NCBI RefSeq assembly: GCF_026342735.1
Contig: NZ_JAPEMM010000001.1
Span: 5,456,001-5,520,000, forward strand
Length of the DNA stretch: 64,000 nucleotides
Source of the DNA: Streptomyces sp. NBC_00193
GTDB taxonomy: Bacteria > Actinomycetota > Actinomycetes > Streptomycetales > Streptomycetaceae
Direction of reading: 5' to 3'
Below the pieces are notes generated by a model. The model did not search any database, had not been told where the DNA came from, and saw nothing but the letters and a program-made list of their open reading frames with translations. The position numbers and the translations under genes are program-made. This document shows, piece by piece, positions 1 through 64,000 of the stretch (positions are counted from its first letter, which is position 1; every line of letters begins with the position of its first letter).

Positions 1-458
1 GCGGCCCGATGGGCGACGCCGGCCTGACCGGCCGCAAGATCATCATCGACACCTACGGCGGCATGGCCCGTCACGGTGGCGGCGCCTTCTCGGGCAAGGA
101 CCCGTCCAAGGTCGACCGCAGCGCCGCGTACGCCATGCGCTGGGTCGCCAAGAACGTGGTCGCCGCCGGTCTGGCCTCGCGCTGCGAGGTCCAGGTCGCG
201 TACGCGATCGGCAAGGCCGAGCCCGTCGGTCTGTTCGTCGAGACCTTCGGCACGCACAAGGTCGACGTCGAGAAGATCGAGAACGCCATCGCCCAGGTCT
301 TCGACCTGCGTCCGGCCGCGATCATCCGCGACCTCGACCTGCTCCGCCCGATCTACGCCCAGACCGCCGCCTACGGCCACTTCGGCCGTGAGCTGCCGGA
401 CTTCACCTGGGAGCGCACCGACCGCGTGGACGCCCTGCGGACCGCTGCCGGTCTGTAG
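1..458 (+). CDS. metK: S-adenosylmethionine synthetase, C-terminal part (5' end outside window)
   Basis: This is the last 151 codons of MetK, which makes S-adenosylmethionine from methionine and ATP in the cytoplasm. The reading frame is open from the first bases, so the gene starts upstream of the window. The signature [19 protein letters not shown], the conserved phosphate/ATP loop of the family, lies at the start of the fragment. AYAIGKAEP and the ending TFGTH...DLLRPIY...GHFGR are typical of the C-terminal domain. A strong hairpin follows about 20 bp after the stop codon. metK next to priA and fmt is the usual Streptomyces order as I recall it. Identity is secure; only the N-terminus is missing. 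Confidence 0.97.
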
Positions 459-478
459 GACCCAGGAGCAACCGTTCG

Positions 479-517
479 ACGGACGGCCCCGGACCCTCGT
501 GGTCCGGGGCCGTCCGT
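479..517 (+). terminator. Strong hairpin after metK
   Basis: A perfect inverted repeat has 17-bp arms (479-495 and 501-517) around a 5-base loop (ctcgt), 20 bp after the metK stop. There is no T-tract, as is common for actinobacterial terminators. It probably separates metK from priA. Confidence 0.8.
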
Positions 518-567
518 GCGTGCGGGCCCGTCCGCCGTTGTCGGTGGGGTTTGGTAAGAATGCGGGT

Positions 568-2694
568 GTGAGCAGCACCAATGACGCGGGGGAGCGGAGC
601 GGGCCGGGCGGTCCGCCGGAGCAGCTCGCGCTGATGCGGGAGATGGTTGCCGAGGCGAAGGCCAAGGCGCCCAAGGCCAAGCCGCGGACCTGGCGGGGGG
701 CTTCCGTCGCCGAGGAACTGCCCGTGGCCCGGGTCCTCGTGAACAAGGGCGTGCTCCACCTCGACCGGCTCTTCGACTACGCGGTCCCCGCCGAGCTCTC
801 CGAGTCCGCCCAGCCCGGCGTCCGCGTCCGGGTCCGCTTCGGCGCGGGCTCCCACCGGGTCCACGGCGGCCGCCGCGAGGGCGGCGGGCTCATCGACGGC
901 TTCGTCATCGAGCGCCGCGCCGAGTCCGACTACAACGGAGCCCTCGCGGCCCTCGCCCAGGTCGTCTCGCCCGAGGTCGTGCTCGGCCCCCGGATGCTCG
1001 CCCTCGCCCGCGCCGTCGCCGACCGGTACGCCGGCAGCCTCGCCGACGTGCTCCAGCTCGCCCTGCCCGCGCGCAGCGCCCGCGCCGAGTCCAAGCCGTC
1101 CCCCGAACCGCTGCCCCCGCCGGCCGCGCCCCGGCCCGCGGGCTGGGAGCGGTACGGAGCCGGCCCCGGCTTCCTGCGGGCCCTGGCGGGCGGCGGGACC
1201 CCGCGCGCCGTGTGGACGGCCCTGCCCGGCCCCGGCTGGGCCGACGAGCTGGCCCGCGCCATGGCCGCCACCCTCGCCTCCGGGCGCGGCGCCCTCGCGG
1301 TGGTCCCCGACGGGCGCACCGCGGCCCGCGTCGACGCGGCGCTCACCGCCCTGCTCGGCGAGGGGCGCCACGCGCTGCTGACCGCCGAGTCGGGACCGGA
1401 GAAGCGCTACCGCGAGTGGCTGGCCGTCAGCCGGGGCTCGGTGCGCGCCGTGGTCGGCACCCGGGCCGCGATGTTCGCTCCCGTACGGGACCTCGGGCTC
1501 GTCGCGGTCTGGGACGACGGCGACTCCAGCCACAGCGACGACCGCGCCCCCTTCCCGCACGTGCGGGAGGTGCTGGAACTGCGCGCGGTCACCGACGGCT
1601 GCGGCTTCCTGGTGGGCAGCACCAGCTGCACGGTGGAGGCCGCACAGCTCGTCGAGTCCGGCTGGGCCCGGCCGCTGGTCGCCGACCGCGACACGGTGCG
1701 CACGTGCGCGCCCCGGATCCGGACCGTCGGAGACGAGCTGCTGGCCCGGGACGGGGCCGCGCGGGCCGCCCGGCTGCCCAGCCTGGCGTGGGAGACCGTA
1801 CGGGAGGGGCTGAAGACCGGGCCCGTGCTCGTCCAGGTGCCGCGGCGCGGCTACGTGCCCCGGCTGGCTTGCGAGCGGTGCCGGACGCCCGCGCGGTGCA
1901 CCGTCTGCGCGGGGCCCCTGGAGGCGCCCGACGCGCGGGACCTGCACTGCGGGTGGTGCGGGCGGGCCGAGCCGGCCTGGCACTGCGAGGAATGCGGATC
2001 GTTCCGGCTGCGGGCCCAGGTGGTGGGCGCGCGGCGGACCGCCGAGGAACTGGGGCGGGCCTTCCCGGCCGTACCCGTACGCACCTCCGGGCGCGACCAC
2101 ATCCTCGACGAGGTGCCGGACCGGCCCGCGCTGGTGGTGTCCACGCCGGGCGCCGAGCCGGTCGCGGCGGGCGCCGGGTACGCGGCGGCGCTGCTGCTGG
2201 ACGGCTGGGCCATGCTGAGCCGGCCCGACCTGCGGGCGAGCGAGGACGCGCTGCGGCGGTGGATCGCGGCGGCCTCGCTGGTACGGGGGGACGGACAGGT
2301 GGTGGTCGTCGCCGAGCCGACGCTGCGGCCGGTCCAGGCGCTGGTGCGGTGGGATCCCGTCGGGCACGCGGTGCGGGAGCTCGCTGAGCGGGCGCAGCTC
2401 GGGTTCCCGCCGGTGTCCCGGATGGCGGCGGTCGCCGCGGGCAGCGCCGAGGCGGTCTCGGCCTTCCTGGCGGGGGCCGGGTTGCCGGTGGATGCGGAGA
2501 TCCTGGGGCCGGTTCCGCTGCCCGGGCGGCGGGGGGAGGCGTCGGCGGGGGAGCGGGCGCTGGTGCGGGTCCCGCCGGGGAGCGGGGCCGCGTTGGCGGC
2601 CGCCCTCAAGTCGGCCCAGGCGGCCCGGCTGGCCCGGGGCGTCCCGGTGTCGGAAGCGGTCCGGATCCGGATCGACCCCCTGGACATCGGCTAG
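568..2694 (+). CDS. priA: Primosomal protein N' (PriA), ATPase-deficient actinobacterial form
   Basis: PriA recognises stalled forks and D-loops and helps reload the replisome. The N-terminal DNA-binding part ([18 protein letters not shown], 18 residues) is well conserved. Around residues 434-478 there are eight cysteines in CxxC-type pairs (CERC, CTVC, CGWC, CEEC), the zinc-binding insert of the helicase domain. The Walker A site reads ALPGPGWAD, without GKT, and the DEEH region reads WDDGD. The protein is therefore unlikely to hydrolyse ATP, as is known for actinobacterial PriA. The start is set at GTG 568, giving 708 aa; the frame is open further upstream across the metK hairpin, but that part shows no PriA-like sequence. 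Confidence 0.92.
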
Positions 2695-2723
2695 GCCTGG
2701 CCCGGCCCGGGCCGGGGAGGCGG

Positions 2724-2916
2724 GCCCTGCGGGGCTGTCCCCTACCCGCCCTTCCACCGTTCCCCGGGCGTTGCCCGGACCCCTCCTGGGGCTCCGCCCC
2801 AGACCCCGGTCCTCAAACGCCGGACGGCTAAAAGCACAAACGCCGGCCGGACATCATTCAGCCCCTCCGGCGTTTGAGGAGCGGGGTCCGGGGCGGAGCC
2901 CCGGGGAACGGTGGAA
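2724..2916. repeat. REP-like inverted repeat filling the priA 3' intergenic region
   Basis: The 382 bp between priA and the next gene hold no gene. A long imperfect inverted repeat pairs 2752-2823 with 2867-2916. The arms carry the Streptomyces intergenic motif GGGGCTCCGCCCC-(GG/AG)ACCCCG-(C/G)-CTCAAACGCCGG; the left arm has about 22 extra bases. The leading part (2724-2769, ccctgcggggctgtccccta...) recurs at 54056-54100. The motif core recurs twice near 11.4 kb. It could fold into a large stem and act as terminator or mRNA stabiliser; that role is inferred. Confidence 0.75.
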
Positions 2917-3076
2917 GGGCGGGGAGGGGACTCCGCCCCGCAGGGCAACGGACCCGTCCCGGTGGGGAACGACGGAGCCCCCGGCGGGAACGACGGAAGC
3001 CCCCGGCGGGGCGGCCCTGGAGGGCGCTCCGGCGGGGGCTGGGCCGTCGGGGGTCGGCGTCCCGGCGGTGGGGGGG

Positions 3077-3592
3077 TCAGCCGTTGCGGGGGCCGGGGAA
3101 GGCGGCGGGGCGGGACGCGCCCGCCTCCTCGCGCACCGGCTGCGGCGGCACCGAGCGCGCCGCCGGGACGGTGGGCAGTGGCCCCAGGGTCCGGGTCGTC
3201 GTGCCCTCGGCCAGCGGCTCCCGCTCGACGGAATCGGCGCTCTGCGCCCGCCGGGCACCGTAGCGCCGGTGGACGGCCTGCTTGGTGACGCCGAGCGCCG
3301 AGCCGACCGCGTCCCACGAGAAGCCGAGCGAGCGGTCGAAGTCCACCGCGGCGGTGACCAGCGTCTCGACGCTGTCCCGCAGCTCCTGCGCGAGGCGGAC
3401 GGTGGGTGCGGGTGCCCTGCCGTAGACGACGAAGCCCGTGGAGGGGCCCGATCGGCGCGGGCGGTAGACGTTGCCGAGCTGGGCGGTGAGCGTACGCAGA
3501 GCATCCACCTGCCGGCGAACCCGCTCGATGTCCCGCACCAGGAGGTGCAGGCTGGCCCGTGCTTGGGCGTCGTGGGTGGCGTGGTCGGCCAT
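3077..3592 (-). CDS. Helix-turn-helix protein, conserved in Streptomyces, function unknown
   Basis: A 171-aa cytoplasmic protein starting [10 protein letters not shown]. Residues near 20-60 form a probable helical/coiled region ([18 protein letters not shown]). [21 protein letters not shown] near residues 105-125 is a clear helix-turn-helix. The C-terminal 45 residues are Pro/Ala/Arg-rich and probably disordered. The start at 3592 is preferred over an upstream ATG at 3670 because GAGAGG lies about 8 bp before it and the extra 26 residues look non-coding. The gene diverges from fmt across a 261-bp spacer containing the inverted repeat ggtcaa-6-ttgacc (3665-3682). It is probably a DNA-binding regulator; the target is unknown. 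Confidence 0.75.
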
Positions 3593-3853
3593 GAAGAAGC
3601 CTCTCGAACCGGTGCTGAAGAGCGGATCGGGCCGCAGACACCGTTCTGTTTCGCGGCCCGTTTCGGTCAATCTCTTTTGACCAACGCGCTACCCGGTGGG
3701 CAGGTCACGCAATGGGGGCGTGTCGGCATATGCGAGGAGCGCGCGTGTGTGCGTACGCCCCCTCGGGCGGGCGTCGCCTCGCAAGTGGGACGGTGTGCGG
3801 CCACCGCATAGACTGATGCGCTGCTGACAGCCGAGATAGCGAGGTAGACCCCA

Positions 3854-4798
3854 GTGAAGCTCGTCTTCGCAGGCACCCCCGAGGTCGCCGTGCCCGCCCT
3901 GGACGCTCTGATCGCCTCCGGGCGCCACGAGGTCGCCGCCGTCGTCACCCGGCCCGACGCGCCGGCCGGCCGGGGCCGTCGCCTCGTCGCCAGCCCCGTC
4001 GCCGAGCGCGCCGAGGAAGCCGGCATCGAGGTCCTCAAGCCCGTCCGGCCGCGCGACCCCGAATTCCAGGCCCGGTTGAGGGAGATCGGCCCCGACTGCT
4101 GCCCGGTCGTCGCGTACGGGGCGCTGATCCCCAAGGGCGCCCTGGACATCCCGAAGCACGGCTGGGTCAACCTGCACTTCTCGCTGCTGCCCGCGTGGCG
4201 CGGTGCCGCCCCCGTGCAGCAGTCGATCATGGCGGGGGACCAGGTCACCGGCGCCTCCACCTTCCGGATCGAGGAGGGGCTCGACACCGGCCCGGTCTTC
4301 GGGATCCTCACCGAGGAGATTCGGCCCACCGACACCAGCGGCGACCTGCTGACCCGCCTCGCCTTCGCCGGCTCCGGGCTGCTGGTCGCCACCATGGACG
4401 GCATCGAGGACGGCACCCTGCGCGCCGTGGAGCAGCCCGCCGACGGGGTCTCGCTCGCGCCGAAGATCACCGTCGAGGACGCCCGGGTCGACTGGAACGC
4501 GCCCGCGATGCGCGTCGACCGGCTGGTGCGCGGCTGCACCCCGGCGCCGGGCGCGTGGACGGTCTTCCGCGGGGAGCGGCTCAAGCTGGTCTCGGTCGCG
4601 CCGGTCGCGGACCGGACCGACCTGAAGCCGGGCGACCTGGGCGCGGCCAAGAACAACGTCTACGTCGGCACCGGCTCGCACGCCGTGGAGCTGCTCTGGG
4701 TGCAGCCGCAGGGCAAGAAGCCGATGAAGGCCGCCGACTGGGCGCGCGGGGTGCGGATCGCTCCGGGCGAGCGGCTGGGCGGGTCCGACGTACGCTGA
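3854..4798 (+). CDS. fmt: Methionyl-tRNA formyltransferase
   Basis: Fmt formylates Met-tRNAfMet with 10-formyl-tetrahydrofolate for translation initiation. The 314-aa protein has the usual length. Residues 1-10 ([10 protein letters not shown]) start the Rossmann-like formyl-transfer domain. The hallmark [15 protein letters not shown], with catalytic Asn and His, is near residue 105. The catalytic Asp is in [10 protein letters not shown]. The C-terminal OB-like tRNA-binding domain spans about 210-310. The start is GTG at 3854. It is followed 68 bp later by rsmB, the standard bacterial fmt-rsmB pairing. Confidence 0.97.
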
Positions 4799-4866
4799 TC
4801 TGCGGAGTCGCCTTCGTCCTCCTGTTCCATCGTCATAGCGTTACGTAATCCCGGAGCACCTTTCAC

Positions 4867-6333
4867 GTGAGCGAACAGCCCCCTCGCCGACCGGCCGCCA
4901 CCAAGGCCAACGGCAAGCCCGCCAAGCCGTACCGCAGGCCCAAGAAGGACCCCGTCCGGATGCTGGCCTTCGAGGTGCTGCGGGCGGTGGACGAGCGCGA
5001 CGCGTACGCGAACCTCGTGCTGCCGCCGCTGCTGAAGAAGGCCCGCAAGGACGAGACCTTCCAGGCGCGGGACGCGGCCCTGGCCACCGAGCTCGTGTAC
5101 GGGACCCTGCGCCGCCAGGGCACGTACGACGCGGTCATCAAGGCCTGCATCGACCGCCCGCTGCGCGAGGTCGACCCGCCGGTGCTCGACGTGCTCTCGC
5201 TCGGCGCGCACCAGCTGCTCGGGACCCGGATCCCCACCCACGCGGCGGTGTCCGCGAGCGTGGAGCTGGCCCGGGTGGTGCTCGGCGACGGGCGGGCGAA
5301 GTTCGTCAACGCGGTGCTGCGCAAGATCTCCGCGCACGACCTCGAAGGGTGGCTGGAGAAGGTCGCCCCGCCGTACGAGGACGACGCGGAGGAGCACCTC
5401 GCGGTCTTCCACTCGCACCCGAGGTGGGTCGTCAGCGCCCTGTGGGACTCGCTGGGCGGCGGCCGCGCCGGGATCGAGGACCTGCTGGAGGCCGACAACG
5501 AGCGGCCCGAGGTCACCCTCGTGGCGCGGCCCGGGCGGTCCACGGCGCAGGAGCTGCTGGAGGCGGTGGGCGAGGACTCGGCGCTGCCGGGACGCTGGTC
5601 CCCGTACGCGGTCAGGATGGCCGAGGGCGGCGAACCGGGCGCGCTGGAGGCGGTGCGCGAGGGCCGCGCCGGTGTGCAGGACGAAGGCAGCCAGCTGGTG
5701 GCGATGGCCCTGGCGGCCGTCCCGGTCGAGGGCCGCGACGAGCGCTGGCTGGACGGCTGCGCCGGACCGGGCGGCAAGGCCGCACTGCTCGCGGCGCTGG
5801 CCGCCCAGCGCGGTGCGTTCCTGCTGGCCTCCGAGAAGCAGCCCCACCGGGCCCGGCTGGTCGAGCGGGCGCTCGCCGGCAACCCGGGCCCCTACCAGGT
5901 CATCACGGCCGACGGAACGCGTCCGCCGTGGCTGCCGGGCTCCTTCGACCGCGTTCTGATGGACGTGCCCTGCTCGGGTCTCGGCGCGCTGCGCCGTCGC
6001 CCGGAGGCGCGCTGGCGCCGCCGGCCGGAGGACCTGGAGAGCTTCGCGCCGCTCCAGCGCGGGCTGCTGCGCGAGGCGCTCTCGGCCGTCCGGGTGGGAG
6101 GCGTCGTGGGCTACGCGACCTGCTCGCCGCACCTGGCGGAGACCCGGGTCGTGGTGGAGGACGTACTGAAGGGGCGGGGCGCCGGTGCGGCCCCGATCGC
6201 TGCGGAACTGATCGACGCCCGGCCGTACATGCAGGAGGTTCCGGCACTGGGCGACGGCCCGGACGTACAGCTGTGGCCGCACCTGCACGGGACGGACGCG
6301 ATGTACCTGGCGCTGATCCGCCGGACCGGCTGA
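4867..6333 (+). CDS. rsmB: 16S rRNA (cytosine-5) methyltransferase RsmB
   Basis: RsmB methylates C967 of 16S rRNA using SAM. The 488-aa protein starts with a basic Ala/Lys/Pro-rich tail (about 1-30). A NusB-like all-helical domain follows (about 30-170; DPVRMLAFEVLRAV, ELVYGTLRRQGTYD). The Rossmann methyltransferase domain covers about 190-488. Key residues are the SAM loop DGCAGPGGKAALLA, the first cysteine motif DVPCSGLGALRRRPEARW (near 365) and the second, ATCSPHLAE (near 417). The start is GTG 4867. A perfect palindrome lies 35 bp after the stop and may also serve as terminator. Confidence 0.96.
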   Translation: MSEQPPRRPAATKANGKPAKPYRRPKKDPVRMLAFEVLRAVDERDAYANLVLPPLLKKARKDETFQARDAALATELVYGTLRRQGTYDAVIKACIDRPLREVDPPVLDVLSLGAHQLLGTRIPTHAAVSASVELARVVLGDGRAKFVNAVLRKISAHDLEGWLEKVAPPYEDDAEEHLAVFHSHPRWVVSALWDSLGGGRAGIEDLLEADNERPEVTLVARPGRSTAQELLEAVGEDSALPGRWSPYAVRMAEGGEPGALEAVREGRAGVQDEGSQLVAMALAAVPVEGRDERWLDGCAGPGGKAALLAALAAQRGAFLLASEKQPHRARLVERALAGNPGPYQVITADGTRPPWLPGSFDRVLMDVPCSGLGALRRRPEARWRRRPEDLESFAPLQRGLLREALSAVRVGGVVGYATCSPHLAETRVVVEDVLKGRGAGAAPIAAELIDARPYMQEVPALGDGPDVQLWPHLHGTDAMYLALIRRTG

Positions 6334-6367
6334 CCGGTCGGGCTCGGCGTCGCGACGAGCCCGGCAA

Positions 6368-6398
6368 GGAATACACGACACCCTTTGTCGTGTATTCC
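6368..6398. promoter_or_regulatory. Perfect 13-bp palindrome, probable operator of the WYL regulator
   Basis: ggaatacacgaca (6368-6380) and its exact reverse complement (6386-6398) flank the 5-base spacer ccctt. It is AT-richer than its surroundings and ends 14 bp before the regulator's ATG at 6413, so it overlaps the leader or promoter. Position and symmetry suggest an autoregulatory operator. It may also act as a terminator for rsmB. Confidence 0.7.
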
Positions 6399-6412
6399 GA
6401 TAAGGTTTTTGC

Positions 6413-7387
6413 ATGCGCGCAGACCGGTTGGTCTCGCTGGTGCTGCTGTTGCGTCAGCGCGGTCGGCTGACCGCGGACACGCTCGCCCGCGAGCTGGAGG
6501 TATCCCCCCGTACGGTGCTGCGCGACATCGAGGCACTGTCGGCCGCGGGGGTCCCGGTCTACGCGGAACGCGGCCGGCACGGCGGCTTCGCGCTGTCGCC
6601 CGGATTCCGCACCGAACTCACCGGCCTGAACCACGACGAGACCCTCGCCCTGCTGACCGCCGGACCGGGGCGCGGCGAGCAGGTGTTCGGCCTGGGCCCG
6701 GAGCTCGCCTCGGCGATGCGCAAGGTGGTCGACGCGCTGCCCGTGAGCCACCTCGCCGCCGCCAACGACGCGGCCCAGCGGTTCCTCGTCGACCCGGAGG
6801 CCGACCTGCTCTCGCGCCGGCTGGTCACCGAGGAGGTGCCCGGCGGCACGATGGTCGAGGTCCGGCGCGCGGTGCTCGCCGGACACAAGCTGCGGATCCG
6901 CTACGCGGCCACCGGCGAGCAGCCGCAGTGGCGCACGGTGGACCCGATCGGGCTGGTCACCGTACGGGACCGGGCGTACCTGCTGGCCACGCGGGCGGGC
7001 GAGGACCGCACCTACCGGCTGTCGCGGGTGCTGGCCGCCGAGGAACTCCCCGAAGCGGCCGAGCGGCCGAGCCGGGTCGATCTGGACCGGATCTGGCGGG
7101 AGCGCTCCGCGGGGTTCCTCTCCGGCGGCGACCACATCGCCGTGCTGCTCCGGGTGAATCCGGCCCGGCGGGAAGACCTGCTCGACACCGCGCTGGCGGT
7201 CCGCGCGGAGGAACCCGACGCGGACGGCTGGCTGCGCCTGGAGGTCACCTTCCAGGACGCACGGCATGCCCGGTGGGCCCTGTGGCAGCTCGGCATGGAC
7301 GGGGAGGCCCTGGCCCCGCAATCGCTCCGCACGTGGCTGCGCGACCGCGCCGCGGCGCTCGCGGCGCGCTACGGGGACCCGGGGTGA
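6413..7387 (+). CDS. WYL-domain transcriptional regulator (YafY/DeoR-type HTH)
   Basis: A 324-aa one-component regulator. Residues 4-60 form a winged HTH of the HTH_11/DeoR type (RLTADTLARELEVSPRTVLRDIE). About 135-230 is the WYL domain (LRIRYAATGEQPQWRTVDPIGLV, ending RDRAYLLAT), a ligand- or nucleic-acid-binding module. The C-terminal WCX domain covers about 230-310. The start is ATG 6413, directly after the palindrome at 6368-6398, which argues for autoregulation. It converges on a VOC/bleomycin-resistance-like gene only 16 bp away. The effector is unknown. Confidence 0.88.
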   Translation: MRADRLVSLVLLLRQRGRLTADTLARELEVSPRTVLRDIEALSAAGVPVYAERGRHGGFALSPGFRTELTGLNHDETLALLTAGPGRGEQVFGLGPELASAMRKVVDALPVSHLAAANDAAQRFLVDPEADLLSRRLVTEEVPGGTMVEVRRAVLAGHKLRIRYAATGEQPQWRTVDPIGLVTVRDRAYLLATRAGEDRTYRLSRVLAAEELPEAAERPSRVDLDRIWRERSAGFLSGGDHIAVLLRVNPARREDLLDTALAVRAEEPDADGWLRLEVTFQDARHARWALWQLGMDGEALAPQSLRTWLRDRAAALAARYGDPG

Positions 7388-7403
7388 GGGAATCCGCGAG
7401 GGC

Positions 7404-8108
7404 CTAACCGGCGCGGAGGTCCTCGGCGCGCAGGAGGTCGTCGGCCAGGGATGCGCGGTCGGCGGCCGAGAGCGGGATCCGGTCGGCCTCGGACAGCAGG
7501 CGGGCGGCGAGGGGGCCGTCGTCCAGGTGGACGGCCATGGCGGCGCGCAGGATGAGGGCCTTCACGCGGGCCGGGGGAGGGACGTCGAGCGTGTCGGAGG
7601 ACAGCAGGCGGTCGAGGATCCTGGCGGCGGCCGGGTAGTCCTCCTTGGAGTCGCCGAGCAGTGAGGCCATGTGGAGGGCCTTGGCCACCGGTTCCTTGGG
7701 GACCGGTGCGTGGTGGAGGTCTTCGCTGGTCGGCTGGCCGATGCGAATGCTGTTGCCGCCCGGGTCGGCCATGATGAACTGCCGCACCCCGTAGGTGGTG
7801 TCCTTCAGCGGACCGATCCGGGGGAGGCCGCGGGTCGGGATCCTGCCCAGCTCCCGCTTCAGACCGCCGCGGAACTTCGCGTACAACCCGTCGACGTCGT
7901 CGGTGGTGATGTAGCACGCGCCGTACGATCCGGTCGGCTCGAAGCCCTTCAGTGCCATGAACTGCAACTCGACCTCACCGTGCTGCACGACGGCATAGGC
8001 GTACGGGCGCTCTTGGTAGAACGTGACCTCGAAGCCGATGGCCTTGTAGAAGCCGACCGTCTCGGGGATGGACCTGCAGGGGAGTATCGCCGCCAGTTTC
8101 TCGCTCAT
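7404..8108 (-). CDS. VOC-family protein (bleomycin-resistance-like) with helical C-terminal extension
   Basis: A 234-aa protein. The first 120 residues form a VOC fold like bleomycin-binding proteins: MSEKLAAILPCRSIPETVGF, FYKAIGFEVTF, and DPGGNSIRIGQP at the end of the fold. The remaining 110 residues are all-helical and TPR-like (KALHMASLLGDSKEDYPAAA), longer than usual for the family. The start at 8108 places GGAGG directly against the ATG, which is an unusually short spacing, but upstream frame shows no family similarity. It could bind a drug or another small molecule; resistance is not proven by sequence. Confidence 0.82.
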   Translation of the reverse strand: MSEKLAAILPCRSIPETVGFYKAIGFEVTFYQERPYAYAVVQHGEVELQFMALKGFEPTGSYGACYITTDDVDGLYAKFRGGLKRELGRIPTRGLPRIGPLKDTTYGVRQFIMADPGGNSIRIGQPTSEDLHHAPVPKEPVAKALHMASLLGDSKEDYPAAARILDRLLSSDTLDVPPPARVKALILRAAMAVHLDDGPLAARLLSEADRIPLSAADRASLADDLLRAEDLRAG

Positions 8109-8253
8109 CCTCCGACCGTAGGGCCGCTCCACCCAGCTAGTCAAACTTGAATAGCATCCTGCTCCTTCCTTGTTCTCCCCTCGTGATCGCCCCCCTGCAC
8201 CCCACTTCCGGGGTAGTGGCCGGAAGCCGTTTGCGGCATGGCACGCTTGGGGC

Positions 8254-8940
8254 ATGGCCGTTCAGATCAATCCCAGCATCTTGTCCGCCGACTTCGCCCG
8301 GCTCGCCGAGGAGGCGAAGGCCGTCCAGGGGGCCGACTGGCTGCATGTCGACGTCATGGACAACCACTTCGTCCCGAACCTCACCCTCGGCGTGCCGATC
8401 GTGGAGTCGCTCAGCCGGGCGACGGACATCCCGCTCGATCTGCACCTCATGATCGAAGACCCCGACCGCTGGGCCCCCCAGTACATCGAGGCCGGCGCGG
8501 GCTCCGTGACCTTCCACGCCGAGGCCGCCGCGGCGCCCGTACGGCTCGCGCGGGAGATCCGGGCCAAGGGGGCGCGGGCGTCCATGGCGCTGAAGCCCGC
8601 GACGCCCATCGAGCAGTACGAGGACATCCTCCCCGAGCTCGACATGCTGCTGATCATGACCGTGGAGCCCGGCTTCGGCGGTCAGCCCTTCCTCGACATC
8701 ATGCTGCCCAAGATCCGCCGGACCCGGGAGCTCATCGCCAAGCACGGTCTGGAGCTGTGGCTCCAGGTCGACGGAGGCGTCTCCGCGACGACCATCGAGC
8801 GGTGCGCCGAGGCCGGCGCCGACGTGTTCGTGGCGGGCAGCGCGGTCTACGGAGCGGTCGATCCGGCGGCAGCCGTGCGCACGCTGCGTGACCAGGCGGG
8901 TGCGGCGATCGCCGCTGCGCCCTGGGCTTGCAACCACTGA
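8254..8940 (+). CDS. rpe: Ribulose-phosphate 3-epimerase
   Basis: Rpe interconverts ribulose-5-phosphate and xylulose-5-phosphate in the pentose phosphate pathway. The 228-aa TIM barrel starts [20 protein letters not shown]. Metal and catalytic residues are visible: [14 protein letters not shown] (His and Asp pair), [21 protein letters not shown], the second catalytic Asp in QVDGGVS, and phosphate-binding GSAVYG. The upstream ATG at 8170 is rejected because the family begins at M29 of that frame. It diverges from the VOC gene and is followed by a SorC regulator. Confidence 0.96.
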
Positions 8941-9069
8941 ACCAAGGCTTGGTGAACAGCTCGGTGAACGGGAGCTGTCCAGGCTGATCAACGGCCGTCG
9001 TATCTGACAGGATGAACGGCGAGTCGAGAGTGTGAACACGATGGTGTGAACAGCAGTGAGGAGAACGCG

Positions 9070-10092
9070 GTGTCTGCAATGTCGGCGGGACGGTCAGCCC
9101 TGCGGATGGGACCCGCGGAGCTGGTGCAGGCGGCGGCCATGGCGCGCCGTTTCTACCTGGAGGGGAAGTCCAAGATCCAGATCGCCGAGGAGTTCGGCGT
9201 GAGCCGCTTCAAGGTGGCCCGGGTCCTGGAGACCGCTCTGGAGCGCGACCTCGTACGCATCGAGATCCGCGTACCGGCCGAGCTGGACGCGGAGCGGTCC
9301 GACGCGCTGCGTGCCCGGTACGGGCTGCGGCACGCCGTGGTCGTGGAGTCTCCCGCCGATGCCACCGAGGACGCTCCGGACCCGGAGAACCTGGGTGCCG
9401 TGGCCGCCGATCTGCTGGGCGAACTCGTCAACGAGGGCGACGTGCTGGGCCTCGCGTGGGGGCGGTCGACGATCCACATGGCCGCCTCCCTGCACCGGCT
9501 GCCTCCGTGCACCGTCGTCCAGCTGACGGGCGTGTACGACGCCGGGACGGCCGAGCGAGGGTCCGTGGAGGCCGTGCGCAGGGCCGCGCAGGTGTCGGGC
9601 GGGGACGCCCACCCCATCTACGCACCGATGCTGCTGCCCGATCCGGCCACCGCGGCAGCCCTGCGCAGCCAGACGGGGATCGCGCGGGCCTTCGAGTACT
9701 TCGACAAGGTGACCGTCGCCGCCGTCTCCATCGGCTCCTGGGAGCCGGGCATCTCGACCGTCCACGACATGCTGAGCGACGAGGAGCGGGCGCACTACGC
9801 CTCGCTGGGCGTCGCCGCCGAGATGTCCGCCCACCTGTTCGACGCCGAGGGGCGCCGCGTCGGGCGGGACCTCGGCGAGCGCTGCATCACCGTGGAGGCG
9901 GACCGGCTGCGCCGGATCCCCGAGGTCGTCGCCATCGCCGGCGGGCTGCGCAAGGCCTCCGCGATCGGGGCGGTGCTGCGCTCGGGACTGGTGACCAGCC
10001 TGGTCACCGACACCGCCGTGGCGGACTACCTGCTGACCGAATCGGAGCCCGGTCTGCGGCCGGCGCTGGAGCGGGCCGACCCCGACGAGTGA
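9070..10092 (+). CDS. SorC/DeoR-type sugar-binding transcriptional regulator
   Basis: A 340-aa regulator with an N-terminal HTH (KSKIQIAEEFGVSRFKVARVLE, about residues 25-60) and a SorC sugar-phosphate sensing domain (about 75-335), typified by GLAWGRSTIHMAASL and the closing VAIAGGLRKASAIGAVLRSG. GTG 9070 is chosen because GAGGAG (9058-9063) sits 6 bp upstream; GTG 9046 in the same frame is a longer alternative. Its place after rpe fits control of pentose or polyol metabolism, but the ligand cannot be read from sequence. Confidence 0.88.
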   Translation: MSAMSAGRSALRMGPAELVQAAAMARRFYLEGKSKIQIAEEFGVSRFKVARVLETALERDLVRIEIRVPAELDAERSDALRARYGLRHAVVVESPADATEDAPDPENLGAVAADLLGELVNEGDVLGLAWGRSTIHMAASLHRLPPCTVVQLTGVYDAGTAERGSVEAVRRAAQVSGGDAHPIYAPMLLPDPATAAALRSQTGIARAFEYFDKVTVAAVSIGSWEPGISTVHDMLSDEERAHYASLGVAAEMSAHLFDAEGRRVGRDLGERCITVEADRLRRIPEVVAIAGGLRKASAIGAVLRSGLVTSLVTDTAVADYLLTESEPGLRPALERADPDE

Positions 10093-10228
10093 TTGTTCGG
10101 ATTGGTCCGATTGTCCGGACGAATGCCGGTCAAACGCGGGCACGCGAGGTTCGCCGATGCGGATGGTGCCGTAATTGAGATCCGAACGGCGGACCGTTCA
10201 ACGGCCTGCTGGGCGCATACTGGGTTCA

Positions 10229-10453
10229 ATGACAAAGTCCGCAGTACCTCGCCGCCATCTGCCGTCCAGCCCGTTCAAGGCCCCCGTGGAAGCGCCCCTC
10301 CGGCACTTCAGCGTCGGCGACCGGGTTTCTCACGACGAGCACGGCCTCGGCCGTGTCGTCGCCATTGAGGAGGGGATCGCTGTCCTCGTCGAATTCGGGC
10401 CTGAGGTCCGCAAGCGCATCCTGAGTCCGTACACCAAGATGTCCGCCCTCTGA
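10229..10453 (+). CDS. Small CarD/KOW-like beta-barrel protein
   Basis: A 74-aa protein. After a short Pro-rich N-terminus, FSVGDRVSHDEHGLGRVV resembles the RNA-polymerase-interacting or KOW-like barrel of CarD/Mfd. The rest is IAVLVEFGPEVRKRIL. A start at 10175 would add 18 residues without support. It has no obvious operon partner; the RNase gene starts 49 bp downstream. It may bind RNA polymerase or nucleic acid, but that is an inference from fold-like spacing of glycine and hydrophobic residues. Confidence 0.7.
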   Translation: MTKSAVPRRHLPSSPFKAPVEAPLRHFSVGDRVSHDEHGLGRVVAIEEGIAVLVEFGPEVRKRILSPYTKMSAL

Positions 10454-10502
10454 AGACACCGCGCGATTCGCGGGAGAATCGGATATTTGGCACGATCGGT
10501 GC

Positions 10503-10988
10503 ATGATCTTTCGGAACGTGCCCCGATCGTTGCTGCGTGTGCTGGGGGCTGTGTTCCTCTGCGCGGCGCTGGTCGGTGCGGTGGGTTGCAGCGGGAAGAA
10601 ACCCGCGCCTGCCGCGGCCACCAGTACGAGCGCGAGCGCCGGCTCCGGCGTTGACGTTGCCCCGAGCGGGGCGGCGAGTTCCGCTGTGCCGACGCCCGGA
10701 TGGGCGAAGGGCATGGCGACGGTACGGGCCTCGGCATTGCCGCAGCAGGCCCGGGACGTGCTGACGCTGATCGACAAGGGCGGGCCGTACCAGTACCGGC
10801 AGGACGGGACCGTCTTCGGCAATTTCGAGAAGGTCCTGCCGCAGAAGAAGCGCGGCTACTACCACGAGTTCACCGTGAAGACGCCCGGTGAGCGGGACCG
10901 TGGGGCCCGGCGGATCGTGACCGGTGGGGGCGGGGAGTTCTTCTACACGGACGACCACTACGAGACCTTCAAGGCGGTTCTCCGATGA
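10503..10988 (+). CDS. Lipid-anchored guanyl-specific ribonuclease, RNase Sa family
   Basis: A 161-aa secreted ribonuclease. Residues 1-28 form a lipoprotein signal (LRVLGAVFLCAALVGAVGC, lipobox before the Cys). A Ser/Ala linker follows, then the N1/T1-type RNase domain (about 75-161). RNase Sa catalytic residues are recognisable: YYHE (Glu), RGARRIV (Arg) and DDHYETF (His). RNase Sa's two disulfide cysteines appear absent: the first position reads VRASALP, and no C-terminal Cys exists. The next gene overlaps by 4 bp and encodes a barstar-like inhibitor, the classical pairing that protects the cytoplasm. It should degrade extracellular RNA from the cell surface. Confidence 0.9.
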   Translation: MIFRNVPRSLLRVLGAVFLCAALVGAVGCSGKKPAPAAATSTSASAGSGVDVAPSGAASSAVPTPGWAKGMATVRASALPQQARDVLTLIDKGGPYQYRQDGTVFGNFEKVLPQKKRGYYHEFTVKTPGERDRGARRIVTGGGGEFFYTDDHYETFKAVLR

Positions 10989-11422
10989 CCTTGGACCCGC
11001 GTCCCCTGGCCCCCGCGCTCGAAGCGGCCGAGGCCGCCGGCTGGGTGACCGTACGGCTGGATCTGGACGGCGTACGGAGCAAGGCGGAGCTGATGCGGCG
11101 GTGTGGGGCCGCGCTGCGGCTGCCGCCGTGGGTCGGGGGGAACTGGGATGCGCTGTCGGATGCGCTGAGGGATCTGTCGTGGTTGCCGGCGGCGCCGGGG
11201 CGGCTGCTGGCCGTGAGCTCCTGGCGGGGCTATGCGGAGGTGCGGCCCGCGGACTGGGAGACGCTGCGGGAGGTGCTGGAGGAGGCCGTCGATTTCTGGC
11301 GGGCCGACTCCGAGGGTGAGGGGGCGGGGCCCGGGTTGACGGTGCTGCTCGCCGAGTCCGGCCCGGGGCCGGCTGCCGGGGCTCCGCCCCGGACCCCGCG
11401 CCTCAAACGCCGGCGGGGCTGA
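10985..11422 (+). CDS. Barstar-family ribonuclease inhibitor
   Basis: A 145-aa cytoplasmic inhibitor translationally coupled to the RNase (ATGA overlap). The barstar core is about 20-110: TVRLDLDGVRSKAELMRRCG, LRLPPWVGGNWDALSDALRD (the Asp-bearing helix that plugs the RNase active site), and WETLREVLEEAVDFW. The last 15 or so residues (GAPPRTPRLKRRRG) are encoded by an intergenic-type REP-like repeat starting at 11378, so the C-terminal tail is probably non-essential and acquired by repeat insertion. The partner is inferred from adjacency. Confidence 0.9.
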   Translation: MTLDPRPLAPALEAAEAAGWVTVRLDLDGVRSKAELMRRCGAALRLPPWVGGNWDALSDALRDLSWLPAAPGRLLAVSSWRGYAEVRPADWETLREVLEEAVDFWRADSEGEGAGPGLTVLLAESGPGPAAGAPPRTPRLKRRRG

Positions 11423-11510
11423 ATGTGCCCCGGCGGGGCTGGGATCGTGCGGCGGGGCTGAAAGATCGGGGCTCCGCCCCGGACCCCGCGCCTCAAACGC
11501 CGGCGAGGCT
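11378..11510. repeat. Two direct copies of a 43-bp REP-like element
   Basis: Copies at 11378-11420 and 11468-11510 share ggggctccgccccggacc, then ccgcgcctcaaacgccgg, almost identically. The first lies inside the barstar 3' end. Shorter fragments (ggcggggct, gcggagccc) continue to about 11580. The same core builds the inverted repeat at 2752-2916. The region lies between convergent genes and may work as terminator. Confidence 0.8.
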
Positions 11511-11591
11511 GGATTTGCCCCCGCGGGGCTCGATGTGCCGACGAGGCTGGATGTGCCCCGGCGGAGCCCAGGGGCTCCGCCGGGTTTCTGG

Positions 11592-12083
11592 TCAGGACTT
11601 CGGGATCCAGGGTGGGGTCTGGCCCCAGGACCAGACCGGGATGTCGGCCGCGTCGACCGGGGGCGGGTTGGGGCCCGAGTAGATCAGGGCCATGCGGGTG
11701 CCCCACTCGATGTAGTACGCGAAGACCGCGCGGAACTCCGGGTCCGTGGGCAGGCCCACCTCGTCGGCCGTGTCCGTCAGCAGGTCCACCCAGCGGCGGC
11801 GCTGCTCTTCGGTGATGCCGCGGCCCAGGTGCTTGGTGGCCATGTGCTGGTGGCCGCCGTGGGACGCGGTGTACTGCTTCGGGCCGCCGAAGACCTCCGC
11901 CAGCCAGACCGCCACGTGCTGGGGGTGCTCGGAGTCCATGCCCGCGAAGACCGGGGCCAGGATCTCGTCCTGCAGGGCGTGGGCGTAGAAGACGTCCGTG
12001 AGGCGGTTCATCGCCTCCTCGCCGCCCATCCACTCGTAGATCGTGGGCGTGGTGTCCGGTGTGGTGTCGGGTGCGGTGCTCAT
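11592..12083 (-). CDS. Group II truncated haemoglobin (GlbO/trHbO-like)
   Basis: A 163-aa haem protein. After a 15-residue Thr/Pro tail comes IYEWMGGEEAMNRLTDVFYA, the trHb N-terminal helix. HGGHQHMATKHLGRGI carries the likely proximal histidine. AYYIEWGTRMAL contains the TrpG8 diagnostic of group II/O globins. Such globins bind O2/NO and interact with redox partners at the membrane. ATG 12083 overlaps the upstream ABM-domain gene by 4 bp, so the two are coupled. Globin-ABM pairing hints at oxidative or quinone stress, but that is inferred. Confidence 0.92.
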   Translation of the reverse strand: MSTAPDTTPDTTPTIYEWMGGEEAMNRLTDVFYAHALQDEILAPVFAGMDSEHPQHVAVWLAEVFGGPKQYTASHGGHQHMATKHLGRGITEEQRRRWVDLLTDTADEVGLPTDPEFRAVFAYYIEWGTRMALIYSGPNPPPVDAADIPVWSWGQTPPWIPKS

Positions 12084-12409
12084 GACGGGGTGGAAGCCTT
12101 TCCGGGGCCGGCCACCTTGGTGACGAGGTAGTGCTGCATTTCCTCGATGGCCGTGACGTACGGGCGGATCGCGCTGAAGAACGCGGGGAAGTGCTCGCCC
12201 TTGCGGAATCCGTTCAGGTGGGCGTCGATCGAAGTCCAGCGGATGCGCAGGATGTAGCGCTCGGGCTCTTCGTCGCAGCGGGCGAGTTCGTAGTCGATGC
12301 ACTCCGGCGAGGCGGCCAGGGACTCGGAGGCCCTGACGTACGCGTCTTCGAAAGCCGGCTGATCGTCCAATGCGATCCGGTAACGGATGTATTCGACGGT
12401 GGTGGTCAT
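12080..12409 (-). CDS. Antibiotic-biosynthesis-monooxygenase (ABM) domain protein
   Basis: A 109-aa dimeric alpha+beta barrel protein: VEYIRYRIALDDQPAFEDAY, then SPECIDYELARCDEEPERYI and LRIRWTSIDAHLNGF. ABM proteins include cofactor-free monooxygenases and haem-degrading enzymes. It is first in a two-gene unit with the globin (TCATGA overlap). The pairing suggests the globin supplies or senses O2 for it, or that both respond to the same stress. The substrate is unknown. Confidence 0.85.
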   Translation of the reverse strand: MTTTVEYIRYRIALDDQPAFEDAYVRASESLAASPECIDYELARCDEEPERYILRIRWTSIDAHLNGFRKGEHFPAFFSAIRPYVTAIEEMQHYLVTKVAGPGKASTPS

Positions 12410-12500
12410 GGTGCGGGCCTCTCCCTGGGGTCGGGCGTTGATCGCCGGTGGTCCGTGTCAGGCTTGCGCGATCTTGCGGGCGCCGGGGGATCTTTCGCCG

Positions 12501-12998
12501 TTATGACCCGGACTTCTGGGAGTCGGTGAGGTCCGGACCCTCTGCGCGGACCTGCTGGACCCGGTCCAGGGACTCGCGCAGGTCCGTCAGCCAGGTGTCG
12601 GTGTTGCGTCCGACCAGGCGGACGCACCAGGCCAGGGCGTCGGCGCGGCTGCGGGCGACGCCGCCCGCGACCAGGGTGTCGAGGACCTGGCGCTCGGGCT
12701 GGCGCAGGCGGGTCATGACGGGGACCGCGAGGTGGGTGAAGAGGGTCCGCTCCTCGCCCGACTGGGCGGCCCAGGACACCTTGCGGCGGTAGAGCTCCTC
12801 CGCCTCCCGGGCCACCTCGACGCGCTGTTCCCGGGTGCGCTCGCGGAAGGCCGCCACCGATTCGGTCGCGGGTATCTCACCGACGACGGTGATCTCCTCC
12901 CGGTCGACCGTGACCGAGAGGAGCGACTCGTAGACGTCCACCGGCAGCCGCTCGGCGAACCAGGAGCGGAGCTGCTCGTTCTGCTCGGATGTAATCAT
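12501..12998 (-). CDS. Conserved hypothetical actinobacterial protein
   Basis: A 165-aa soluble protein of unknown function. Residues 1-50 look like alpha/beta (LPVDVYESLLSVTVDREEITVVGEIP). Residues 50-85 are highly charged helix (FRERTREQRVEVAREAEELYRRK). About 100-160 (RQVLDTLVAGGVARSRADALAWCVRLVG) resembles a short helical DNA-binding or ribbon-helix-helix-associated segment. ATG 12998 starts the protein. I do not recognise the family by name; regulatory function would be a guess. Confidence 0.72.
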   Translation of the reverse strand: MITSEQNEQLRSWFAERLPVDVYESLLSVTVDREEITVVGEIPATESVAAFRERTREQRVEVAREAEELYRRKVSWAAQSGEERTLFTHLAVPVMTRLRQPERQVLDTLVAGGVARSRADALAWCVRLVGRNTDTWLTDLRESLDRVQQVRAEGPDLTDSQKSGS

Positions 12999-13086
12999 GT
13001 AATCAACGGTGCGTCCGGGCAGAGCTTGATCGCAAGGGGGTCGGCGCGCTGTTCGCTCTCAGCCCACAGGGGCCGGGCCGGAGGGA

Positions 13087-14850
13087 TCAGCCCATCGAGC
13101 GGTAGCGGTGGATCAGGGAGACCGCCATGGCTCCCTCGCCCACGCCCGAGGCGACGCGTTTGACCGAGTGGGCCCGTACGTCCCCCGCCGCGAAGACTCC
13201 GGGGACGCTGGTCTCCAGCGGGTACGGGGCGCGCTCCAGGCTCCATTCCGCCGGGAGTTCGCCGCCGTTGGAGATCAGGTCCGAGCCGGTGAGCACGAAG
13301 CCGTACTCGTCCCGCTCCACCACCCCGGCCAGCCACCCCGTGTGCGGGCGGGCGCCGATGAAGGTGAACATGAAGCGGGCCGGGATCTCCTTGTCCTCGC
13401 CGGTCTCGGAGTTGTGGAGGGTCAGCCGTTCGAGGTGGTCCTCGCCGTGCAGGCGGACGACCGTCGTGCGGACCCGCACCTCGATGTTGGGGGTGCGCTC
13501 GATCTCGTCGATCAGGTAGCGGGACATGCTGTCGTCGAGCGAGGCCGCGCGGACCAGGATCGTGACCCGGGCGGCGTACTTGGCGAAGTGCACGGCGGCC
13601 TGGCCGGCCGAGTTGGCCCCGCCCACGATGAACACGTGCTGCGAGATGCACGCCGAGCTCTCCGTGGTCGCCGCGCCGTAGTAGAGCCCGGCGCCCTCGA
13701 AGCGGTCGGCGCCCGGGGCGTCCAGGCGGTTGTACGAGACCCCGGTCGCCAGGAGCACCGTCTCGGCGCTGATCTCCGTCCCGTCCGCCAGGGTCAGGAT
13801 CTTCGCCGGGTCGTCACGGGTCAGCGAGGTCACCTCCACCGGGTGCAGGATCTCGGCCCCGAAGCGGGAGGCCTGGATGGTGGCGCGGCGGGTCAGGTCG
13901 CCGCCGGAGAGGCCCGAGGGGAAGCCGAGGTAGTTTTCGATCAGGCTGGAGGTGCCCGCCTGGCCGCCCGGGGCGCGGGAGTCCAGCATGAGCGTGGACA
14001 GGCCCTCGGAGGCCGAGTAGACGCCGGCCGCGAGGCCCGCCGGGCCCGCGCCGACGATGACGCACTCGTAGTGCGGGCGCGAGGCGGTGGTGGCCAGCCC
14101 CAGGCGCTGGGCGAGCTGCGTGTCCGTCGGCGCGGAGAGCACCGAGCCGTCCGGGAAGCGCACCAGGGGCAGCGCGGCGTCGGGCTGGGCGGCGGCGATC
14201 ACGGTCAGCGCCTCGGGGTCCCGCTCGACGTTGAGGAAGCGGAAGGGCTGGCCGTTGCGGGTGAAGAAGTCCCGGACGGCATGGGTGCCGGGGGAGACCA
14301 GGTGACCCGCGACGATGATCCCGTCGTACGCCGGGCGATAGGTCGCGAGCCAGTCGGAGAGCAGGTCGTCCAGGACCGGGAAGAGCCGCTCGTGCGGCGG
14401 GTCCCAGGGCTTGAGCAGGTAGTAGTCCAGGCGGACCCGGTTGATCGCGGTGATCGCCGCGTCCGTCTCGGCGTACGCGGTGAGGAGCACGCGGCGCGCG
14501 TCGGGGAACCGGCTCACGGCCTCCAGCAGGAACTCGACCCCGGTGACGTCGGGCATCCGCTGGTCGACGAGGAAGAGCGCCGGGTCGTGGCCGCGCTCGT
14601 CGAGGGAGTCCAGGATCTTGAGGGCGTCGGCGGCCGAGGAGGCGCCGAGCACCCGGTAGCGGTCTCCGTACGCGCTGCGCAGGTCGCGGCGGACGGCGCG
14701 CAGCACCTGCGGGTCGTCGTCCACGGCCAGGATGACGGGCTTGCGGTTCTCCGCGCGCGCCGCGGCTTCGGCGGTCGCGGCGGGGGTGCTCGTGGGTGCG
14801 GTGCTCGTGGGCGCGGTGCCGGCGGCGGCGCTCTCCGGGGCCGCGCTCAC
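13087..14850 (-). CDS. Receiver domain fused to thioredoxin-reductase-like flavoprotein
   Basis: A 587-aa fusion. About 35-160 is a complete response-regulator receiver: D44/D45 acid pocket, phosphoacceptor D96 in LVDQRMPD, T124, and K147 in LLKPW. A thioredoxin-like segment (about 165-250; DGIIVAGHLVSPGTHAVRDFF) precedes a two-dinucleotide-domain flavoprotein (about 265-585): FAD loop VGAGPAGLAAG, NADPH loop VGGANSAGQAA, closing FAAGDVR. The redox CxxC of thioredoxin reductase is missing; the region reads GAATTESSACIS. The start is GTG 14850, overlapping the UBP gene stop (GTGA). It probably pairs with the cNMP-type histidine kinase at 37274; this is inferred from co-occurrence I remember and from their flanking positions. 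Confidence 0.88.
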   Translation of the reverse strand: MSAAPESAAAGTAPTSTAPTSTPAATAEAAARAENRKPVILAVDDDPQVLRAVRRDLRSAYGDRYRVLGASSAADALKILDSLDERGHDPALFLVDQRMPDVTGVEFLLEAVSRFPDARRVLLTAYAETDAAITAINRVRLDYYLLKPWDPPHERLFPVLDDLLSDWLATYRPAYDGIIVAGHLVSPGTHAVRDFFTRNGQPFRFLNVERDPEALTVIAAAQPDAALPLVRFPDGSVLSAPTDTQLAQRLGLATTASRPHYECVIVGAGPAGLAAGVYSASEGLSTLMLDSRAPGGQAGTSSLIENYLGFPSGLSGGDLTRRATIQASRFGAEILHPVEVTSLTRDDPAKILTLADGTEISAETVLLATGVSYNRLDAPGADRFEGAGLYYGAATTESSACISQHVFIVGGANSAGQAAVHFAKYAARVTILVRAASLDDSMSRYLIDEIERTPNIEVRVRTTVVRLHGEDHLERLTLHNSETGEDKEIPARFMFTFIGARPHTGWLAGVVERDEYGFVLTGSDLISNGGELPAEWSLERAPYPLETSVPGVFAAGDVRAHSVKRVASGVGEGAMAVSLIHRYRSMG

Positions 14851-15119
14851 GCCGGGTCCAGCATCAGCTTGTCGGCGTAGCACCAGGCCCAGTCCTCGCC
14901 GGGCTCGTGGGAGGCCGCGATGGGGTGCTCGGTGGTGCCGTAGTGCCTGGTGGCGTGACGGTTCTTCGAGGAGTCGCAGCAGCCGACGTGCCCGCAGCTC
15001 AGGCACATCCGCAGGTGCACCCAGGTGTCACCGGAGACGAGGCACTCCTCGCAGCCCTCGGTGCCGGGTTTCACCGGACGTATCGACTCGATGTGGGTGC
15101 ACAACAGGTCCATCGTCAT
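14847..15119 (-). CDS. UBP-type zinc-finger protein
   Basis: A 90-aa single-domain protein. Cys and His ligands of the ubiquitin-hydrolase-type zinc finger are visible: GCEECLVSG, HLRMCLSCGHVGCCD, KNRHATRHYGTTEHPI. Its function in bacteria is unknown; as I recall it often accompanies the receiver/TrxR-like protein, which starts at its stop codon here. ATG 15119 has a purine-rich upstream stretch (gagagggacgggga). The pair diverges from the 24-gene run beginning at 15408. Confidence 0.88.
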   Translation of the reverse strand: MTMDLLCTHIESIRPVKPGTEGCEECLVSGDTWVHLRMCLSCGHVGCCDSSKNRHATRHYGTTEHPIAASHEPGEDWAWCYADKLMLDPA

Positions 15120-15168
15120 CGTCCCCGTCCCTCTCTCGCGCATCCGCGCTTCGCGCACGTGATTGCAG

Positions 15169-15190
15169 CGCGCCCGTGATTCACGGCGCG
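15169..15190. promoter_or_regulatory. Inverted repeat in the divergent spacer before the 24-gene run
   Basis: cgcgcccgtga (15169-15179) and tcacggcgcg (15181-15190) pair around one base, with a one-base bulge. The half-site cgtgatt also occurs at 15158-15164, 17 bp away. It lies in the 288-bp spacer shared by the UBP gene and the first DJ-1 gene, so it is a candidate operator for both directions. No convincing -10/-35 was found there. Confidence 0.4.
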
Positions 15191-15407
15191 TCCAGACCAT
15201 AAGGCGGGGTTCCGGCGACGGTTCAGGGATTCGGCCGAAGTCAGGTAGTCCGTCGGCTACTTCATGACCTCGCCGGACGACTTCCTGAGGTGCCCCCATG
15301 ACCTGGGCGACTACCTCACGAAGTCGCATACCAGCGCTTTGACGCAGCCCCCGGGCGCGGCCAGTGTGGGGGACGCCAACGACAACAGGCGGCGCCTGGA
15401 GGAATCC

Positions 15408-16232
15408 GTGAGCAGAAAGATTCTGGTCATTGTCTCCGAACACGGTTACTGGGCCGAAGAACTGATCGGCCCCGTATCCCAGTTCGACGAGCAGGGCTAT
15501 GAAGTCGTATTCGCCACGCCGACCGGGAAGCGTGCCCACGCTCTCCCGCCGAGCCTCGACGCGAACTACATCGATCCTCCGCTGGGACGCTCGGTCACCA
15601 CCGAGGAGAACGCCCGGCTGGGCCGGGAGTTCGAGCAGTCGAGCCGGCTCGACTCCCCGCTGGACATCGAAGCGTGGGCCCCCGAGCGCCCGTACACGAG
15701 CGACTCGGCCTATCTGCCCAAGCTGGAGCAGTACCACCGCGATCTGGACAAGCTCCAGGCCGACATCGCCGGCTTCGACGCGGTGCTCGTCGTGGGCGGC
15801 AGCGGTCCGATCGTCGACCTCGCCAACAACGAGCGCGTGCACGCCCTGATCCTCGCCTTCAAGAACGCGGGCAAGGTGGTCGCGGCCGAGTGCTACGGCG
15901 TCGCCTGCCTGGCCTTCGCCCGGGACTGGGGCGACCGCCGCAGCATCATCTGGGGCAAGCACGTGACCGGCCACTGCAAGGAGTACGACTACAAGGACGG
16001 CACCGGATTCCTCGGCACCGATTTCAACATGGGGCCGCCGCCGTATCCGCTGGAGTACATCCTGCGCGATGCGACCGGGCCGAGCGGTGCGTACATCGGG
16101 AATTTCGGTCACCCCCTTTCGGTCATCGTCGACTTCCCGTTCGTGACCGGTCGTTCGACCCCCGACTCGTATCTCACGGGGCAGAAGATCGTGGAAGTCC
16201 TGGAGAACGGTCTCACCCGGTACGGCTGGTAA
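15408..16232 (+). CDS. DJ-1/PfpI-family protein, type-1 amidotransferase-like (first of three)
   Basis: A 274-aa protein, long for the family. KILVIVSEHGYWAEELIGP begins the fold, FDAVLVVGGSGPIVDLANN forms the central strand and loop, and AAECYGVACLAF holds the nucleophile elbow (Cys). The extension with KHVTGHCKEYDYKDGTGF is like Hsp31-class members, which include glyoxalase III and chaperones. GGAGG (15398-15402) precedes GTG 15408 by 5 bp, so longer frames upstream are rejected. It opens the run of co-directional genes, 34 bp before the ThDP enzyme. A role in reactive aldehyde handling is plausible. Confidence 0.88.
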   Translation: MSRKILVIVSEHGYWAEELIGPVSQFDEQGYEVVFATPTGKRAHALPPSLDANYIDPPLGRSVTTEENARLGREFEQSSRLDSPLDIEAWAPERPYTSDSAYLPKLEQYHRDLDKLQADIAGFDAVLVVGGSGPIVDLANNERVHALILAFKNAGKVVAAECYGVACLAFARDWGDRRSIIWGKHVTGHCKEYDYKDGTGFLGTDFNMGPPPYPLEYILRDATGPSGAYIGNFGHPLSVIVDFPFVTGRSTPDSYLTGQKIVEVLENGLTRYGW

Positions 16233-16266
16233 TTCCGATACCCGCGGGAAGAGGAGGGGGAGTTCG

Positions 16267-17922
16267 ATGAGTTCTGGAGCCACTCCCGGACGGGAAAGGC
16301 TGATCGACCAGTTCAAGGCCGACGGCCTGAACGTCATGTTCGGAAATCCGGGGACGGTGGAACAGGGATTCCTCGACGCGGTCGACGCGGCGGAGGACTT
16401 CCACTACGTCCTCGCCCTCCAGGAGACGGTGGCCGCCGGGATCGCCGACGGCTATGCCCGCGCCACCGGCGGGGCGGCGCTGCTCCAGCTCCACTCCGGG
16501 GTGGGGCTGGGCAACGGCATCGGCATGCTCTACCAGTCGCTGCGCGGCCACACCCCGCTCGTCGTGGTCGCCGGCGACGCGGGGGTGCGCTACGACGCCA
16601 TGGACGCGCAGATGGCGTCCGACCTCGTGGCGATGGCGAAGCCGGTGACCAAGTACGCGACCCGGGTCACCGACCGGCACTCCGTGCTCCGCACGATCCG
16701 CCGGGCGGTGAAGATCGCCCTGACCCCGCCGCGCGGCCCGGTGTTCGTGGCGCTGCCGATGGACGTGCTGGACGAGCTCAACTCCGAGCTCGTGCTGCCC
16801 GCCACGGTGCCGCTCACGGACGTGGCGCCCTCGCCCGCCTCGGTGGGGCGGGCGGCCGAGCTGCTGGCCTCCGCGCAGCGGCCGGTCGTCCTCGTCGGGG
16901 ACGGGGTCGCGCTCTCCGGGGCGCAGCGCGAACTCGTCGCCGTCGCCGAGCTGCTCGGCGCCGACGTGTACGAGGTCGACTCCTCCGAGGTGAACATCGC
17001 GGCCTCGCACCCGCTGCGCCGCGGTCAGACGGGCCACATGTTCGGCCCGCACAGCAAGGAGCTGATCGAGAACGCGGACGGGGTGCTGATCGTCGGCACC
17101 TACGTCTTCCCCGAGGTGTTCCCGGAGCTGGAGAGCCCCTTCCGGGCCGGCGCGCGGGTCGTGCACATCGACCTGAACGCCTACGAGATCGCCAAGAACC
17201 ATCCGGTGGACCTCGGGCTCGCCGCCGATCCCCGGCAGGCGCTGCGCGCACTGGCCGGCGTACTGGAACGGCTGCTCACCCCCGCGCAGCGGGCGGCGGC
17301 GGCCGGGCGGCTGGACGCACGGACCCGGGAACGGGTGCGGGCGGGCCAGGCGGAGCGGGAGGCGATGGATGCGGACGGTTCGCCGATGGCCGTCTTCCTG
17401 CGGACCCTGGCCGAGCGCACGGGCGGGGACCTGATCGTCTTCGACGAGGCGCTGACCACCTCCCCGCTGGTCACCCGGTACCTGCCGCCGGAGCGGCCGG
17501 GCGACTACCACCTCACCCGCGGCGGTTCGCTGGGCGTGGGCTTCCCGGGCGCGGTCGGCGTCAAGCTGGCCCGGCCGGAGCGGCTCGTCGTCGGCTTCGC
17601 CGGCGACGGCGGCTCGATGTACACCTACCAGGCGCTGTGGACGGCGGCCCGGCACGGCATCGAGGCCAAGTTCGTGGTCTGCAACAACCGCAAGTACCGG
17701 CTGCTGGACGACAACATCGCCCAGTACTGGCGGGAGCGGGAGATTCCGGAGCACGGCTTCCCGGGCTCCTTCGACCTCTCGCACCCCGAGATCGACTTCG
17801 CCGCCCTGGCCCGGTCGCTCGGGGCGGGCGGGATGCGGGTGGAGAAGCCCGACGAGGCGATCGCGGCGGTGGGGCGGATGCTCGCCCACCCCGGGCCGTT
17901 CCTCGTGGACGTGCAGATCTGA
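16267..17922 (+). CDS. Thiamine-diphosphate-dependent enzyme, benzoylformate decarboxylase-like
   Basis: A 551-aa three-domain ThDP enzyme (PYR, central TPP_M, PP). The cofactor-activating Glu is in LALQETVAAGIADGYA (about residue 53). GNPGT and LHSGVGLGN match the active-site loops of benzoylformate decarboxylase (MdlC), including its His70. The second MdlC histidine appears replaced (VFPEVFPEL). The ThDP/Mg motif GDGGSMYTYQALW...CNNRKYRLLDDN is near residue 446. It probably decarboxylates or ligates a 2-oxo acid; acetolactate-synthase-like activity is less likely because it lacks an accessory subunit. ATG 16267 has a strong RBS (gaggaggggg). Confidence 0.88.
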   Translation: MSSGATPGRERLIDQFKADGLNVMFGNPGTVEQGFLDAVDAAEDFHYVLALQETVAAGIADGYARATGGAALLQLHSGVGLGNGIGMLYQSLRGHTPLVVVAGDAGVRYDAMDAQMASDLVAMAKPVTKYATRVTDRHSVLRTIRRAVKIALTPPRGPVFVALPMDVLDELNSELVLPATVPLTDVAPSPASVGRAAELLASAQRPVVLVGDGVALSGAQRELVAVAELLGADVYEVDSSEVNIAASHPLRRGQTGHMFGPHSKELIENADGVLIVGTYVFPEVFPELESPFRAGARVVHIDLNAYEIAKNHPVDLGLAADPRQALRALAGVLERLLTPAQRAAAAGRLDARTRERVRAGQAEREAMDADGSPMAVFLRTLAERTGGDLIVFDEALTTSPLVTRYLPPERPGDYHLTRGGSLGVGFPGAVGVKLARPERLVVGFAGDGGSMYTYQALWTAARHGIEAKFVVCNNRKYRLLDDNIAQYWREREIPEHGFPGSFDLSHPEIDFAALARSLGAGGMRVEKPDEAIAAVGRMLAHPGPFLVDVQI

Positions 17923-17982
17923 CGCACCGCGCCCCCTCGCACCACGCCCCTTCATCCGCACGGACAGACAGGAGGAGACCGC

Positions 17983-18414
17983 ATGCCCGCCGAGCGGCTG
18001 ACCGAGGACGCGATCCGCGCCTTCGCCGACAAGTGGTACGTGGCCCTGGACCAGCACGTCCAGCCGGACCAGGTGCTGGCCCTGATCACCGAGGACCTGG
18101 AGTTCAAGGTCCCGGAGGACACCTTCCTCGGCCACCAGGGCTTCGGCCGCTGGTACGAGGCGGTCACGAACCGCTTCTTCGACGAGGTGCACACGGTCAC
18201 GAAGGTGGAGCCCGTCATCGAGGGCGACCGGGCGATCGTCCGGGTCCTCGTCAACTGGCAGGCCAAGATCTGGGACCCGCCGGCCGCCCGCAGCGTGTGG
18301 CTGGGCTTCGACGCCGACCAGACCTGGACCGTGGTCGCCGGCCCCGACGGGCCGCTGATCCGGCAGTACACCGTCAACGAACTGGCGCCCATGCCCGGTT
18401 CCGCCTCCCTCTGA
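17983..18414 (+). CDS. NTF2/SnoaL-like protein (1 of 3 in tandem)
   Basis: A 143-aa cone-fold protein: TEDAIRAFADKWYVALDQHV, LALITEDLEFKVPEDTF, then HQGFGRWYEAVTNRFF and TWTVVAGPDGPLIRQYTV. SnoaL-like proteins are small-molecule isomerases, dehydratases, hydroxylases or binding partners. AGGAGGAG lies before ATG 17983. It is followed 20 bp later by a paralogue-like gene, and a third follows. The three are too divergent to be a recent duplication. The substrate is unknown. Confidence 0.82.
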   Translation: MPAERLTEDAIRAFADKWYVALDQHVQPDQVLALITEDLEFKVPEDTFLGHQGFGRWYEAVTNRFFDEVHTVTKVEPVIEGDRAIVRVLVNWQAKIWDPPAARSVWLGFDADQTWTVVAGPDGPLIRQYTVNELAPMPGSASL

Positions 18415-18434
18415 GAGCCGAAGGAGAAGCGACG

Positions 18435-18890
18435 ATGACCGAAGTGACACGGGAGCGGGTCGAAGCGGCGTACCGCGCCCTCGGCTCCGGCGACCGGGCC
18501 AGGATCCTGGAGTACTACGCCGAGGACCTGCGCTGGCAGGTCCCCGGAAACCACCCGCTCGCCGGCTGGTACGAGAGCCTGGACGCCTTCCTGGAGCTGA
18601 TGGGCCAGACCCACAAGCTCACGGGCGGCACCTTCCGCATGGACATCGAAGCCGTCCTCGTCGGCGAGGACTGCAGTGCGGACGTCTGCCGCAACGTCGC
18701 CGTGCGCGGCGGCGCCGACGCGTCGAGCGGGTCCCCGTACGAGCGGATGGACTACCCGGTCTTCCACTTCATGCGCTGGCGCGACGGCCGGATCGTCGAG
18801 GGCCACGACGGCCTGTTCGGCGACAACGCCACTGCCTTCAGCCAGTTCTGGGCGCCCTTCGCGCCCGACGGAACCCGCAGGGACCAGTAG
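18435..18890 (+). CDS. NTF2/SnoaL-like protein (2 of 3 in tandem)
   Basis: A 151-aa NTF2-fold protein: RERVEAAYRALGSGDRARIL, then YYAEDLRWQVPGNHPLAG, followed by GWYESLDAFLELM and a C-terminal HFMRWRDGRIVEGHDGLF. This is the KsdI/LimA/SnoaL-like core with its typical WRDGRI turn. The start is ATG 18435 after AAGGAGAAG. The stop is 13 bp from the next gene. It probably acts on the same metabolite series as its neighbours; activity cannot be assigned from the visible acid and histidine residues alone. Confidence 0.83.
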   Translation: MTEVTRERVEAAYRALGSGDRARILEYYAEDLRWQVPGNHPLAGWYESLDAFLELMGQTHKLTGGTFRMDIEAVLVGEDCSADVCRNVAVRGGADASSGSPYERMDYPVFHFMRWRDGRIVEGHDGLFGDNATAFSQFWAPFAPDGTRRDQ

Positions 18891-18903
18891 GGGGTTGAGC
18901 GCC

Positions 18904-19275
18904 ATGGACGCGCGGCAGATCTTGCAGAAGTACTACGAGTACGCCAACGCCGGTGACTGGGACAGCTGGTGCGACCTGTTCGCAGAGGACCAGGTCATGG
19001 ACGAGCAGCTCGCCGGCCACATCGAGGGCCTGGAGACGCTGCGGTCGATGATGAAGGGCATGGGGACCATGTACCGGGTCTTCCGCAACGAGCCCGTGCA
19101 CTTCCTCGTCGACGGGGAGAAGGCCGCGGCCGTCTCCCACCTCACCGCGGTCACCCCCTCCGGGGAGGAGATCGAGGCCGAGGTCATGAACTTCTTCCGG
19201 ATCGTGGACGGAAAGATCGCCTACATGGCGAACTACCACGACACGGTTCCCTTCCAGGTGCTCGGCCAGGGCTGA
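18904..19275 (+). CDS. NTF2/SnoaL-like protein (3 of 3 in tandem)
   Basis: A 123-aa NTF2-fold protein: QILQKYYEYANAGDWDSWCD, LFAEDQVMDEQLAGHIEG, FFRIVDGKIAYMANYHDT. It is shorter than the two upstream paralogues and lacks their RWRDGR turn, having RIVDGK instead. It starts 13 bp after the previous stop and ends 11 bp before the GMC oxidoreductase, so it is certainly cotranscribed. Function unknown beyond a likely small-ligand pocket. Confidence 0.83.
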   Translation: MDARQILQKYYEYANAGDWDSWCDLFAEDQVMDEQLAGHIEGLETLRSMMKGMGTMYRVFRNEPVHFLVDGEKAAAVSHLTAVTPSGEEIEAEVMNFFRIVDGKIAYMANYHDTVPFQVLGQG

Positions 19276-19286
19276 GGGGGCGCGCG

Positions 19287-20891
19287 ATGGCCGTGGATGA
19301 GTACGACTACATCGTCGTGGGATCCGGCACCGCCGGCAGCGTCCTCGCGAACCGCCTCTCCGAGGACCCGGACGTCAGCGTCCTGGTCCTGGAGGCGGGA
19401 GCGGGCCGCATCCCTCCCGAGGTGGACGATCCGTCCTCCTGGTACAAGCTGCTCGGCGGGCCCGTCGACTGGGGTTACACCAGCGTCCCGCAGCCCGGCC
19501 TGGACGGCCGCCGCACGTACGAACCGCGCGGCAAGGCCCCCGGCGGCAGCAGCAACCTCTACATCATGATGCACATCCGGGGCCACGCCTCGGACTTCGA
19601 CAACTGGGCCTACCAGGGCGCGGCCGGCTGGGCGTACGAGGACGTACTGCCCTACTTCTCGCTGCTGGAGGGCCAGGAGGACGCCACCGCCGTCACCACC
19701 GGCACCCGCGGCCCGCAGCGGATCACCAACGCGGGCCTCCACGGCCCCAACCCGGTCTCCCGCGCCTTCATCGACGCCGCCGTGGAGCTGGGCCACGAGG
19801 AGATCGCCGACTTCAACACCGACGGGCCGCGGCGCGGACTGTTCGGCACCGGCTGGCACCACATCGACGTGGCCGACGGCCGCCGCCAGGGCGTCCTCGC
19901 CGCCTATCTGGAACCGGCCCTGGACCGCTCCAACCTGACCCTGCGCACCAGTGCGCAGAGCACCCGGCTGCTCTTCGACGGGGACACCTGCACGGGCGTG
20001 GAGTACGTCCAGCTCCAGGCCCCCGCGGAGATATCGGGCCGGACGGTTCGGGACGGGCACAGCACCGCGTCGGAGCCCGGGCTGCACACCGTACGGGCCC
20101 GCCGGGAGGTGATCGTGGCCGCCGGGGCGATCGAATCCCCGAAGCTGCTGCTGCTCTCCGGGATCGGGCACCCCGAGCAGCTGCGCGAGCACGGCATCGG
20201 GACGGTCGCGGAGCTGCCCGGGGTCGGCGAGAACTTCCACAACCACGTACTGACCGGGCTGATGGCCGAGGTCACCCAGGAACTGCCGCCGCCCGCGCAG
20301 AACCTTTCCGAGAGCGCGCTGTTCCTCTCCTCCCGGCCGGGACTGCCCGCGCCGGACCTGCAGATCGCCTTCGTGCACGTGCCGTTCGACGTGATCGTCG
20401 GCCAGGACCACCCGAACACCGTGTCCATCCTGCCCGGCGTCGTCCGTCCCGTCTCGCGGGGCTGGATCAAGCTGGCGAGCGCCGATCCGCTGGCCCACCC
20501 GCTGATCCACCCGAACTACCTGGGCGACCGCTGGGACCTGGAGCGGATGGTCCAGGGCGTCAGGACGGCCCGGGAGCTCTTCGCGACCTCCGCCTTCTCG
20601 CCCTGGTACAAGCAGGAGCTCCAGCCCGGACCGGGCTACGTGTCCGACGAGGACCTGCGCACCTTCGTGAAGCAGAAGTCGGAGAGCTATCACCACCAGG
20701 CCGGCTCCTGCCGCATGGGCATCGACGACCTCTCCGTCGTCGACCCCGAACTGCGGGTGCACGGCGTACGGAACCTGCGCGTCGTCGACGCGAGCGTGAT
20801 GCCCGCCGTCCCGTCGGGCAACTGCCACACCGCCATCGCGATGATCGCCGAGCGCGCGGCGGACTTCCTGAAGGGGGTGTCCCGTGCCTGA
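19287..20891 (+). CDS. GMC-family flavin oxidoreductase (choline dehydrogenase-like)
   Basis: A 534-aa alcohol or aldehyde oxidising flavoenzyme. The FAD-binding loop is DYIVVGSGTAGSVLANRL at the N-terminus. GMC signature 1 is GKAPGGSSNLYIMMHIRG and signature 2 is AAGAIESPKLLLLSGIG. Catalytic His pair candidates lie in SYHHQAGSCRMG and PSGNCHTAIAMIAE. There is no signal peptide, so it is cytoplasmic. ATG 19287 follows gaggggg; the 3' end overlaps the next DJ-1 gene by 8 bp. Upstream frame from 18969 is antiparallel noise over the NTF2 gene. The substrate is unknown; polyols or sugar alcohols fit the setting. Confidence 0.9.
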   Translation: MAVDEYDYIVVGSGTAGSVLANRLSEDPDVSVLVLEAGAGRIPPEVDDPSSWYKLLGGPVDWGYTSVPQPGLDGRRTYEPRGKAPGGSSNLYIMMHIRGHASDFDNWAYQGAAGWAYEDVLPYFSLLEGQEDATAVTTGTRGPQRITNAGLHGPNPVSRAFIDAAVELGHEEIADFNTDGPRRGLFGTGWHHIDVADGRRQGVLAAYLEPALDRSNLTLRTSAQSTRLLFDGDTCTGVEYVQLQAPAEISGRTVRDGHSTASEPGLHTVRARREVIVAAGAIESPKLLLLSGIGHPEQLREHGIGTVAELPGVGENFHNHVLTGLMAEVTQELPPPAQNLSESALFLSSRPGLPAPDLQIAFVHVPFDVIVGQDHPNTVSILPGVVRPVSRGWIKLASADPLAHPLIHPNYLGDRWDLERMVQGVRTARELFATSAFSPWYKQELQPGPGYVSDEDLRTFVKQKSESYHHQAGSCRMGIDDLSVVDPELRVHGVRNLRVVDASVMPAVPSGNCHTAIAMIAERAADFLKGVSRA

Positions 20892-21546
20892 TGTGGTCCT
20901 GCGCGAGGGTGCGCTGACCGGAACCCGGATCGCGGTCCTGGTCGAGAGCGACTTCTACGAGCCGGAGATCTTCTACTACGGCCACCGGTTCGCGGAGGAG
21001 GGCGCCGAGGTCGACTTCCTGACCCGGCTGTGGGGCAACGACTCCATCACCTTCTCCGGGCACGAGTACCGGGCGCCGTTCACCGCCGACAAGTCCCTGG
21101 AGGGGCTGAGCGACGAGGAACTGCGCCGGTACGCGGCGATCATCGTGCCCTCGGGCATGGTGGCCGACCGGCTGCGCTACACCGAGGACGTGGACGTGCT
21201 GGCCCCGGCGACGGAGCTGCTGCGCCGGGCCTTCGAGGAGCCGACCGTCCTCAAGGGGATCATCTGCCACGGCATGTGGCTGGCCGCCTCGATCCCGGAC
21301 AAGGTGCGCGGCCGCAAGGTCGTCTGCCACAACAACCTCATCGGCGACGTCCGGAACATGGGCGGCGAGTACGTGGACGAGGACGTGGTGGTCGACGGTG
21401 ACCTGGTCACCGGCCGCACCGGGGCCCACCACCACCTGTTCGCCCGCCGGATCATCGAGCTGATCGCCGCCGACCGCGGCGCACGGGGCGCTCGCGGAGC
21501 GGGGAGCGCGCCGGGGAGCGCGCAGGGCGCGCGGGGTACTGCCTGA
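20884..21546 (+). CDS. DJ-1/PfpI-family protein (second of three)
   Basis: A 220-aa protein close in length to PfpI/YhbO. The acidic residue near the start (ESDFYEPEIFYYGHRF), GAEVDFLTRLWG, and the elbow KGIICHGMWLAAS with nucleophilic Cys are all present. KVVCHNNLIGDVRNMGGEYV, then DLVTGRTGAHHHLF completes the family pattern. The last 30 residues are a Gly/Ala-rich tail. GTG 20884 lies within the GMC gene with GAAGGGGG upstream. The family member in the cyanobacterial icfG cluster (slr1854) has, as I recall, the same position ahead of the epimerase. Confidence 0.87.
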   Translation: MPDVVLREGALTGTRIAVLVESDFYEPEIFYYGHRFAEEGAEVDFLTRLWGNDSITFSGHEYRAPFTADKSLEGLSDEELRRYAAIIVPSGMVADRLRYTEDVDVLAPATELLRRAFEEPTVLKGIICHGMWLAASIPDKVRGRKVVCHNNLIGDVRNMGGEYVDEDVVVDGDLVTGRTGAHHHLFARRIIELIAADRGARGARGAGSAPGSAQGARGTA

Positions 21547-21980
21547 TGGCCCCGATGGTCTGGTCGCACGTGGGCCTGAACTGCGCGGACCAGAAGACCA
21601 CCGAGGACTTCTACACCCGGTACTTCGGCTTCACCCGGGCCCGGGTGGTCGACCTCGGAGACGCACAGATCATCTTCCTGCGCCAGGGGGACGTGTACCT
21701 GGAGCTCTTCGCGGCGGGCACCGAGCAGGCCGCCCCGGCCCTCCACGACGGGCCGGCGGCGCCGGGCCGGATGCGGCACCTGGCCTTCCAGACCGACAGC
21801 GTGGACGCCTTCCTGGCCACGCTCGGCGAAGCGGCCGAAGTGACCCTGGGACCACTGGACTTCGACGACTTCATCTGCGGGTGGCGGACCGTGTGGGTCC
21901 GCGATCCCGACGGGGTGATCGTCGAGGTCAGCCAGGGATTCGAGGACGAACACGGTCAACACGACAAGGACGGTGCATGA
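21546..21980 (+). CDS. VOC-family (glyoxalase-like) protein
   Basis: A 144-aa single VOC module pair: WSHVGLNCADQKTTEDFYTR begins the first beta-alpha-beta unit with a metal-ligand His, and GRMRHLAFQTDS plus WVRDPDGVIVEVSQ form the second, with His and Glu ligands. The arrangement matches glyoxalase I or dioxygenase-type proteins. Its ATG overlaps the DJ-1 stop by one base (TGATG), and the AGE epimerase begins 2 bp after its stop, so all three are coupled. A role in methylglyoxal or aldehyde removal fits the DJ-1 neighbours. Confidence 0.86.
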   Translation: MAPMVWSHVGLNCADQKTTEDFYTRYFGFTRARVVDLGDAQIIFLRQGDVYLELFAAGTEQAAPALHDGPAAPGRMRHLAFQTDSVDAFLATLGEAAEVTLGPLDFDDFICGWRTVWVRDPDGVIVEVSQGFEDEHGQHDKDGA

Positions 21981-21981
21981 C

Positions 21982-23802
21982 ATGGCGGACGCCGTGAGCT
22001 TCTCCTTCTCCGACACGATCGCCGGCTACGTCAGCCGCTTCGACTCCGGGTCCCGGCTGCTGCGGCTGAAGACCTCGGACGGCCGCGAGTTCGACGTCTC
22101 CCTGGCCGGGGACCCCAGCGCCGAGCTGGTCCGCAACCTGGACGAGCCGTACATCGACGCCTCCGGGCACATCGACGAGATGCTCTCGCCGGGACGGTTC
22201 CTCTACGTCTACGGGGTCCACTACCCCGAGCAGGGCGGCCGCTTCGAGGCCAAGCGCCTGGTGTTCCTGGGCCGCGGGGCCGAGGACTACCGCTTCGAGG
22301 AGCCCAGCTGGTGGATCAAGCAGATCGAGTCGCTGGCCGACTTCTACAAGCGGGCGCAGTTCGGCGACGGGCCGGTGGACTTCACCGAGTACCGCACGGA
22401 GATCCGGCTCGGCGGTGACAAGACCGCCAGCCACGTCCAGGAGACCGACACGATCTCCCGCCTGGTCTACGGCATGGCCTCGGCCTACCTGCTGACCGGC
22501 AAGGACGACTACCTGGAGGTCGCCGAGCGCGGCACCGAGTACCTGCGCAAGCACATGCGCGTCGTGGACAGCGAGGAGGACGTGGTCTTCTGGTACCACG
22601 GCATCAGCGTCGACGGGGACAGCGAACGCAAGCTGTTCACCTCGGAGTTCTCCGACGACTACGACGCGATCCCGATGTACGAGCAGATCTACGCGCTGGC
22701 CGGCCCGATCCAGACCTACCGGGTCACCGGCGACATCCGGATCAAGAACGACGCGGACGCCACCATCCGGCTGTTCGACAAGTTCTTCAAGGACCCGGAG
22801 CAGGGCGGCTACTACTCGCACATCGACCCGATCCTCTTCAGCGCCGACCACGAGTCCCTCGGGGAGAACGCGGAGCGCAAGAACTGGAACTCGGTCGGCG
22901 ACCACGCCCCCGCGTACCTGATCAACCTGTACCTCGCGACCGGGGAGCAGCGCTACGCGGACTTCCTCGAGTACACCTTCGACACGATCGCGGACAAGTT
23001 CCCGGACTACAAGAACAGCCCCTTCGTGCAGGAGCGCTTCTTCCGCGACTGGTCCCACGACACCGCGCACAGCTGGCAGCAGAACCGCGCGGTCGTCGGC
23101 CACAACCTCAAGATCGCCTGGAACCTGATGCGGATGAACTCGCTGAAGGCCAAGCCGGCCTACGAGGAGCTCGCCCGCAAGATCGGCGAGATCATGCCGG
23201 CCGTCGGCAGCGACGTGCAGCGCGGCGGCTGGTACGACGTGGTCGAGCGCGTCAAGTCGGGCGACGAGGAGACGTATCGTTTCGCCTGGCACGACCGCAA
23301 GGCCTGGTGGCAGCAGGAGCAGGCGATCCTCGCCTACCTCATCCTCAACGGCACCGTCGGCGGTGACGGCTTCCTGCGCGAGGCCCGCCAGGCGGAGGCC
23401 TTCTACAACACCTTCTTCCTCGACCACGACGAGGGAGCCGTCTACTTCAACGTCCTGGCGAGCGGGACCCCGTACCTGCTCGGGACCGAGCGGCTCAAGG
23501 GCAGCCACTCGATGTCCATGTACCACTCGGCGGAGCTCTGCTACCTGTCCGCCGTCTACAACAACCTGCTCATCAACGGCCGGGAGATGGACTTCCACTT
23601 CCAGCCCGACCCGACGAACCTGCCCGAACGCGTGCTGCGCGTCTCGCCCGACCTGCTCCCCGCCGGCTCGGTGCGGATCGCGTCCGTCGAGATCGACGAG
23701 AAGCCGTACACGGACTTCGACGCCGACGGACTCACCGTCCGGCTGCCCGACGTCCAGGGCCGGGTCAAGGTCAAGGTCCGGCTGCGCCCGACCGCCCAGT
23801 AG
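21982..23802 (+). CDS. AGE-family epimerase/isomerase with extra N-terminal domain
   Basis: A 606-aa protein, longer than the usual 400-aa N-acylglucosamine 2-epimerase. The first 105 residues are a beta-rich domain (IAGYVSRFDSGSRLLRLKTS, GRFLYVYGVHYPEQGG). The (alpha/alpha)6 barrel follows: GKDDYLEVAERGTEYL, HSWQQNRAVVGHNLKIAWNL and SMSMYHSAELCYLSA contain the histidines expected in the AGE active site. A final 50-residue beta domain closes it. ATG 21982 is preferred (AAGGACGG 9 bp before) over GTG 21973. The substrate is probably a free sugar; N-acetylglucosamine specificity is not assured. It corresponds to slr1855 in the Synechocystis icfG cluster, from memory. Confidence 0.88.
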   Translation: MADAVSFSFSDTIAGYVSRFDSGSRLLRLKTSDGREFDVSLAGDPSAELVRNLDEPYIDASGHIDEMLSPGRFLYVYGVHYPEQGGRFEAKRLVFLGRGAEDYRFEEPSWWIKQIESLADFYKRAQFGDGPVDFTEYRTEIRLGGDKTASHVQETDTISRLVYGMASAYLLTGKDDYLEVAERGTEYLRKHMRVVDSEEDVVFWYHGISVDGDSERKLFTSEFSDDYDAIPMYEQIYALAGPIQTYRVTGDIRIKNDADATIRLFDKFFKDPEQGGYYSHIDPILFSADHESLGENAERKNWNSVGDHAPAYLINLYLATGEQRYADFLEYTFDTIADKFPDYKNSPFVQERFFRDWSHDTAHSWQQNRAVVGHNLKIAWNLMRMNSLKAKPAYEELARKIGEIMPAVGSDVQRGGWYDVVERVKSGDEETYRFAWHDRKAWWQQEQAILAYLILNGTVGGDGFLREARQAEAFYNTFFLDHDEGAVYFNVLASGTPYLLGTERLKGSHSMSMYHSAELCYLSAVYNNLLINGREMDFHFQPDPTNLPERVLRVSPDLLPAGSVRIASVEIDEKPYTDFDADGLTVRLPDVQGRVKVKVRLRPTAQ

Positions 23803-23838
23803 CGCTCAACGGGGGCGCCCCACTCAGAGGGGAAAGCA

Positions 23839-24201
23839 ATGACCCTGAACGTGAAGGAACGCCGCAACAAGGCGGGCACCGTACTCGTCGCCACCGGCGA
23901 GATCAACAGTGAGACCTCCGGATCGCTGCTGCAGACGCTGCTGCCGCTGGTCCGCGAGGGCAGGCCGCTGCGCATCGACCTGACGGCCGTCACCTACGTC
24001 TCCAGCGCCGGGCTGCGCACCCTGCTCGTCGTCTACCGCGAGGCCCAGCACGCCGGGGTCGCCGTCACCCTCTACGGGGTGAGCGAGGAAGTCCGGTTCG
24101 TCATGTCGGCCACCGGCTTCCTCGACTTCTTCTCCACCGGCGAGGCCGAGGCGGCCGCCGCCAAGGCCGCCGCCAAGACGGCCGCGAAGGCCGCGCGATG
24201 A
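23839..24201 (+). CDS. STAS-domain anti-sigma-factor antagonist (first of two)
   Basis: A 120-aa STAS protein: VLVATGEINSETSGSLLQTL, then IDLTAVTYVSSAGLRTLLVV. The switch serine lies in YVSSAGLRTL (about residue 54-55), the site phosphorylated by RsbW-type kinases. The C-terminal tail is an Ala/Lys-rich repeat (AAAKAAAKTAAKAA). ATG 23839 has AGAGGGGAAA upstream, and the stop overlaps glgX by 4 bp (ATGA). It is one of two STAS proteins in the partner-switching module, and its coupling to glgX ties it to glycogen metabolism. Confidence 0.9.
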   Translation: MTLNVKERRNKAGTVLVATGEINSETSGSLLQTLLPLVREGRPLRIDLTAVTYVSSAGLRTLLVVYREAQHAGVAVTLYGVSEEVRFVMSATGFLDFFSTGEAEAAAAKAAAKTAAKAAR

Positions 24202-26333
24202 GCGAGCCGGCGTCCGAACAGGTGCTGCGCGTCGACGCGTACCCGACCCACGAGGTGGGCGGGTACCGCGTCCGCGCCGGCAAACCGTTCCCCTTCGGGG
24301 CCAACGTGGTCCCCGGCGGGGTCAGCTTCTCCGTCTTCTCCGACCAGGCCACCTCCATGACCCTGGTCATCTACCAGCGCGGAGAGCCCGAGCCGATGGC
24401 CGAGCTGGAGTTCCCCCAGGAATTCCGCACCGGCAGCGTCTTCGCCATGACGGTCTTCGGCCTCGACCACGAGAACATCGAGTACGGCTACCGGGCCGAC
24501 GGACCCTACGACCCCGTCACCGGCCACCGCTTCGACGCCCGCCAGGTGCTCTCCGACCCGTACGCCCGGCTGATCGCCGGCCGCGACGTGTGGGGCGTGG
24601 AGCCGGACCGCAGCCGCGGCTACCAGTACCGCTCCCGCGTCTGCCTCCAGGACTTCGACTGGGGCGACGACACCCCGCTGGGCATCCCCGCCGAGGACCT
24701 CGTCGTGTACGAGACCCACGTGCGCGGCTTCACCCGGCACCCCTCCTCGCAGGTCACCGCCCCCGGCACCTTCGCGGGGCTGCGGGAGAAGATCCCGTAC
24801 CTGAAGGAGCTCGGGATCAACTGCATCGAGCTGCTGCCGGTGTTCGAGTTCGACGAGAGCGACAACCCGCGCACCAACCCGGAGACGGGCGAGCAGCTCT
24901 TCGACTACTGGGGCTACAACACCGTCTCCTTCTTCGCCCCCAAGGCCGGCTACGCGGCCACCGGACGGTACGGCATGCAGGGCGACGAGTTCCGCACCCT
25001 GATCAAGGACCTGCACGCGGCCGGCATCGAGGTCATCCTCGACGTCGTCTTCAACCACACGGCCGAGGGCAACGAGCAGGGCCCCACCATCTCCTTCAAG
25101 GGGCTCGACAACGCCACGTACTACATGCTCACGCCCGAGGGGTACTACTTCAACTTCAGCGGCACCGGCAACACCGTCAACTGCAACCACCCCGTCGTGC
25201 GCAACTTCGTCCTCGACTGCCTGCGCCACTGGGTCGCGGACTACCACATCGACGGTTTCCGCTTCGACCTCGCGGCCATCCTCGGCCGCTCCCCGGACGG
25301 CACCCCGCTGCCCAACCCGCCGCTGCTGGAACTGCTCGCCTACGACCCGGTGCTGCGGCACACCAAGCTCATCGCCGAGGCCTGGGACGCCGGCGGCCTC
25401 TACGAGGTCGGCAACTTCCCGGCGTACGGCCGCTGGGCGGAGTGGAACGGCAAGTACCGCGACACCGTGCGCAGCTTCCTCAAGGGCGACCCCGGGATCA
25501 CCGGGGAACTCGCCACCCGCATCGCCGGCTCGCCCGACCTCTACTCCAGCCGCGGGACCTCGGCATCGGTCAACTTCCTGACCGCGCACGACGGTTTCAG
25601 CCTGGCCGACCTGGTCTCGTACAACGACAAGCACAACGAGGCCAACGGCGAGGGCAACAACGACGGCGGCAACGACAACGCGAGCTGGAACTGCGGGGCC
25701 GAGGGACCGACCGACGATCCCGAGGTCAACGCGCTGCGGCTGCGCCAGATGAAGAACGCCCTGGCCATCCTCTTCACCAGCCAGGGCATCCCGATGCTGC
25801 TGTCCGGCGACGAGGTGGCGCGCACCCAGCAGGGCAACAACAACACGTACTGCCAGGACAACGAACTGTCCTGGTTCGACTGGACCCAGGTCGACGAGAA
25901 CTCCGAACTGCTCAGGTTCACCCGGGAGATGATCGCCTTCCGCAAGCGCCACCGCGAGCTGCGCTCCACCTCGCACCCCACCGGACAGCTCCGGGACACC
26001 CTCGGGCTGCCCGACATCAGCTGGCACGGGGAGCGGGCCTGGCAGCCCGACTGGTCGGCGGAGAGCCGGCTGCTGGCGGTCGCCCGCTGCGGCACCGGTG
26101 ACGACGACGTGGTCTACGCGGCCATGAACTCCCACTGGGAAGCGCACGACCTGGAACTGCCCGCCCTTCCGGGCGGCCGCAGCTGGCACCTCTTCGCGGA
26201 CACCGGCGCCGAGGCCCCGTACGACATCCGCACCCCCGGCGCCGAACTCGAACTGGAGAACGCCGGGAAGTACCTGATCGGTCCGCGCTCGGTCGTGATC
26301 CTGGTCGGCCGCACGCCCGACGCCGAGCTCTAG
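24198..26333 (+). CDS. glgX: Glycogen debranching enzyme GlgX (isoamylase type)
   Basis: GlgX cleaves alpha-1,6 branches of glycogen after phosphorylase trimming. The 711-aa protein has a CBM48-like N-terminal domain (FPFGANVVPGGVSFSVFSDQ), then the GH13 barrel. Catalytic residues: nucleophile in DGFRFDLAAILG (about 357), acid/base Glu in LIAEAWDAGGLYE (about 394), and His-Asp of FLTAHDGFSL (about 464), followed by the isoamylase loop HNEANGEGNNDGGND. The length is normal. ATG 24198 overlaps the STAS gene by 4 bp. A glgX inside a partner-switching operon is unusual and mirrors slr1857 of the icfG cluster (from memory). Confidence 0.95.
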   Translation: MSEPASEQVLRVDAYPTHEVGGYRVRAGKPFPFGANVVPGGVSFSVFSDQATSMTLVIYQRGEPEPMAELEFPQEFRTGSVFAMTVFGLDHENIEYGYRADGPYDPVTGHRFDARQVLSDPYARLIAGRDVWGVEPDRSRGYQYRSRVCLQDFDWGDDTPLGIPAEDLVVYETHVRGFTRHPSSQVTAPGTFAGLREKIPYLKELGINCIELLPVFEFDESDNPRTNPETGEQLFDYWGYNTVSFFAPKAGYAATGRYGMQGDEFRTLIKDLHAAGIEVILDVVFNHTAEGNEQGPTISFKGLDNATYYMLTPEGYYFNFSGTGNTVNCNHPVVRNFVLDCLRHWVADYHIDGFRFDLAAILGRSPDGTPLPNPPLLELLAYDPVLRHTKLIAEAWDAGGLYEVGNFPAYGRWAEWNGKYRDTVRSFLKGDPGITGELATRIAGSPDLYSSRGTSASVNFLTAHDGFSLADLVSYNDKHNEANGEGNNDGGNDNASWNCGAEGPTDDPEVNALRLRQMKNALAILFTSQGIPMLLSGDEVARTQQGNNNTYCQDNELSWFDWTQVDENSELLRFTREMIAFRKRHRELRSTSHPTGQLRDTLGLPDISWHGERAWQPDWSAESRLLAVARCGTGDDDVVYAAMNSHWEAHDLELPALPGGRSWHLFADTGAEAPYDIRTPGAELELENAGKYLIGPRSVVILVGRTPDAEL

Positions 26334-26357
26334 CCCCCGTACCGAAGGAGACCTGAC

Positions 26358-26669
26358 ATGCCGCTTTCCGTGTCCCTGAGCGTCGAGGGCGACACCACCG
26401 TGATCGAGCTGGAGGGCGAACTGGACGCCAAGACCGCGCCGGACTTCCACCAGACCATCGAGAAGGCAGCCGGCCACGGCACCAGCACCGTCGAGATCCG
26501 CATGGCCGGCGTCGGCTACATGGCCAGCGCCGGACTGCGCTCCCTGGTCTTCGCCCAGCAGAAGGTGGGGGAGCACGTCACCATCAAGGTGGTCGGCGCC
26601 ATCGAGCCCGTGTCCCGGACCATCCGGACGGCCGGACTCGACCGCAGCATCGTGCTCTCCGACGACTGA
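26358..26669 (+). CDS. STAS-domain anti-sigma-factor antagonist (second of two)
   Basis: A 103-aa STAS protein: LSVEGDTTVIELEGELDAKT, then AGVGYMASAGLRSLVFAQQK. The predicted switch Ser is in MASAGLRSL (about residue 57). AAGGAGACC precedes ATG 26358. The RsbW-like kinase starts 5 bp after its stop, the standard RsbV-RsbW order. It is clearly distinct from the STAS protein at 23839, so the kinase may be governed by two antagonists. Confidence 0.9.
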   Translation: MPLSVSLSVEGDTTVIELEGELDAKTAPDFHQTIEKAAGHGTSTVEIRMAGVGYMASAGLRSLVFAQQKVGEHVTIKVVGAIEPVSRTIRTAGLDRSIVLSDD

Positions 26670-26674
26670 GTCCG

Positions 26675-27139
26675 ATGGACGAGGCCGTCAAGACGGCGAG
26701 GATGTCCGCCGAGCTGGAAGTGCCCGCCACCCTGGGGGCACTGGGCGACATCGCCGCGCTGGTCCTGCGGCTGGCCGGGAGCGCGGGACTGGGCAAGGGC
26801 GCCTCGTACCGGATCCGGCTGGCGGTGGACGAGCTGGCCACCAACATCGTGATGCACGGGTACCGGGGCGGCGACGGACGGATCACCGTCCGGGGCCGCT
26901 CCGGGCCGGGCCGGGTGCGGATCTCCATCGAGGACCGTGCCCCGGCCTTCGACCCCGTCCAGGGGCGACTGCCGCCCGAGCCGCACACCGCTCCCGAGCG
27001 GCGGCGGATCGGCGGACTCGGCATCCACCTCGCACTGACCAGCGTGGACGAGTTCGACTACGTACGCAGGGACGGCCGCAACATCAGCACGCTGACTGTG
27101 ATGGCTGAGGGGACGGACCCATGCCCTCCACGACCGTGA
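26675..27139 (+). CDS. RsbW-type serine kinase/anti-sigma factor (HATPase_c_2)
   Basis: A 154-aa GHKL protein. The N-box is DELATNIVMHG (about residues 52-62). The G1-box is EDRAPAFDP and the G2-box GGLGIHLALTSVDEF. Such kinases phosphorylate STAS antagonists and may sequester a sigma factor. No sigma gene lies next to it, so the target may be encoded elsewhere or be an enzyme. The RBS is weak; translation may depend on the upstream STAS gene. It overlaps the phosphatase gene by 19 bp. The equivalent in Synechocystis is slr1861. Confidence 0.88.
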   Translation: MDEAVKTARMSAELEVPATLGALGDIAALVLRLAGSAGLGKGASYRIRLAVDELATNIVMHGYRGGDGRITVRGRSGPGRVRISIEDRAPAFDPVQGRLPPEPHTAPERRRIGGLGIHLALTSVDEFDYVRRDGRNISTLTVMAEGTDPCPPRP

Positions 27140-28380
27140 TCATCCTCGACGAGTACCCGCCACCACCCCTCGAACTCCTCGGAGCACTGGGGGAGATGGG
27201 TGCGGAACTCGTCCCGCGCACGCTGGCCGAGCTGCTGGCCGGCCCACTGGAGGAGCTGCCTGAAGCGGACGTGCTGCTCGCCCCGGCCCAGGCCGACGGG
27301 GAGTCCGTACGGACCGCCGTGCGACGGCTGCGCCGCTGGGCCGGCGCCCCCATCGTGGTCGTCTGGACCGTGACGGAGTTCGCCGCCCTGGAGGAACACG
27401 TCCGGATCGGGCACGACTACCTCGTGCCCCCCTTCCTGCCCGCCCTCGTCGGGGCCCGGCTGCACAGCTGCTCGGAGCGCGCCGGACTCGGCCGCACCCT
27501 GCGCGAAGCCGATGCCCGCGCCGAACTCATGGGATACGAGAAGGAGTTGGAGATCGGCCGCGAGATCCAGGCCGGCTTCCTGCCGGAGTCACTGCCGGTC
27601 CCCGAGGGCTGGGAGATCGACGTGTGCTTCCGGCCCGCCCGGCAGGTCGCCGGGGACTTCTACGACGTCTTCGAGCTCTCCCGCGGCAGGCGCCTGGCCT
27701 TCATCGTGGCCGACGTCTGCGACAAGGGGGTCGGAGCCGCGCTCTTCATGGCGCTCATCCGCTCCCTGCTGCGGCACACCGCCGAGAACAGCGGCCTCCA
27801 GCACCTGGTGGCCGCCGGCCGCACCGGCAACAGCCGGCGCATCCCCGTGGTGGGGGCCACGCCGCTGCTCAACGCGGTCACCGCCACCAACGGCTACCTG
27901 ACCCGCAACCACCTGCGGCAGGGCTACTTCGCCACCCTCTTCTTCGGGGTGCTCGACCCGCTCACCGGCTCCCTCGTCTACATCAACGGCGGCCACAACC
28001 CGCCGCTGCTGCTGGACGCCGACGGTGGCGAGCCGCGCACCCTGGAGGTGACCGGCCCTGCCGTCGGGGTGCTCCCGGACTGTGTGTACACGCTCGGCTA
28101 CGCCCAGTTGAACCCGGGCGACACGCTCTTCGTGTTCACCGACGGAGTGCCCGAGGCGCGCTGCCCCAGCGGCGGCTTCCTCGGCGACGAGCGGATGCTG
28201 CAGCTGCTCTCCGGTCCTCCGGTGAGCGGCAGGGAGGTGGTCCAGCGCATGGACACGGCGGTACGCGAACACACCGGAACGGCCGAACAGCACGACGACG
28301 TCACCATGCTGGCCCTGCACCGGCCACGCGCGGCGCGGGGGCCGCACGCGGGCGGCGCCGATTGCCAGGTCGTGGCCTGA
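27121..28380 (+). CDS. PP2C/SpoIIE-type serine phosphatase with degenerate receiver-like N-domain
   Basis: A 419-aa phosphatase. Residues 1-125 have a receiver-like alpha/beta pattern (TVIILDEYPPPPLELL, PIVVVWTVTE, HDYLVPPFLP) but no recognisable phosphoacceptor Asp. A coiled helix (EKELEIGREIQAGFLPESL) links to the PPM domain, with its metal-binding Asp residues: VAGDFYDVF (about 179), VADVCDKGVGAAL, FTDGVPEAR (about 340), HDDVTML (about 391). It should dephosphorylate the STAS partners and so reverse the kinase. An insertion (HLVAAGRTGNSRRIPVVGAT) interrupts the PPM domain. ATG 27121 has GAGGGG within the kinase gene. It corresponds to IcfG (slr1860). Confidence 0.9.
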   Translation: MPSTTVIILDEYPPPPLELLGALGEMGAELVPRTLAELLAGPLEELPEADVLLAPAQADGESVRTAVRRLRRWAGAPIVVVWTVTEFAALEEHVRIGHDYLVPPFLPALVGARLHSCSERAGLGRTLREADARAELMGYEKELEIGREIQAGFLPESLPVPEGWEIDVCFRPARQVAGDFYDVFELSRGRRLAFIVADVCDKGVGAALFMALIRSLLRHTAENSGLQHLVAAGRTGNSRRIPVVGATPLLNAVTATNGYLTRNHLRQGYFATLFFGVLDPLTGSLVYINGGHNPPLLLDADGGEPRTLEVTGPAVGVLPDCVYTLGYAQLNPGDTLFVFTDGVPEARCPSGGFLGDERMLQLLSGPPVSGREVVQRMDTAVREHTGTAEQHDDVTMLALHRPRAARGPHAGGADCQVVA

Positions 28381-29135
28381 TGGCCCGGACCATCGTGGTG
28401 CACTCGTACCGCGGCGGAACCGGAAAGTCCTCGGTGCTGGCGAACCTGGCCCTGCTCCTCGCGGCCGAGGGACGCCGGGTGGGGGTGATCGACACGGACA
28501 TCCAGTCGCCCACCCTGGACCTGCTCTTCCGGCTCGGCCCCGGTCCCTCGCTCGCCGACTACCTGCTCGGCCGGTGCGAGATCGAGGCCGCCGCCCAGGA
28601 GGTCGTCACGGGCTGCGGCCGCGGGAGCCTGTACGTCGTACCGGCGCGGACCGGGACGGCGGCCCTCCGGGAGCTCATGACCACCGGCTACGACGTGGGG
28701 CTGCTGCCCGAGGGCTTCGACCGGCTGGCCCTGCACCACGCCCTGGACGTCCTGCTGCTCGACACCCATGCCGGGCTCAACAACGAGTCGGTCACGGCGA
28801 TGGCCAGCGCCGACGTCCTGCTGATCATGGCCCGGGCCGACCGGATCGACCTCCTCGGCGTCGAGGAGACCATCGCCCTGACCGGCCGGCTCGCCTGCCG
28901 GCGGACCCTGGTGATGAGCATGGCGCCCGAGGGCATCGACCGGCAGGCGGCCCGTCGCCGGGCCGAGGAGGTCTACCGCACCCCGCTGGCCGGAATCCTG
29001 CCCTATGTTCCGGAAATGGCCGCGCTCTACGGGGAGCGCATATTCTCCGAAGCCCATCCCGACCACCCCCTGGTCGGTGAATTCCGCACCATCATCTCGG
29101 CGTTGGACGCACGTGACGAAGTATCGCGTGCCTGA
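28380..29135 (+). CDS. ParA/MinD-like P-loop ATPase with altered signature lysine
   Basis: A 251-aa SIMIBI ATPase. The deviant Walker A reads SYRGGTGKSSVLANL (residues 9-23): the signature Lys that crosses into the partner active site in ParA/MinD is Arg11 here, while the catalytic K16 is kept. Switch regions are visible: GVIDTDIQSPTLDLLF and LLLDTHAGLNNESV. No amphipathic membrane-targeting tail is evident. ATG 28380 overlaps the phosphatase stop by one base. It may act as a spatial or assembly factor for the signalling complex; that is an inference from operon position. A hairpin follows. Confidence 0.85.
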   Translation: MARTIVVHSYRGGTGKSSVLANLALLLAAEGRRVGVIDTDIQSPTLDLLFRLGPGPSLADYLLGRCEIEAAAQEVVTGCGRGSLYVVPARTGTAALRELMTTGYDVGLLPEGFDRLALHHALDVLLLDTHAGLNNESVTAMASADVLLIMARADRIDLLGVEETIALTGRLACRRTLVMSMAPEGIDRQAARRRAEEVYRTPLAGILPYVPEMAALYGERIFSEAHPDHPLVGEFRTIISALDARDEVSRA

Positions 29136-29147
29136 CGTCTCCCCCTT

Positions 29148-29167
29148 ACGCCCCTAGCGGGGGGCGT
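29148..29167 (+). terminator. Short hairpin after the ParA/MinD-like gene
   Basis: acgcccc (29148-29154) pairs with ggggcgt (29161-29167) around a 6-base loop, 12 bp after the stop. The 88-bp gap it lies in is the widest within the 24-gene run, so it may partly separate the regulatory half from the oxidative half. Confidence 0.4.
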
Positions 29168-29223
29168 GTTGAATCGGCAGCGAATCCAGCGCAGCCGGAA
29201 CATCCGGAAGAAGGAGAAGAGTC

Positions 29224-29964
29224 ATGAAGATTCTCGTCGTCATGACGGCCAAGGCCACGCTTCATCTGCTGGACGGGGAACAACACCCCTCGGGTTTCTG
29301 GGCCGAGGAATTCGCCGTTCCCTACACCCTCTTCAAGAATGCCGGCCACACCGTGGACGTGGCCACGATCGGGGGGCAGACCCCGACGGTCGACGCGACC
29401 AGCATCGACCCCCAGTTCCTCCAGTGGGTCCGCCCCCAGGGCTCCGCCGACACGGACACGGCCAGCGCCCTGGAGTACAGCCGCGTCATAGAGAACACCC
29501 CGCAGCTGAGGAACCCGATCGCCCTGGAGACCCTGGGCGAGAAGGACATCGCCGACTACGACGGCATCTACATCAGCGGCGGCCACGGGGCCATCGGCGA
29601 CCTGCCCAAGTCCGACGAGCTCGCGCAGATCCTGCGCTGGGCCATCGCGCAGGACAAGCCCCTGGCCACCGTCTGCCACGGACACACCGCCCTGCTGGCC
29701 CTGCGCGACGGCGAGGGCCAGTGGCCCTTCGCGGGCTACCGGATGACCGCCTTCTCGCACAGCGAGGAGCTCGTCACCAACATGGCGGGCCGGCTCCCGC
29801 TGATCCTGGAGGCCGAACTCACCCGGCTCGGAGCCCGCTACGAGAAGGCCGACGCGATCTGGGACTCGCACGTGGTGGTGGACCGCAAGCTCACCACCGG
29901 CCAGAACCCCTACTCCTCCAAGGCCCTCGCGGAGACGTTCTTACGTCAGCTCGCCGAGGGCTAG
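29224..29964 (+). CDS. DJ-1/PfpI-family protein, Hsp31/glyoxalase III-like, with TTA codon (third of three)
   Basis: A 246-aa Hsp31-class protein. MKILVVMTAKATLHLLDGEQ opens the fold, FWAEEFAVPYTLFKNAG carries the conserved Glu, IYISGGHGAIGDL the loop, and ATVCHGHTALLAL the nucleophilic Cys with a neighbouring His. The motif set matches glyoxalase III-type DJ-1 proteins. AAGAAGGAGAAGA is a strong RBS for ATG 29224. Codon 240 (29941-29943) is TTA, the rare Leu codon read by bldA tRNA in Streptomyces, so full translation probably waits for development. The aldehyde dehydrogenase follows 48 bp later. Confidence 0.88.
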   Translation: MKILVVMTAKATLHLLDGEQHPSGFWAEEFAVPYTLFKNAGHTVDVATIGGQTPTVDATSIDPQFLQWVRPQGSADTDTASALEYSRVIENTPQLRNPIALETLGEKDIADYDGIYISGGHGAIGDLPKSDELAQILRWAIAQDKPLATVCHGHTALLALRDGEGQWPFAGYRMTAFSHSEELVTNMAGRLPLILEAELTRLGARYEKADAIWDSHVVVDRKLTTGQNPYSSKALAETFLRQLAEG

Positions 29965-30012
29965 CCGAAGCGCCCTGCCCCTCGTTCCCGAAACCGGAAG
30001 GCAGCCACAGCC

Positions 30013-31497
30013 ATGACCAAGCGCGCGCTCAGCGACCAGCCCTTGGCCAACCCCGGGAAACTGTTCATCGGCGGCACCTGGGTCCCGGCCCGGGACGGCC
30101 GTACCGAACCGGACATCAGCCCCGTGGACGGCCAGGAGATCGTGCCGGTGGCCCAGGCGGCCGCCGCGGACGCGGACGCGGCCGTGGCCGCCGCCCGTAC
30201 GGCGTACGAGGAAGGTCCCTGGAGCAGACTGTCCGCCCAGGAGCGCGCGCTGCGGCTGAACCGGGTCGGGGAGCTCATCGAGCGCGACCTGGAGGAGATC
30301 GCCCTGCTGGAGACGGTGGACATGGGCAAGCCGTTCGCCTTCTCCTCCACGGTCGACGCCCCCATGGCCGCCCAGCTCATGCACTACTACGCCGGAGCCG
30401 TGACCCGGGTCGACGGCTCCTCCCGGGCCCCGGCCGGCGGGCAGCTCGCGTACACCCTGCGCGAACCGCTGGGCGTGGTCTGCGCCATCACCCCCTTCAA
30501 CTTCCCGCTGCTCCTGTCGATGACGAAGATCGCCCCGGCCCTCGCGGCCGGGAACACGGTGGTCCACAAGCCCTCGCCCGCCACCCCGCTCACCGCCCTG
30601 AAGATCGCCGAGCTGTTCCAGGAGGCGGAAATTCCGGACGGTGTGCTGAACGTCATCACCGGTCCGGGCGTGGAACTGGGTGAGACCCTCACCGGCCACC
30701 CCGGCATCGACAAGATCGCCTTCACGGGGTCCACCTCCGTGGGCCAGTCGATCATCCGCAAGGCGGCCGGCACCCTGAAGAAGGTGACGATGGAGCTCGG
30801 CGGCAAGTCCGCCAACATCGTCTTCGCCGACGCCGACCTCGACGCCGCCGAGGAACTCGCCTTCTTCGGCATCTACTACAACAAGGGCGAGATCTGCACG
30901 GCCGGCTCCCGGCTGCTGCTGCACCGCCCGATCCACGACGAGATGGTCGAACGGCTCGTGGCCCGCGCAGCCGCGCTGCGGCCCGGAGACCCGCGCGACC
31001 CGGACACCCTCTTCGGACCGCTCGCCCACCGCGGGCAGTTCGACAAGGTCAGCTCGTACATCGAGGTCGGCGAGAAGGAAGGCGCCGTCCTGCGCGTCGG
31101 CGGCACCGGCTGGACCCCCGAAGGGGCCTCCTCCGAAGGCCTGTACTTCCTGCCGACCATCTTCACCGGCGTGGACAACGGCATGCGGATCGCCCAGGAG
31201 GAGATCTTCGGACCCGTCCTGTCGATCATCCCCTTCGACACCGAGGAGGACGCCGTACGCATCGCCAACGACAGCGCGTACGGCCTCGCCGCCGGGGTCC
31301 ACACCAAGGACCTGCGGCGCGCCCACCGGGTCGCCTCGCAGATCAAGGCCGGGACCGTCTGGGTCAATTGCTACAACCAGTACGACCCCGCCGTGCCCTA
31401 CGGCGGCTACAAGGCCTCCGGCTACGGGCGCGAGTGCGGCCCCGAGTCCCTGGAGAGCTACACCCAGACCAAGTCGGTCTGGATCGGAATGGACTGA
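30013..31497 (+). CDS. Aldehyde dehydrogenase family protein
   Basis: A 494-aa NAD(P)-dependent aldehyde dehydrogenase, normal length. Landmarks: PFNFPLLLSMTKIAPALAAG, VHKPSPATPLTALKIAEL (cofactor site), the activator Glu in MELGGKSANIVFADADL (about 260) and catalytic Cys in KGEICTAGSRLLLH (about 294). EEIFGPVLSII and a full C-terminal bridging domain are present. It should oxidise a small or betaine-type aldehyde to the acid. It sits between the DJ-1 and F420-reductase-like genes, consistent with downstream processing of an aldehyde. Substrate unknown. Confidence 0.93.
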   Translation: MTKRALSDQPLANPGKLFIGGTWVPARDGRTEPDISPVDGQEIVPVAQAAAADADAAVAAARTAYEEGPWSRLSAQERALRLNRVGELIERDLEEIALLETVDMGKPFAFSSTVDAPMAAQLMHYYAGAVTRVDGSSRAPAGGQLAYTLREPLGVVCAITPFNFPLLLSMTKIAPALAAGNTVVHKPSPATPLTALKIAELFQEAEIPDGVLNVITGPGVELGETLTGHPGIDKIAFTGSTSVGQSIIRKAAGTLKKVTMELGGKSANIVFADADLDAAEELAFFGIYYNKGEICTAGSRLLLHRPIHDEMVERLVARAAALRPGDPRDPDTLFGPLAHRGQFDKVSSYIEVGEKEGAVLRVGGTGWTPEGASSEGLYFLPTIFTGVDNGMRIAQEEIFGPVLSIIPFDTEEDAVRIANDSAYGLAAGVHTKDLRRAHRVASQIKAGTVWVNCYNQYDPAVPYGGYKASGYGRECGPESLESYTQTKSVWIGMD

Positions 31498-31536
31498 CGT
31501 CCCCCCGCTCGCACCGAGACCACCTGAGGAGCCCCC

Positions 31537-32151
31537 ATGAGGATCGGCATCGTCGGAACGGGCCGGATCGGATCGACCCTGGCCAGGATCCTCGTGGCGG
31601 CGGACCACCAGGTCGTGCTCGCCAACGCCCGGGGCCCGCAGAGCCTCGCGGCCCTGCTGGCCGAACTGGGCCCCGCGGCCTCGGCGGCGTACCCCGCCGA
31701 GGCCGCGGCCCGGTCCGAAGTCCTCGTCCTGATGGTGCCGTTCGACGGCGTCGAGGGGCTGCTGCCGCAGGACGCCGTACGGGACACCGTGCTGGTGGAC
31801 GCCACCAACGCGTTCGACGGCCCGGGCAACGCCAGGGATCTCGGCGGCCGGGGATCCAGCGAACTCGTCGCGGATTGGTATCCGGGGACCCGGATCGTGA
31901 AATCCCTGAACACCATGCATTTCGAGACGCTCGCCGTCGCCGGCACCGCGCCGGGCCCGCGTCTGGCCCATTTCACCGCGGGTGACGACGGGAAAGCCAA
32001 AGAAATAGTCGCGGGAATCATCACGGATCTCGGATTCGCTCCCGTGGACACCGGTCCGCTGCACTCCGGAGGAATTCTCCAGCAGCCCGGCGGGCCCCTC
32101 TTCAACCGGCCGCTCACGGAAGCGCAGGCGCTGGCATGGACCTCTCACTGA
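31537..32151 (+). CDS. NADPH-dependent F420 reductase-like protein
   Basis: A 204-aa Rossmann protein. The NADP-binding loop GIVGTGRIGSTLARILVAAD is at the N-terminus, with VLANARGPQS following. It continues through VLVLMVPFDGVEG and DATNAFDG, then RIVKSLNTMHFETL, as in the NADP oxidoreductase (PF03807) group that includes F420:NADPH oxidoreductase. Such enzymes exchange hydride between NADPH and F420. No F420 biosynthesis gene is in the window. It overlaps the iron-sulfur subunit gene by 16 bp, so it is tied to the hydroxylase operon. Confidence 0.82.
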   Translation: MRIGIVGTGRIGSTLARILVAADHQVVLANARGPQSLAALLAELGPAASAAYPAEAAARSEVLVLMVPFDGVEGLLPQDAVRDTVLVDATNAFDGPGNARDLGGRGSSELVADWYPGTRIVKSLNTMHFETLAVAGTAPGPRLAHFTAGDDGKAKEIVAGIITDLGFAPVDTGPLHSGGILQQPGGPLFNRPLTEAQALAWTSH

Positions 32152-32660
32152 ACGTCAACGGAAGACCCGAGCAGTTCGCGGCGCAGCCGAACGAACTGCT
32201 CGTGGAACGGCTCCGCGACGGCCTCGGACTGACCGGCACCAAGGTCGGCTGCGACACCGGCCAGTGCGGAACCTGCGTCGTCCGGCTCGACGGCCGCTCC
32301 GTCAAGAGCTGCCTGATCCTCACCGCGGCAGCCGCCGGCTCCGCGGTGACCACCATCGAGGGGGTCACCACCCCCGGCGGTGAACTCACCGGCCTCCAGG
32401 AGGCCTTGCGCCAGGAACACGGGACCCAGTGCGGCTTCTGCACCCCCGGGATGGTCATGGCCCTGGGCGAACTGGTCGAGAACACCTCTGACCGCGAGGC
32501 GCCCACCGAGCCCGAGATCCGCGAGTGGCTCACCGGGAACCTGTGCCGCTGCACGGGCTACCACAGCGTCGTACGAGGAGTGCAGCGCGCCTGCTCCGCG
32601 GCCCGCGAGGACGCGCCCGCGCAGCCGGCCACCGCCGCCGCGTCCGGACAGGAGGGGTGA
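32136..32660 (+). CDS. Molybdenum hydroxylase, [2Fe-2S] iron-sulfur subunit
   Basis: A 174-aa small subunit of a xanthine dehydrogenase/CO-dehydrogenase-type enzyme. The plant-type [2Fe-2S] cysteines are CDTGQCGTCVV and the later SCL (first cluster). CGFCTPGMV plus CRCTGY give the second cluster. It carries electrons from the molybdenum site to FAD. The C-terminal 20 residues are an Ala/Pro-rich tail. The large and FAD subunits follow directly (5-bp gap, then GTGA overlap), so the enzyme is a complete S-L-M heterotrimer. Naming CoxS is avoided because the substrate is unlikely to be CO. Confidence 0.92.
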   Translation: MDLSLNVNGRPEQFAAQPNELLVERLRDGLGLTGTKVGCDTGQCGTCVVRLDGRSVKSCLILTAAAAGSAVTTIEGVTTPGGELTGLQEALRQEHGTQCGFCTPGMVMALGELVENTSDREAPTEPEIREWLTGNLCRCTGYHSVVRGVQRACSAAREDAPAQPATAAASGQEG

Positions 32661-32665
32661 GGGAG

Positions 32666-35080
32666 ATGACCGCAGTCACGGGGGAGACCCCGCTCCAGGG
32701 CAACGGCCTGCTCGGACAGCCGCTGGACAGCCGAGAGGACCCGCAGCTCCTGCGCGGCGAGGCCACGTACGTGGGCGACATCGACCTGGCGGGCACCGCC
32801 CACATGGCGATCCTCGGCAGCCCGATCGCCCACGCGAAGATCCTCTCCATCGACACGAAGGCCGCCGAGCAGCTGCCGGGCGTGCTGAAGGTGGCCACCG
32901 CGGCCGACTTCACCGACGTCATGCCGCTGCCCTGCATCTGGATACCCGGCGGGGTCGAGAGCCACTTCCCGCCCCACCCCTACGGACTTCCCGGCTCCCG
33001 CCCGGTGCTGTCCGGCGACACCGTGCGCCACGTCGGCGACCCCATCGCCGTGGTCGTCGCCGAGACCCCGCGCCAGGCCGCCGCGGCGCTCGCCGCCATC
33101 TCCGTCGAGTACGAGCCGCTGACCGTGGTGACCCGCGCCGACGAGGCCCTCGCCGAAGGCGCTCCCCAGCTCCACGAGGCCGTCCCGGGCAACCTGAACG
33201 CGTACTGGACCTGCGGCGACAAGGACCGCACCGACGCGGCCATCGCCGCGGCCGAGGTCACGGTGGAGCTCGATCTCGTCAACCAGCGCACCATCAACAG
33301 CCCCATCGAGCCGCGCGGCGCGGTCGGCGACTACAACGCCGCCACCGGCGAGTACACGCTGTACGCCTCCACCCAGGGCCCGCACAACCACCGCTTCCTG
33401 CTCTCCGCGCTGGTCCTCGGCATCCCCTTCAACAAGCTCCGGGTCGTGGCCCCGACCGTCGGCGGCAGCTTCGGCACCAAGGGGTACCTGTACCCCGACA
33501 TGCCGCTGGTCCTGCTGCTCTCCAAGGTGCTCGGCCGGCCCGTGAAATGGGTCGACACCCGCACCGGGCTGATGAACTCCACCGTCCAGGGCCGCGACCA
33601 CCGCCAGCACGTGACCCTGGCCGGCACCCGCGACGGCCGGATCACCGCCGTGCGCTGCACGAGCTACGCCAACCTCGGCGCCTACCCCTCCACCATCGGC
33701 CCCGGCGTCGCCACCGCCCTGATGGGCCGCTCCATCAGCGGCATGTACGACATCGACGCCGCCTTCTGCGAGGTCTACGCCGCCTTCACCAACACCGTCC
33801 CGCTCGGCGCCCAGCGCGGCAGCGGGCGCGCCGAGGCCGCGTTCCTGATGGAACGGCTCGTGGACCGGTACGCCTCCGAGATCGGCATGGACCCGGCGGC
33901 GGTGCGCCGCAAGAACCTGGTGCCCAAGGAGAAGTTCCCGTACGACAACGGCCTCGGCTGGACCTACGACTCGGGCGACTACCAGCTCAACTTCGACCGG
34001 GCGATCGAGCTCTCGGGCTACGCCGACATGCCCGCCCGCAAGACCGAGGCCCGCGCCCGCGGCAAACGGCTCGGCGTCGGCATCGCCTCCTACGTGGCGA
34101 TCTGCGGGGTCGGCCCCTCCACCCGGATGTCCAAGGAGGGCATGCTCGGCGGCACCTGGGAGAGCGCGAACATCCGCGTCCACCCGACCGGCGAGGTCAC
34201 CGTCACCGTCGGCTCCGCCTCCACCGGCCAGAGCCACGGCACCGTCTTCGCGCAGGTCGCCGCCGACGAGCTCGGCATCGACCCCTCGCAGGTCCAGGTG
34301 TACGAGGGCGACACGCTCAAGGCCCCGTACGGTCAGGGCACGTACGGCTCGCGCTCCTACAGCATGGCCGCGCCGGCCATCGCCCTCACCGCCCGGAAGA
34401 TCAAGAGCAAGCTGGTCAAGGCCGGGGCCGTCTTCCTGGGCGTCCCCGAGGACAAGGTCGTCTACGCGGACGGCAAGGTCTTCGTAGAGGGTCACGAGGA
34501 CGACACCGAGAACACCAAGACCTTCGCCGAACTGGCGATGGCCATGTGGTACGGCTGGGGGCTCCCGCCCGAGATCGAGCCCGCCCTCGACGAGACCACC
34601 CACTTCGACCCGCCGGACTTCAACTACCCCTTCGGGACGCACGTCGCCGTCGTCGAGATCGACGAACTGACCGGCGAGACCGAGGTGGTGGCCTACACCG
34701 CCGTCGACGACGCGGGCCACATCGGCAATCCGAAGATCGTCCTCGGCCAGATCGAGGGCAGCATCGTGCACGGCCTCGGCCAGGCCCTCATGGAGCACGC
34801 GGAGTACGACCCCGACGGTCGGCTCGTCAGCCGGGACCTGGGCCACTACGCGCTGCCGCGCGCCATCGACGCACCCTTCTTCACCCTCGACAAGACCACC
34901 ACGCCCACCCCGCACAACCCGCTGGGAGCCAAGGGCGCGGGAGAGATCGCCACCGTGCCGCCCGCCGCGGCCGTCGTCAACGCCGTCGTCGACGCCCTGT
35001 CCGACCTGGGCGTCCGGCACATCGACATGCCCGTCACCCCCGAGAAGGTCTGGCGCCGCCTGAGAGGGGAATCCCAGTGA
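32666..35080 (+). CDS. Molybdenum hydroxylase, molybdopterin-binding large subunit (form II type)
   Basis: An 804-aa catalytic subunit. [14 protein letters not shown] (near 265), [13 protein letters not shown] and [20 protein letters not shown] (with catalytic Glu, near 759) are molybdopterin-family motifs. The diagnostic active-site loop reads AQRGSGR (near 381), like form II (AYRGAGR), not the AYxCSFR of true CO dehydrogenases. It should oxidise an aldehyde, purine or other N-heterocycle rather than CO. ATG 32666 has GGGAG close by. It is embedded among aldehyde-related genes; an aldehyde substrate is the simplest reading. XdhC at 41328 may load the cofactor. Confidence 0.92.
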
Positions 35081-35901
35081 TCCTCGCCGAGTTCGACTAC
35101 GTACGCCCCGTCGGCCTCGACGAGGCCCTGACCCTGCTGGCCGGCCGGCCCGGCGCCCGCGTACTGGCCGGCGGGCAGAGCCTGCTGCCCGGTCTGCGCA
35201 CCGGCGAGGACCGGGCCTCCCTGCTCGTCGACCTCCGCCGGCTCGAAGAGCTCCGGGGGATCGAGCGGACACCCGCGGGGATCCGGATCGGCGCGCTGAC
35301 CACCCTGGCCGAACTGGCCGCGGACCCCCTGGTGCTGGCCGAGGCGCCGGAACTCGCCGCCGCGGCCCGCGCCAACGGCGACCCCCAGGTCCGCAACCTC
35401 GGCACCGCGGGCGGCAACCTCGCCGCCACCGGCCGGGCCACCGACCTGCCCGTCGCGGCCATGGCCGCCGGAGTCACGGCCGAACTGGCCGGCCCCGGCG
35501 GGGTGTCGACGGTCACCGCCGAGGAACTGGCCGCCTCCGGCGTCCCGGCGGGCACCGTCATCACGGCCCTGCTCGTCCCGGCCGGCGGCCGTGCCGCCGC
35601 CTTCGAGAAGACCGCCGACCGGGCGACCCGCTACCCGGTCTGCGCCGCCGCCGTACGGATCACCCCCGACGGGCCGCGCATCGCGGTCACCGGAGCCACC
35701 GCCCGCGCACTGCGGCTGCGCGGGGTCGAGGAACGCATCGGCGGGGGCCCGTACACCACCGAGAACGTGCTCGCGGCCTTCCGCGCCGAGCCCCGGGAGC
35801 TGTTCGTCCCGGGGCGCGGCACCTCGGCCGAGTACCTCGGCCACCTCGCGGGCGTACTCACCGCCCGCGCGCTCACGAGGGCCGTGCAGGCACCCGCCTG
35901 A
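35077..35901 (+). CDS. Molybdenum hydroxylase, FAD-binding medium subunit
   Basis: A 274-aa subunit with the FAD_binding_5 fold: the loops AGGQSLLPGLRTG (about 31) and LGTAGGNLAATGR (about 109) contact [21 protein letters not shown] is the usual start. GTG 35077 overlaps the large-subunit stop by 4 bp (GTGA), so the subunits are made together. The C-terminal CO_deh_flav_C domain covers about 180-255. It receives electrons from the iron-sulfur subunit and passes them to an acceptor such as NAD or quinone. Confidence 0.92.
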   Translation: MILAEFDYVRPVGLDEALTLLAGRPGARVLAGGQSLLPGLRTGEDRASLLVDLRRLEELRGIERTPAGIRIGALTTLAELAADPLVLAEAPELAAAARANGDPQVRNLGTAGGNLAATGRATDLPVAAMAAGVTAELAGPGGVSTVTAEELAASGVPAGTVITALLVPAGGRAAAFEKTADRATRYPVCAAAVRITPDGPRIAVTGATARALRLRGVEERIGGGPYTTENVLAAFRAEPRELFVPGRGTSAEYLGHLAGVLTARALTRAVQAPA

Positions 35902-35927
35902 CCGTCCACGACGGGGGAGTTGAAGCA

Positions 35928-37277
35928 GTGGAACCGTTGCCCACGACAGCACGGACCGCGCCGTCCGCGACCACCACGGGGGTCACCTTGCGTCCAGCCG
36001 CCGGCGCCGCAGACGCACCGGGAAGCTCCGGCTTCTGGGTGGTGGGCGCGGTCCTCGTCCTGCTGATGCTCTCCTCCTCCGTCCCCTCCGCCCTCTACGT
36101 GCTCTACCAGCAGGAGTGGGGCCTGTCCTCCGGCATGATCACGGTGGTCTTCGCCCTGTACGCCGTCACCGTGCTCGGCGGACTCCTGCTGTTCGGCTCG
36201 CTGTCCGACACCCTCGGGAGACGGCCCGTCCTCGCCGCGGGGCTGGTCCTCGCGATCGTCTCCATGGGGCTGTTCGCCTCGGCCCGGGGGCTCGGCCTGC
36301 TGCTCGCCGCCCGCGCCGTGCAGGGGCTCGCGGTGGGCCTGGCCACCGGGGCCATGGGCGCCGCCCTGCTGGAACTCGCCCCGCGCACCCGGCCCGCGCT
36401 CGGCGCCCAGGTCAACAGCGCCGGGCCGACCGTGGGCATCGGCCTCGGCGGCATCGGGGCCGGGCTGCTGGTGCAGTACGCGCCCGCTCCGACGGTCCTG
36501 ACCTACCTGCTGCTGGTGGGGGCCTTCGCCGTCTCGCTGGTCGGGGTGGCCCGGATGGCGGAGAGCGCGCCGGGGCGGGCGGGCGGTGGCGGACCGGGCG
36601 GCAGCGGCGGTCCGGGCGGCGTCGTCGCGGGCGGTGGCACACCGGGCGGTGGCCGGTTCAAGATCACCCCGCACCGGATCCACATCCCCGCCGCCGTGCG
36701 CGGCCGCTTCGCCGTGCTGATCCTGACCATCGTGGCCGTCTGGTCGGTCGGCGGCTTCTACCTCTCCCTCGGCCCGCACCTGGCCCTCTCCCTGCTGGAG
36801 AGCGCCAACTACCTCGTCGGCGGTGCCACCGTGGCCCTCCTCGCCGGCGCCGCCACCGCCGCGCAGCTCCTGCTGGGCCGCACCGAGGCGCTGCACACCG
36901 CCGTCCTCGGACTGCTCGGCCTGCTCGGCGGGCTGGCCCTGGTGCTCCTCGCGCTCGGGCTCGGCTCGGCCCCCGTGTTCCTCGTGGCCACCGCGGTGCT
37001 CGGAGCCGGCTGGGGCGCAGCCTTCCTCGGCTCCTTCCGCGCGCTGAGCGCACTGGCCGAACCCGCGCACCGGGGCGAACTGACCGCCGCCGTCTACGTG
37101 TTCGCGTACCTCGCGATGAGCGTGCCGGCGGTGCTCGCCGGACTGCTCACCAACATCCACGGGCTGCACCGCACCTCGGTCGGCTTCATGGCCACCGTCG
37201 CCGCGGTGTGCGCGCTCGCCCTGCTGGCCACCCTTCGGCTGGCGGCCCGGACCAGGACGCAGGGGAGTACCGCATGA
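35928..37277 (+). CDS. MFS transporter
   Basis: A 449-aa membrane protein with about 12 predicted segments. The first is near 35-55 (FWVVGAVLVLLMLSSSVPSA) and the MFS loop 2-3 motif is GSLSDTLGRRPVL. Between the two halves is a Gly/Pro-rich cytoplasmic loop (AESAPGRAGGGGPGGSGGPG) of about 30 residues. GTG 35928 is preferred; the first 35 residues are a hydrophilic tail. It overlaps the histidine kinase by 4 bp. It is probably a drug or metabolite exporter; the direction and cargo cannot be told from sequence. Confidence 0.88.
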   Translation: MEPLPTTARTAPSATTTGVTLRPAAGAADAPGSSGFWVVGAVLVLLMLSSSVPSALYVLYQQEWGLSSGMITVVFALYAVTVLGGLLLFGSLSDTLGRRPVLAAGLVLAIVSMGLFASARGLGLLLAARAVQGLAVGLATGAMGAALLELAPRTRPALGAQVNSAGPTVGIGLGGIGAGLLVQYAPAPTVLTYLLLVGAFAVSLVGVARMAESAPGRAGGGGPGGSGGPGGVVAGGGTPGGGRFKITPHRIHIPAAVRGRFAVLILTIVAVWSVGGFYLSLGPHLALSLLESANYLVGGATVALLAGAATAAQLLLGRTEALHTAVLGLLGLLGGLALVLLALGLGSAPVFLVATAVLGAGWGAAFLGSFRALSALAEPAHRGELTAAVYVFAYLAMSVPAVLAGLLTNIHGLHRTSVGFMATVAAVCALALLATLRLAARTRTQGSTA

Positions 37278-38842
37278 GCGGGATCCCGGGCGCGCCCGCG
37301 CTGCGCACCGCCCTGCGCGGGCTGGAGATCTTCGAGGGCCTCACCGAGGAACAGCTGGACTGGCTGGTCTCGGTCTCCGAACCCCGGGTGCTCGCCGACG
37401 GCGAGGTCCTCTTCCGGGACGGGGAGGAGGCCACGGGCTTCCACGTGCTGCTCTCCGGGGGCCTGGTGGTCACCAAGGTCGTCGACGGCCGCGAGGAGGT
37501 CCTGACCCGGCACTCCACCGAGGTGGAGAGCGCGGCCGCCGAGGACCACGACGGCAAACCCTCGGCCGCGCACCGGTTCACCGGCGAGCTGCCGCTGCTG
37601 ACGGACGGGGCGTACGTGGCCACGGCCGCGGCGAGCGGCCCGGCCACCACCGTGGTGGCGTACGCGAAGCCGGTCTTCTTCGAGATGCTGACCCGCTGCC
37701 ACGGGGTGGCCGCCGTACTGATCCCCGTACTGGCCTGGCGCATCAAGTCGTCCGAGGTCCAGGCCCGCAAACGGGCGACCGTCGAAGCGCTGGGCACCCT
37801 CGCGGCCGGCCTCGCGCACGAGCTGAACAATCCCGCCGCGGCCGTGGCCCGGGCCGCGCAGGAACTGGCGCCCGCCCTGGACCAGCTCACGCGCACGGCC
37901 CAGGCCTGGGGCGCGGCCGCCACCGATGCCGAGCGCTCCGTCTTCGACCAGCTCGCCGACGAGCTGGACAAGGCGGCGCCGCCGGTGGTCACCGACCCGC
38001 TGGCCCAGGCGGACGCGGAGGAGGAGATCGCCGACTGGGCCGAGGAAGCGGGTGCGGAGCGGGCGGGGCTGCTCGGCTCCGGGGTCTCCGACCTCGGACT
38101 GGACCTGGGCGGGCTGCTGGAGCGGCTGGAGGGGGTCGGCGAGCGGGCGCTGCCCGCGGCCCTGGACCACCTGGCGGCCCTCCTGGAGATCCGTTCGCTC
38201 GCCGCCGAGCTGCGGGCGGCCGGTCCGCGGATCTCCCAACTGGTGTCGGCCACCCGGGATTACGCCAATCTCGACCGGGCCCCCGAGCAGCGCTTCGCCG
38301 TGACCGACGGACTGGAGAACACGCTGGTCGTGCTGCGTGCCAAGCTCGCGGGGATCGGGATCGTGCGCGCGTACGACCCGGACCTGCCCGAACTGACAGG
38401 CTATCCGAGCGAGTTGAACCAGGTGTGGACCAACCTGGTCGACAACGCCGCGGCCGCCATGGAAGGCGCCGGAACCCTCACCCTGCGTGCCCGGGTCGAA
38501 GGCGTCTGTCTTGTGGTGGAGATCGCGGACACCGGCTCGGGCATCCCCGAGGAATCCCTCCCGAGGATCTTCGAGCCCTTCTACACGACCAAGGACGTGG
38601 GCAAGGGCACGGGCCTCGGTCTGCACCTCAGCTACCGCATCGTGACCCAGCGCCACCACGGCTCGATCACGGCCCGCTCGCGCCCGGGGGAGACCCGGAT
38701 GACCGTCCGGCTGCCGCTGGCCGGGACCGATCCGGCCTGCGCCGTGCCGGCCGTGGATCCCCTGGACCCCCTGGATCCCACGGACCCCACAGATTCCACC
38801 GATCCCGCAGATTCCACCGATCCATCCCCATCGAAGAGCTGA
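37274..38842 (+). CDS. cNMP-binding-domain histidine kinase with DPx repeat tail
   Basis: A 522-aa cytoplasmic sensor kinase. An N-terminal cyclic-nucleotide-binding-like domain (about 10-140; IFEGLTEEQLDWLVSVSEPR, LADGEVLFRDGEEATGFHVL) precedes a dimerisation helix with phospho-acceptor His in GLAHELNNPAAAVAR. The catalytic core has the N-box TNLVDNAAAAMEG, G1 DTGSGIPEESLPRIFEP, and G2 FYTTKDVGKGTGLGLHL. The last 35 residues hold eight DPx-type tripeptides (38756-38827). It overlaps the MFS gene (ATGA). Its likely partner is the receiver/TrxR-like protein at 13087-14850, which diverges from the opposite end of the run. Confidence 0.87.
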   Translation: MSGIPGAPALRTALRGLEIFEGLTEEQLDWLVSVSEPRVLADGEVLFRDGEEATGFHVLLSGGLVVTKVVDGREEVLTRHSTEVESAAAEDHDGKPSAAHRFTGELPLLTDGAYVATAAASGPATTVVAYAKPVFFEMLTRCHGVAAVLIPVLAWRIKSSEVQARKRATVEALGTLAAGLAHELNNPAAAVARAAQELAPALDQLTRTAQAWGAAATDAERSVFDQLADELDKAAPPVVTDPLAQADAEEEIADWAEEAGAERAGLLGSGVSDLGLDLGGLLERLEGVGERALPAALDHLAALLEIRSLAAELRAAGPRISQLVSATRDYANLDRAPEQRFAVTDGLENTLVVLRAKLAGIGIVRAYDPDLPELTGYPSELNQVWTNLVDNAAAAMEGAGTLTLRARVEGVCLVVEIADTGSGIPEESLPRIFEPFYTTKDVGKGTGLGLHLSYRIVTQRHHGSITARSRPGETRMTVRLPLAGTDPACAVPAVDPLDPLDPTDPTDSTDPADSTDPSPSKS

Positions 38843-38854
38843 AAGGGAGTCGAC

Positions 38855-39196
38855 ATGCCCAAGTACGACATCTCCACGCTGCACCCGGTGTTCGTCCGGC
38901 AGATGGACGCGCTCGCCGCCCTGGACATCGAGGCGGTCATGAAGAACTACACCGACGACGCCGTGCTGTTGCGCTTCGAGGGCGTCTCCGTCGGCATCGA
39001 CGCGGTGCGCGAGACGTTCACCGGGTACCTGACGGTGAAGCCCACCCTCGTGGAGCTCCAGGAGTACGTCGAGACCGACGACACCATCTTCTACCGGGCG
39101 ATCATGAACCTGAACGGCGAACCGGAGCACGCGTTCGGGACGCTCGTCGTCCGCGATGGCCGGATCTGGCGGCAGACTGCCGGATTCGGCGGCTGA
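38855..39196 (+). CDS. NTF2/SnoaL-like protein (fourth in the window)
   Basis: A 113-aa NTF2-fold protein: HPVFVRQMDALAALDIEAVM, then NYTDDAVLLRFEGVSVGIDA, ending GTLVVRDGRIWRQTAGF. It belongs to the SnoaL/SgcJ-like ketosteroid-isomerase fold. AAGGGAGT precedes ATG 38855, 12 bp after the kinase stop. It closes the contiguous run; a 101-bp gap follows before the TMEM175 gene. Function unknown. Confidence 0.82.
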   Translation: MPKYDISTLHPVFVRQMDALAALDIEAVMKNYTDDAVLLRFEGVSVGIDAVRETFTGYLTVKPTLVELQEYVETDDTIFYRAIMNLNGEPEHAFGTLVVRDGRIWRQTAGFGG

Positions 39197-39297
39197 TTGG
39201 GGAAATCTGGGTAGCGTGTGCGGGGAGGGTGGGGATGCACGCCCTCCCCGTATGTGCGACAGCCGTAGATATATGCAAGAAGCGTGAAGGGGAGGTC

Positions 39298-39945
39298 ATG
39301 GAAACGGAAACCGGCCGGGTCGAGGCATTCAGTGATGGCGTATTCGCGGTCATCATCACCATCCTTGTCCTGGAATTGAAAGTTCCGGAAGAAACCGGAT
39401 CCGACTTCTGGCACGGAGTGCGCGAGCAGTGGCCGCACTACGCCGCCTATGTGGTGAGCTTCCTCATCATCGGAGTGATGTGGGTGAACCACCACACCAT
39501 CTTCAGTCACATCAAGCGCGTCGACCGTCCTTTGCTGTTCCTGAACCTCCTGGTGCTGATGGTCGTCTCGGTGGTCCCGTACACGACCAATGTGCTCGCC
39601 GAACACCTCATGGAGGAAGGCGGGTCGGCCAATGCGGCGGCCGTCCTCTACAGTCTGCTCACCGTGGCCTACGCCTTGGCGTTCCTGGCCTTCTGGTGGT
39701 ACGTCACCCGGGTCGGACACCTCTTCCACGATCAGGTGGACAAGGCCGGCGCCCGAGCCACCAGGGTCCGCTTCGGTCTGGGTGCGATCGCCTACCCTTT
39801 GACCGTCGTCCTGGCCTTCGTCTCCGCTCCGCTCACTCTCGTCGCACACTTCCTGATCGCGCTCTACTATGCGGCGAACCAGATCCCCATCCCCCTCGTG
39901 GTAGAGGAAGAGCGGCTCGAAACTGCCAGCGACCTCAGGAAGTAG
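39298..39945 (+). CDS. TMEM175-family (DUF1211) potassium-channel-like membrane protein
   Basis: A 215-aa protein with six predicted membrane helices. The family signature RVEAFSDGVFAVIITIL is at the start (R-x3-FSDGVFA, the K+ filter helix). VSFLIIGVMWVNHHTIFSHI is the second hallmark. GGGGAGG lies just before ATG 39298, the strongest RBS in the neighbourhood. Bacterial TMEM175 proteins form weakly selective K+ channels. It is transcribed in the direction of the upstream run but separated by 101 bp. Confidence 0.9.
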   Translation: METETGRVEAFSDGVFAVIITILVLELKVPEETGSDFWHGVREQWPHYAAYVVSFLIIGVMWVNHHTIFSHIKRVDRPLLFLNLLVLMVVSVVPYTTNVLAEHLMEEGGSANAAAVLYSLLTVAYALAFLAFWWYVTRVGHLFHDQVDKAGARATRVRFGLGAIAYPLTVVLAFVSAPLTLVAHFLIALYYAANQIPIPLVVEEERLETASDLRK

Positions 39946-40017
39946 CCGCCGGGACCTACGGCCGATATCCGCGGTCAAGTAGGGTAATGGATCTAGCTGG
40001 TCGCGGGGGAGGCCCAG

Positions 40018-41328
40018 ATGGCTCGCGTAGTCCTGCCGGAGGAATCCACGAAGGAAATCTCCGAATTGATCGATGTTCTGATCTCGCTCTTCTTCGAGTC
40101 GTTACCCCGGCGGGACCAGCGAAACTGGGCCCGCGTATACCTGAACGGCCTGGTGCGGACCAACGGCAAGAAAACAATTCGTAACATCGCCGGAACCGGG
40201 GCCAGTTCCGTCGAGCAGAGCCTCCAGCAGTTCATCAGCAAGTCCCCCTGGGACTGGACCCCCGTCCGCCGCTCCCTCGCCCAGCACCTCGAACGCACCG
40301 CGCAGCGCCCGCTGGCCTGGGTGGTGCAGCCCATGGTCATCGAGAAGGCGGGCGACCGATCGGTCGGCGTGGGGCGGCAGTTCGTCCCCCAGCTGGGCCG
40401 CACCGCCAACTGTCAGCAGGCCAGCGGGATCTGGCTCACCTCCAGCGATGCCGGCTTCCCCGTCGAATGGACCCTCACCCTCCCCGGGCCCTGGACGGCG
40501 GAACTCCTGCGGCGCCGGCGGGCCGGGATCCCCGACACGGCCCGCTCGCTCACCCCCGCACAGGACGCGATACACGCGGTCCAGCGGATGGCCGCCACCT
40601 GGCAACTCCAGCGCAGGCCCGTGGTGATGGAAGTCTCCAACAGCGAACTGCCGCAGTGCATCGAGTCGTTCTCCCTGCAGGACATCCCCTTCGTATTCAA
40701 AGTGGACGGCACCCTGCCCGTCTCCTTCGGCGGGGCGGGCCGGCACAAACCCGGCCCGCACACCGCGCCGGCCCGCGAGCTCATCGACTCCCTGCGCTCC
40801 CAGCGCCGCGTCGTCGAATGGACCCGGCACGGCCGCGCCGAGGGAGCGGTCACCCTGCTCACCTCGGCCGCCATCTTCGCCACCCCCGGCGAGGACCGCC
40901 TCGTACCGGCGCCGCCCACCCCGCTGCTGCTCGTCGGGGCCTGGACCGAGACCGCCCTGCTGCCCTCGGAGTTCTGGATCACCAACATCGGAGACCGGCC
41001 GCTCGCGCAGCTGTTCCTCCTCGCCAAACTCACCGACCGGGTCGCGCTCGACTTCACCGAGGTCTGCGAGCCCGCCGGAATCCGCGATTTCGAGGGCCGC
41101 TCCTTCCGCGGCTGGCACCACCACGCCACCCTCGCCAGCGTCGCCCACGCCGCGATGCTGCTGGGCGCGCGCGGACGGGGCCCGCACCCGTCCCCGCCCG
41201 AGCCGTACCCCGGCCCGGCCCGGACCGCCCCCACCCGTACGGTCGCCGCCCACGCCGCGGGCCCTGCGACGCTGCCGCCGAGACCGGTCATCCCCGGGCA
41301 GAGCCCGCGCCGCGAGTACATCCGCTGA
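40018..41328 (+). CDS. IS701-type transposase, apparently domesticated and catalytically inactive, with TTA codon
   Basis: A 436-aa protein homologous to IS701 (DDE_5) transposases: RNWARVYLNGLVRTNGKKTI, SVGVGRQFVPQLGRTANCQQ, DFEGRSFRGWHHHATLASV. Where active members read W-V/I-I-DDT-x-FPK-K, this one reads WVVQPMVIEKAGDR, so the first aspartate pair is gone; the second site (family VVADAGYGD) reads VVMEVSNSE. The downstream Glu is kept (TEVCE). No terminal inverted repeats or target duplications were seen. Codon 29 is TTA (40102-40104). The stop overlaps xdhC (TGATG). It may be a DNA-binding regulator derived from a transposase. The comparison is from memory. Confidence 0.82.
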   Translation: MARVVLPEESTKEISELIDVLISLFFESLPRRDQRNWARVYLNGLVRTNGKKTIRNIAGTGASSVEQSLQQFISKSPWDWTPVRRSLAQHLERTAQRPLAWVVQPMVIEKAGDRSVGVGRQFVPQLGRTANCQQASGIWLTSSDAGFPVEWTLTLPGPWTAELLRRRRAGIPDTARSLTPAQDAIHAVQRMAATWQLQRRPVVMEVSNSELPQCIESFSLQDIPFVFKVDGTLPVSFGGAGRHKPGPHTAPARELIDSLRSQRRVVEWTRHGRAEGAVTLLTSAAIFATPGEDRLVPAPPTPLLLVGAWTETALLPSEFWITNIGDRPLAQLFLLAKLTDRVALDFTEVCEPAGIRDFEGRSFRGWHHHATLASVAHAAMLLGARGRGPHPSPPEPYPGPARTAPTRTVAAHAAGPATLPPRPVIPGQSPRREYIR

Positions 41329-42491
41329 TGCTCGACATCGCCGAAGAGCTACGCGCGTGGTGCGCCGCCGGACGGGACTTCGCGGTGGCCACGGTGGTCG
41401 CCGTCAGCGGCAGCGCACCGCGCGGCCCGGGCGCCTCCCTGGCCGTCGACGCCGGGGGCACCGCACTCGGCTCCCTCTCCGGGGGCTGTGTCGAATCCGC
41501 CGTGCACGAGCTGTGCCTGGAGGCGATCACCTCCGGGCGGAGCAGCGTGCACCGCTTCGGATACAGCGACGACGACGCCTTCGCGGTAGGGCTGACCTGC
41601 GGGGGCGTCCTCGACGTGCTGATCACCCCGGTGCGCCGCCATGACCCCGTGCGGCCCGTCATCGGCGCCGTGCTCGACGCGGCCTGCCACGGAGCCCGCT
41701 CCGCACTGGGCCGGGTGGTCCACGGGGCGCCGGAGCAGCTCGGCCGGGCCATCGCCGTGCACGCCGACGGTTCCTACGAGGGACGCCTCGGCGGGGGCGC
41801 CGAGCTGGACCGGGCCGCCGCCGAGCGGGTCCGGGGCTGGCTCGCCGCGGGCCGCACCGGCACCGCCGAGCTGGGCACGGCCGGCGGGCTCTGCGGGCAG
41901 CCGCTGACCCTGCTCGTCGAATCGGCCGCCGAGCGGCCCCGGCTGCTGGTCTACGGGGCCATCGACTTCGCCGCCGCCCTCACCCGCATCGGCGCCTTCC
42001 TGGGCTACCGGGTCACGGTGTGCGACGCCCGGCCCGTCTTCGTCACCCCCGCCCGGTTCCCCGACGCGGACGAGGCGGTCGTGGACTGGCCGCACCGGCA
42101 CCTGGCCGCGGAGTGGGAAGCGGGCCGCCTGGACTCCCGTACGGCGGTGTGCGTCCTGACCCACGACGCCAAGTTCGACGTCCCGCTGCTGACGCTCGCG
42201 CTGCGGCTGCCGCTCGGGTACGTGGGAGCCATGGGCTCGCGCCGCACCCACGAGGAGCGGGCGCGGCGGCTGCGGGCGGAGGGCGTGCCGGCGGCCGCGC
42301 TGGCCCGGCTGCGCTCACCGATCGGCCTGGACCTCGGCGGGGCGACCCCCGAGGAGACCGCGCTCGCCATCGCCGCCGAGTTCACGGCCGTGCGGTACGC
42401 GGGAACGATTCTCCCGCTGGCCTGGAGCAAGGGCGCCGTCCACGGCCGGGCGGACCCGCCGCTGCCCGTCCCCAGGGCCAAGGTCCCGTAG
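41328..42491 (+). CDS. XdhC-family molybdenum cofactor maturation protein
   Basis: A 387-aa XdhC/CoxF-family protein, which binds and sulfurates molybdenum cofactor before insertion into xanthine dehydrogenase-type enzymes. The N-terminal XdhC domain has FAVATVVAVSGSAPRGPG and GSLSGGCVESAVHE; the C-terminal Rossmann domain has PRLLVYGAIDFAAALTRIGA and GYVGAMGSRRTHEERARRL. The nucleotide loop reads YGAID rather than the usual GAGH, a possible change. ATG 41328 overlaps the transposase-like stop. It is probably dedicated to the hydroxylase at 32136-35901, though 5.4 kb away. Confidence 0.88.
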   Translation: MLDIAEELRAWCAAGRDFAVATVVAVSGSAPRGPGASLAVDAGGTALGSLSGGCVESAVHELCLEAITSGRSSVHRFGYSDDDAFAVGLTCGGVLDVLITPVRRHDPVRPVIGAVLDAACHGARSALGRVVHGAPEQLGRAIAVHADGSYEGRLGGGAELDRAAAERVRGWLAAGRTGTAELGTAGGLCGQPLTLLVESAAERPRLLVYGAIDFAAALTRIGAFLGYRVTVCDARPVFVTPARFPDADEAVVDWPHRHLAAEWEAGRLDSRTAVCVLTHDAKFDVPLLTLALRLPLGYVGAMGSRRTHEERARRLRAEGVPAAALARLRSPIGLDLGGATPEETALAIAAEFTAVRYAGTILPLAWSKGAVHGRADPPLPVPRAKVP

Positions 42492-42565
42492 AACGAGGGC
42501 CGAGGTCCCGTAGGAAGCGACCATCCGGCCCCAAATGTCATGGACGTTTCGCCGGGGCGGTGTGA

Positions 42566-44092
<1,527 letters not shown>

Positions 44093-44104
44093 TCACCGCC
44101 TCAC

Positions 44105-44142
44105 CACTGCGCCGGGGTCCCCGTGGGGGCCCCGGCGCAGTG
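44105..44142 (+). terminator. GC-rich hairpin after guaB1
   Basis: cactgcgccggggtcccc and ggggccccggcgcagtg pair with one unmatched base around a 3-base loop, starting 13 bp after the guaB1 stop. It has no T-tract but is a strong candidate terminator. Confidence 0.75.
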
Positions 44143-44243
44143 CTGTCCGCCGTCCGTCCGAGTGCTGCGCTAGCGCCCCGGCCCAGACTGTCGAGCGCCG
44201 ACGACGCGTCGTGCTGCCCCGGGCCGTGGAGAGGTGAAGACAG

Positions 44244-45509
44244 GTGGACACGTTCAGCTTCAGCCGAGACTTCGGGCGGACTTCCGTCGTCGCTCCCGAG
44301 GCGGTGGTGCGGGAGGACGAGGGCGACACCGTGGCGCGGGCGATGCGCGAGGCGGCCGCGGCGGGCCGGGACGCGACCGTCCGGGGAGCCGGCCGCTCGA
44401 CCAACACCCAGACGCTGTCCCCCGGGGTCGTCATCGACAATTACCGACCCGAGGCGATCCCGCGGTTCGTCGGGGACGATCACCGCGTAGAGGTGCCGAG
44501 CGGGATCACCTGGCTCGAACTGGAGAAATGGCTCAACCGGCACGGCCGCTCCAATCCCGTCCTCCCCAGCTACCTCGACATCACCGTGGGCGGAAACCTC
44601 TCCATCGGGGGATTCGGCCTCGCCTCCTGCCGTTCCGGCATCCAGAGCGACCAGGTCCACGAGATCGAGCTCGTCGACGGAACCGGCCGCTCCCTGCGGT
44701 GCTCCGACCGGGAGAACTCCGAGCTGTTCCGCTACGCCCTCGGCGGCCTGGGCCAGGTGGGATTCATCAAGAAGGTGGTCCTGCGGACGGTTCCGTACCG
44801 GCCCGTCACCCGTGCGGCCCGGATCGAGCACACGGGCCTCGCCGACCTCACGGAATTCATGAGGCACGGCGTGCAGGAGCCGTGGGTGTCGAGCTTCTTC
44901 GGCATGTACGACCGGGCCGCCTGGTACTCGCACGTATCGCTCACCGACGACGCACCCGCGCCCGCGGATCCGGCGCAGGAGTTCCTGGTTCCGGACTACA
45001 TGCTCTTCAGTCACGGAGAGACCGCGAAGCACCTCCACCACCTGCTCGAAGAGGACTCCCACGCGAACATGTGGGTGGACCACGTCTTCGACGAGGAGGG
45101 CTTCAAGCTCTTCACCGAGAAGGTGGAGGGCATGCTCGACGCGTACCCGCTCTCCGAAACCCTGGTCGCCCTGTACTTCCTGGTGATCCGCCGCCCCGAA
45201 TCGGCCACCCCCTTCGTCCTCGCGCCCGTGGTGGACGCCCCGGTCCAGTACCTGATCGGCATCTTCACGGCCGCGCGGACCGATGACTCCCGCGGGATCT
45301 CCGAGACCAAGCGCGTCCTGCGGGAACTGCTGGAAGCCTGCGCGGAGGCCAAGGGCCGTCCGTACCTCTACGGCACCCACGACTTCGACACGGAGCTGCT
45401 GGAGCGCATCTACGGGGCCCCGGCCCTCCGGCGCCTGCGGGAACTGCGCGAGGAGCACGCGCTGACCCACTTCGCCACCCGGGCCTTCGGGGACGTACGG
45501 CCGTCATAG
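44244..45509 (+). CDS. FAD-binding (PCMH-type) oxidoreductase, cytokinin dehydrogenase-like
   Basis: A 421-aa flavoprotein. The N-terminal FAD_binding_4 half has ATVRGAGRSTNTQTLSPG and VGGNLSIGGFGLASCRSG, like cytokinin oxidases and other VAO-family enzymes. The usual His of the GHS motif for covalent FAD is absent (VRGAGRST), so FAD is probably non-covalent. There is no signal peptide. The substrate-binding cap is about 200-390. GTG 44244 follows GGAGAGGTG. It stands alone between guaB1 and a VOC gene. Substrate unknown; the cytokinin label refers to resemblance only. Confidence 0.85.
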   Translation: MDTFSFSRDFGRTSVVAPEAVVREDEGDTVARAMREAAAAGRDATVRGAGRSTNTQTLSPGVVIDNYRPEAIPRFVGDDHRVEVPSGITWLELEKWLNRHGRSNPVLPSYLDITVGGNLSIGGFGLASCRSGIQSDQVHEIELVDGTGRSLRCSDRENSELFRYALGGLGQVGFIKKVVLRTVPYRPVTRAARIEHTGLADLTEFMRHGVQEPWVSSFFGMYDRAAWYSHVSLTDDAPAPADPAQEFLVPDYMLFSHGETAKHLHHLLEEDSHANMWVDHVFDEEGFKLFTEKVEGMLDAYPLSETLVALYFLVIRRPESATPFVLAPVVDAPVQYLIGIFTAARTDDSRGISETKRVLRELLEACAEAKGRPYLYGTHDFDTELLERIYGAPALRRLRELREEHALTHFATRAFGDVRPS

Positions 45510-45510
45510 C

Positions 45511-45563
45511 GGCCCCGCCCGCCCCGCCCGCCCGCCCCGCCCGCCCTGCCCGCCCCGCCCGCG
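45511..45563. repeat. Low-complexity CCCGC tandem tract
   Basis: Near-perfect repeats of cccgcccgcc fill the spacer between the FAD oxidoreductase and the VOC gene, with one substitution (ccctgcc). It lies just after the oxidoreductase stop and could be prone to slippage. Confidence 0.7.
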
Positions 45564-45630
45564 GACCGACGGGCGGGGGCAGGTGTCCGGTGCCACGCTG
45601 GTCGTACTCGACCCGCGAAAGGCAGTCGTC

Positions 45631-46437
45631 ATGATCACCACTGACTTCGTCCCCGGCTCCCCCTGCTGGCTGGACCTCGGCGCACCCGACGTCCCCGCCG
45701 CCGCGGCCTTCTACGGAGCCGTCCTCGGGTGGGACTACGAGTCCATGGGCGCGGGGGAGGGCGGGGAGGACATGGAGGGCGGCATGTTCCGCAAGGACGG
45801 CAAGATCGTCGCGGGACTGGGCAAGCTCACCGAGGAGGGCGCCCGCCCGGCCTGGATGATCTACTACAGCGTCCCCGACGCCGAGGCGACGACCCGCGCC
45901 GTCCAGGGCGCCGGCGGCACCGTCCGGGTCGAGCCGAGGAAGCTCGACGAGTGGGGCACGATGGCGCAGTACAGCGACCCGCTGGGGGGCCAGTTCGCCG
46001 TCTGGCAGCCCGGGGAGAACAAGGGCGTCGACCTCGTGGACCAGCCGGGCTCCCTGTCCTGGACCGAGCTGTACACGAGCGACGCCACCGCCGCCCGGGA
46101 GTTCTACGGCGGCGTCTTCGGCTGGCAGTTCAGCGATATGCAGATGCCGGGCGGCGAGGGCACGTACACCCTGATCACCCCTGCCGGTCAGCCCGAGGGG
46201 CGCATGCAGGGCGGACTCATGGAACTCACCGCCGAGGACCTCGCCGTGGCGGGCGGACGGCCGTACTGGCACCCGGTCTTCCACGTCACCGACTGTGACG
46301 CGGCGGTCGCCGAGGTCACCGCGCGCGGCGGCAGCGTGCAGATGGGCCCCGCGGACGCCGAGGGCGTCGGCCGGCTGGCCGTCTGCCTCGACCCGTCGAA
46401 CGCCGACTTCGTGGTGCTGACCCCGTCCCAGGACTGA
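45631..46437 (+). CDS. Double VOC-domain protein
   Basis: A 268-aa protein with two VOC modules: FVPGSPCWLDLGAPDVPAAA and FYGAVLGWDYESM start the first, GSLSWTELYTSDATAAREFY and FYGGVFGWQFSDM the second. It resembles the hydroxylase/glyoxalase-like proteins linked to antibiotic and aldehyde handling. ATG 45631 is favoured; an in-frame ATG at 45583 adds 16 residues unlike the family. A strong terminator follows. Substrate unknown. Confidence 0.85.
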   Translation: MITTDFVPGSPCWLDLGAPDVPAAAAFYGAVLGWDYESMGAGEGGEDMEGGMFRKDGKIVAGLGKLTEEGARPAWMIYYSVPDAEATTRAVQGAGGTVRVEPRKLDEWGTMAQYSDPLGGQFAVWQPGENKGVDLVDQPGSLSWTELYTSDATAAREFYGGVFGWQFSDMQMPGGEGTYTLITPAGQPEGRMQGGLMELTAEDLAVAGGRPYWHPVFHVTDCDAAVAEVTARGGSVQMGPADAEGVGRLAVCLDPSNADFVVLTPSQD

Positions 46438-46462
46438 GCCCCCGCACCGGCACCCTTCCTCG

Positions 46463-46500
46463 CGGCCCCGCCGCCGTCCCCCCGGACGGCCGCGGGGCCG
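46463..46500 (+). terminator. Hairpin after the double VOC gene
   Basis: cggccccgccgccgtcc (46463-46479) pairs with ggacggccgcggggccg (46484-46500) with one mismatch around four C. It ends the VOC transcript ahead of the sigma-factor gene. Confidence 0.75.
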
Positions 46501-46674
46501 TTCGCGTACCGCCGCCCACCCCGTCGGCCGGACAGCGGACGACCGTTCACCGACGGGGGACGACCGGTGGGCGCAGGGCGCGGCGGGATACGTCAGGCGG
46601 CGGATAACTCCACGCGCGCGGTCCGGCACGCTCGGTGCACACCGAGCCGCATCCCGACCCGGAAGGGGTAGCCC

Positions 46675-47244
46675 ATGTCGCCCATGTTCGCGACCGCCGG
46701 AACCGTCACGGTCAGCCGCCGCCGCACCGATGCGTACGCCCTCGCCCGGCTGGAGAGGGAACACGGCAAGGCGCTCCTCGGATTCCTCCTCGGCCTCACC
46801 TTCGGTGACCGCCACCGCGCCGAGGACCTCGTCCAGGAGACCCTGTTCCGTGCGTGGAAGCACCCCGAGGCCCTGGAGAGCGGCGCCCACGCCTCCATGC
46901 GGCCCTGGCTGTACACCGTCGCCCGGCGGGTGGCCATCGACGCCCGCCGGGCCCGCCTGTCGCGCCCGGCCGAGGTCGGTCCCGACGGGCTGGAGCAGTC
47001 GCCGGCCGACGAGGACCGCACCGAGCGGTCGGTCGCCGCCCTCGACGTCCGCGAGGCCCTGCGCCTACTCAGCCCCGATCACCGGGCCGTGCTCCTGCTC
47101 ATCTACTTCCGCGGGGCCAGCGTCTGCGAGGCCGCCGAAGAGCTCGGAGTACCCGCCGGCACGGTCAAGTCCCGTACGTACTACGCCCTGCGGGCCCTGC
47201 GCGCCCTCCTGCCCGGCTACGATGACGGCCACCTCCGAGCGTGA
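46675..47244 (+). CDS. ECF-type RNA polymerase sigma factor, orphan
   Basis: A 189-aa sigma factor. Region 2 is LEREHGKALLGFLLGLTFGD followed by AEDLVQETLFRAWKHPEAL. Region 4 is LLSPDHRAVLLLIYFRGASV, then VPAGTVKSRTYYALRALRALL (HTH). No anti-sigma (zf-HC2) gene follows; the downstream gene is convergent and overlaps it by 180 bp, unusual for a SigL-type ECF factor. ATG 46675 (AAGGGGTAG upstream). It may have a distant or absent anti-sigma factor. The targets are unknown. Confidence 0.9.
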   Translation: MSPMFATAGTVTVSRRRTDAYALARLEREHGKALLGFLLGLTFGDRHRAEDLVQETLFRAWKHPEALESGAHASMRPWLYTVARRVAIDARRARLSRPAEVGPDGLEQSPADEDRTERSVAALDVREALRLLSPDHRAVLLLIYFRGASVCEAAEELGVPAGTVKSRTYYALRALRALLPGYDDGHLRA

Positions 47245-50217
47245 GCGGACCTCCAGCTTCGCCAGGATGTGCGAGACGTGGGTCTGCACGGTCCGGCGGG
47301 ACAGGAACAGCGCCGAGGCGATCTCCGGGTTCGTCCGGCCCCGCGCGACCAGCAGCGCCACCTTCAGCTCCGCCGGAGTCAGCGCCTCCCACCCCCGCGC
47401 GGGCCTGCGCCGCGCAGCCCGGCTGCCCCGCCGCACACCCAGGCTCCGCAGCCGTGCGTCGGCCCGGGCGATGTCCCACCGGGCACCGAGGAGCTCGTAC
47501 GAGGCCACCGCGCCGGTCAGCGCCGACCGCGCGCCCGGCAGGTCACCGTGCCAGGCCCGCGCCACCGCCAGGTCCTCCAGGGTCTGGCCCGCCACCAGCC
47601 CGCCCCGCGCCAGCGCCGCCGTCTCCGCCAGCAGCTCCGGGTCCTGTGCGAACAGCCCGCGGCAGCGCAGCAGCGCCAGCGCCGGACCCGGCTGCTCCGG
47701 CAGGGCCGCCGCCGTGCGCGCGCAGGCGGCCACCGCCGACCGGGCCGCCTCGGTGTCCCGGTCCTCCAGCGCGAGCCGGACGGCCTCCGACAGCGCCCAG
47801 GGGCGGTCGAAGGCCACCGCCTCGTCCACGCGGTCCTCCAACGCGGGCAGCAACGCCTCCAGGGCCGCGCGGGGGCTCCCGTCGCGCTCCGCCAGCAGGG
47901 CGCGGGCCAGCAGGACGTGCGCGGTGTGCCGACGGGCCGCGGGCGGCTCGTACGCGTCCGGGCCGAGCGCGGCCAACTCCGCCCGGGCGGCGTCCTGTTC
48001 GCCCCGGTGGCCGAGGATCAGGGCGCGCAGCCCGTGGGTCAGCACCGGCAGCCAGCCGTCCGAGACGGGCATGCCCTCCGCCCGGGATAGGCCGGCCAGC
48101 GCGGCGTCCCAGTCACCGAGCCGGTAGCGGAGATCGGCCAGCAGGGCCTCCGTGACCACGAGCCGGCCCGTCGAACCGGTCCGGGCCGCCAGCTCCCGGG
48201 CCTCCCGCAGCGCCGCCGCGGCGGCGTGCGGCTCGTCGAACCGCAGATGCCCCTCGGCCTGGTTGGCGAGCAGCAGCAGCCGCATGTCGTTGGCGGCCGG
48301 GCTGCGGCGGGCGTGCGCGATCCCCGCCGCCATGTGGCGCAGCGACTCCCGGCCCCGGTTCAGGTGGAACAGCGCGAAGGACATGGCGTGTTCGGCCTCC
48401 GCACCGCAGAGCGGATCACCGAGCAGCCGCGCCCGCGCGACCAGCGGCCCGGCCAGCGCGTACGCCTCCTCCGGCCGGTGCAGATCGGCCAGCGCCAGCA
48501 CCCGGCACGCCTCCAGCCGCAACCGCATGGCCGCACGGGCGGCGCCCCCGGGGGGCACCTGCCCGGCGGATGCCTCCACGCCCGACGCCGCCTCGGCGGA
48601 TACCTCCTCGGCCGATACCGCCTTGGCCGACACCCCTCCGGTGGCTGCAGGGTCGGCTGATCTCTGCCCGGCGGATGCTTCCTTGGCCGACACTCCTCCG
48701 GCCGATGTCGCCTCGGCGGACGCCTCTTCGGCCAGGGCCTCCTCGGTGACCTCCAGGGATCGGGTCATGTCCCCCTGGATCATCAGTGCCGACACCAGTT
48801 TGAAGGCGAGGGCGGCCCGCCGCCCGGGGGCCTGCGCCCGCTCCCGCAGGGTGCGGAGCAGTTCCACCGACTCGGGCCGGCGCAGCATCAGCGCGGCGTC
48901 GGCGAGCCCGTCCTCCAGGACCTCCCGGTACGGACTCCCGGCCCGGTCGGCGGGCTGCTGGGCCGCGCCCTGTTCCACGGCGCGGCCCAGCAGCGCGGCC
49001 GCCGATTCGGGCGCCACCGCGATCAGGGCCTGCGCCGACTCCGCCGTCCACCGCACCGCCCACGGGTCCAGCGCCCCGCCCGCCAGCAACTGCCCGGCCG
49101 TCCGCACGGGTTCGAGTCCGGCCTCGGCGAAGGCCCGGGCGGCGTCCTGGTGGAGGACGCTGCGGGCGGCCCGCGGCAGCTCCGCGTACAGGGCCAGCCG
49201 CACGGCCGGCTGCCGGAACCGCAAGGCCTCACCACCGGCCGGGAGTCCGCCGGGCAGCGGGCCCGGTTCCAGTACGCCGGTCAGCAGGGGCGTCTCCAGG
49301 TCCGCGAGCAGGTCCCGGACCGGGAGCGTCCGTACGAGGGCCAGCTCACGCGCCGTGAAGGCCGGTCCGAGCAGGGCCGCGTGCCGGAGCGTGGCCAGGG
49401 CCGCCGGGGGGAGCCGGCTCAGCTCCCGGGTCGCCGCCTCCGGGGGCGGCGGCAAGTCCCCGACGGGTAGCGTCAGTTCGGCGGAGTCCGCGCGGACTTC
49501 GATGATCCCGGACCAGTGCGCGAGCAACTCCCGCAGCAGCCGGGGATTGCCGCCCGCGTGCCCGGCGGCCTCGCGCAGCCGGGGACCGGGCGCCGCGCCC
49601 AGCACCTCTCGCACCAGCGCGGCCGACTCCGCCCCCGTCAGCGGCTCCAGCCGGAGCGTCCGCCCGCCCGGCCCGCCGCCCAGGGAGGCGCACAGCTCCT
49701 CCACCTCCGCCCGCCGGGGCAGCCGCCGCCGGGCCGCCAGCAGCAACAGCGGCAGCCGCTGCGCAGCGCGCGTCAGGTGGCGCCACAGCAGCAGGGAGGC
49801 CGGATCCGCCCACTGGAGGTCGTCCAGGGCCAGGAGCAGCGGCCGGCGCGCGCACCACTCCTCCACATCGGCCGCCAGCAGGTCCACGGCCGCGAGCAGC
49901 GCCCCGCCCGGTTCGGCCGACCGGGCGGCCTCCCGCAGCAGGGCCAGCGCCCGGGCCCGCCCGGGGCCGTCCGGATGCAGGCAGTCCAGCGCCGCGCGCA
50001 GCGGAAGTCCGGTGCCCAGCGCCTCGGCGGCCCCGTACCGGACCCGGCAGCCGAGTGCGGCCGCCTCGGTCAGTGCCTCGCGCAGGAAGGAGGTGCGGCC
50101 CGCGCCGGGCTCCCCCTCCACGACCAGGCAGGCTCCGCCGCCCTCCGCACCTGCCCGCACCCACGTCCGCAACGCCTCACGGCACTCGTCGCGGTGTTGT
50201 TCTCGCCCGACCCGCAC
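47065..50217 (-). CDS. Large LuxR-family ATPase regulator (LAL-like, 1050 aa)
   Basis: A LAL/MalT-like regulator. The N-terminal AAA domain has VVEGEPGAGRTSF at the Walker A site, where the usual Lys of GxxxxGK[ST] is Arg, and Walker B LLLALDDLQWADPAS. A long TPR-like helical region follows (about 350-900). Residues 500-554 are eleven pentapeptides of type SAxx[A/V]. The C-terminal HTH is LTPAELKVALLVARGRTNPE, then SRRTVQTHVSHILAKLEV. A 45-residue tail encoded opposite the sigma gene follows it. The start is GTG 50217. It is 56 bp downstream of the LytS-type kinase gene on the same strand, so cotranscription is possible. Confidence 0.87.
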   Translation of the reverse strand: MRVGREQHRDECREALRTWVRAGAEGGGACLVVEGEPGAGRTSFLREALTEAAALGCRVRYGAAEALGTGLPLRAALDCLHPDGPGRARALALLREAARSAEPGGALLAAVDLLAADVEEWCARRPLLLALDDLQWADPASLLLWRHLTRAAQRLPLLLLAARRRLPRRAEVEELCASLGGGPGGRTLRLEPLTGAESAALVREVLGAAPGPRLREAAGHAGGNPRLLRELLAHWSGIIEVRADSAELTLPVGDLPPPPEAATRELSRLPPAALATLRHAALLGPAFTARELALVRTLPVRDLLADLETPLLTGVLEPGPLPGGLPAGGEALRFRQPAVRLALYAELPRAARSVLHQDAARAFAEAGLEPVRTAGQLLAGGALDPWAVRWTAESAQALIAVAPESAAALLGRAVEQGAAQQPADRAGSPYREVLEDGLADAALMLRRPESVELLRTLRERAQAPGRRAALAFKLVSALMIQGDMTRSLEVTEEALAEEASAEATSAGGVSAKEASAGQRSADPAATGGVSAKAVSAEEVSAEAASGVEASAGQVPPGGAARAAMRLRLEACRVLALADLHRPEEAYALAGPLVARARLLGDPLCGAEAEHAMSFALFHLNRGRESLRHMAAGIAHARRSPAANDMRLLLLANQAEGHLRFDEPHAAAAALREARELAARTGSTGRLVVTEALLADLRYRLGDWDAALAGLSRAEGMPVSDGWLPVLTHGLRALILGHRGEQDAARAELAALGPDAYEPPAARRHTAHVLLARALLAERDGSPRAALEALLPALEDRVDEAVAFDRPWALSEAVRLALEDRDTEAARSAVAACARTAAALPEQPGPALALLRCRGLFAQDPELLAETAALARGGLVAGQTLEDLAVARAWHGDLPGARSALTGAVASYELLGARWDIARADARLRSLGVRRGSRAARRRPARGWEALTPAELKVALLVARGRTNPEIASALFLSRRTVQTHVSHILAKLEVRSRSEVAVIVAGQEGAQGPQGVVRTGLDRAGGYSELFGGLADAGPAEVDEQEHGPVIGAE
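48556..48720 (-). repeat. Eleven in-frame 15-bp repeats encoding SAxxA/V in the LuxR gene
   Basis: Eleven consecutive 15-bp units encode SAEAT, SAGGV, SAKEA, SAGQR, SADPA, ATGGV, SAKAV, SAEEV, SAEAA, SGVEA and SAGQV. The reading frame is kept. The copies are diverged, so it is not a fresh expansion. It probably forms a flexible or helical linker. Confidence 0.85.
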
Positions 50218-50273
50218 GTCGGCGATCCCTCCGGTCGTTCGCGCCCCCTCCAGGATGGCAGCTCACGGGCCGG

Positions 50274-51509
50274 TCAGCGCCGGGGAATTCGGCCAGGTGG
50301 GGCCGAACTGTGCACACCCGCACGGTATTTGGGAATCCGGACCGTTATCTTCATGCCCGCGCCCACCCCCGTTTCGATGACGAGCCCGTGGCCGTCCCCG
50401 TAGACCTGCCGCAGCCGCTCGTCCACATTGGGCAGTCCGATGCCCGAGGAGGAGCCCGGCTGCTCCCCGGCCAGGATCCGGCGCAGCAGGGACGGATCCA
50501 TCCCGACGCCGTTGTCCTCGATCGTGATCAGCGCCTCCGCGCCCGCGTCCCGGGCCGCGATGGTGATCCGGCACTCCTCGGTGGAGTCCTCCAGCCCGTG
50601 CTTGACCGCGTTCTCCACCAGCGGCTGCAGGCACAGGAAGGGCAGCGCCACCGGCAGCACCTCGGGCGCCACCTGCAAGGTCAGCTTGAGCCGCTCCCCG
50701 AACCGGGCCCCGGCCAGCGCCAGGTACTGCTCGATGGACCGCAGCTCCTCGGCCAGCGTGGTGAACTCCCCGTGTCGCCGGAAGGAGTAGCGGGTGAAGT
50801 CCGCGAACTCCAGCAGCAGGTCCCGGGCCCGCTCCGGATCGGTGCGCACGAACGAGGCGATCGCCGCCAGGGAGTTGAAGATGAAGTGCGGGGAGATCTG
50901 CGCGCGCAGCGCCTTGATCTCGGCCTCCATCAGCCGGGTCCGCGAACGGTCCAGCTCGGACAGCTCCAGCTGCACGGACACCCAGCGCGCCACCTCGGTG
51001 GCGGCCCGCACCAGCACCGCCGACTCCCGTGACCCGTAGGCCACCAGCGCGCCCAGCATCCCGTCCTCGCCGGTCAGCGGGGCGACCACGGCCCACTTGA
51101 GGGGGCAGTCGGGCCGTTCGCACTCGGTGCGCACGCTCTGGCTGCGCCCCGAGTCCAGCATCACCGCGACCCGGGCCATCGCACGGCGTTCGTGGTGGTC
51201 GGCGCCCGGGCCGTCCCAGGCGAGGACGCTCTCGCGGTCCGTCAGGCACAGGGCCTCGGTCCCGAGGAGGGAGCGCAGGCGCCGGGCGGCCTTGCGGGCG
51301 GCGTCCTCGGTGAGGCCGGCGCGCAGCGGGGGAGCGGCGAGGGAGGCGGTGTGCAGGGTGTGGAAGGTGGCCCGTTCGACGGGGGTGCCGAGGTCGAGGC
51401 CGAGGGCGCGTTCGCCCTGCCGGGCATGCCACCGGCCGCCGGCCCAGCCGAGGCCGAGCAGCAACACCGCGCCGGCCGCGCCGAGCACCGAGAGCAGTGC
51501 TCCGTTCAT
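50274..51509 (-). CDS. LytS/YehU-type sensor histidine kinase
   Basis: A 411-aa kinase. Residues 1-22 are one membrane helix (LLSVLGAAGAVLLLGLGW). About 60-190 is a GAF-like sensor region with two cysteines in ERPDCPLKWAVVAPL. The His_kinase family (PF06580) box is AQISPHFIFNSLAAIAS with phospho-His. The ATPase domain has PLVENAVKHGLE, then TIEDNGVGMDPSLL and SSGIGLPNVDERL. ATG 51509 is chosen over an upstream frame of 59 low-complexity codons. The partner regulator is at 54124-55014; the symporter gene lies between. Confidence 0.9.
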   Translation of the reverse strand: MNGALLSVLGAAGAVLLLGLGWAGGRWHARQGERALGLDLGTPVERATFHTLHTASLAAPPLRAGLTEDAARKAARRLRSLLGTEALCLTDRESVLAWDGPGADHHERRAMARVAVMLDSGRSQSVRTECERPDCPLKWAVVAPLTGEDGMLGALVAYGSRESAVLVRAATEVARWVSVQLELSELDRSRTRLMEAEIKALRAQISPHFIFNSLAAIASFVRTDPERARDLLLEFADFTRYSFRRHGEFTTLAEELRSIEQYLALAGARFGERLKLTLQVAPEVLPVALPFLCLQPLVENAVKHGLEDSTEECRITIAARDAGAEALITIEDNGVGMDPSLLRRILAGEQPGSSSGIGLPNVDERLRQVYGDGHGLVIETGVGAGMKITVRIPKYRAGVHSSAPPGRIPRR

Positions 51510-51675
51510 GGTGTGCCGCCCTTCGTCGAGAGCGGTGCTCCGGCCGGAGTGCACCGGGCGCGGCTGTGAGCGGTGCTCCGGGGCGACGCCCCGCCAGCGG
51601 CCGTGAGCTTCGCTCCGGCCCTGGAGCACCGCGCCACGATCAGAGCGCCGCTCTCGTCCCGATGCGCTGCTCCGG
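51510..51675. repeat. Repeated GGTGCTCC units in the kinase/symporter spacer
   Basis: ggtgctccgg occurs at 51534-51543 and 51572-51581 (38 bp apart). Inverted versions are at 51544-51555 (ccggagtgcacc) and 51623-51630 (ggagcacc). The 166-bp spacer separates the symporter stop from the kinase start. The units may be protein-binding sites or remnants of a repeat; no promoter was recognised. Confidence 0.45.
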
Positions 51676-53451
51676 TCACAGAGCATCGCCCTTTCCGGCG
51701 GGCGCGACAGTCGCGCCCCCGCCTCCGCCGCCCGCGGGGGCCGCCCCCGCCACGTCCTCCGGCAGGTGCAGCCGCGCCAGCGTCGCCGCAGTCCCCGGCG
51801 GGATCCGCCCGCGCGTGCCCAGGGACACCAGCACCATCGTCAGGAAGCCGAGCGGGACGGACCACACCGCCGGCCATGCCAGCAGCGTGTTCGCCCACCC
51901 CGCCGGAGCCAGCCCGGCCCGCGTCGCCAGCACCGCGCTCAAGGCCGCGCCCCCTCCCGTCACCAGCCCGGCCACCGCCCCCGGCGGCGTCAGCCCGCGC
52001 CACCAGATCCCCAGCACCAGCAGCGGACAGAAGGACGACGCCGACACCGCGAAGGCCAGCCCCACCGCGTCCGCCACCGGCACCTCCGTCACCGCCACGC
52101 TCCCGGCCAGCGGCACCAGGATCGCCACCAGCACCGCGACCCGGAAGCTCCGCACCCCGCGCGAAGGCAGCACGTCCTGGTGCAGCACCCCCGCCACCGC
52201 CATCGTCAGCCCCGAAGCCGTGGACAGGAACGCCGCGAACGCGCCCCCGGCCAGCAACGCCCCCAGCAGCTCCCCGGCGACCCCGCCCACCACCCGGGCC
52301 GGCAGCACCAGCACCACCGCGTCCGCCTCCCCGGTCAGGGCCAGCTCCGGGGCGTAGATCCGGCCCAAGGCCCCGTACACCGGCGGCAGCAGGTAGAAGG
52401 CACCGACCAGGCCGAGCACCACCAGCGTGGTGCGCCGCGCCGCACGCCCGTTCGGGCTCGTGTAGAAGCGCACCGCCACGTGCGGCAGCCCCATGGTCCC
52501 GAGGAAGGTGGCCAGGATCAGCCCGTACGTCGCGTACAGCCGCAGCTCGGGCCGGTCCCCGGACAGCGGCTCCGACCAGCTCGACACGCCGGGTCCGGCC
52601 TCCGCCCGGCCCTGCGGCACCGCGGAGTCCGGGGCGAACTCCAGCCGCGCGTGCGCCCGTACGGAATGCTGCCCGGCGCCGAGGGTCACGGACTGCCCCG
52701 TGTACGCCCGCCCGTCCACCTGGCCGGTCACCGTCACCGTCAGCGGCGCGTCCAGGGACAGCCGTACGTCCTCGGCCAGCGTGACCGCGGTGTGCTCGCG
52801 GAACACCGCCGGGGCGTCGAAGGAGGCGCGCGGGGCGCCGTCCCCCGCCCAGGCGGCCAGCAGGAAGAACGCGGGCACCAGCAGGGCGGTGAGCTTCAGC
52901 CAGTACTGGAAGGCCTGCACGAAGGTGATGGACCGCATCCCGCCGGCCGCCACCGCCGCCGTGACCACGACGGCGACGACCACCCCGCCCACCCAGTGCG
53001 GTGCCCCGGTCAGGATCTCCAGAGTCAGGCCCGCCCCCTGGAGCTGCGGCAGCAGGTACAGCCAGCCGACGCCGAGCACGAACAGCACCGCGATCCGGCG
53101 CACCGCCTGGGATTCGAGCCGGGCCTCGGCGAAGTCGGGCAGGGTGTACGCCCCCGAGCGCCGCAGCGGGGCCGCGACCAGCACCAGCAGCACCAGGTAC
53201 CCGGCGGTGTAGCCCACCGGGTACCAGAGCATCTGCGGCCCCTGGAGCAGCACCAGCCCGGCCACGCCGAGGAAGGAGGCCGCCGAGAGGTACTCGCCGC
53301 CGATGGCCGCCGCGTTGAGGCGCGGGCCGACCGTGCGCGAAGCCACGTAGAAGTCCGAGGTGGTCCGGGAGATCCGCAGGCCCAGCGCGCCGACCAGCAC
53401 CGTGACCAGGACGACGACGGCGACCGCGGTCAGCGCGTACGTCTGGTTCAC
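51676..53451 (-). CDS. Sodium:solute symporter, acetate/monocarboxylate type (ActP-like)
   Basis: A 591-aa SSS-family transporter with about 13 membrane helices. FYVASRTVGPRLNAAAIGGE and EYLSAASFLGVAGLVLLQ are the ActP/MctP hallmarks near the Na+ site. GGMRSITFVQAFQYWLKLTA is also conserved. A large extracellular loop (about 230-300) carries the repeated-looking DAPLTVTVTGQVDGRAY segment. The GTG start at 53451 has GAAGGACC upstream. It is bracketed by a LytTR regulator and a LytS kinase on the same strand, so it is probably their target and substrate sensor. Acetate as cargo is inferred from family. Confidence 0.88.
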   Translation of the reverse strand: MNQTYALTAVAVVVLVTVLVGALGLRISRTTSDFYVASRTVGPRLNAAAIGGEYLSAASFLGVAGLVLLQGPQMLWYPVGYTAGYLVLLVLVAAPLRRSGAYTLPDFAEARLESQAVRRIAVLFVLGVGWLYLLPQLQGAGLTLEILTGAPHWVGGVVVAVVVTAAVAAGGMRSITFVQAFQYWLKLTALLVPAFFLLAAWAGDGAPRASFDAPAVFREHTAVTLAEDVRLSLDAPLTVTVTGQVDGRAYTGQSVTLGAGQHSVRAHARLEFAPDSAVPQGRAEAGPGVSSWSEPLSGDRPELRLYATYGLILATFLGTMGLPHVAVRFYTSPNGRAARRTTLVVLGLVGAFYLLPPVYGALGRIYAPELALTGEADAVVLVLPARVVGGVAGELLGALLAGGAFAAFLSTASGLTMAVAGVLHQDVLPSRGVRSFRVAVLVAILVPLAGSVAVTEVPVADAVGLAFAVSASSFCPLLVLGIWWRGLTPPGAVAGLVTGGGAALSAVLATRAGLAPAGWANTLLAWPAVWSVPLGFLTMVLVSLGTRGRIPPGTAATLARLHLPEDVAGAAPAGGGGGGATVAPAGKGDAL

Positions 53452-53624
53452 CGGCGGGTCCTTCGGCTGGGGCGCGGGCGCGGCCCTGCGCGGGTGTCGG
53501 GTCCCGGTCGCGCGCCGGAGCCCGGCGGGTGGATGCCGGGTCCGGGCCGCATGCCGGGGTCACGGGAGTCTACGCACGCGCCTCGAGCGGGCAACAGGGG
53601 CTCTAGGGCCTGGCCGGATATGGC

Positions 53625-53900
53625 TCAGCGGGCGGGATCGCGGTGCTCCGCGCAGTCCCGCAGGGCGATCTCCAGCTCCACGTACGATTCCTCGGCGCGC
53701 CGGAAGGCCAGCGTCAGGGCCGCCTCGGCCCGGGGCGGCAGGTGTCCGTACGCGCCCTCGTGGGCCTCGTACAGGACGTCGGCCCAGCGTGCGGCCGCGC
53801 TCCGCAGGCGGGCCAGCAGCACTTCGGCCTCGGCGGGACCGGCCGGCCGGGTGCGGGGCAGTCCGGTCAGTGCGTCGAGCAGCGCCTGGATTTCGGACAT
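53625..53900 (-). CDS. Small conserved hypothetical protein between symporter and regulator
   Basis: A 91-aa all-helical protein: MSEIQALLDALTGLPRTRPA, then AEAEVLLARLRSAAARWADV, AALTLAFRRAEESYVELEIA. A strong RBS (GGAGGAGGCAG) precedes ATG 53900, so it is a real gene. There is no membrane segment. It lies in the regulator-symporter-kinase group. I do not recognise the family; a coiled-coil or accessory subunit is possible. Confidence 0.72.
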   Translation of the reverse strand: MSEIQALLDALTGLPRTRPAGPAEAEVLLARLRSAAARWADVLYEAHEGAYGHLPPRAEAALTLAFRRAEESYVELEIALRDCAEHRDPAR

Positions 53901-54055
53901 CTGCCTCCTCCCGGGGCCGAAGATCCACGATACCCGCGGGGGTCCGTGCGGGTGGCCGGTCCGGCCGGTGCTGCGGCCGACGGCCCGGGCGGATCGCCGT
54001 ACGTCCCTGCCCGCACGGTGAACGGTCCGCCGCCGCGCCGGACGGTCGGCGCGCG

Positions 54056-54100
54056 CCCTGCGGGGCTGTCCCCTACCCACCCTTCGCCCGTTCCCCGGGG
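54056..54100. repeat. Second copy of the 2724-2769 repeat block
   Basis: gccctgcggggctgtcccctaccc, then acccttcgcccgttccccggg, matches the block at 2724-2769 with three changes. It sits just before the response-regulator stop codon, in the 223-bp spacer to the small hypothetical gene. Here it lacks the CTCAAACGCCGG half. Confidence 0.7.
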
Positions 54101-54123
54101 CTGCGGCCCGCGTCGGGGGTGGT

Positions 54124-55014
54124 TCAGCCCATCGCCTGGCGCATCAGCAGGTCCCTCAGCTCCCGCGTGTGCCTGCGGCTCACCTGCAGTTCGGCCGCGC
54201 CGACGCGGACCGTGGTGGTGCCCGCGTCCAGGCGCAGTTCGTCGATGCGGGCCAGGGCGACCAGGTGGCGGCGGTGAATGCGGACGAAACCGCGGGCCGC
54301 CCACCGCTCCTCCAGCGTGGACAGCGGAATCCGTACCAGGTGGCTGCCCTCGTCGGTGTGCAGCCGGGCGTAGTCGCCCTGGGCCTCCACGTACGCGATG
54401 TCCGCGATCGCCACGAAGCGGGTGACGCCGCCCAGTTCGACGGCGATCTGCTCGGGCGCGCGGTCCGCGCCGCGGGCGGCGGCGGACCCGGCGGACGCGG
54501 CGCCCGCCGCGGCTGCCGCGACGGGGGACCCGGGGATCTCGGGGGCGGCCGCGCGGGGCGCGCGGGCCGCCGGTACGGCGGGCACGGTCTCGGGGCCGGC
54601 CGCCGGGGGCTGCTCACCGGACCGGCCGGACTGCGCGCAGGCCCGCCGCACGGCCTCGGCCAGCCGCTCCGGCCGGACGGGCTTGAGCACGTAGTCCACG
54701 GCCTTGAGGTCGAAGGCCTGTACGGCGAACCCCTCGTGCGCGGTGACGAACACGATCAGCGGCGGCCGCGCGAACCCGGCCAGCAGCCGGGCGATGTCCA
54801 GTCCGGTCAGCCCCGCCATGTGGATGTCGAGGAAGACCACGTCGATGACGTCGGCCCCGTCCGGGCCGCTCTCCAGCGCCCGGGTGATCCGGCGCAGCGC
54901 CTCGGTGGCGTCCGAGGCGCCTTCGGCGCTGAGCACCCGGGGGTCCGAGCGCAGCAGGTAGAGGAGCTCTTCGAGCAGGGGCTTCTCGTCGTCGACGGCC
55001 AGTACGCGCAGCAT
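54124..55014 (-). CDS. LytTR-family response regulator
   Basis: A 296-aa regulator. The receiver (1-120) has D8/D9, phosphoacceptor D63 in FLDIHMAG, T91 and K111. An Ala/Pro-rich linker (about 130-190) joins a LytTR DNA-binding domain (about 190-290; FVAIADIAYVEAQGDYARLH, GFVRIHRRHLVALARI). LytTR proteins bind spaced direct repeats. ATG 55014 opens the putative regulator-(small)-symporter-kinase group. Five 14-bp tandem repeats lie in its upstream region (55111-55180), the right place for such sites. The likely cognate kinase is at 50274. Confidence 0.9.
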   Translation of the reverse strand: MLRVLAVDDEKPLLEELLYLLRSDPRVLSAEGASDATEALRRITRALESGPDGADVIDVVFLDIHMAGLTGLDIARLLAGFARPPLIVFVTAHEGFAVQAFDLKAVDYVLKPVRPERLAEAVRRACAQSGRSGEQPPAAGPETVPAVPAARAPRAAAPEIPGSPVAAAAAGAASAGSAAARGADRAPEQIAVELGGVTRFVAIADIAYVEAQGDYARLHTDEGSHLVRIPLSTLEERWAARGFVRIHRRHLVALARIDELRLDAGTTTVRVGAAELQVSRRHTRELRDLLMRQAMG

Positions 55015-55054
55015 GATGCGGAGTCTAGGTTCCGCCCGCCCGGGGCGAAACGGT

Positions 55055-55096
55055 GCGCGGCCCCCGCCCCGGGGGGAGGGGAGGCGGGGGCCGCGC
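55055..55096. promoter_or_regulatory. GC-rich hairpin before the response-regulator gene
   Basis: gcgcggcccccgcc (55055-55068) and ggcgggggccgcgc (55083-55096) are perfectly complementary around a 14-base loop. It lies 41-82 bp upstream of the regulator start, so it would be in the leader or promoter. It could terminate the lipoprotein transcript or attenuate the regulator. Confidence 0.5.
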
Positions 55097-55110
55097 GGTC
55101 GGTTGGTCCG

Positions 55111-55180
55111 GGGGACCGGTCTCGGGGGTCCGGTCGCAGGGGACCGGCCTCAGGGGTGCGGTGTCGGGGGACCGGTCTCA
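55111..55180. repeat. Five tandem 14-bp repeats upstream of the LytTR regulator
   Basis: The units are ggggaccggtctcg, ggggtccggtcgca, ggggaccggcctca, ggggtgcggtgtcg and ggggaccggtctca. Period 14 is exact over 70 bp; units 1, 3 and 5 are closest. They end 12 bp from the lipoprotein stop and precede the regulator gene on the opposite side of the hairpin. Possible regulator-binding direct repeats. Confidence 0.8.
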
Positions 55181-55192
55181 GCGAGGGCCGGT

Positions 55193-56149
55193 CTACTGGA
55201 CGGTGATGAGCTTGCCGTCGGGGGCGACCGCGTACCAGGTGCCGCCGACGCCCTGGCCGTTGATGTCGCCGGCCTTCTTGTCACCGGTGAAGGTGTAGAC
55301 GGGCCAGCAGTTCACCGTCTGCTGCTTCTTGCCGTCGGGGCGGTCGAGCACCAGGTAGTTCTTCTGGATGATCCCCTTGGCGTTCGCCTGGTCCACCGGC
55401 GGCACGACCGGCCACTTGGCCACGCAGTCGCCCTCGCACTTGGAGACCATCGGCCACGCGGTGTCGGGCTTGAACCGGTAGACCGTCATCCCGTTGCCGT
55501 CGACGATGTGGTCGCCGAGCTTCGGGTCCTTGGCCACGGTCAGCGCGCCGGAGGCCTGGCCGGCGCCGGCGCCGGCGGGTGCGGGGGCCGCCTTCGCCGC
55601 CTTCTTGCCGTCGGGAGCCGCCGCGAACCAGGTGCCGCCGACTCCCTGCCCGTTGGTGTCGCCCGCTTTGGTGTCCTTGCTGTACCGGTACACGGGCCAG
55701 CCCGCCACCGTCAGCTGCTTGCTTCCGTCGGTACGGACCACCTCGCCCAGCAGCGCAGGGTCCATGCCCGCCGCGGCGGTGGCGTCGCCGGCCGCGACCA
55801 CCGGCCAGACCTTCGCGCAGTCCCCGTCGCAGGAGGACTTGGACGGCTTCGCGGTGTCCTTGTCGAAGCGGTAGAGGGTGAAGCCCGCGCTGTCGGCGAG
55901 GACGGAGCCGAGCTTCTCGTCCTGGGCGATGGCCAGTTGGCCCGCGGGCTTGGCGTCGCCGGCGCCGGCCGCGGCGGCGTCGGAGCCCGAGCCGTAGCCG
56001 TCGCCCGAGGACGGGGCCTGGGAGGGAGCGGCGACCGCTCCGGCCGGCTTGGCGTTGTCGCCCGCCGAGTCGCTCCCGCCGCACGCGGTCGCGGTGAGTG
56101 CGACGGCGACCGCCACGGCCGCCAGGGTGGTTCCGCGCTTGATGCCCAT
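55193..56149 (-). CDS. SCO0930-family lipoprotein with two PF03640-type repeats
   Basis: A 318-aa secreted lipoprotein. The signal is TLAAVAVAVALTATACGGSD with lipobox Cys. A Ser/Gly/Ala linker follows, then two similar domains. Domain 1: DEKLGSVLADSAGFTLYRFD, CDGDCAKVWPVV. Domain 2: DPKLGDHIVDGNGMTVYRFK, CEGDCVAKWPVV. Each ends in a GQGVGGTW(F/Y)A sequence. The repeated CxGxC motif suggests haem or metal binding or a disulfide. GGGAGAGATC precedes ATG 56149. The function is unknown; electron-transfer roles have been suggested for related lipoproteins. Confidence 0.88.
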   Translation of the reverse strand: MGIKRGTTLAAVAVAVALTATACGGSDSAGDNAKPAGAVAAPSQAPSSGDGYGSGSDAAAAGAGDAKPAGQLAIAQDEKLGSVLADSAGFTLYRFDKDTAKPSKSSCDGDCAKVWPVVAAGDATAAAGMDPALLGEVVRTDGSKQLTVAGWPVYRYSKDTKAGDTNGQGVGGTWFAAAPDGKKAAKAAPAPAGAGAGQASGALTVAKDPKLGDHIVDGNGMTVYRFKPDTAWPMVSKCEGDCVAKWPVVPPVDQANAKGIIQKNYLVLDRPDGKKQQTVNCWPVYTFTGDKKAGDINGQGVGGTWYAVAPDGKLITVQ

Positions 56150-56287
56150 CTTGATCTCTCCCACGTGTGTGTCCCTGCCTGCGCCGCCGCTTTCATCCGT
56201 CCGAGCGGAGTGGAGCGGCGGCAACTTGTGCAGGACACGCCCTGGCGGGGCCGGTCTGTTCAATTCCTCCGATGTGGGCTGTTTCAC

Positions 56288-57424
56288 TCACCCCAGGTCG
56301 AACCCGGCCCGCTTCACGGCCGTGGCCACAGCGAGGCCGAGCGTGCGGTGTCCGGCGTCGTTGGGGTGCAGCCCGTCCGCCAAGTGCTCGGGGCCCAGCA
56401 GCTCCCGCCCCGGCAGCAGCACCAGCCGCTCGTCCCCGGCGGCGATCCGCTCCCGGGTGGCGCGCTCCATCGCGTCGCGCAGGGCGCCCAGGGTGGCGCC
56501 CAGCTTGTTCGGGGTGCGCTCCGCGTCCGGGCGCAGCACGGGGGAGAGGAGGAGCAGCGGTGTCCGGGGGTGACCCTGGCGGACCAGTTCGAGGAACGCG
56601 CGGGTGGTCTCGTACAGCAGCGGGGCCGAAAAGGGCACGCGGGACCAGCAGTTGGTGCCGAAGGCGAGGGTGAGGACGTCGGCGGGGAGTCCGGCGAGCT
56701 GCTCGGCGCAGGCCAGCTCCCCGCGCGCGGCGCCCGCGTAGCCGAGGTTGACGGTGTCCCAGCCGAGCGCCCGCCCGGCCACCGAGGGCCAGCCGTGCGC
56801 GGGCCGGGTGGACCACCAGCCCTCGGTGATGGAGTCGCCGTGCACCACCCAGCGGGTGGCGGGCGGTGCGGGGGCGAGCGGGCCGCCGATCCCGCGCAGG
56901 CCGAGGATCAGCGGGGACTGGGTCTCGGGCGGGTGGATGGTGAACGGGCCGGAGCCGCCCGGCAGTTCGAGGCGTACGACGGCCTCGGCGGCCGGCTCGG
57001 TGTACAGCTCGCCGACCACCCCGTGCCGGTCCCACAGGGCGAACCCGTGCGCCAGGTCGCGCAGCGCGTCGGTGGGGCCGGGCACGGTCGCCCGGTAGTG
57101 GATCTCCACCGCCCGGGTGCCGGGCGCGGTGAACTCCAGGCGCACCCCGATGGGCAGCGTGGCCCGCTCGCCGGTGTCCCAGGGCAGCCGCATGGTGTCG
57201 GCCGGATCGGCCCGCACGGGCCGGCCCCCGTCCAGCCAGGCCACCCCGCGCAGGAAGGGCCCCGGATCCAGCCACGGCCCGGCCTCCGAGCCTGCGTGCG
57301 CGGGCGTTCCCGCACCTGTGCCCATGCCTGCGCCCGCATCTACGCCTATGTCTGCGCCTACACCTGTGCCTGTGCCTATGCCTACGTCCGAGCCTGCGTC
57401 CGGCCCGGCTTCCCGTGTGCTCAT
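56288..57424 (-). CDS. GDSL-type esterase/lipase with Gly/Ala repeat N-terminus
   Basis: A 378-aa SGNH hydrolase. Residues 5-48 are Gly/Thr/Ala-rich with dipeptide repeats. About 60-175 forms a beta-rich carbohydrate-esterase-like N-domain (VRLEFTAPGTRAVEIHYRAT). The SGNH domain has WVVHGDSITEGWWST (catalytic Ser), LGYAGAARGELA, FGTNCWSRVPF (block III) and DGLHPNDAGH (Asp-His pair). No signal peptide is evident. GGAGG precedes ATG 57424, which overlaps the SDR stop (ATGA). It ends an LLM-SDR-GDSL operon; a carbohydrate or acyl ester is the likely substrate. Confidence 0.86.
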   Translation of the reverse strand: MSTREAGPDAGSDVGIGTGTGVGADIGVDAGAGMGTGAGTPAHAGSEAGPWLDPGPFLRGVAWLDGGRPVRADPADTMRLPWDTGERATLPIGVRLEFTAPGTRAVEIHYRATVPGPTDALRDLAHGFALWDRHGVVGELYTEPAAEAVVRLELPGGSGPFTIHPPETQSPLILGLRGIGGPLAPAPPATRWVVHGDSITEGWWSTRPAHGWPSVAGRALGWDTVNLGYAGAARGELACAEQLAGLPADVLTLAFGTNCWSRVPFSAPLLYETTRAFLELVRQGHPRTPLLLLSPVLRPDAERTPNKLGATLGALRDAMERATRERIAAGDERLVLLPGRELLGPEHLADGLHPNDAGHRTLGLAVATAVKRAGFDLG

Positions 57425-58278
57425 CGTGCGCCTCCGACCGTCGGGTACGGGAACTTCACGCCGACGCCGCCGTCCACGACCAGCGTCTGGCCCGTCATGT
57501 ACGAGGACTGCGGCGAAGCCAGGAAGTACAGCGCGGCCGCGATGTCCCGGGTCTCCGCGACCCGGCCCAGCGGGGCGTTCGCCGCGTTCTGCCTCCGCCC
57601 CTCCGGGCCCAGCAGGGCGGCCACCCGCGGGGTCCACACCACCCCCGGTGCCACCGCGTTGACCCGTACCCCGCGCGGGCCAAGCTCTACCGCCGCCGAG
57701 CGCACCAAGGAGATCAGGCCGGCCTTCGCGGCTCCGTACGCGGCGTGCAGCGGGGCGGCGGTGAGCCCGGAGACGGAGGCGACGAAGACCAGCGGCCCGC
57801 CGCCGGCCGCGGCGACGGCCTCGCCGCCGTACTGCACGGCCAGCCAGGCGTGCCGCAGCACCAGGTCGAAGTGCCAGTCCCAGCCCTCGTCGTCCAGCTC
57901 GGGCAGCGCGGCGTACCGGGCCATGCCGACGATGTCGACGACCCCGCCGACCGGGCGGCCCCCGAGCAGCTCCGGCGCCGCGGCGAAGAGCTCCCGTACG
58001 GCCTCGCGCCGCGTGACGTCGGCGGCGTACGGGACGCCCCCGGTCTCGGCGGCGACCGCCCGGGCCCGCTCCTCGTCCACGTCCACGCACAGCACGCGGG
58101 CTCCGCCCGCGGCCAGCGCGTGCGCGGTCTGGCGGCCGATGCCGTTGCCCGCGCCGAGCAGGACCAGGGCCCGGCCGTCGAGCCGGTGCAGGGCGGCGTA
58201 GTCGGGGACGGACGAGGTGTCGGGGGCGGACGGGACATCGGGGGAGGCGTCGGCGGTGGTGTCGGGGCCGTCGCTCAC
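57421..58278 (-). CDS. SDR-family oxidoreductase
   Basis: A 285-aa short-chain dehydrogenase/reductase. After a 32-residue Asp/Ser/Pro tail come the cofactor loop VLLGAGNGIGRQTAHALA, VCVD-type Asp for NAD (CVDVDEERA), the catalytic Ser in FVASVSGLTAAPLH, and YGAAKAG (Tyr/Lys). VVDIVGMARYAAL replaces the usual NNAG. GTG 58278 overlaps the LLM stop (GTGA), so translation is coupled. Together with the LLM flavin enzyme it may oxidise or reduce a common small molecule. Confidence 0.9.
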   Translation of the reverse strand: MSDGPDTTADASPDVPSAPDTSSVPDYAALHRLDGRALVLLGAGNGIGRQTAHALAAGGARVLCVDVDEERARAVAAETGGVPYAADVTRREAVRELFAAAPELLGGRPVGGVVDIVGMARYAALPELDDEGWDWHFDLVLRHAWLAVQYGGEAVAAAGGGPLVFVASVSGLTAAPLHAAYGAAKAGLISLVRSAAVELGPRGVRVNAVAPGVVWTPRVAALLGPEGRRQNAANAPLGRVAETRDIAAALYFLASPQSSYMTGQTLVVDGGVGVKFPYPTVGGAR

Positions 58279-59399
58279 GCGGAGGCCTTCCGGGGCGTGT
58301 ACCGGGCCAGTTCCGGGATGACTTCCTTGCCCAGGATCTCCAGGGTCCGCAGGATCTCCCGGTGTTCCAGGTAGCCCCACTGGACGTAGCAGATGAGCTG
58401 GTCGACGCCGAGGTCCGCGTACCGCTTGGCCTTGGCGACGATCGTCTCCGCGTCCCCGATGAGGATCATGTCCCCGTCGCTGAACTCCCGTACGGGTACG
58501 TTCCCTTCGAGGATCGGCGTGAGCAGCGGGAAGGTCCGCTCCCGCTCCTCGGGGCTCAGGTGCGGCAGCTCCCACTCCAGGGTGAACTGCGCCAGGTTGG
58601 AGTACCACCAGGCGACCGACTCCCAGACCCGGGGACCCGGCTCGGTGCGCGGCGGGGTGGCGTGGACCAGGGTGTAGGCGGCGACCCGGTCCGTGGTGAC
58701 GTCGGTGAGGGGGCCCGGGGCGGCGGCCGCGGCCCGGTAGGCGGCCACCTGGGCGGCCATCGCCTCCAGCGGCTGCATGATCGAGAAGGACAGCAGCCCG
58801 AGGCCGTGCGCGCCCGCGACCTCCGCGGAGCCGGGGGAGGTGGCCGCCATCCAGGCGGGCGGGTGCGGATCCTGCACCGGCTTGGGGGTGACCATGCGGC
58901 GCGGGAAGGCGAAACGCTCCGACTCGTACGCGAAGTACTCCTCGCGCCACATTCCGGTCACGATCTCGATGGCCTCGCGCCAGTCGTCGCGGGACTTCTC
59001 CCGGTCCACCCCGAAGGCCGCCTGCTCCATGGGCGTGGAGCGGCCGGTGCCCCACTCCACCCGGCCGCCGGAGAGCACGTCGACGGTGGCGACCTTCTCC
59101 GCGATGCGCTGCGGCGGCGTGAAGGCGAAGGGGGTCAGGGTCACGCCGAAGCCCAGCCGGATCCGCTCGGTGAGCCCGGCCAGGTGTCCGAGGAGCACCT
59201 CGGGGGCCGGGCAGTGCGAGCGGCCCTCGCGGAAGTGGTGCTCGACCGCCCAGACGGTACGGAAGCCCATCCGGTCGGCGAGCCGGATCTGTTCCACCGC
59301 CTCCCGGTAAGCGCGCTGCTCAGCGGCCCGCTGGCCGTGCGGGTGGGCTCCCCGCCAGGGCCGCGGCACGTCGATCTCGTAGAGCACGTCCAGGTCCAT
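58275..59399 (-). CDS. LLM-class flavin-dependent oxidoreductase (luciferase-like)
   Basis: A 374-aa TIM-barrel monooxygenase using FMNH2. MDLDVLYEIDVPRPWRG begins the protein; FRTVWAVEHHFREGRSHCPA, RIRLGFGVTLTPFAF and VDVLSGGRVEWGTGRST are family landmarks. HGLGLLSFSIMQPLEAM and a C-terminal GDAETIVAKAKRYADLGVDQ complete it. ATG 59399 is favoured over an upstream ATG at 59513, whose 38 residues are not conserved. It starts the LLM-SDR-GDSL operon, divergent from the amino-acid permease. Substrate unknown. Confidence 0.9.
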   Translation of the reverse strand: MDLDVLYEIDVPRPWRGAHPHGQRAAEQRAYREAVEQIRLADRMGFRTVWAVEHHFREGRSHCPAPEVLLGHLAGLTERIRLGFGVTLTPFAFTPPQRIAEKVATVDVLSGGRVEWGTGRSTPMEQAAFGVDREKSRDDWREAIEIVTGMWREEYFAYESERFAFPRRMVTPKPVQDPHPPAWMAATSPGSAEVAGAHGLGLLSFSIMQPLEAMAAQVAAYRAAAAAPGPLTDVTTDRVAAYTLVHATPPRTEPGPRVWESVAWWYSNLAQFTLEWELPHLSPEERERTFPLLTPILEGNVPVREFSDGDMILIGDAETIVAKAKRYADLGVDQLICYVQWGYLEHREILRTLEILGKEVIPELARYTPRKASA

Positions 59400-59709
59400 G
59401 GCGGCACGCTGCGGCAGATCTGACGAAGTGTCAAGAATGCGGGGTCGGGATGGCCCGCGCACTGATCGATCATCCCCGCGCAACAAAGGACCATCCATGA
59501 CAGATCCGCGCAACGATCAGTCGCCTATGTGCAAGGATGGTGCATTACGGGCGGTATCACTCAGCTCGTAGGCTCACTCGCTGTACGTGGAGTGGCGTGG
59601 ACCGCCTGCTCGGCGGTCCCCCATGCCCAGGCCTTCCCGGCCTGCTCCTGCTCCGGACCGCTGCGGTCGATGCCTCACACCCCACCCGCAGTGACAAAGG
59701 AGTCCCCTC
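59400..59709. promoter_or_regulatory. 310-bp divergent spacer with 30-bp-spaced direct repeats
   Basis: No gene is seen between the LLM gene and the permease gene. ccgcgcaac occurs at 59476-59484 and 59506-59514, exactly 30 bp apart, with gatc sequences at the outer edges. This spacing puts both on one face of the helix. It is an attractive site for a regulator such as the Lrp protein encoded after the permease, but no box was matched. Confidence 0.4.
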
Positions 59710-61203
59710 GTGCTCGACCACGGCCAGGCGCCACCGCTCGCTCCCGCCCCCGAGGCGCCGCGCAAGCCCGCCCACCCGCTCCTGCGCCGCAAGCCGGTGG
59801 AGCAGCTGGTCGCCGAGGGCGGCCAGGGTGAGGGCGGCTCCCTGCGCCGCTCGCTCACGATGTGGCAGCTGACCATGATCAGCATCGGCGCGACGCTCGG
59901 CACCGGCATCTTCGTCGTCCTCGGCACCGCGGCCCCCAAGGCCGGCCCCGCCGTCACGATCTCCTTCGTCATCGCGGGCCTGACCGCCCTGTTCTCGGCC
60001 CTCTCCTACGCGGAGCTGGCCGGATCGGTGCCGGTCTCCGGATCCTCGTACTCGTACTCGTACGCCACCATGGGCGAGCTCGTCGCCTGGGTCTGCGGCT
60101 GGTGCCTGGTCCTGGAGTACGGGGTCTCCGTCGCGGCCGTCGCCGTCGGCTGGGGCGAGTACCTCAACGAGCTCCTCGACGGGACCATAGGCGTCACCAT
60201 CCCCGACGGCGTCTCGGCCCCGCTGGGCGAAGGCGGCTTCATCAACCTGCCGGCCCTGGTCGTCGTCCTGCTCGCCATGGTCTTCCTGATGCGCGGCGCC
60301 AAGGAGAGCGCCCGGATCAACTCGATCATGGTCGGCGTGAAGATCGTCACCCTGCTGCTCTTCATCGGCATCGGCTTCATGGGCATCAAGGCCGGCAACT
60401 ACGCCCCGCTCGCGCCGCTCGGCATCACCGGCATCAGCGCCGGCGCCGCCACGCTCTTCTTCTCGTACATCGGCTTCGACGCCGCCTCCACCGCCGGTGA
60501 AGAGGCGAAGAACCCCAAGCGCGACCTGCCCCGCGCGATCATGCTCTCGCTGCTGATCGTCACCGTGCTCTACGTCCTCGTCGCCTTCGTCGCCGTCGGC
60601 GCCATGCCGTGGCAGGACTTCGAGGGCACCGAGGCCGCGCTCGCCCAGATCATGACCGACGTCTCCGGCCACACCTTCTGGGGCGTCGTCCTCGCCGCCG
60701 GTGCCGTCGTCGCCATCGCCTCCGTGGTCTTCGCCGTCCTCTACGGCCAGACCCGCATCCTCTTCGCCATGTCCCGCGACGGCCTCGTGCCCAAGGTCTT
60801 CGCCAAGGTCGACGCGAAGACCGGCGCCCCCCGCGCCAACGTGGTGATCGTCTCCCTCTTCTGCGGCACGCTCGCGGCCTTCATCCCGCTCGGCAAGCTG
60901 GCGGACGCCACCAGCATCGGCACCCTCTTCGCCTTCGGCCTCGTCAACGTCGCCGTCGTGATCCTGCGCAAGACCCGCCCGGACATGCCGCGCACCTTCA
61001 AGGTGGCGCTCTTCCCGATCACGCCGATCCTGGGCCTGCTCGCCTGCGGCTACATGATGCTCAGCCTGGACACCGCCACCTGGATCGTCTTCGGTGGCTG
61101 GATGGCCGTTGGCCTCGTGGTCTACTTCCAGTACGGCATCCGCCGTTCCCGACTGGCCACAGCCCAGCCGACCGCTACGCAGCCGGCCGCAGCAGAGAAG
61201 TGA
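59710..61203 (+). CDS. APC-family amino-acid permease (CAT-like)
   Basis: A 497-aa membrane protein with 12 predicted helices. After a 48-residue Pro/Ala-rich cytoplasmic tail comes TMWQLTMISIGATLGTGIFV, the first helix with the substrate-binding GTGIF motif. GSSYSYSYATMGELVAWVCG, the SYIGFDAASTAGEEAKNPKR box and RILFAMSRDGLVPKVFAKVD are typical of cationic amino-acid transporters. GTG 59710. An Lrp regulator starts 10 bp after its stop, so amino-acid-responsive regulation is likely. Confidence 0.92.
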   Translation: MLDHGQAPPLAPAPEAPRKPAHPLLRRKPVEQLVAEGGQGEGGSLRRSLTMWQLTMISIGATLGTGIFVVLGTAAPKAGPAVTISFVIAGLTALFSALSYAELAGSVPVSGSSYSYSYATMGELVAWVCGWCLVLEYGVSVAAVAVGWGEYLNELLDGTIGVTIPDGVSAPLGEGGFINLPALVVVLLAMVFLMRGAKESARINSIMVGVKIVTLLLFIGIGFMGIKAGNYAPLAPLGITGISAGAATLFFSYIGFDAASTAGEEAKNPKRDLPRAIMLSLLIVTVLYVLVAFVAVGAMPWQDFEGTEAALAQIMTDVSGHTFWGVVLAAGAVVAIASVVFAVLYGQTRILFAMSRDGLVPKVFAKVDAKTGAPRANVVIVSLFCGTLAAFIPLGKLADATSIGTLFAFGLVNVAVVILRKTRPDMPRTFKVALFPITPILGLLACGYMMLSLDTATWIVFGGWMAVGLVVYFQYGIRRSRLATAQPTATQPAAAEK

Positions 61204-61213
61204 TTCACCCGTA

Positions 61214-61669
61214 GTGCGACTGAACGATCTCGACGAACGCATCGTGCACGCCCTGGCCAAGGACGCCCGCCGCTCCTTCGCGGACATCGGCTCCGAGGTC
61301 GGACTCTCGGCCCCCGCCGTCAAACGGCGTGTGGACCGGCTGCGCGCCGAAGGAGCCATCACCGGCTTCACCGTCCGCGTGGACCCCGCCTCGATGGGCT
61401 GGGAGACCGAGGGCTTCATCGAGATGTACTGCCGCCACAACACCTCGCCGGACGACATCCGGCGGGGGCTGGAGCGCTACCCCGAGGTGGTGTCCGCGTC
61501 GACCGTCACCGGCGACGCGGACGCCCTCGTCCAGATCTTCGCCTCCGACATGCGGCACTTCGAGCGGGTCCTGGAGCGGATCGCGGGCGAGCCCTTCGTG
61601 GAGCGCACCAAGTCCGTCCTCGTCCTCTCCCCGCTCCTGCGCCGCTTCACCTCCGGCGCGCCCGCGTAG
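61214..61669 (+). CDS. Lrp/AsnC-family transcriptional regulator
   Basis: A 151-aa regulator. Residues 1-60 form the Lrp HTH (VRLNDLDERIVHALAKDARR, FADIGSEVGLSAPAVKRRVD). About 65-145 is the RAM ligand-binding domain (GFTVRVDPASMGWETEGFIE, EVVSASTVTGDADALVQIFA). GTG 61214 is the start that fits the family; no clear RBS is seen, so translation may be coupled to the permease. It probably senses an amino acid carried by the permease. The 3' end overlaps the convergent WhiB gene by 23 bp. Confidence 0.9.
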   Translation: MRLNDLDERIVHALAKDARRSFADIGSEVGLSAPAVKRRVDRLRAEGAITGFTVRVDPASMGWETEGFIEMYCRHNTSPDDIRRGLERYPEVVSASTVTGDADALVQIFASDMRHFERVLERIAGEPFVERTKSVLVLSPLLRRFTSGAPA

Positions 61670-62036
61670 CGGTCCCCGCCCCCCGCTTCCCGCGCTTGCG
61701 CAGCAGCTCGCGGCGCTCCTCCTCGGTCAGACCGCCCCACACCCCGTACGGCTCCCGCGTGCGCAGGGCGTGCTCCAGACACGCCGCGCGCACCGGGCAT
61801 CCGGCGCAGACCTGCTTCGCGGCCTCGTCGCGCTGCTCCCGGTCCTCGCCCCGCTCGTCGGCGGGATGGAAGAACCGCGTCGAGCCGAGCTCGCGGCAGG
61901 CAGCCCGCGACTGCCACTGCCAGTGGTGTCCGGCGGACCCGGGCAGCCGGGCCGTGCGGGCCGCGGGGACGCGGGGAGTCGCGGGAGGTGCGGTGGACGG
62001 GGTGGACGTGGCCGCCCTGGAGGGGCTGCGGTTCAT
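61647..62036 (-). CDS. WhiB-family iron-sulfur regulator
   Basis: A 129-aa Wbl protein. Four cluster-binding cysteines lie in SRAACRELG, KQVCAGCPV and RAACLEHAL. The turn GVWGGLTEEERREL follows, and the C-terminal RKRGKRGAGTATRARRR is the basic DNA-binding tail. Start ATG 62036 has GAAGGGAA upstream; the 40-residue N-terminal part is Ser/Pro/Ala-rich. WhiB-like proteins bind the principal sigma factor and respond to NO or O2. It is a single gene; which Wbl paralogue it is cannot be said. Confidence 0.93.
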   Translation of the reverse strand: MNRSPSRAATSTPSTAPPATPRVPAARTARLPGSAGHHWQWQSRAACRELGSTRFFHPADERGEDREQRDEAAKQVCAGCPVRAACLEHALRTREPYGVWGGLTEEERRELLRKRGKRGAGTATRARRR

Positions 62037-62151
62037 GACGGTTCCCTTCGCGCCGAGGTCGCAGACTGTGTCCTCCACGCGTGTGACCGCTCCGCTCCGC
62101 GTCAAACCCGCCCGCCAAACCCGCCCGCGGAAATCCCCGCAACGGCCCGGC

Positions 62152-63297
62152 CTACCAGCGCAGATGCCCCCGCCGCGCCCACTCCCCGGCCAGCAGCCGG
62201 TACGAGCGCACCCGGTCGGCGTGCCCGTGCGTGATCGTGGTGATCAGCAGCTCGTCCGCACCGGTCGCGTCCCGCAGCTGCTCCAGCTGGTCGGCGACGG
62301 CGGCCGGCGAACCGGCGAACTGCGTCTCCACCCGGTCCGCGACCAGCTCGTGCTCCGCCGTGGACCACCCCCGGGTCAGCGCGCGGGCCTCCTCCGGCGA
62401 GGGGAAGGGGATCGCACCCTCACCGGACCGGATGCTGTGCACCCACGGCGCGTACCCGGCGGCCAGCTCCCGGGCCTCGGAGTCGTCCGGGGCCACCACG
62501 ACATCGGCGGACACGGTCAGGTGCGGCCGGTCCAGCCCGCCCGGCCCGGCCGAGGGCTTGAAGGCGGCCCGGTAGGCCTCGGCGGCCTCCAGCACGCTCG
62601 CCGGGCTGACGTGGTAGTTCGCAGCGAACCGGAGCCCGTTCGCACCGGCCGACTCCGCGCTCACCCCCGCGCTGCTCCCCAGCACCCACACCTGCACCTC
62701 GGCGCCCTCCCCGGGCACGGCATGCGCCTCCACCCCCTCCGGCGAGCGGTACTCCCCGCGCAACAGGGCCAGTACGTCGCCCACTTGCTCGGAGTACTCC
62801 TGCGCCGTGGCCCCCGGCAGCTGCAACAGCCGCTGCTGGAGCGCGATCCGCGGGTGACCGCGCAGGTGGGCGAAGGAGAAGGGCTTCGGTATGCGCAGGC
62901 CGTTCGCCGTGGTGTACGCCACCGGCGGCTCGGCCCCGGCACGGCGCGCCGGCGGGCCGCCCGCCGAGCGCCCCAGACCCAGGTCGATCCGCCCCGGGTG
63001 CACCGCGTCCAGCAGGCCGAACTCCTCGACCGTCGACAGGGCCGTGCGGTGCCCGAGCTGGACCGCCCCCGAGCCGATCCGGATCGTGGAGGTGGCCGAG
63101 GCGGTCAGCGCCAGCACGACGGCGGGCGAGGTCCCCGCGACCCCCGGATTGAGGTGGTGCTCGGCGAACCAGTAGCGGACGTAGCCGAACCGTTCGGTCT
63201 GCCGGGCCAGGTCGACGCTGCCGCGCAGGGCCTCGGCCGCCGTGGAGCCGGACGGGATGGGGACGAGGTCGAGGACCCCGAGCGGGATACCGGGCAT
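62152..63297 (-). CDS. LLM-class flavin-dependent oxidoreductase
   Basis: A 381-aa luciferase-like monooxygenase. MPGIPLGVLDLVPIPSGSTA begins it; YVRYWFAEHHLNPGVAGTSP, IRIGSGAVQLGHRTALSTVE and RIDLGLGRSAGG are the F420/FMN barrel landmarks. QVWVLGSSAGVSAESA and the C-terminal GADELLITTITHGHADRVRS follow. AAGGGGGAA precedes ATG 63297. It lies 53 bp downstream of a second LLM gene; the two are probably cotranscribed. Confidence 0.9.
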   Translation of the reverse strand: MPGIPLGVLDLVPIPSGSTAAEALRGSVDLARQTERFGYVRYWFAEHHLNPGVAGTSPAVVLALTASATSTIRIGSGAVQLGHRTALSTVEEFGLLDAVHPGRIDLGLGRSAGGPPARRAGAEPPVAYTTANGLRIPKPFSFAHLRGHPRIALQQRLLQLPGATAQEYSEQVGDVLALLRGEYRSPEGVEAHAVPGEGAEVQVWVLGSSAGVSAESAGANGLRFAANYHVSPASVLEAAEAYRAAFKPSAGPGGLDRPHLTVSADVVVAPDDSEARELAAGYAPWVHSIRSGEGAIPFPSPEEARALTRGWSTAEHELVADRVETQFAGSPAAVADQLEQLRDATGADELLITTITHGHADRVRSYRLLAGEWARRGHLRW

Positions 63298-63350
63298 GGT
63301 GTTCCCCCTTCTGTGGGACGGGCTTGGGACGGGGTCCTGCGGGGCCGGGG

Positions 63351-64000
63351 TCAGCCGTGCACGGGGGCGAGCGCGCGGGGCGCGGCCAGCCCGAGGTGGT
63401 CGCGCAGCGTCGGGCCTTCGTACTCCCGGCGGAACACCCCGCGCTCCTGGAGCAGCGGGACGACGGTGTCCGCGAAGGCGTCGAGGCCGCCCGGGGTCAG
63501 GTGCGGGACCAGGATGAATCCGTCGGCCGCGTCCGCCTGGACCAGGGCGTCGATGGCCTGGGCGACGGTGAGCGGCGAGCCCACGAAGGACTGCCGGGCG
63601 GTCGTCTCGATCACCAGTTCCCGGATCGACAGGCCCCCGGCGGCCGCCCGCTCCCGCCACTCCCGCGCGACGGCCACCGGGTCGCGGTTCATGCGCACGC
63701 TCGCCCGGCCCAGCGCGATGGTGTTCTCCCCGGGTTCGGGGTCCACGTCCGGCAGCGGGCCGTCCGGGTCGTAGCCCGACAGGTCCCGGTTCCAGACGTG
63801 CTCCAGGTACTTGATCGCGGTCGCCCCGCTGACCTGCAGGCGCCGCACCTCGTGGGCCAGCTCCCGCGCCTCGGCGTCCGTGTCGCCGAACACGAAGGTC
63901 GCCGCCGGGAGGATCTTCAGCTCGTCGGGGGTGCGCCCGTACCGGGGCAGGCGCCCCTTGACGTCCGCGTAGAAGGCGCGGCCCTCGTCCAGCGTGCCGT
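63351..64000 (-). CDS. NtaA/SnaA/DszA-type LLM monooxygenase, C-terminal part (continues beyond window)
   Basis: The frame is open to the window end, so the N-terminus is missing. Visible residues include YGRTPDELKILPAATFVFGD, TDAEARELAHEVRRLQVSGA, TARQSFVGSPLTVAQAIDAL, then DGFILVPHLTPGGLDAFADT and QERGVFRREY. These match the C-terminal half of NtaA-family FMNH2-dependent monooxygenases, which desulfurise or oxidise small organics. The apparent start at 63893 is only an internal codon (GTG in VFGD). Substrate unknown. Confidence 0.88.
   Translation of the reverse strand, partial: GTLDEGRAFYADVKGRLPRYGRTPDELKILPAATFVFGDTDAEARELAHEVRRLQVSGATAIKYLEHVWNRDLSGYDPDGPLPDVDPEPGENTIALGRASVRMNRDPVAVAREWRERAAAGGLSIRELVIETTARQSFVGSPLTVAQAIDALVQADAADGFILVPHLTPGGLDAFADTVVPLLQERGVFRREYEGPTLRDHLGLAAPRALAPVHG

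Follow-up and report, generated by a model that had tools for sequence, protein, structure and literature searches.

A conserved IS701-like gene of Streptomyces with a degenerate catalytic triad is most likely a domesticated transposase

Introduction

The window analysed here, a 64,000-nucleotide stretch of Streptomyces sp. NBC_00193 DNA, contains a gene that an initial annotation read as an IS701-type transposase without its catalytic aspartates, perhaps a domesticated DNA-binding protein kept in an operon. Domesticated transposases are familiar from eukaryotes; bacterial cases are less well documented. The locus poses two questions, namely whether the gene belongs to a mobile element, a decaying relic or the host, and what its product does.

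Results

The gene is real, starting with ATG and ending with TGA at 41326-41328:

40018-41328, + strand: degenerate-triad IS701-like gene, 436 amino acids, single copy (NCBIfam IS701, 284.6 bits; 36 named orthologues)

Its product scores well above the curated cutoff of 150 bits for the NCBIfam IS701 profile NF033540, and a Pfam DDE_5 match covers residues 25-204. The IS701/DDE_5 signatures first reported for the sequence (SVGVGRQ, GRTANCQ and FEGRSFRGWHHH) are all found in the protein. The AF2 model (pLDDT 80.5, core ~90) aligns almost from end to end with Tn5 (IS50) transposase (Foldseek E 6e-11; Z 24 over 341 residues) at a sequence identity of only ~9%. The profile score, the SVGV, NCQ and GRSxxGWHxH motifs and the predicted Tn5-like DDE fold are thus common to this protein and the IS701 transposases, placing it in that sequence family. 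Three regions are distinguished:

40039-40311, + strand: helical domain at the N terminus, residues 8-98, corresponding to the Tn5 DNA-binding domain (AF2 model, Tn5 alignment)
40312-41172, + strand: RNase H-like core with an insertion and the C-terminal GRSFRGWHHH helix, residues 99-385 (AF2 model, Foldseek, Tn5 alignment)
41173-41325, + strand: disordered, fast-changing tail, residues 386-436 (pLDDT <50 from residue 388; alignment)

The N-terminal domain binds DNA in Tn5. Here it has a net charge of +8 over residues 20-98, is among the best conserved parts of the protein and carries more positive charge than its counterpart in intact enzymes (average +4.6 versus +1.1). With this Tn5-like domain kept and basic in the model, binding of DNA by the protein is plausible.

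Alignment with intact IS701 transposases located the catalytic columns at the following codons:

40327-40329, + strand: Q104, column of catalytic Asp 1 (D1), strand 100-109 (alignment, AF2 model)
40630-40632, + strand: E205, column of catalytic Asp 2 (D2), end of strand 202-205 (alignment, AF2 model)
41044-41046, + strand: A343, column of the catalytic Glu, helix 338-350 (alignment, AF2 model)
41092-41094, + strand: E359 in FEGRS, a conserved Glu initially taken for catalytic (alignment)

The sequence reads VVQPMVIEK at D1 and VVMEVSNS at D2, versus VVDDTGFPK and VVADAGYG in the intact enzymes, so the reported loss of both aspartate sites was borne out. The downstream Glu said to be retained was misassigned. 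E359 is fully conserved but non-catalytic; the catalytic Glu of intact relatives presumably lies in RWRIEHDY, ~16 residues upstream of the FEGRS Glu, an assignment we base on the place of the conserved acid (RWxIE) on the last core helix and on what is known of IS4/Tn5-type transposases. The corresponding residue here is A343 (RVALDF), and the alignment rules out a retained catalytic Glu. In the model, Q104 lies on the first RNase H strand, E205 ends its strand and A343 sits within its helix, where D, D and E are located in the RNase H fold. None of the three catalytic residues is therefore in place, and the central observation of the initial annotation stands.

The triad is broken in all 36 orthologues too, in which D1 is Q (31) or R (5), D2 is E (34), Q (1) or D (1), and the third position is S (23), A (11), Q (1) or D (1). 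An acid at D1, a Glu at the third position and a DDE triad were each found in 0 of the 36. Catalysis through altered metal ligands (E205, D345 and E359), either as a nuclease or in continued transposition, could be proposed since D2 is still acidic in this lineage and many members of the wider clade described below combine a retained D2 with D or E in the third column. We consider this highly improbable given the D1 column, a third position that is mostly S or A, and the lack of ends and multiple copies.

A scan of 300 bases on either side of the gene detected no terminal inverted repeats (best score 9, chance p 0.65), in agreement with the initial annotation, while the same scan recovered repeats of 18 to >100 bp at 12 of 16 intact-triad IS701 loci. 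With these working controls, hidden terminal repeats at the gene were rejected. Thirteen other degenerate loci likewise gave no convincing repeats, the lowest p, 0.03, being no more than 14 tests should yield by chance. Its own genome holds one copy of the gene, whose next relative there is 37% identical, in contrast to intact-triad IS701 genes, of which a genome carries several copies with equal scores. That relative is a second degenerate IS701-like gene (G000:C1:3466502-3467638, L112), which adjoins a TetR gene and reads VVPAVLPKRG at D1. In summary, none of the features of an active element, i.e., an intact D-D-E triad, terminal inverted repeats and mobility, was found for the gene in the window; it differs from IS701 transposases in its three changed catalytic positions, its lack of terminal inverted repeats and its single syntenic copy.

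Orthologues of at least 88% identity occur in 12 of 150 congeneric genomes (its own included), with nothing between that level and 44%. In all 12, the gene lies between a TMEM175-like gene and xdhC; guaB follows in 11, and the twelfth contig ends after xdhC. The 36 orthologues mentioned above, found in a named collection in S. lavendulae, S. virginiae, S. katrae, S. xanthophaeus, S. avidinii and relatives, are 70-96% identical and all uninterrupted (one runs off the contig end). Under a GY codon model in IQ-TREE with 16 taxa, omega was 0.050 for the whole gene and 0.037 for the folded core, compared with 0.055 for the TMEM175-like gene, 0.060 for the histidine kinase gene, 0.070 for xdhC and 0.020 for guaB. 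Pairwise omega by another method was 0.13-0.28, well below 1. These data, which supply the conservation and synonymous/nonsynonymous check proposed initially, indicate strong purifying selection.

Could the gene nonetheless be a recent dead copy drifting towards a pseudogene? The rearranged remnant in Streptomyces sp. NRRL F-2580 (L154, 3989-5110), where the gene is reduced to its C-terminal part and precedes a shortened xdhC, would fit this idea. Uninterrupted orthologues down to 70% identity and an omega level with that of the neighbours refute it, provided that the selection result holds in a wider sample, and we regard its probability as negligible. Instead, a fixed single-copy gene under purifying selection is what was found. 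Together with the broken triad in every orthologue, the lack of ends and the clade-wide loss described below, this strongly supports the proposed domestication, and the gene is almost certainly a domesticated IS701-type transposase. Because catalysis and ends are lost while fold, locus and selection are kept, a host function is implied.

The surroundings of the gene comprise the following features:

37274-38842, + strand: cyclic-nucleotide-binding (cNMP-binding) histidine kinase gene, linked partner (named by resemblance)
38855-39196, + strand: SnoaL-like gene, linked partner (named by resemblance)
39298-39945, + strand: TMEM175-like membrane protein gene (named by resemblance)
39955-39983, + strand: conserved upstream element CCTACGGCCGATATCCGCGGTCAAGTAGG, an imperfect inverted repeat (conservation; once in genome)
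39989-40017, + strand: conserved leader with ribosome-binding site GGATCTAGCTGGTCGCGGGGGAGGCCCAG (conservation)
41328-42491, + strand: xdhC, clade-specific second copy, its start overlapping the IS701-like stop by one base (sequence comparison)
42650-44092, + strand: guaB-like gene, downstream neighbour kept even without xdhC

The reported TGATG fusion to xdhC is real (TGA 41326-41328, ATG 41328-41330), and 27 of the 36 orthologues share it. The operon proposed from it stands in part: this coupling exists in most orthologues, but eight genomes (L121, L127, L138, L139, L140, L144, L147 and L149) keep the IS701-like gene with no xdhC downstream, which excludes xdhC as an essential functional partner. 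Five of the eight also lack the upstream xdh and TMEM175-like genes, and there the IS701-like gene still lies beside guaB. The genome from which the window is taken also has the genus-wide xdhC, at C1:229536-230636, 64% identical to the clade-confined copy.

The leader is retained where the preceding gene is gone (L138, L144 and L147), which suggests that the IS701-like gene has its own promoter. The element at 39955-39983, with arms CCTACGGCCG...CGGTCAAGTAGG, is possibly a promoter or operator. The genome contains this exact form only once, and a role as a genome-wide operator was rejected.

The cNMP-binding histidine kinase and SnoaL-like genes are steadier partners than xdhC. Among 296 genomes, all 17 kinase orthologues of at least 85% identity have the IS701-like gene nearby. 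The gene order relative (45-47% identical), kinase, SnoaL-like recurs in S. noursei and Kitasatospora sp. MAP5-34, where the first two genes overlap by 4 bases. Several genomes keep the IS701-like gene without the kinase, so the kinase is not essential to it.

Triads are broken in the 35-47% relatives of the protein as well. In a tree of 89 sequences, 66, including the lineage in the window, form a monophyletic degenerate clade (support 100/99) adjoining a small intact-triad IS701 group that shares the FEGRS signature. Of 60 aligned members of the clade, 59 have no Asp at D1 and 42 retain D2; 30 carry D or E in the third column and the others a different residue. A rule that the first Asp is always lost would be inexact clade-wide: L062, L195, L197 and L198 keep Asp at D1, none with a full triad. 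The clade extends from Streptomyces to other actinomycete families, among them Pseudonocardiaceae (Streptoalloteichus).

At 39 loci, 17 of 41 clade genes adjoin a PucR/GAF regulator gene, all 17 in convergent orientation. Clade loci also carry genes for class-II DAHP synthase, chorismate-binding enzymes, isochorismatase, DhbA-like dehydrogenase, TetR and SARP. The end sequence of the intact sister group, CTAGTAGTGCTTTGTTAGGT, was found at p<0.05 in 1 of 49 regions upstream of degenerate-clade genes, which is chance level, and a remnant of it was thus rejected as a binding site of the clade proteins. A search of the literature for IS701, domestication and Streptomyces, with most subscription papers outside its coverage, returned no description of this clade, which is a large and apparently undescribed family of dead IS701 enzymes.

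Discussion

The basic, conserved N-terminal domain and the linkage to regulators make a DNA-binding regulatory role the simplest explanation for the retained gene. Based on these findings, we propose a plausible history and mode of action. The ancestor of a large actinomycete clade would have lost the DDE centre and the transposon ends while keeping the Tn5-like architecture, and from then on the gene would have been passed down like any other chromosomal gene, subject to purifying selection. Its product is most likely a site-specific DNA binder that modulates transcription of neighbouring genes; it would contact DNA through its RNase H-like scaffold and conserved N-terminal domain and leave it uncut. 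It may act in concert with a nearby signalling protein, the cNMP-binding histidine kinase here and a PucR/GAF regulator elsewhere; we infer that the protein binds DNA, that it regulates and that the kinase provides an input. Taken as a whole, we hold this account to be probable. Three observations count against it. Convergent placement, as seen with PucR, is an unusual layout for a regulator and its target. The 49 upstream regions hold no remnant of the ancestral ends. In addition, the kinase is dispensable to the gene, being absent from several genomes that keep it.

The main rival is that the domesticated protein acts through protein contacts, e.g., with the linked histidine kinase, or binds RNA. 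The tight kinase linkage in two distant lineages, the 4-base overlaps with other genes (such as the maltokinase-cap gene of L074 and L075) and the lack of a target motif in the 49 upstream regions are all consistent with it. It is set back by the basic, well-conserved domain that contacts DNA in Tn5 and by the genomes that keep the gene without kinase and xdhC, and overall we judge it unlikely.

That a transposase protein can regulate without cutting is known from the Tn5 inhibitor, a shortened product of the Tn5 transposase gene. Unlike this inhibitor, the gene studied here is a full-length, stand-alone host gene. By analogy, its product might act in trans as an inhibitor of related active IS701 elements, given a full-length Tn5-like fold without a catalytic centre and the presence of 1b7e among the structure matches. 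However, its identity to the sister group of intact-triad IS701s is only ~29%, some genomes have a single IS701 match that aligns with the degenerate members (G015), the 49 regions upstream of degenerate-clade genes hold no end-like sites, and the gene contexts are metabolic and regulatory; inhibition in trans is accordingly quite improbable. We retain the DNA-binding modulator as the preferred reading.

In its single copy, vertical inheritance, lost ends and selection, the gene resembles domesticated transposases in general. It differs from them in belonging to a large, diverse IS701-derived actinomycete clade tied to regulators and secondary-metabolite genes. It is quite possible, and we put it forward tentatively, that the clade is an ancient, diversified actinomycete family of cluster-situated regulators that lost catalysis early, spread to many lineages, work with PucR/GAF regulators or cNMP-binding histidine kinases, and have gone unnoticed under the label 'IS701 family transposase'. 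Dead IS701 proteins thus make up an entire clade and lie beside signalling genes and chorismate-derived biosynthetic clusters, with strong selection measured for the lineage in the window. If these proteins are regulators, a gene class dismissed by annotation as mobile-element noise would offer a handle on silent antibiotic clusters, and the degenerate clade with its intact sister group would be a good case for studying the transition from transposase to regulator.

The gene neighbours of several clade members are reminiscent of those of pzm10, a 432-amino-acid 'transposase' of the penzonemycin cluster that adjoins DAHP synthase, DhbA-like dehydrogenase, isochorismatase and anthranilate synthase genes; the likeness is one of context and annotation, and the portion of the source covered here assigns pzm10 no role (PMC9323291). 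Other members lie in different surroundings. The degenerate IS701-like genes at L074 5388-6788 and L075 5101-6411 overlap a neighbour gene by four bases in the same layout in both genomes, the neighbour's product in L075 having a maltokinase N-terminal cap domain. In both L095 and L096, a large SARP/BTAD-related regulator gene adjoins a degenerate member whose D2 residue is Pro (VVLP), and the two genomes have the same neighbours there.
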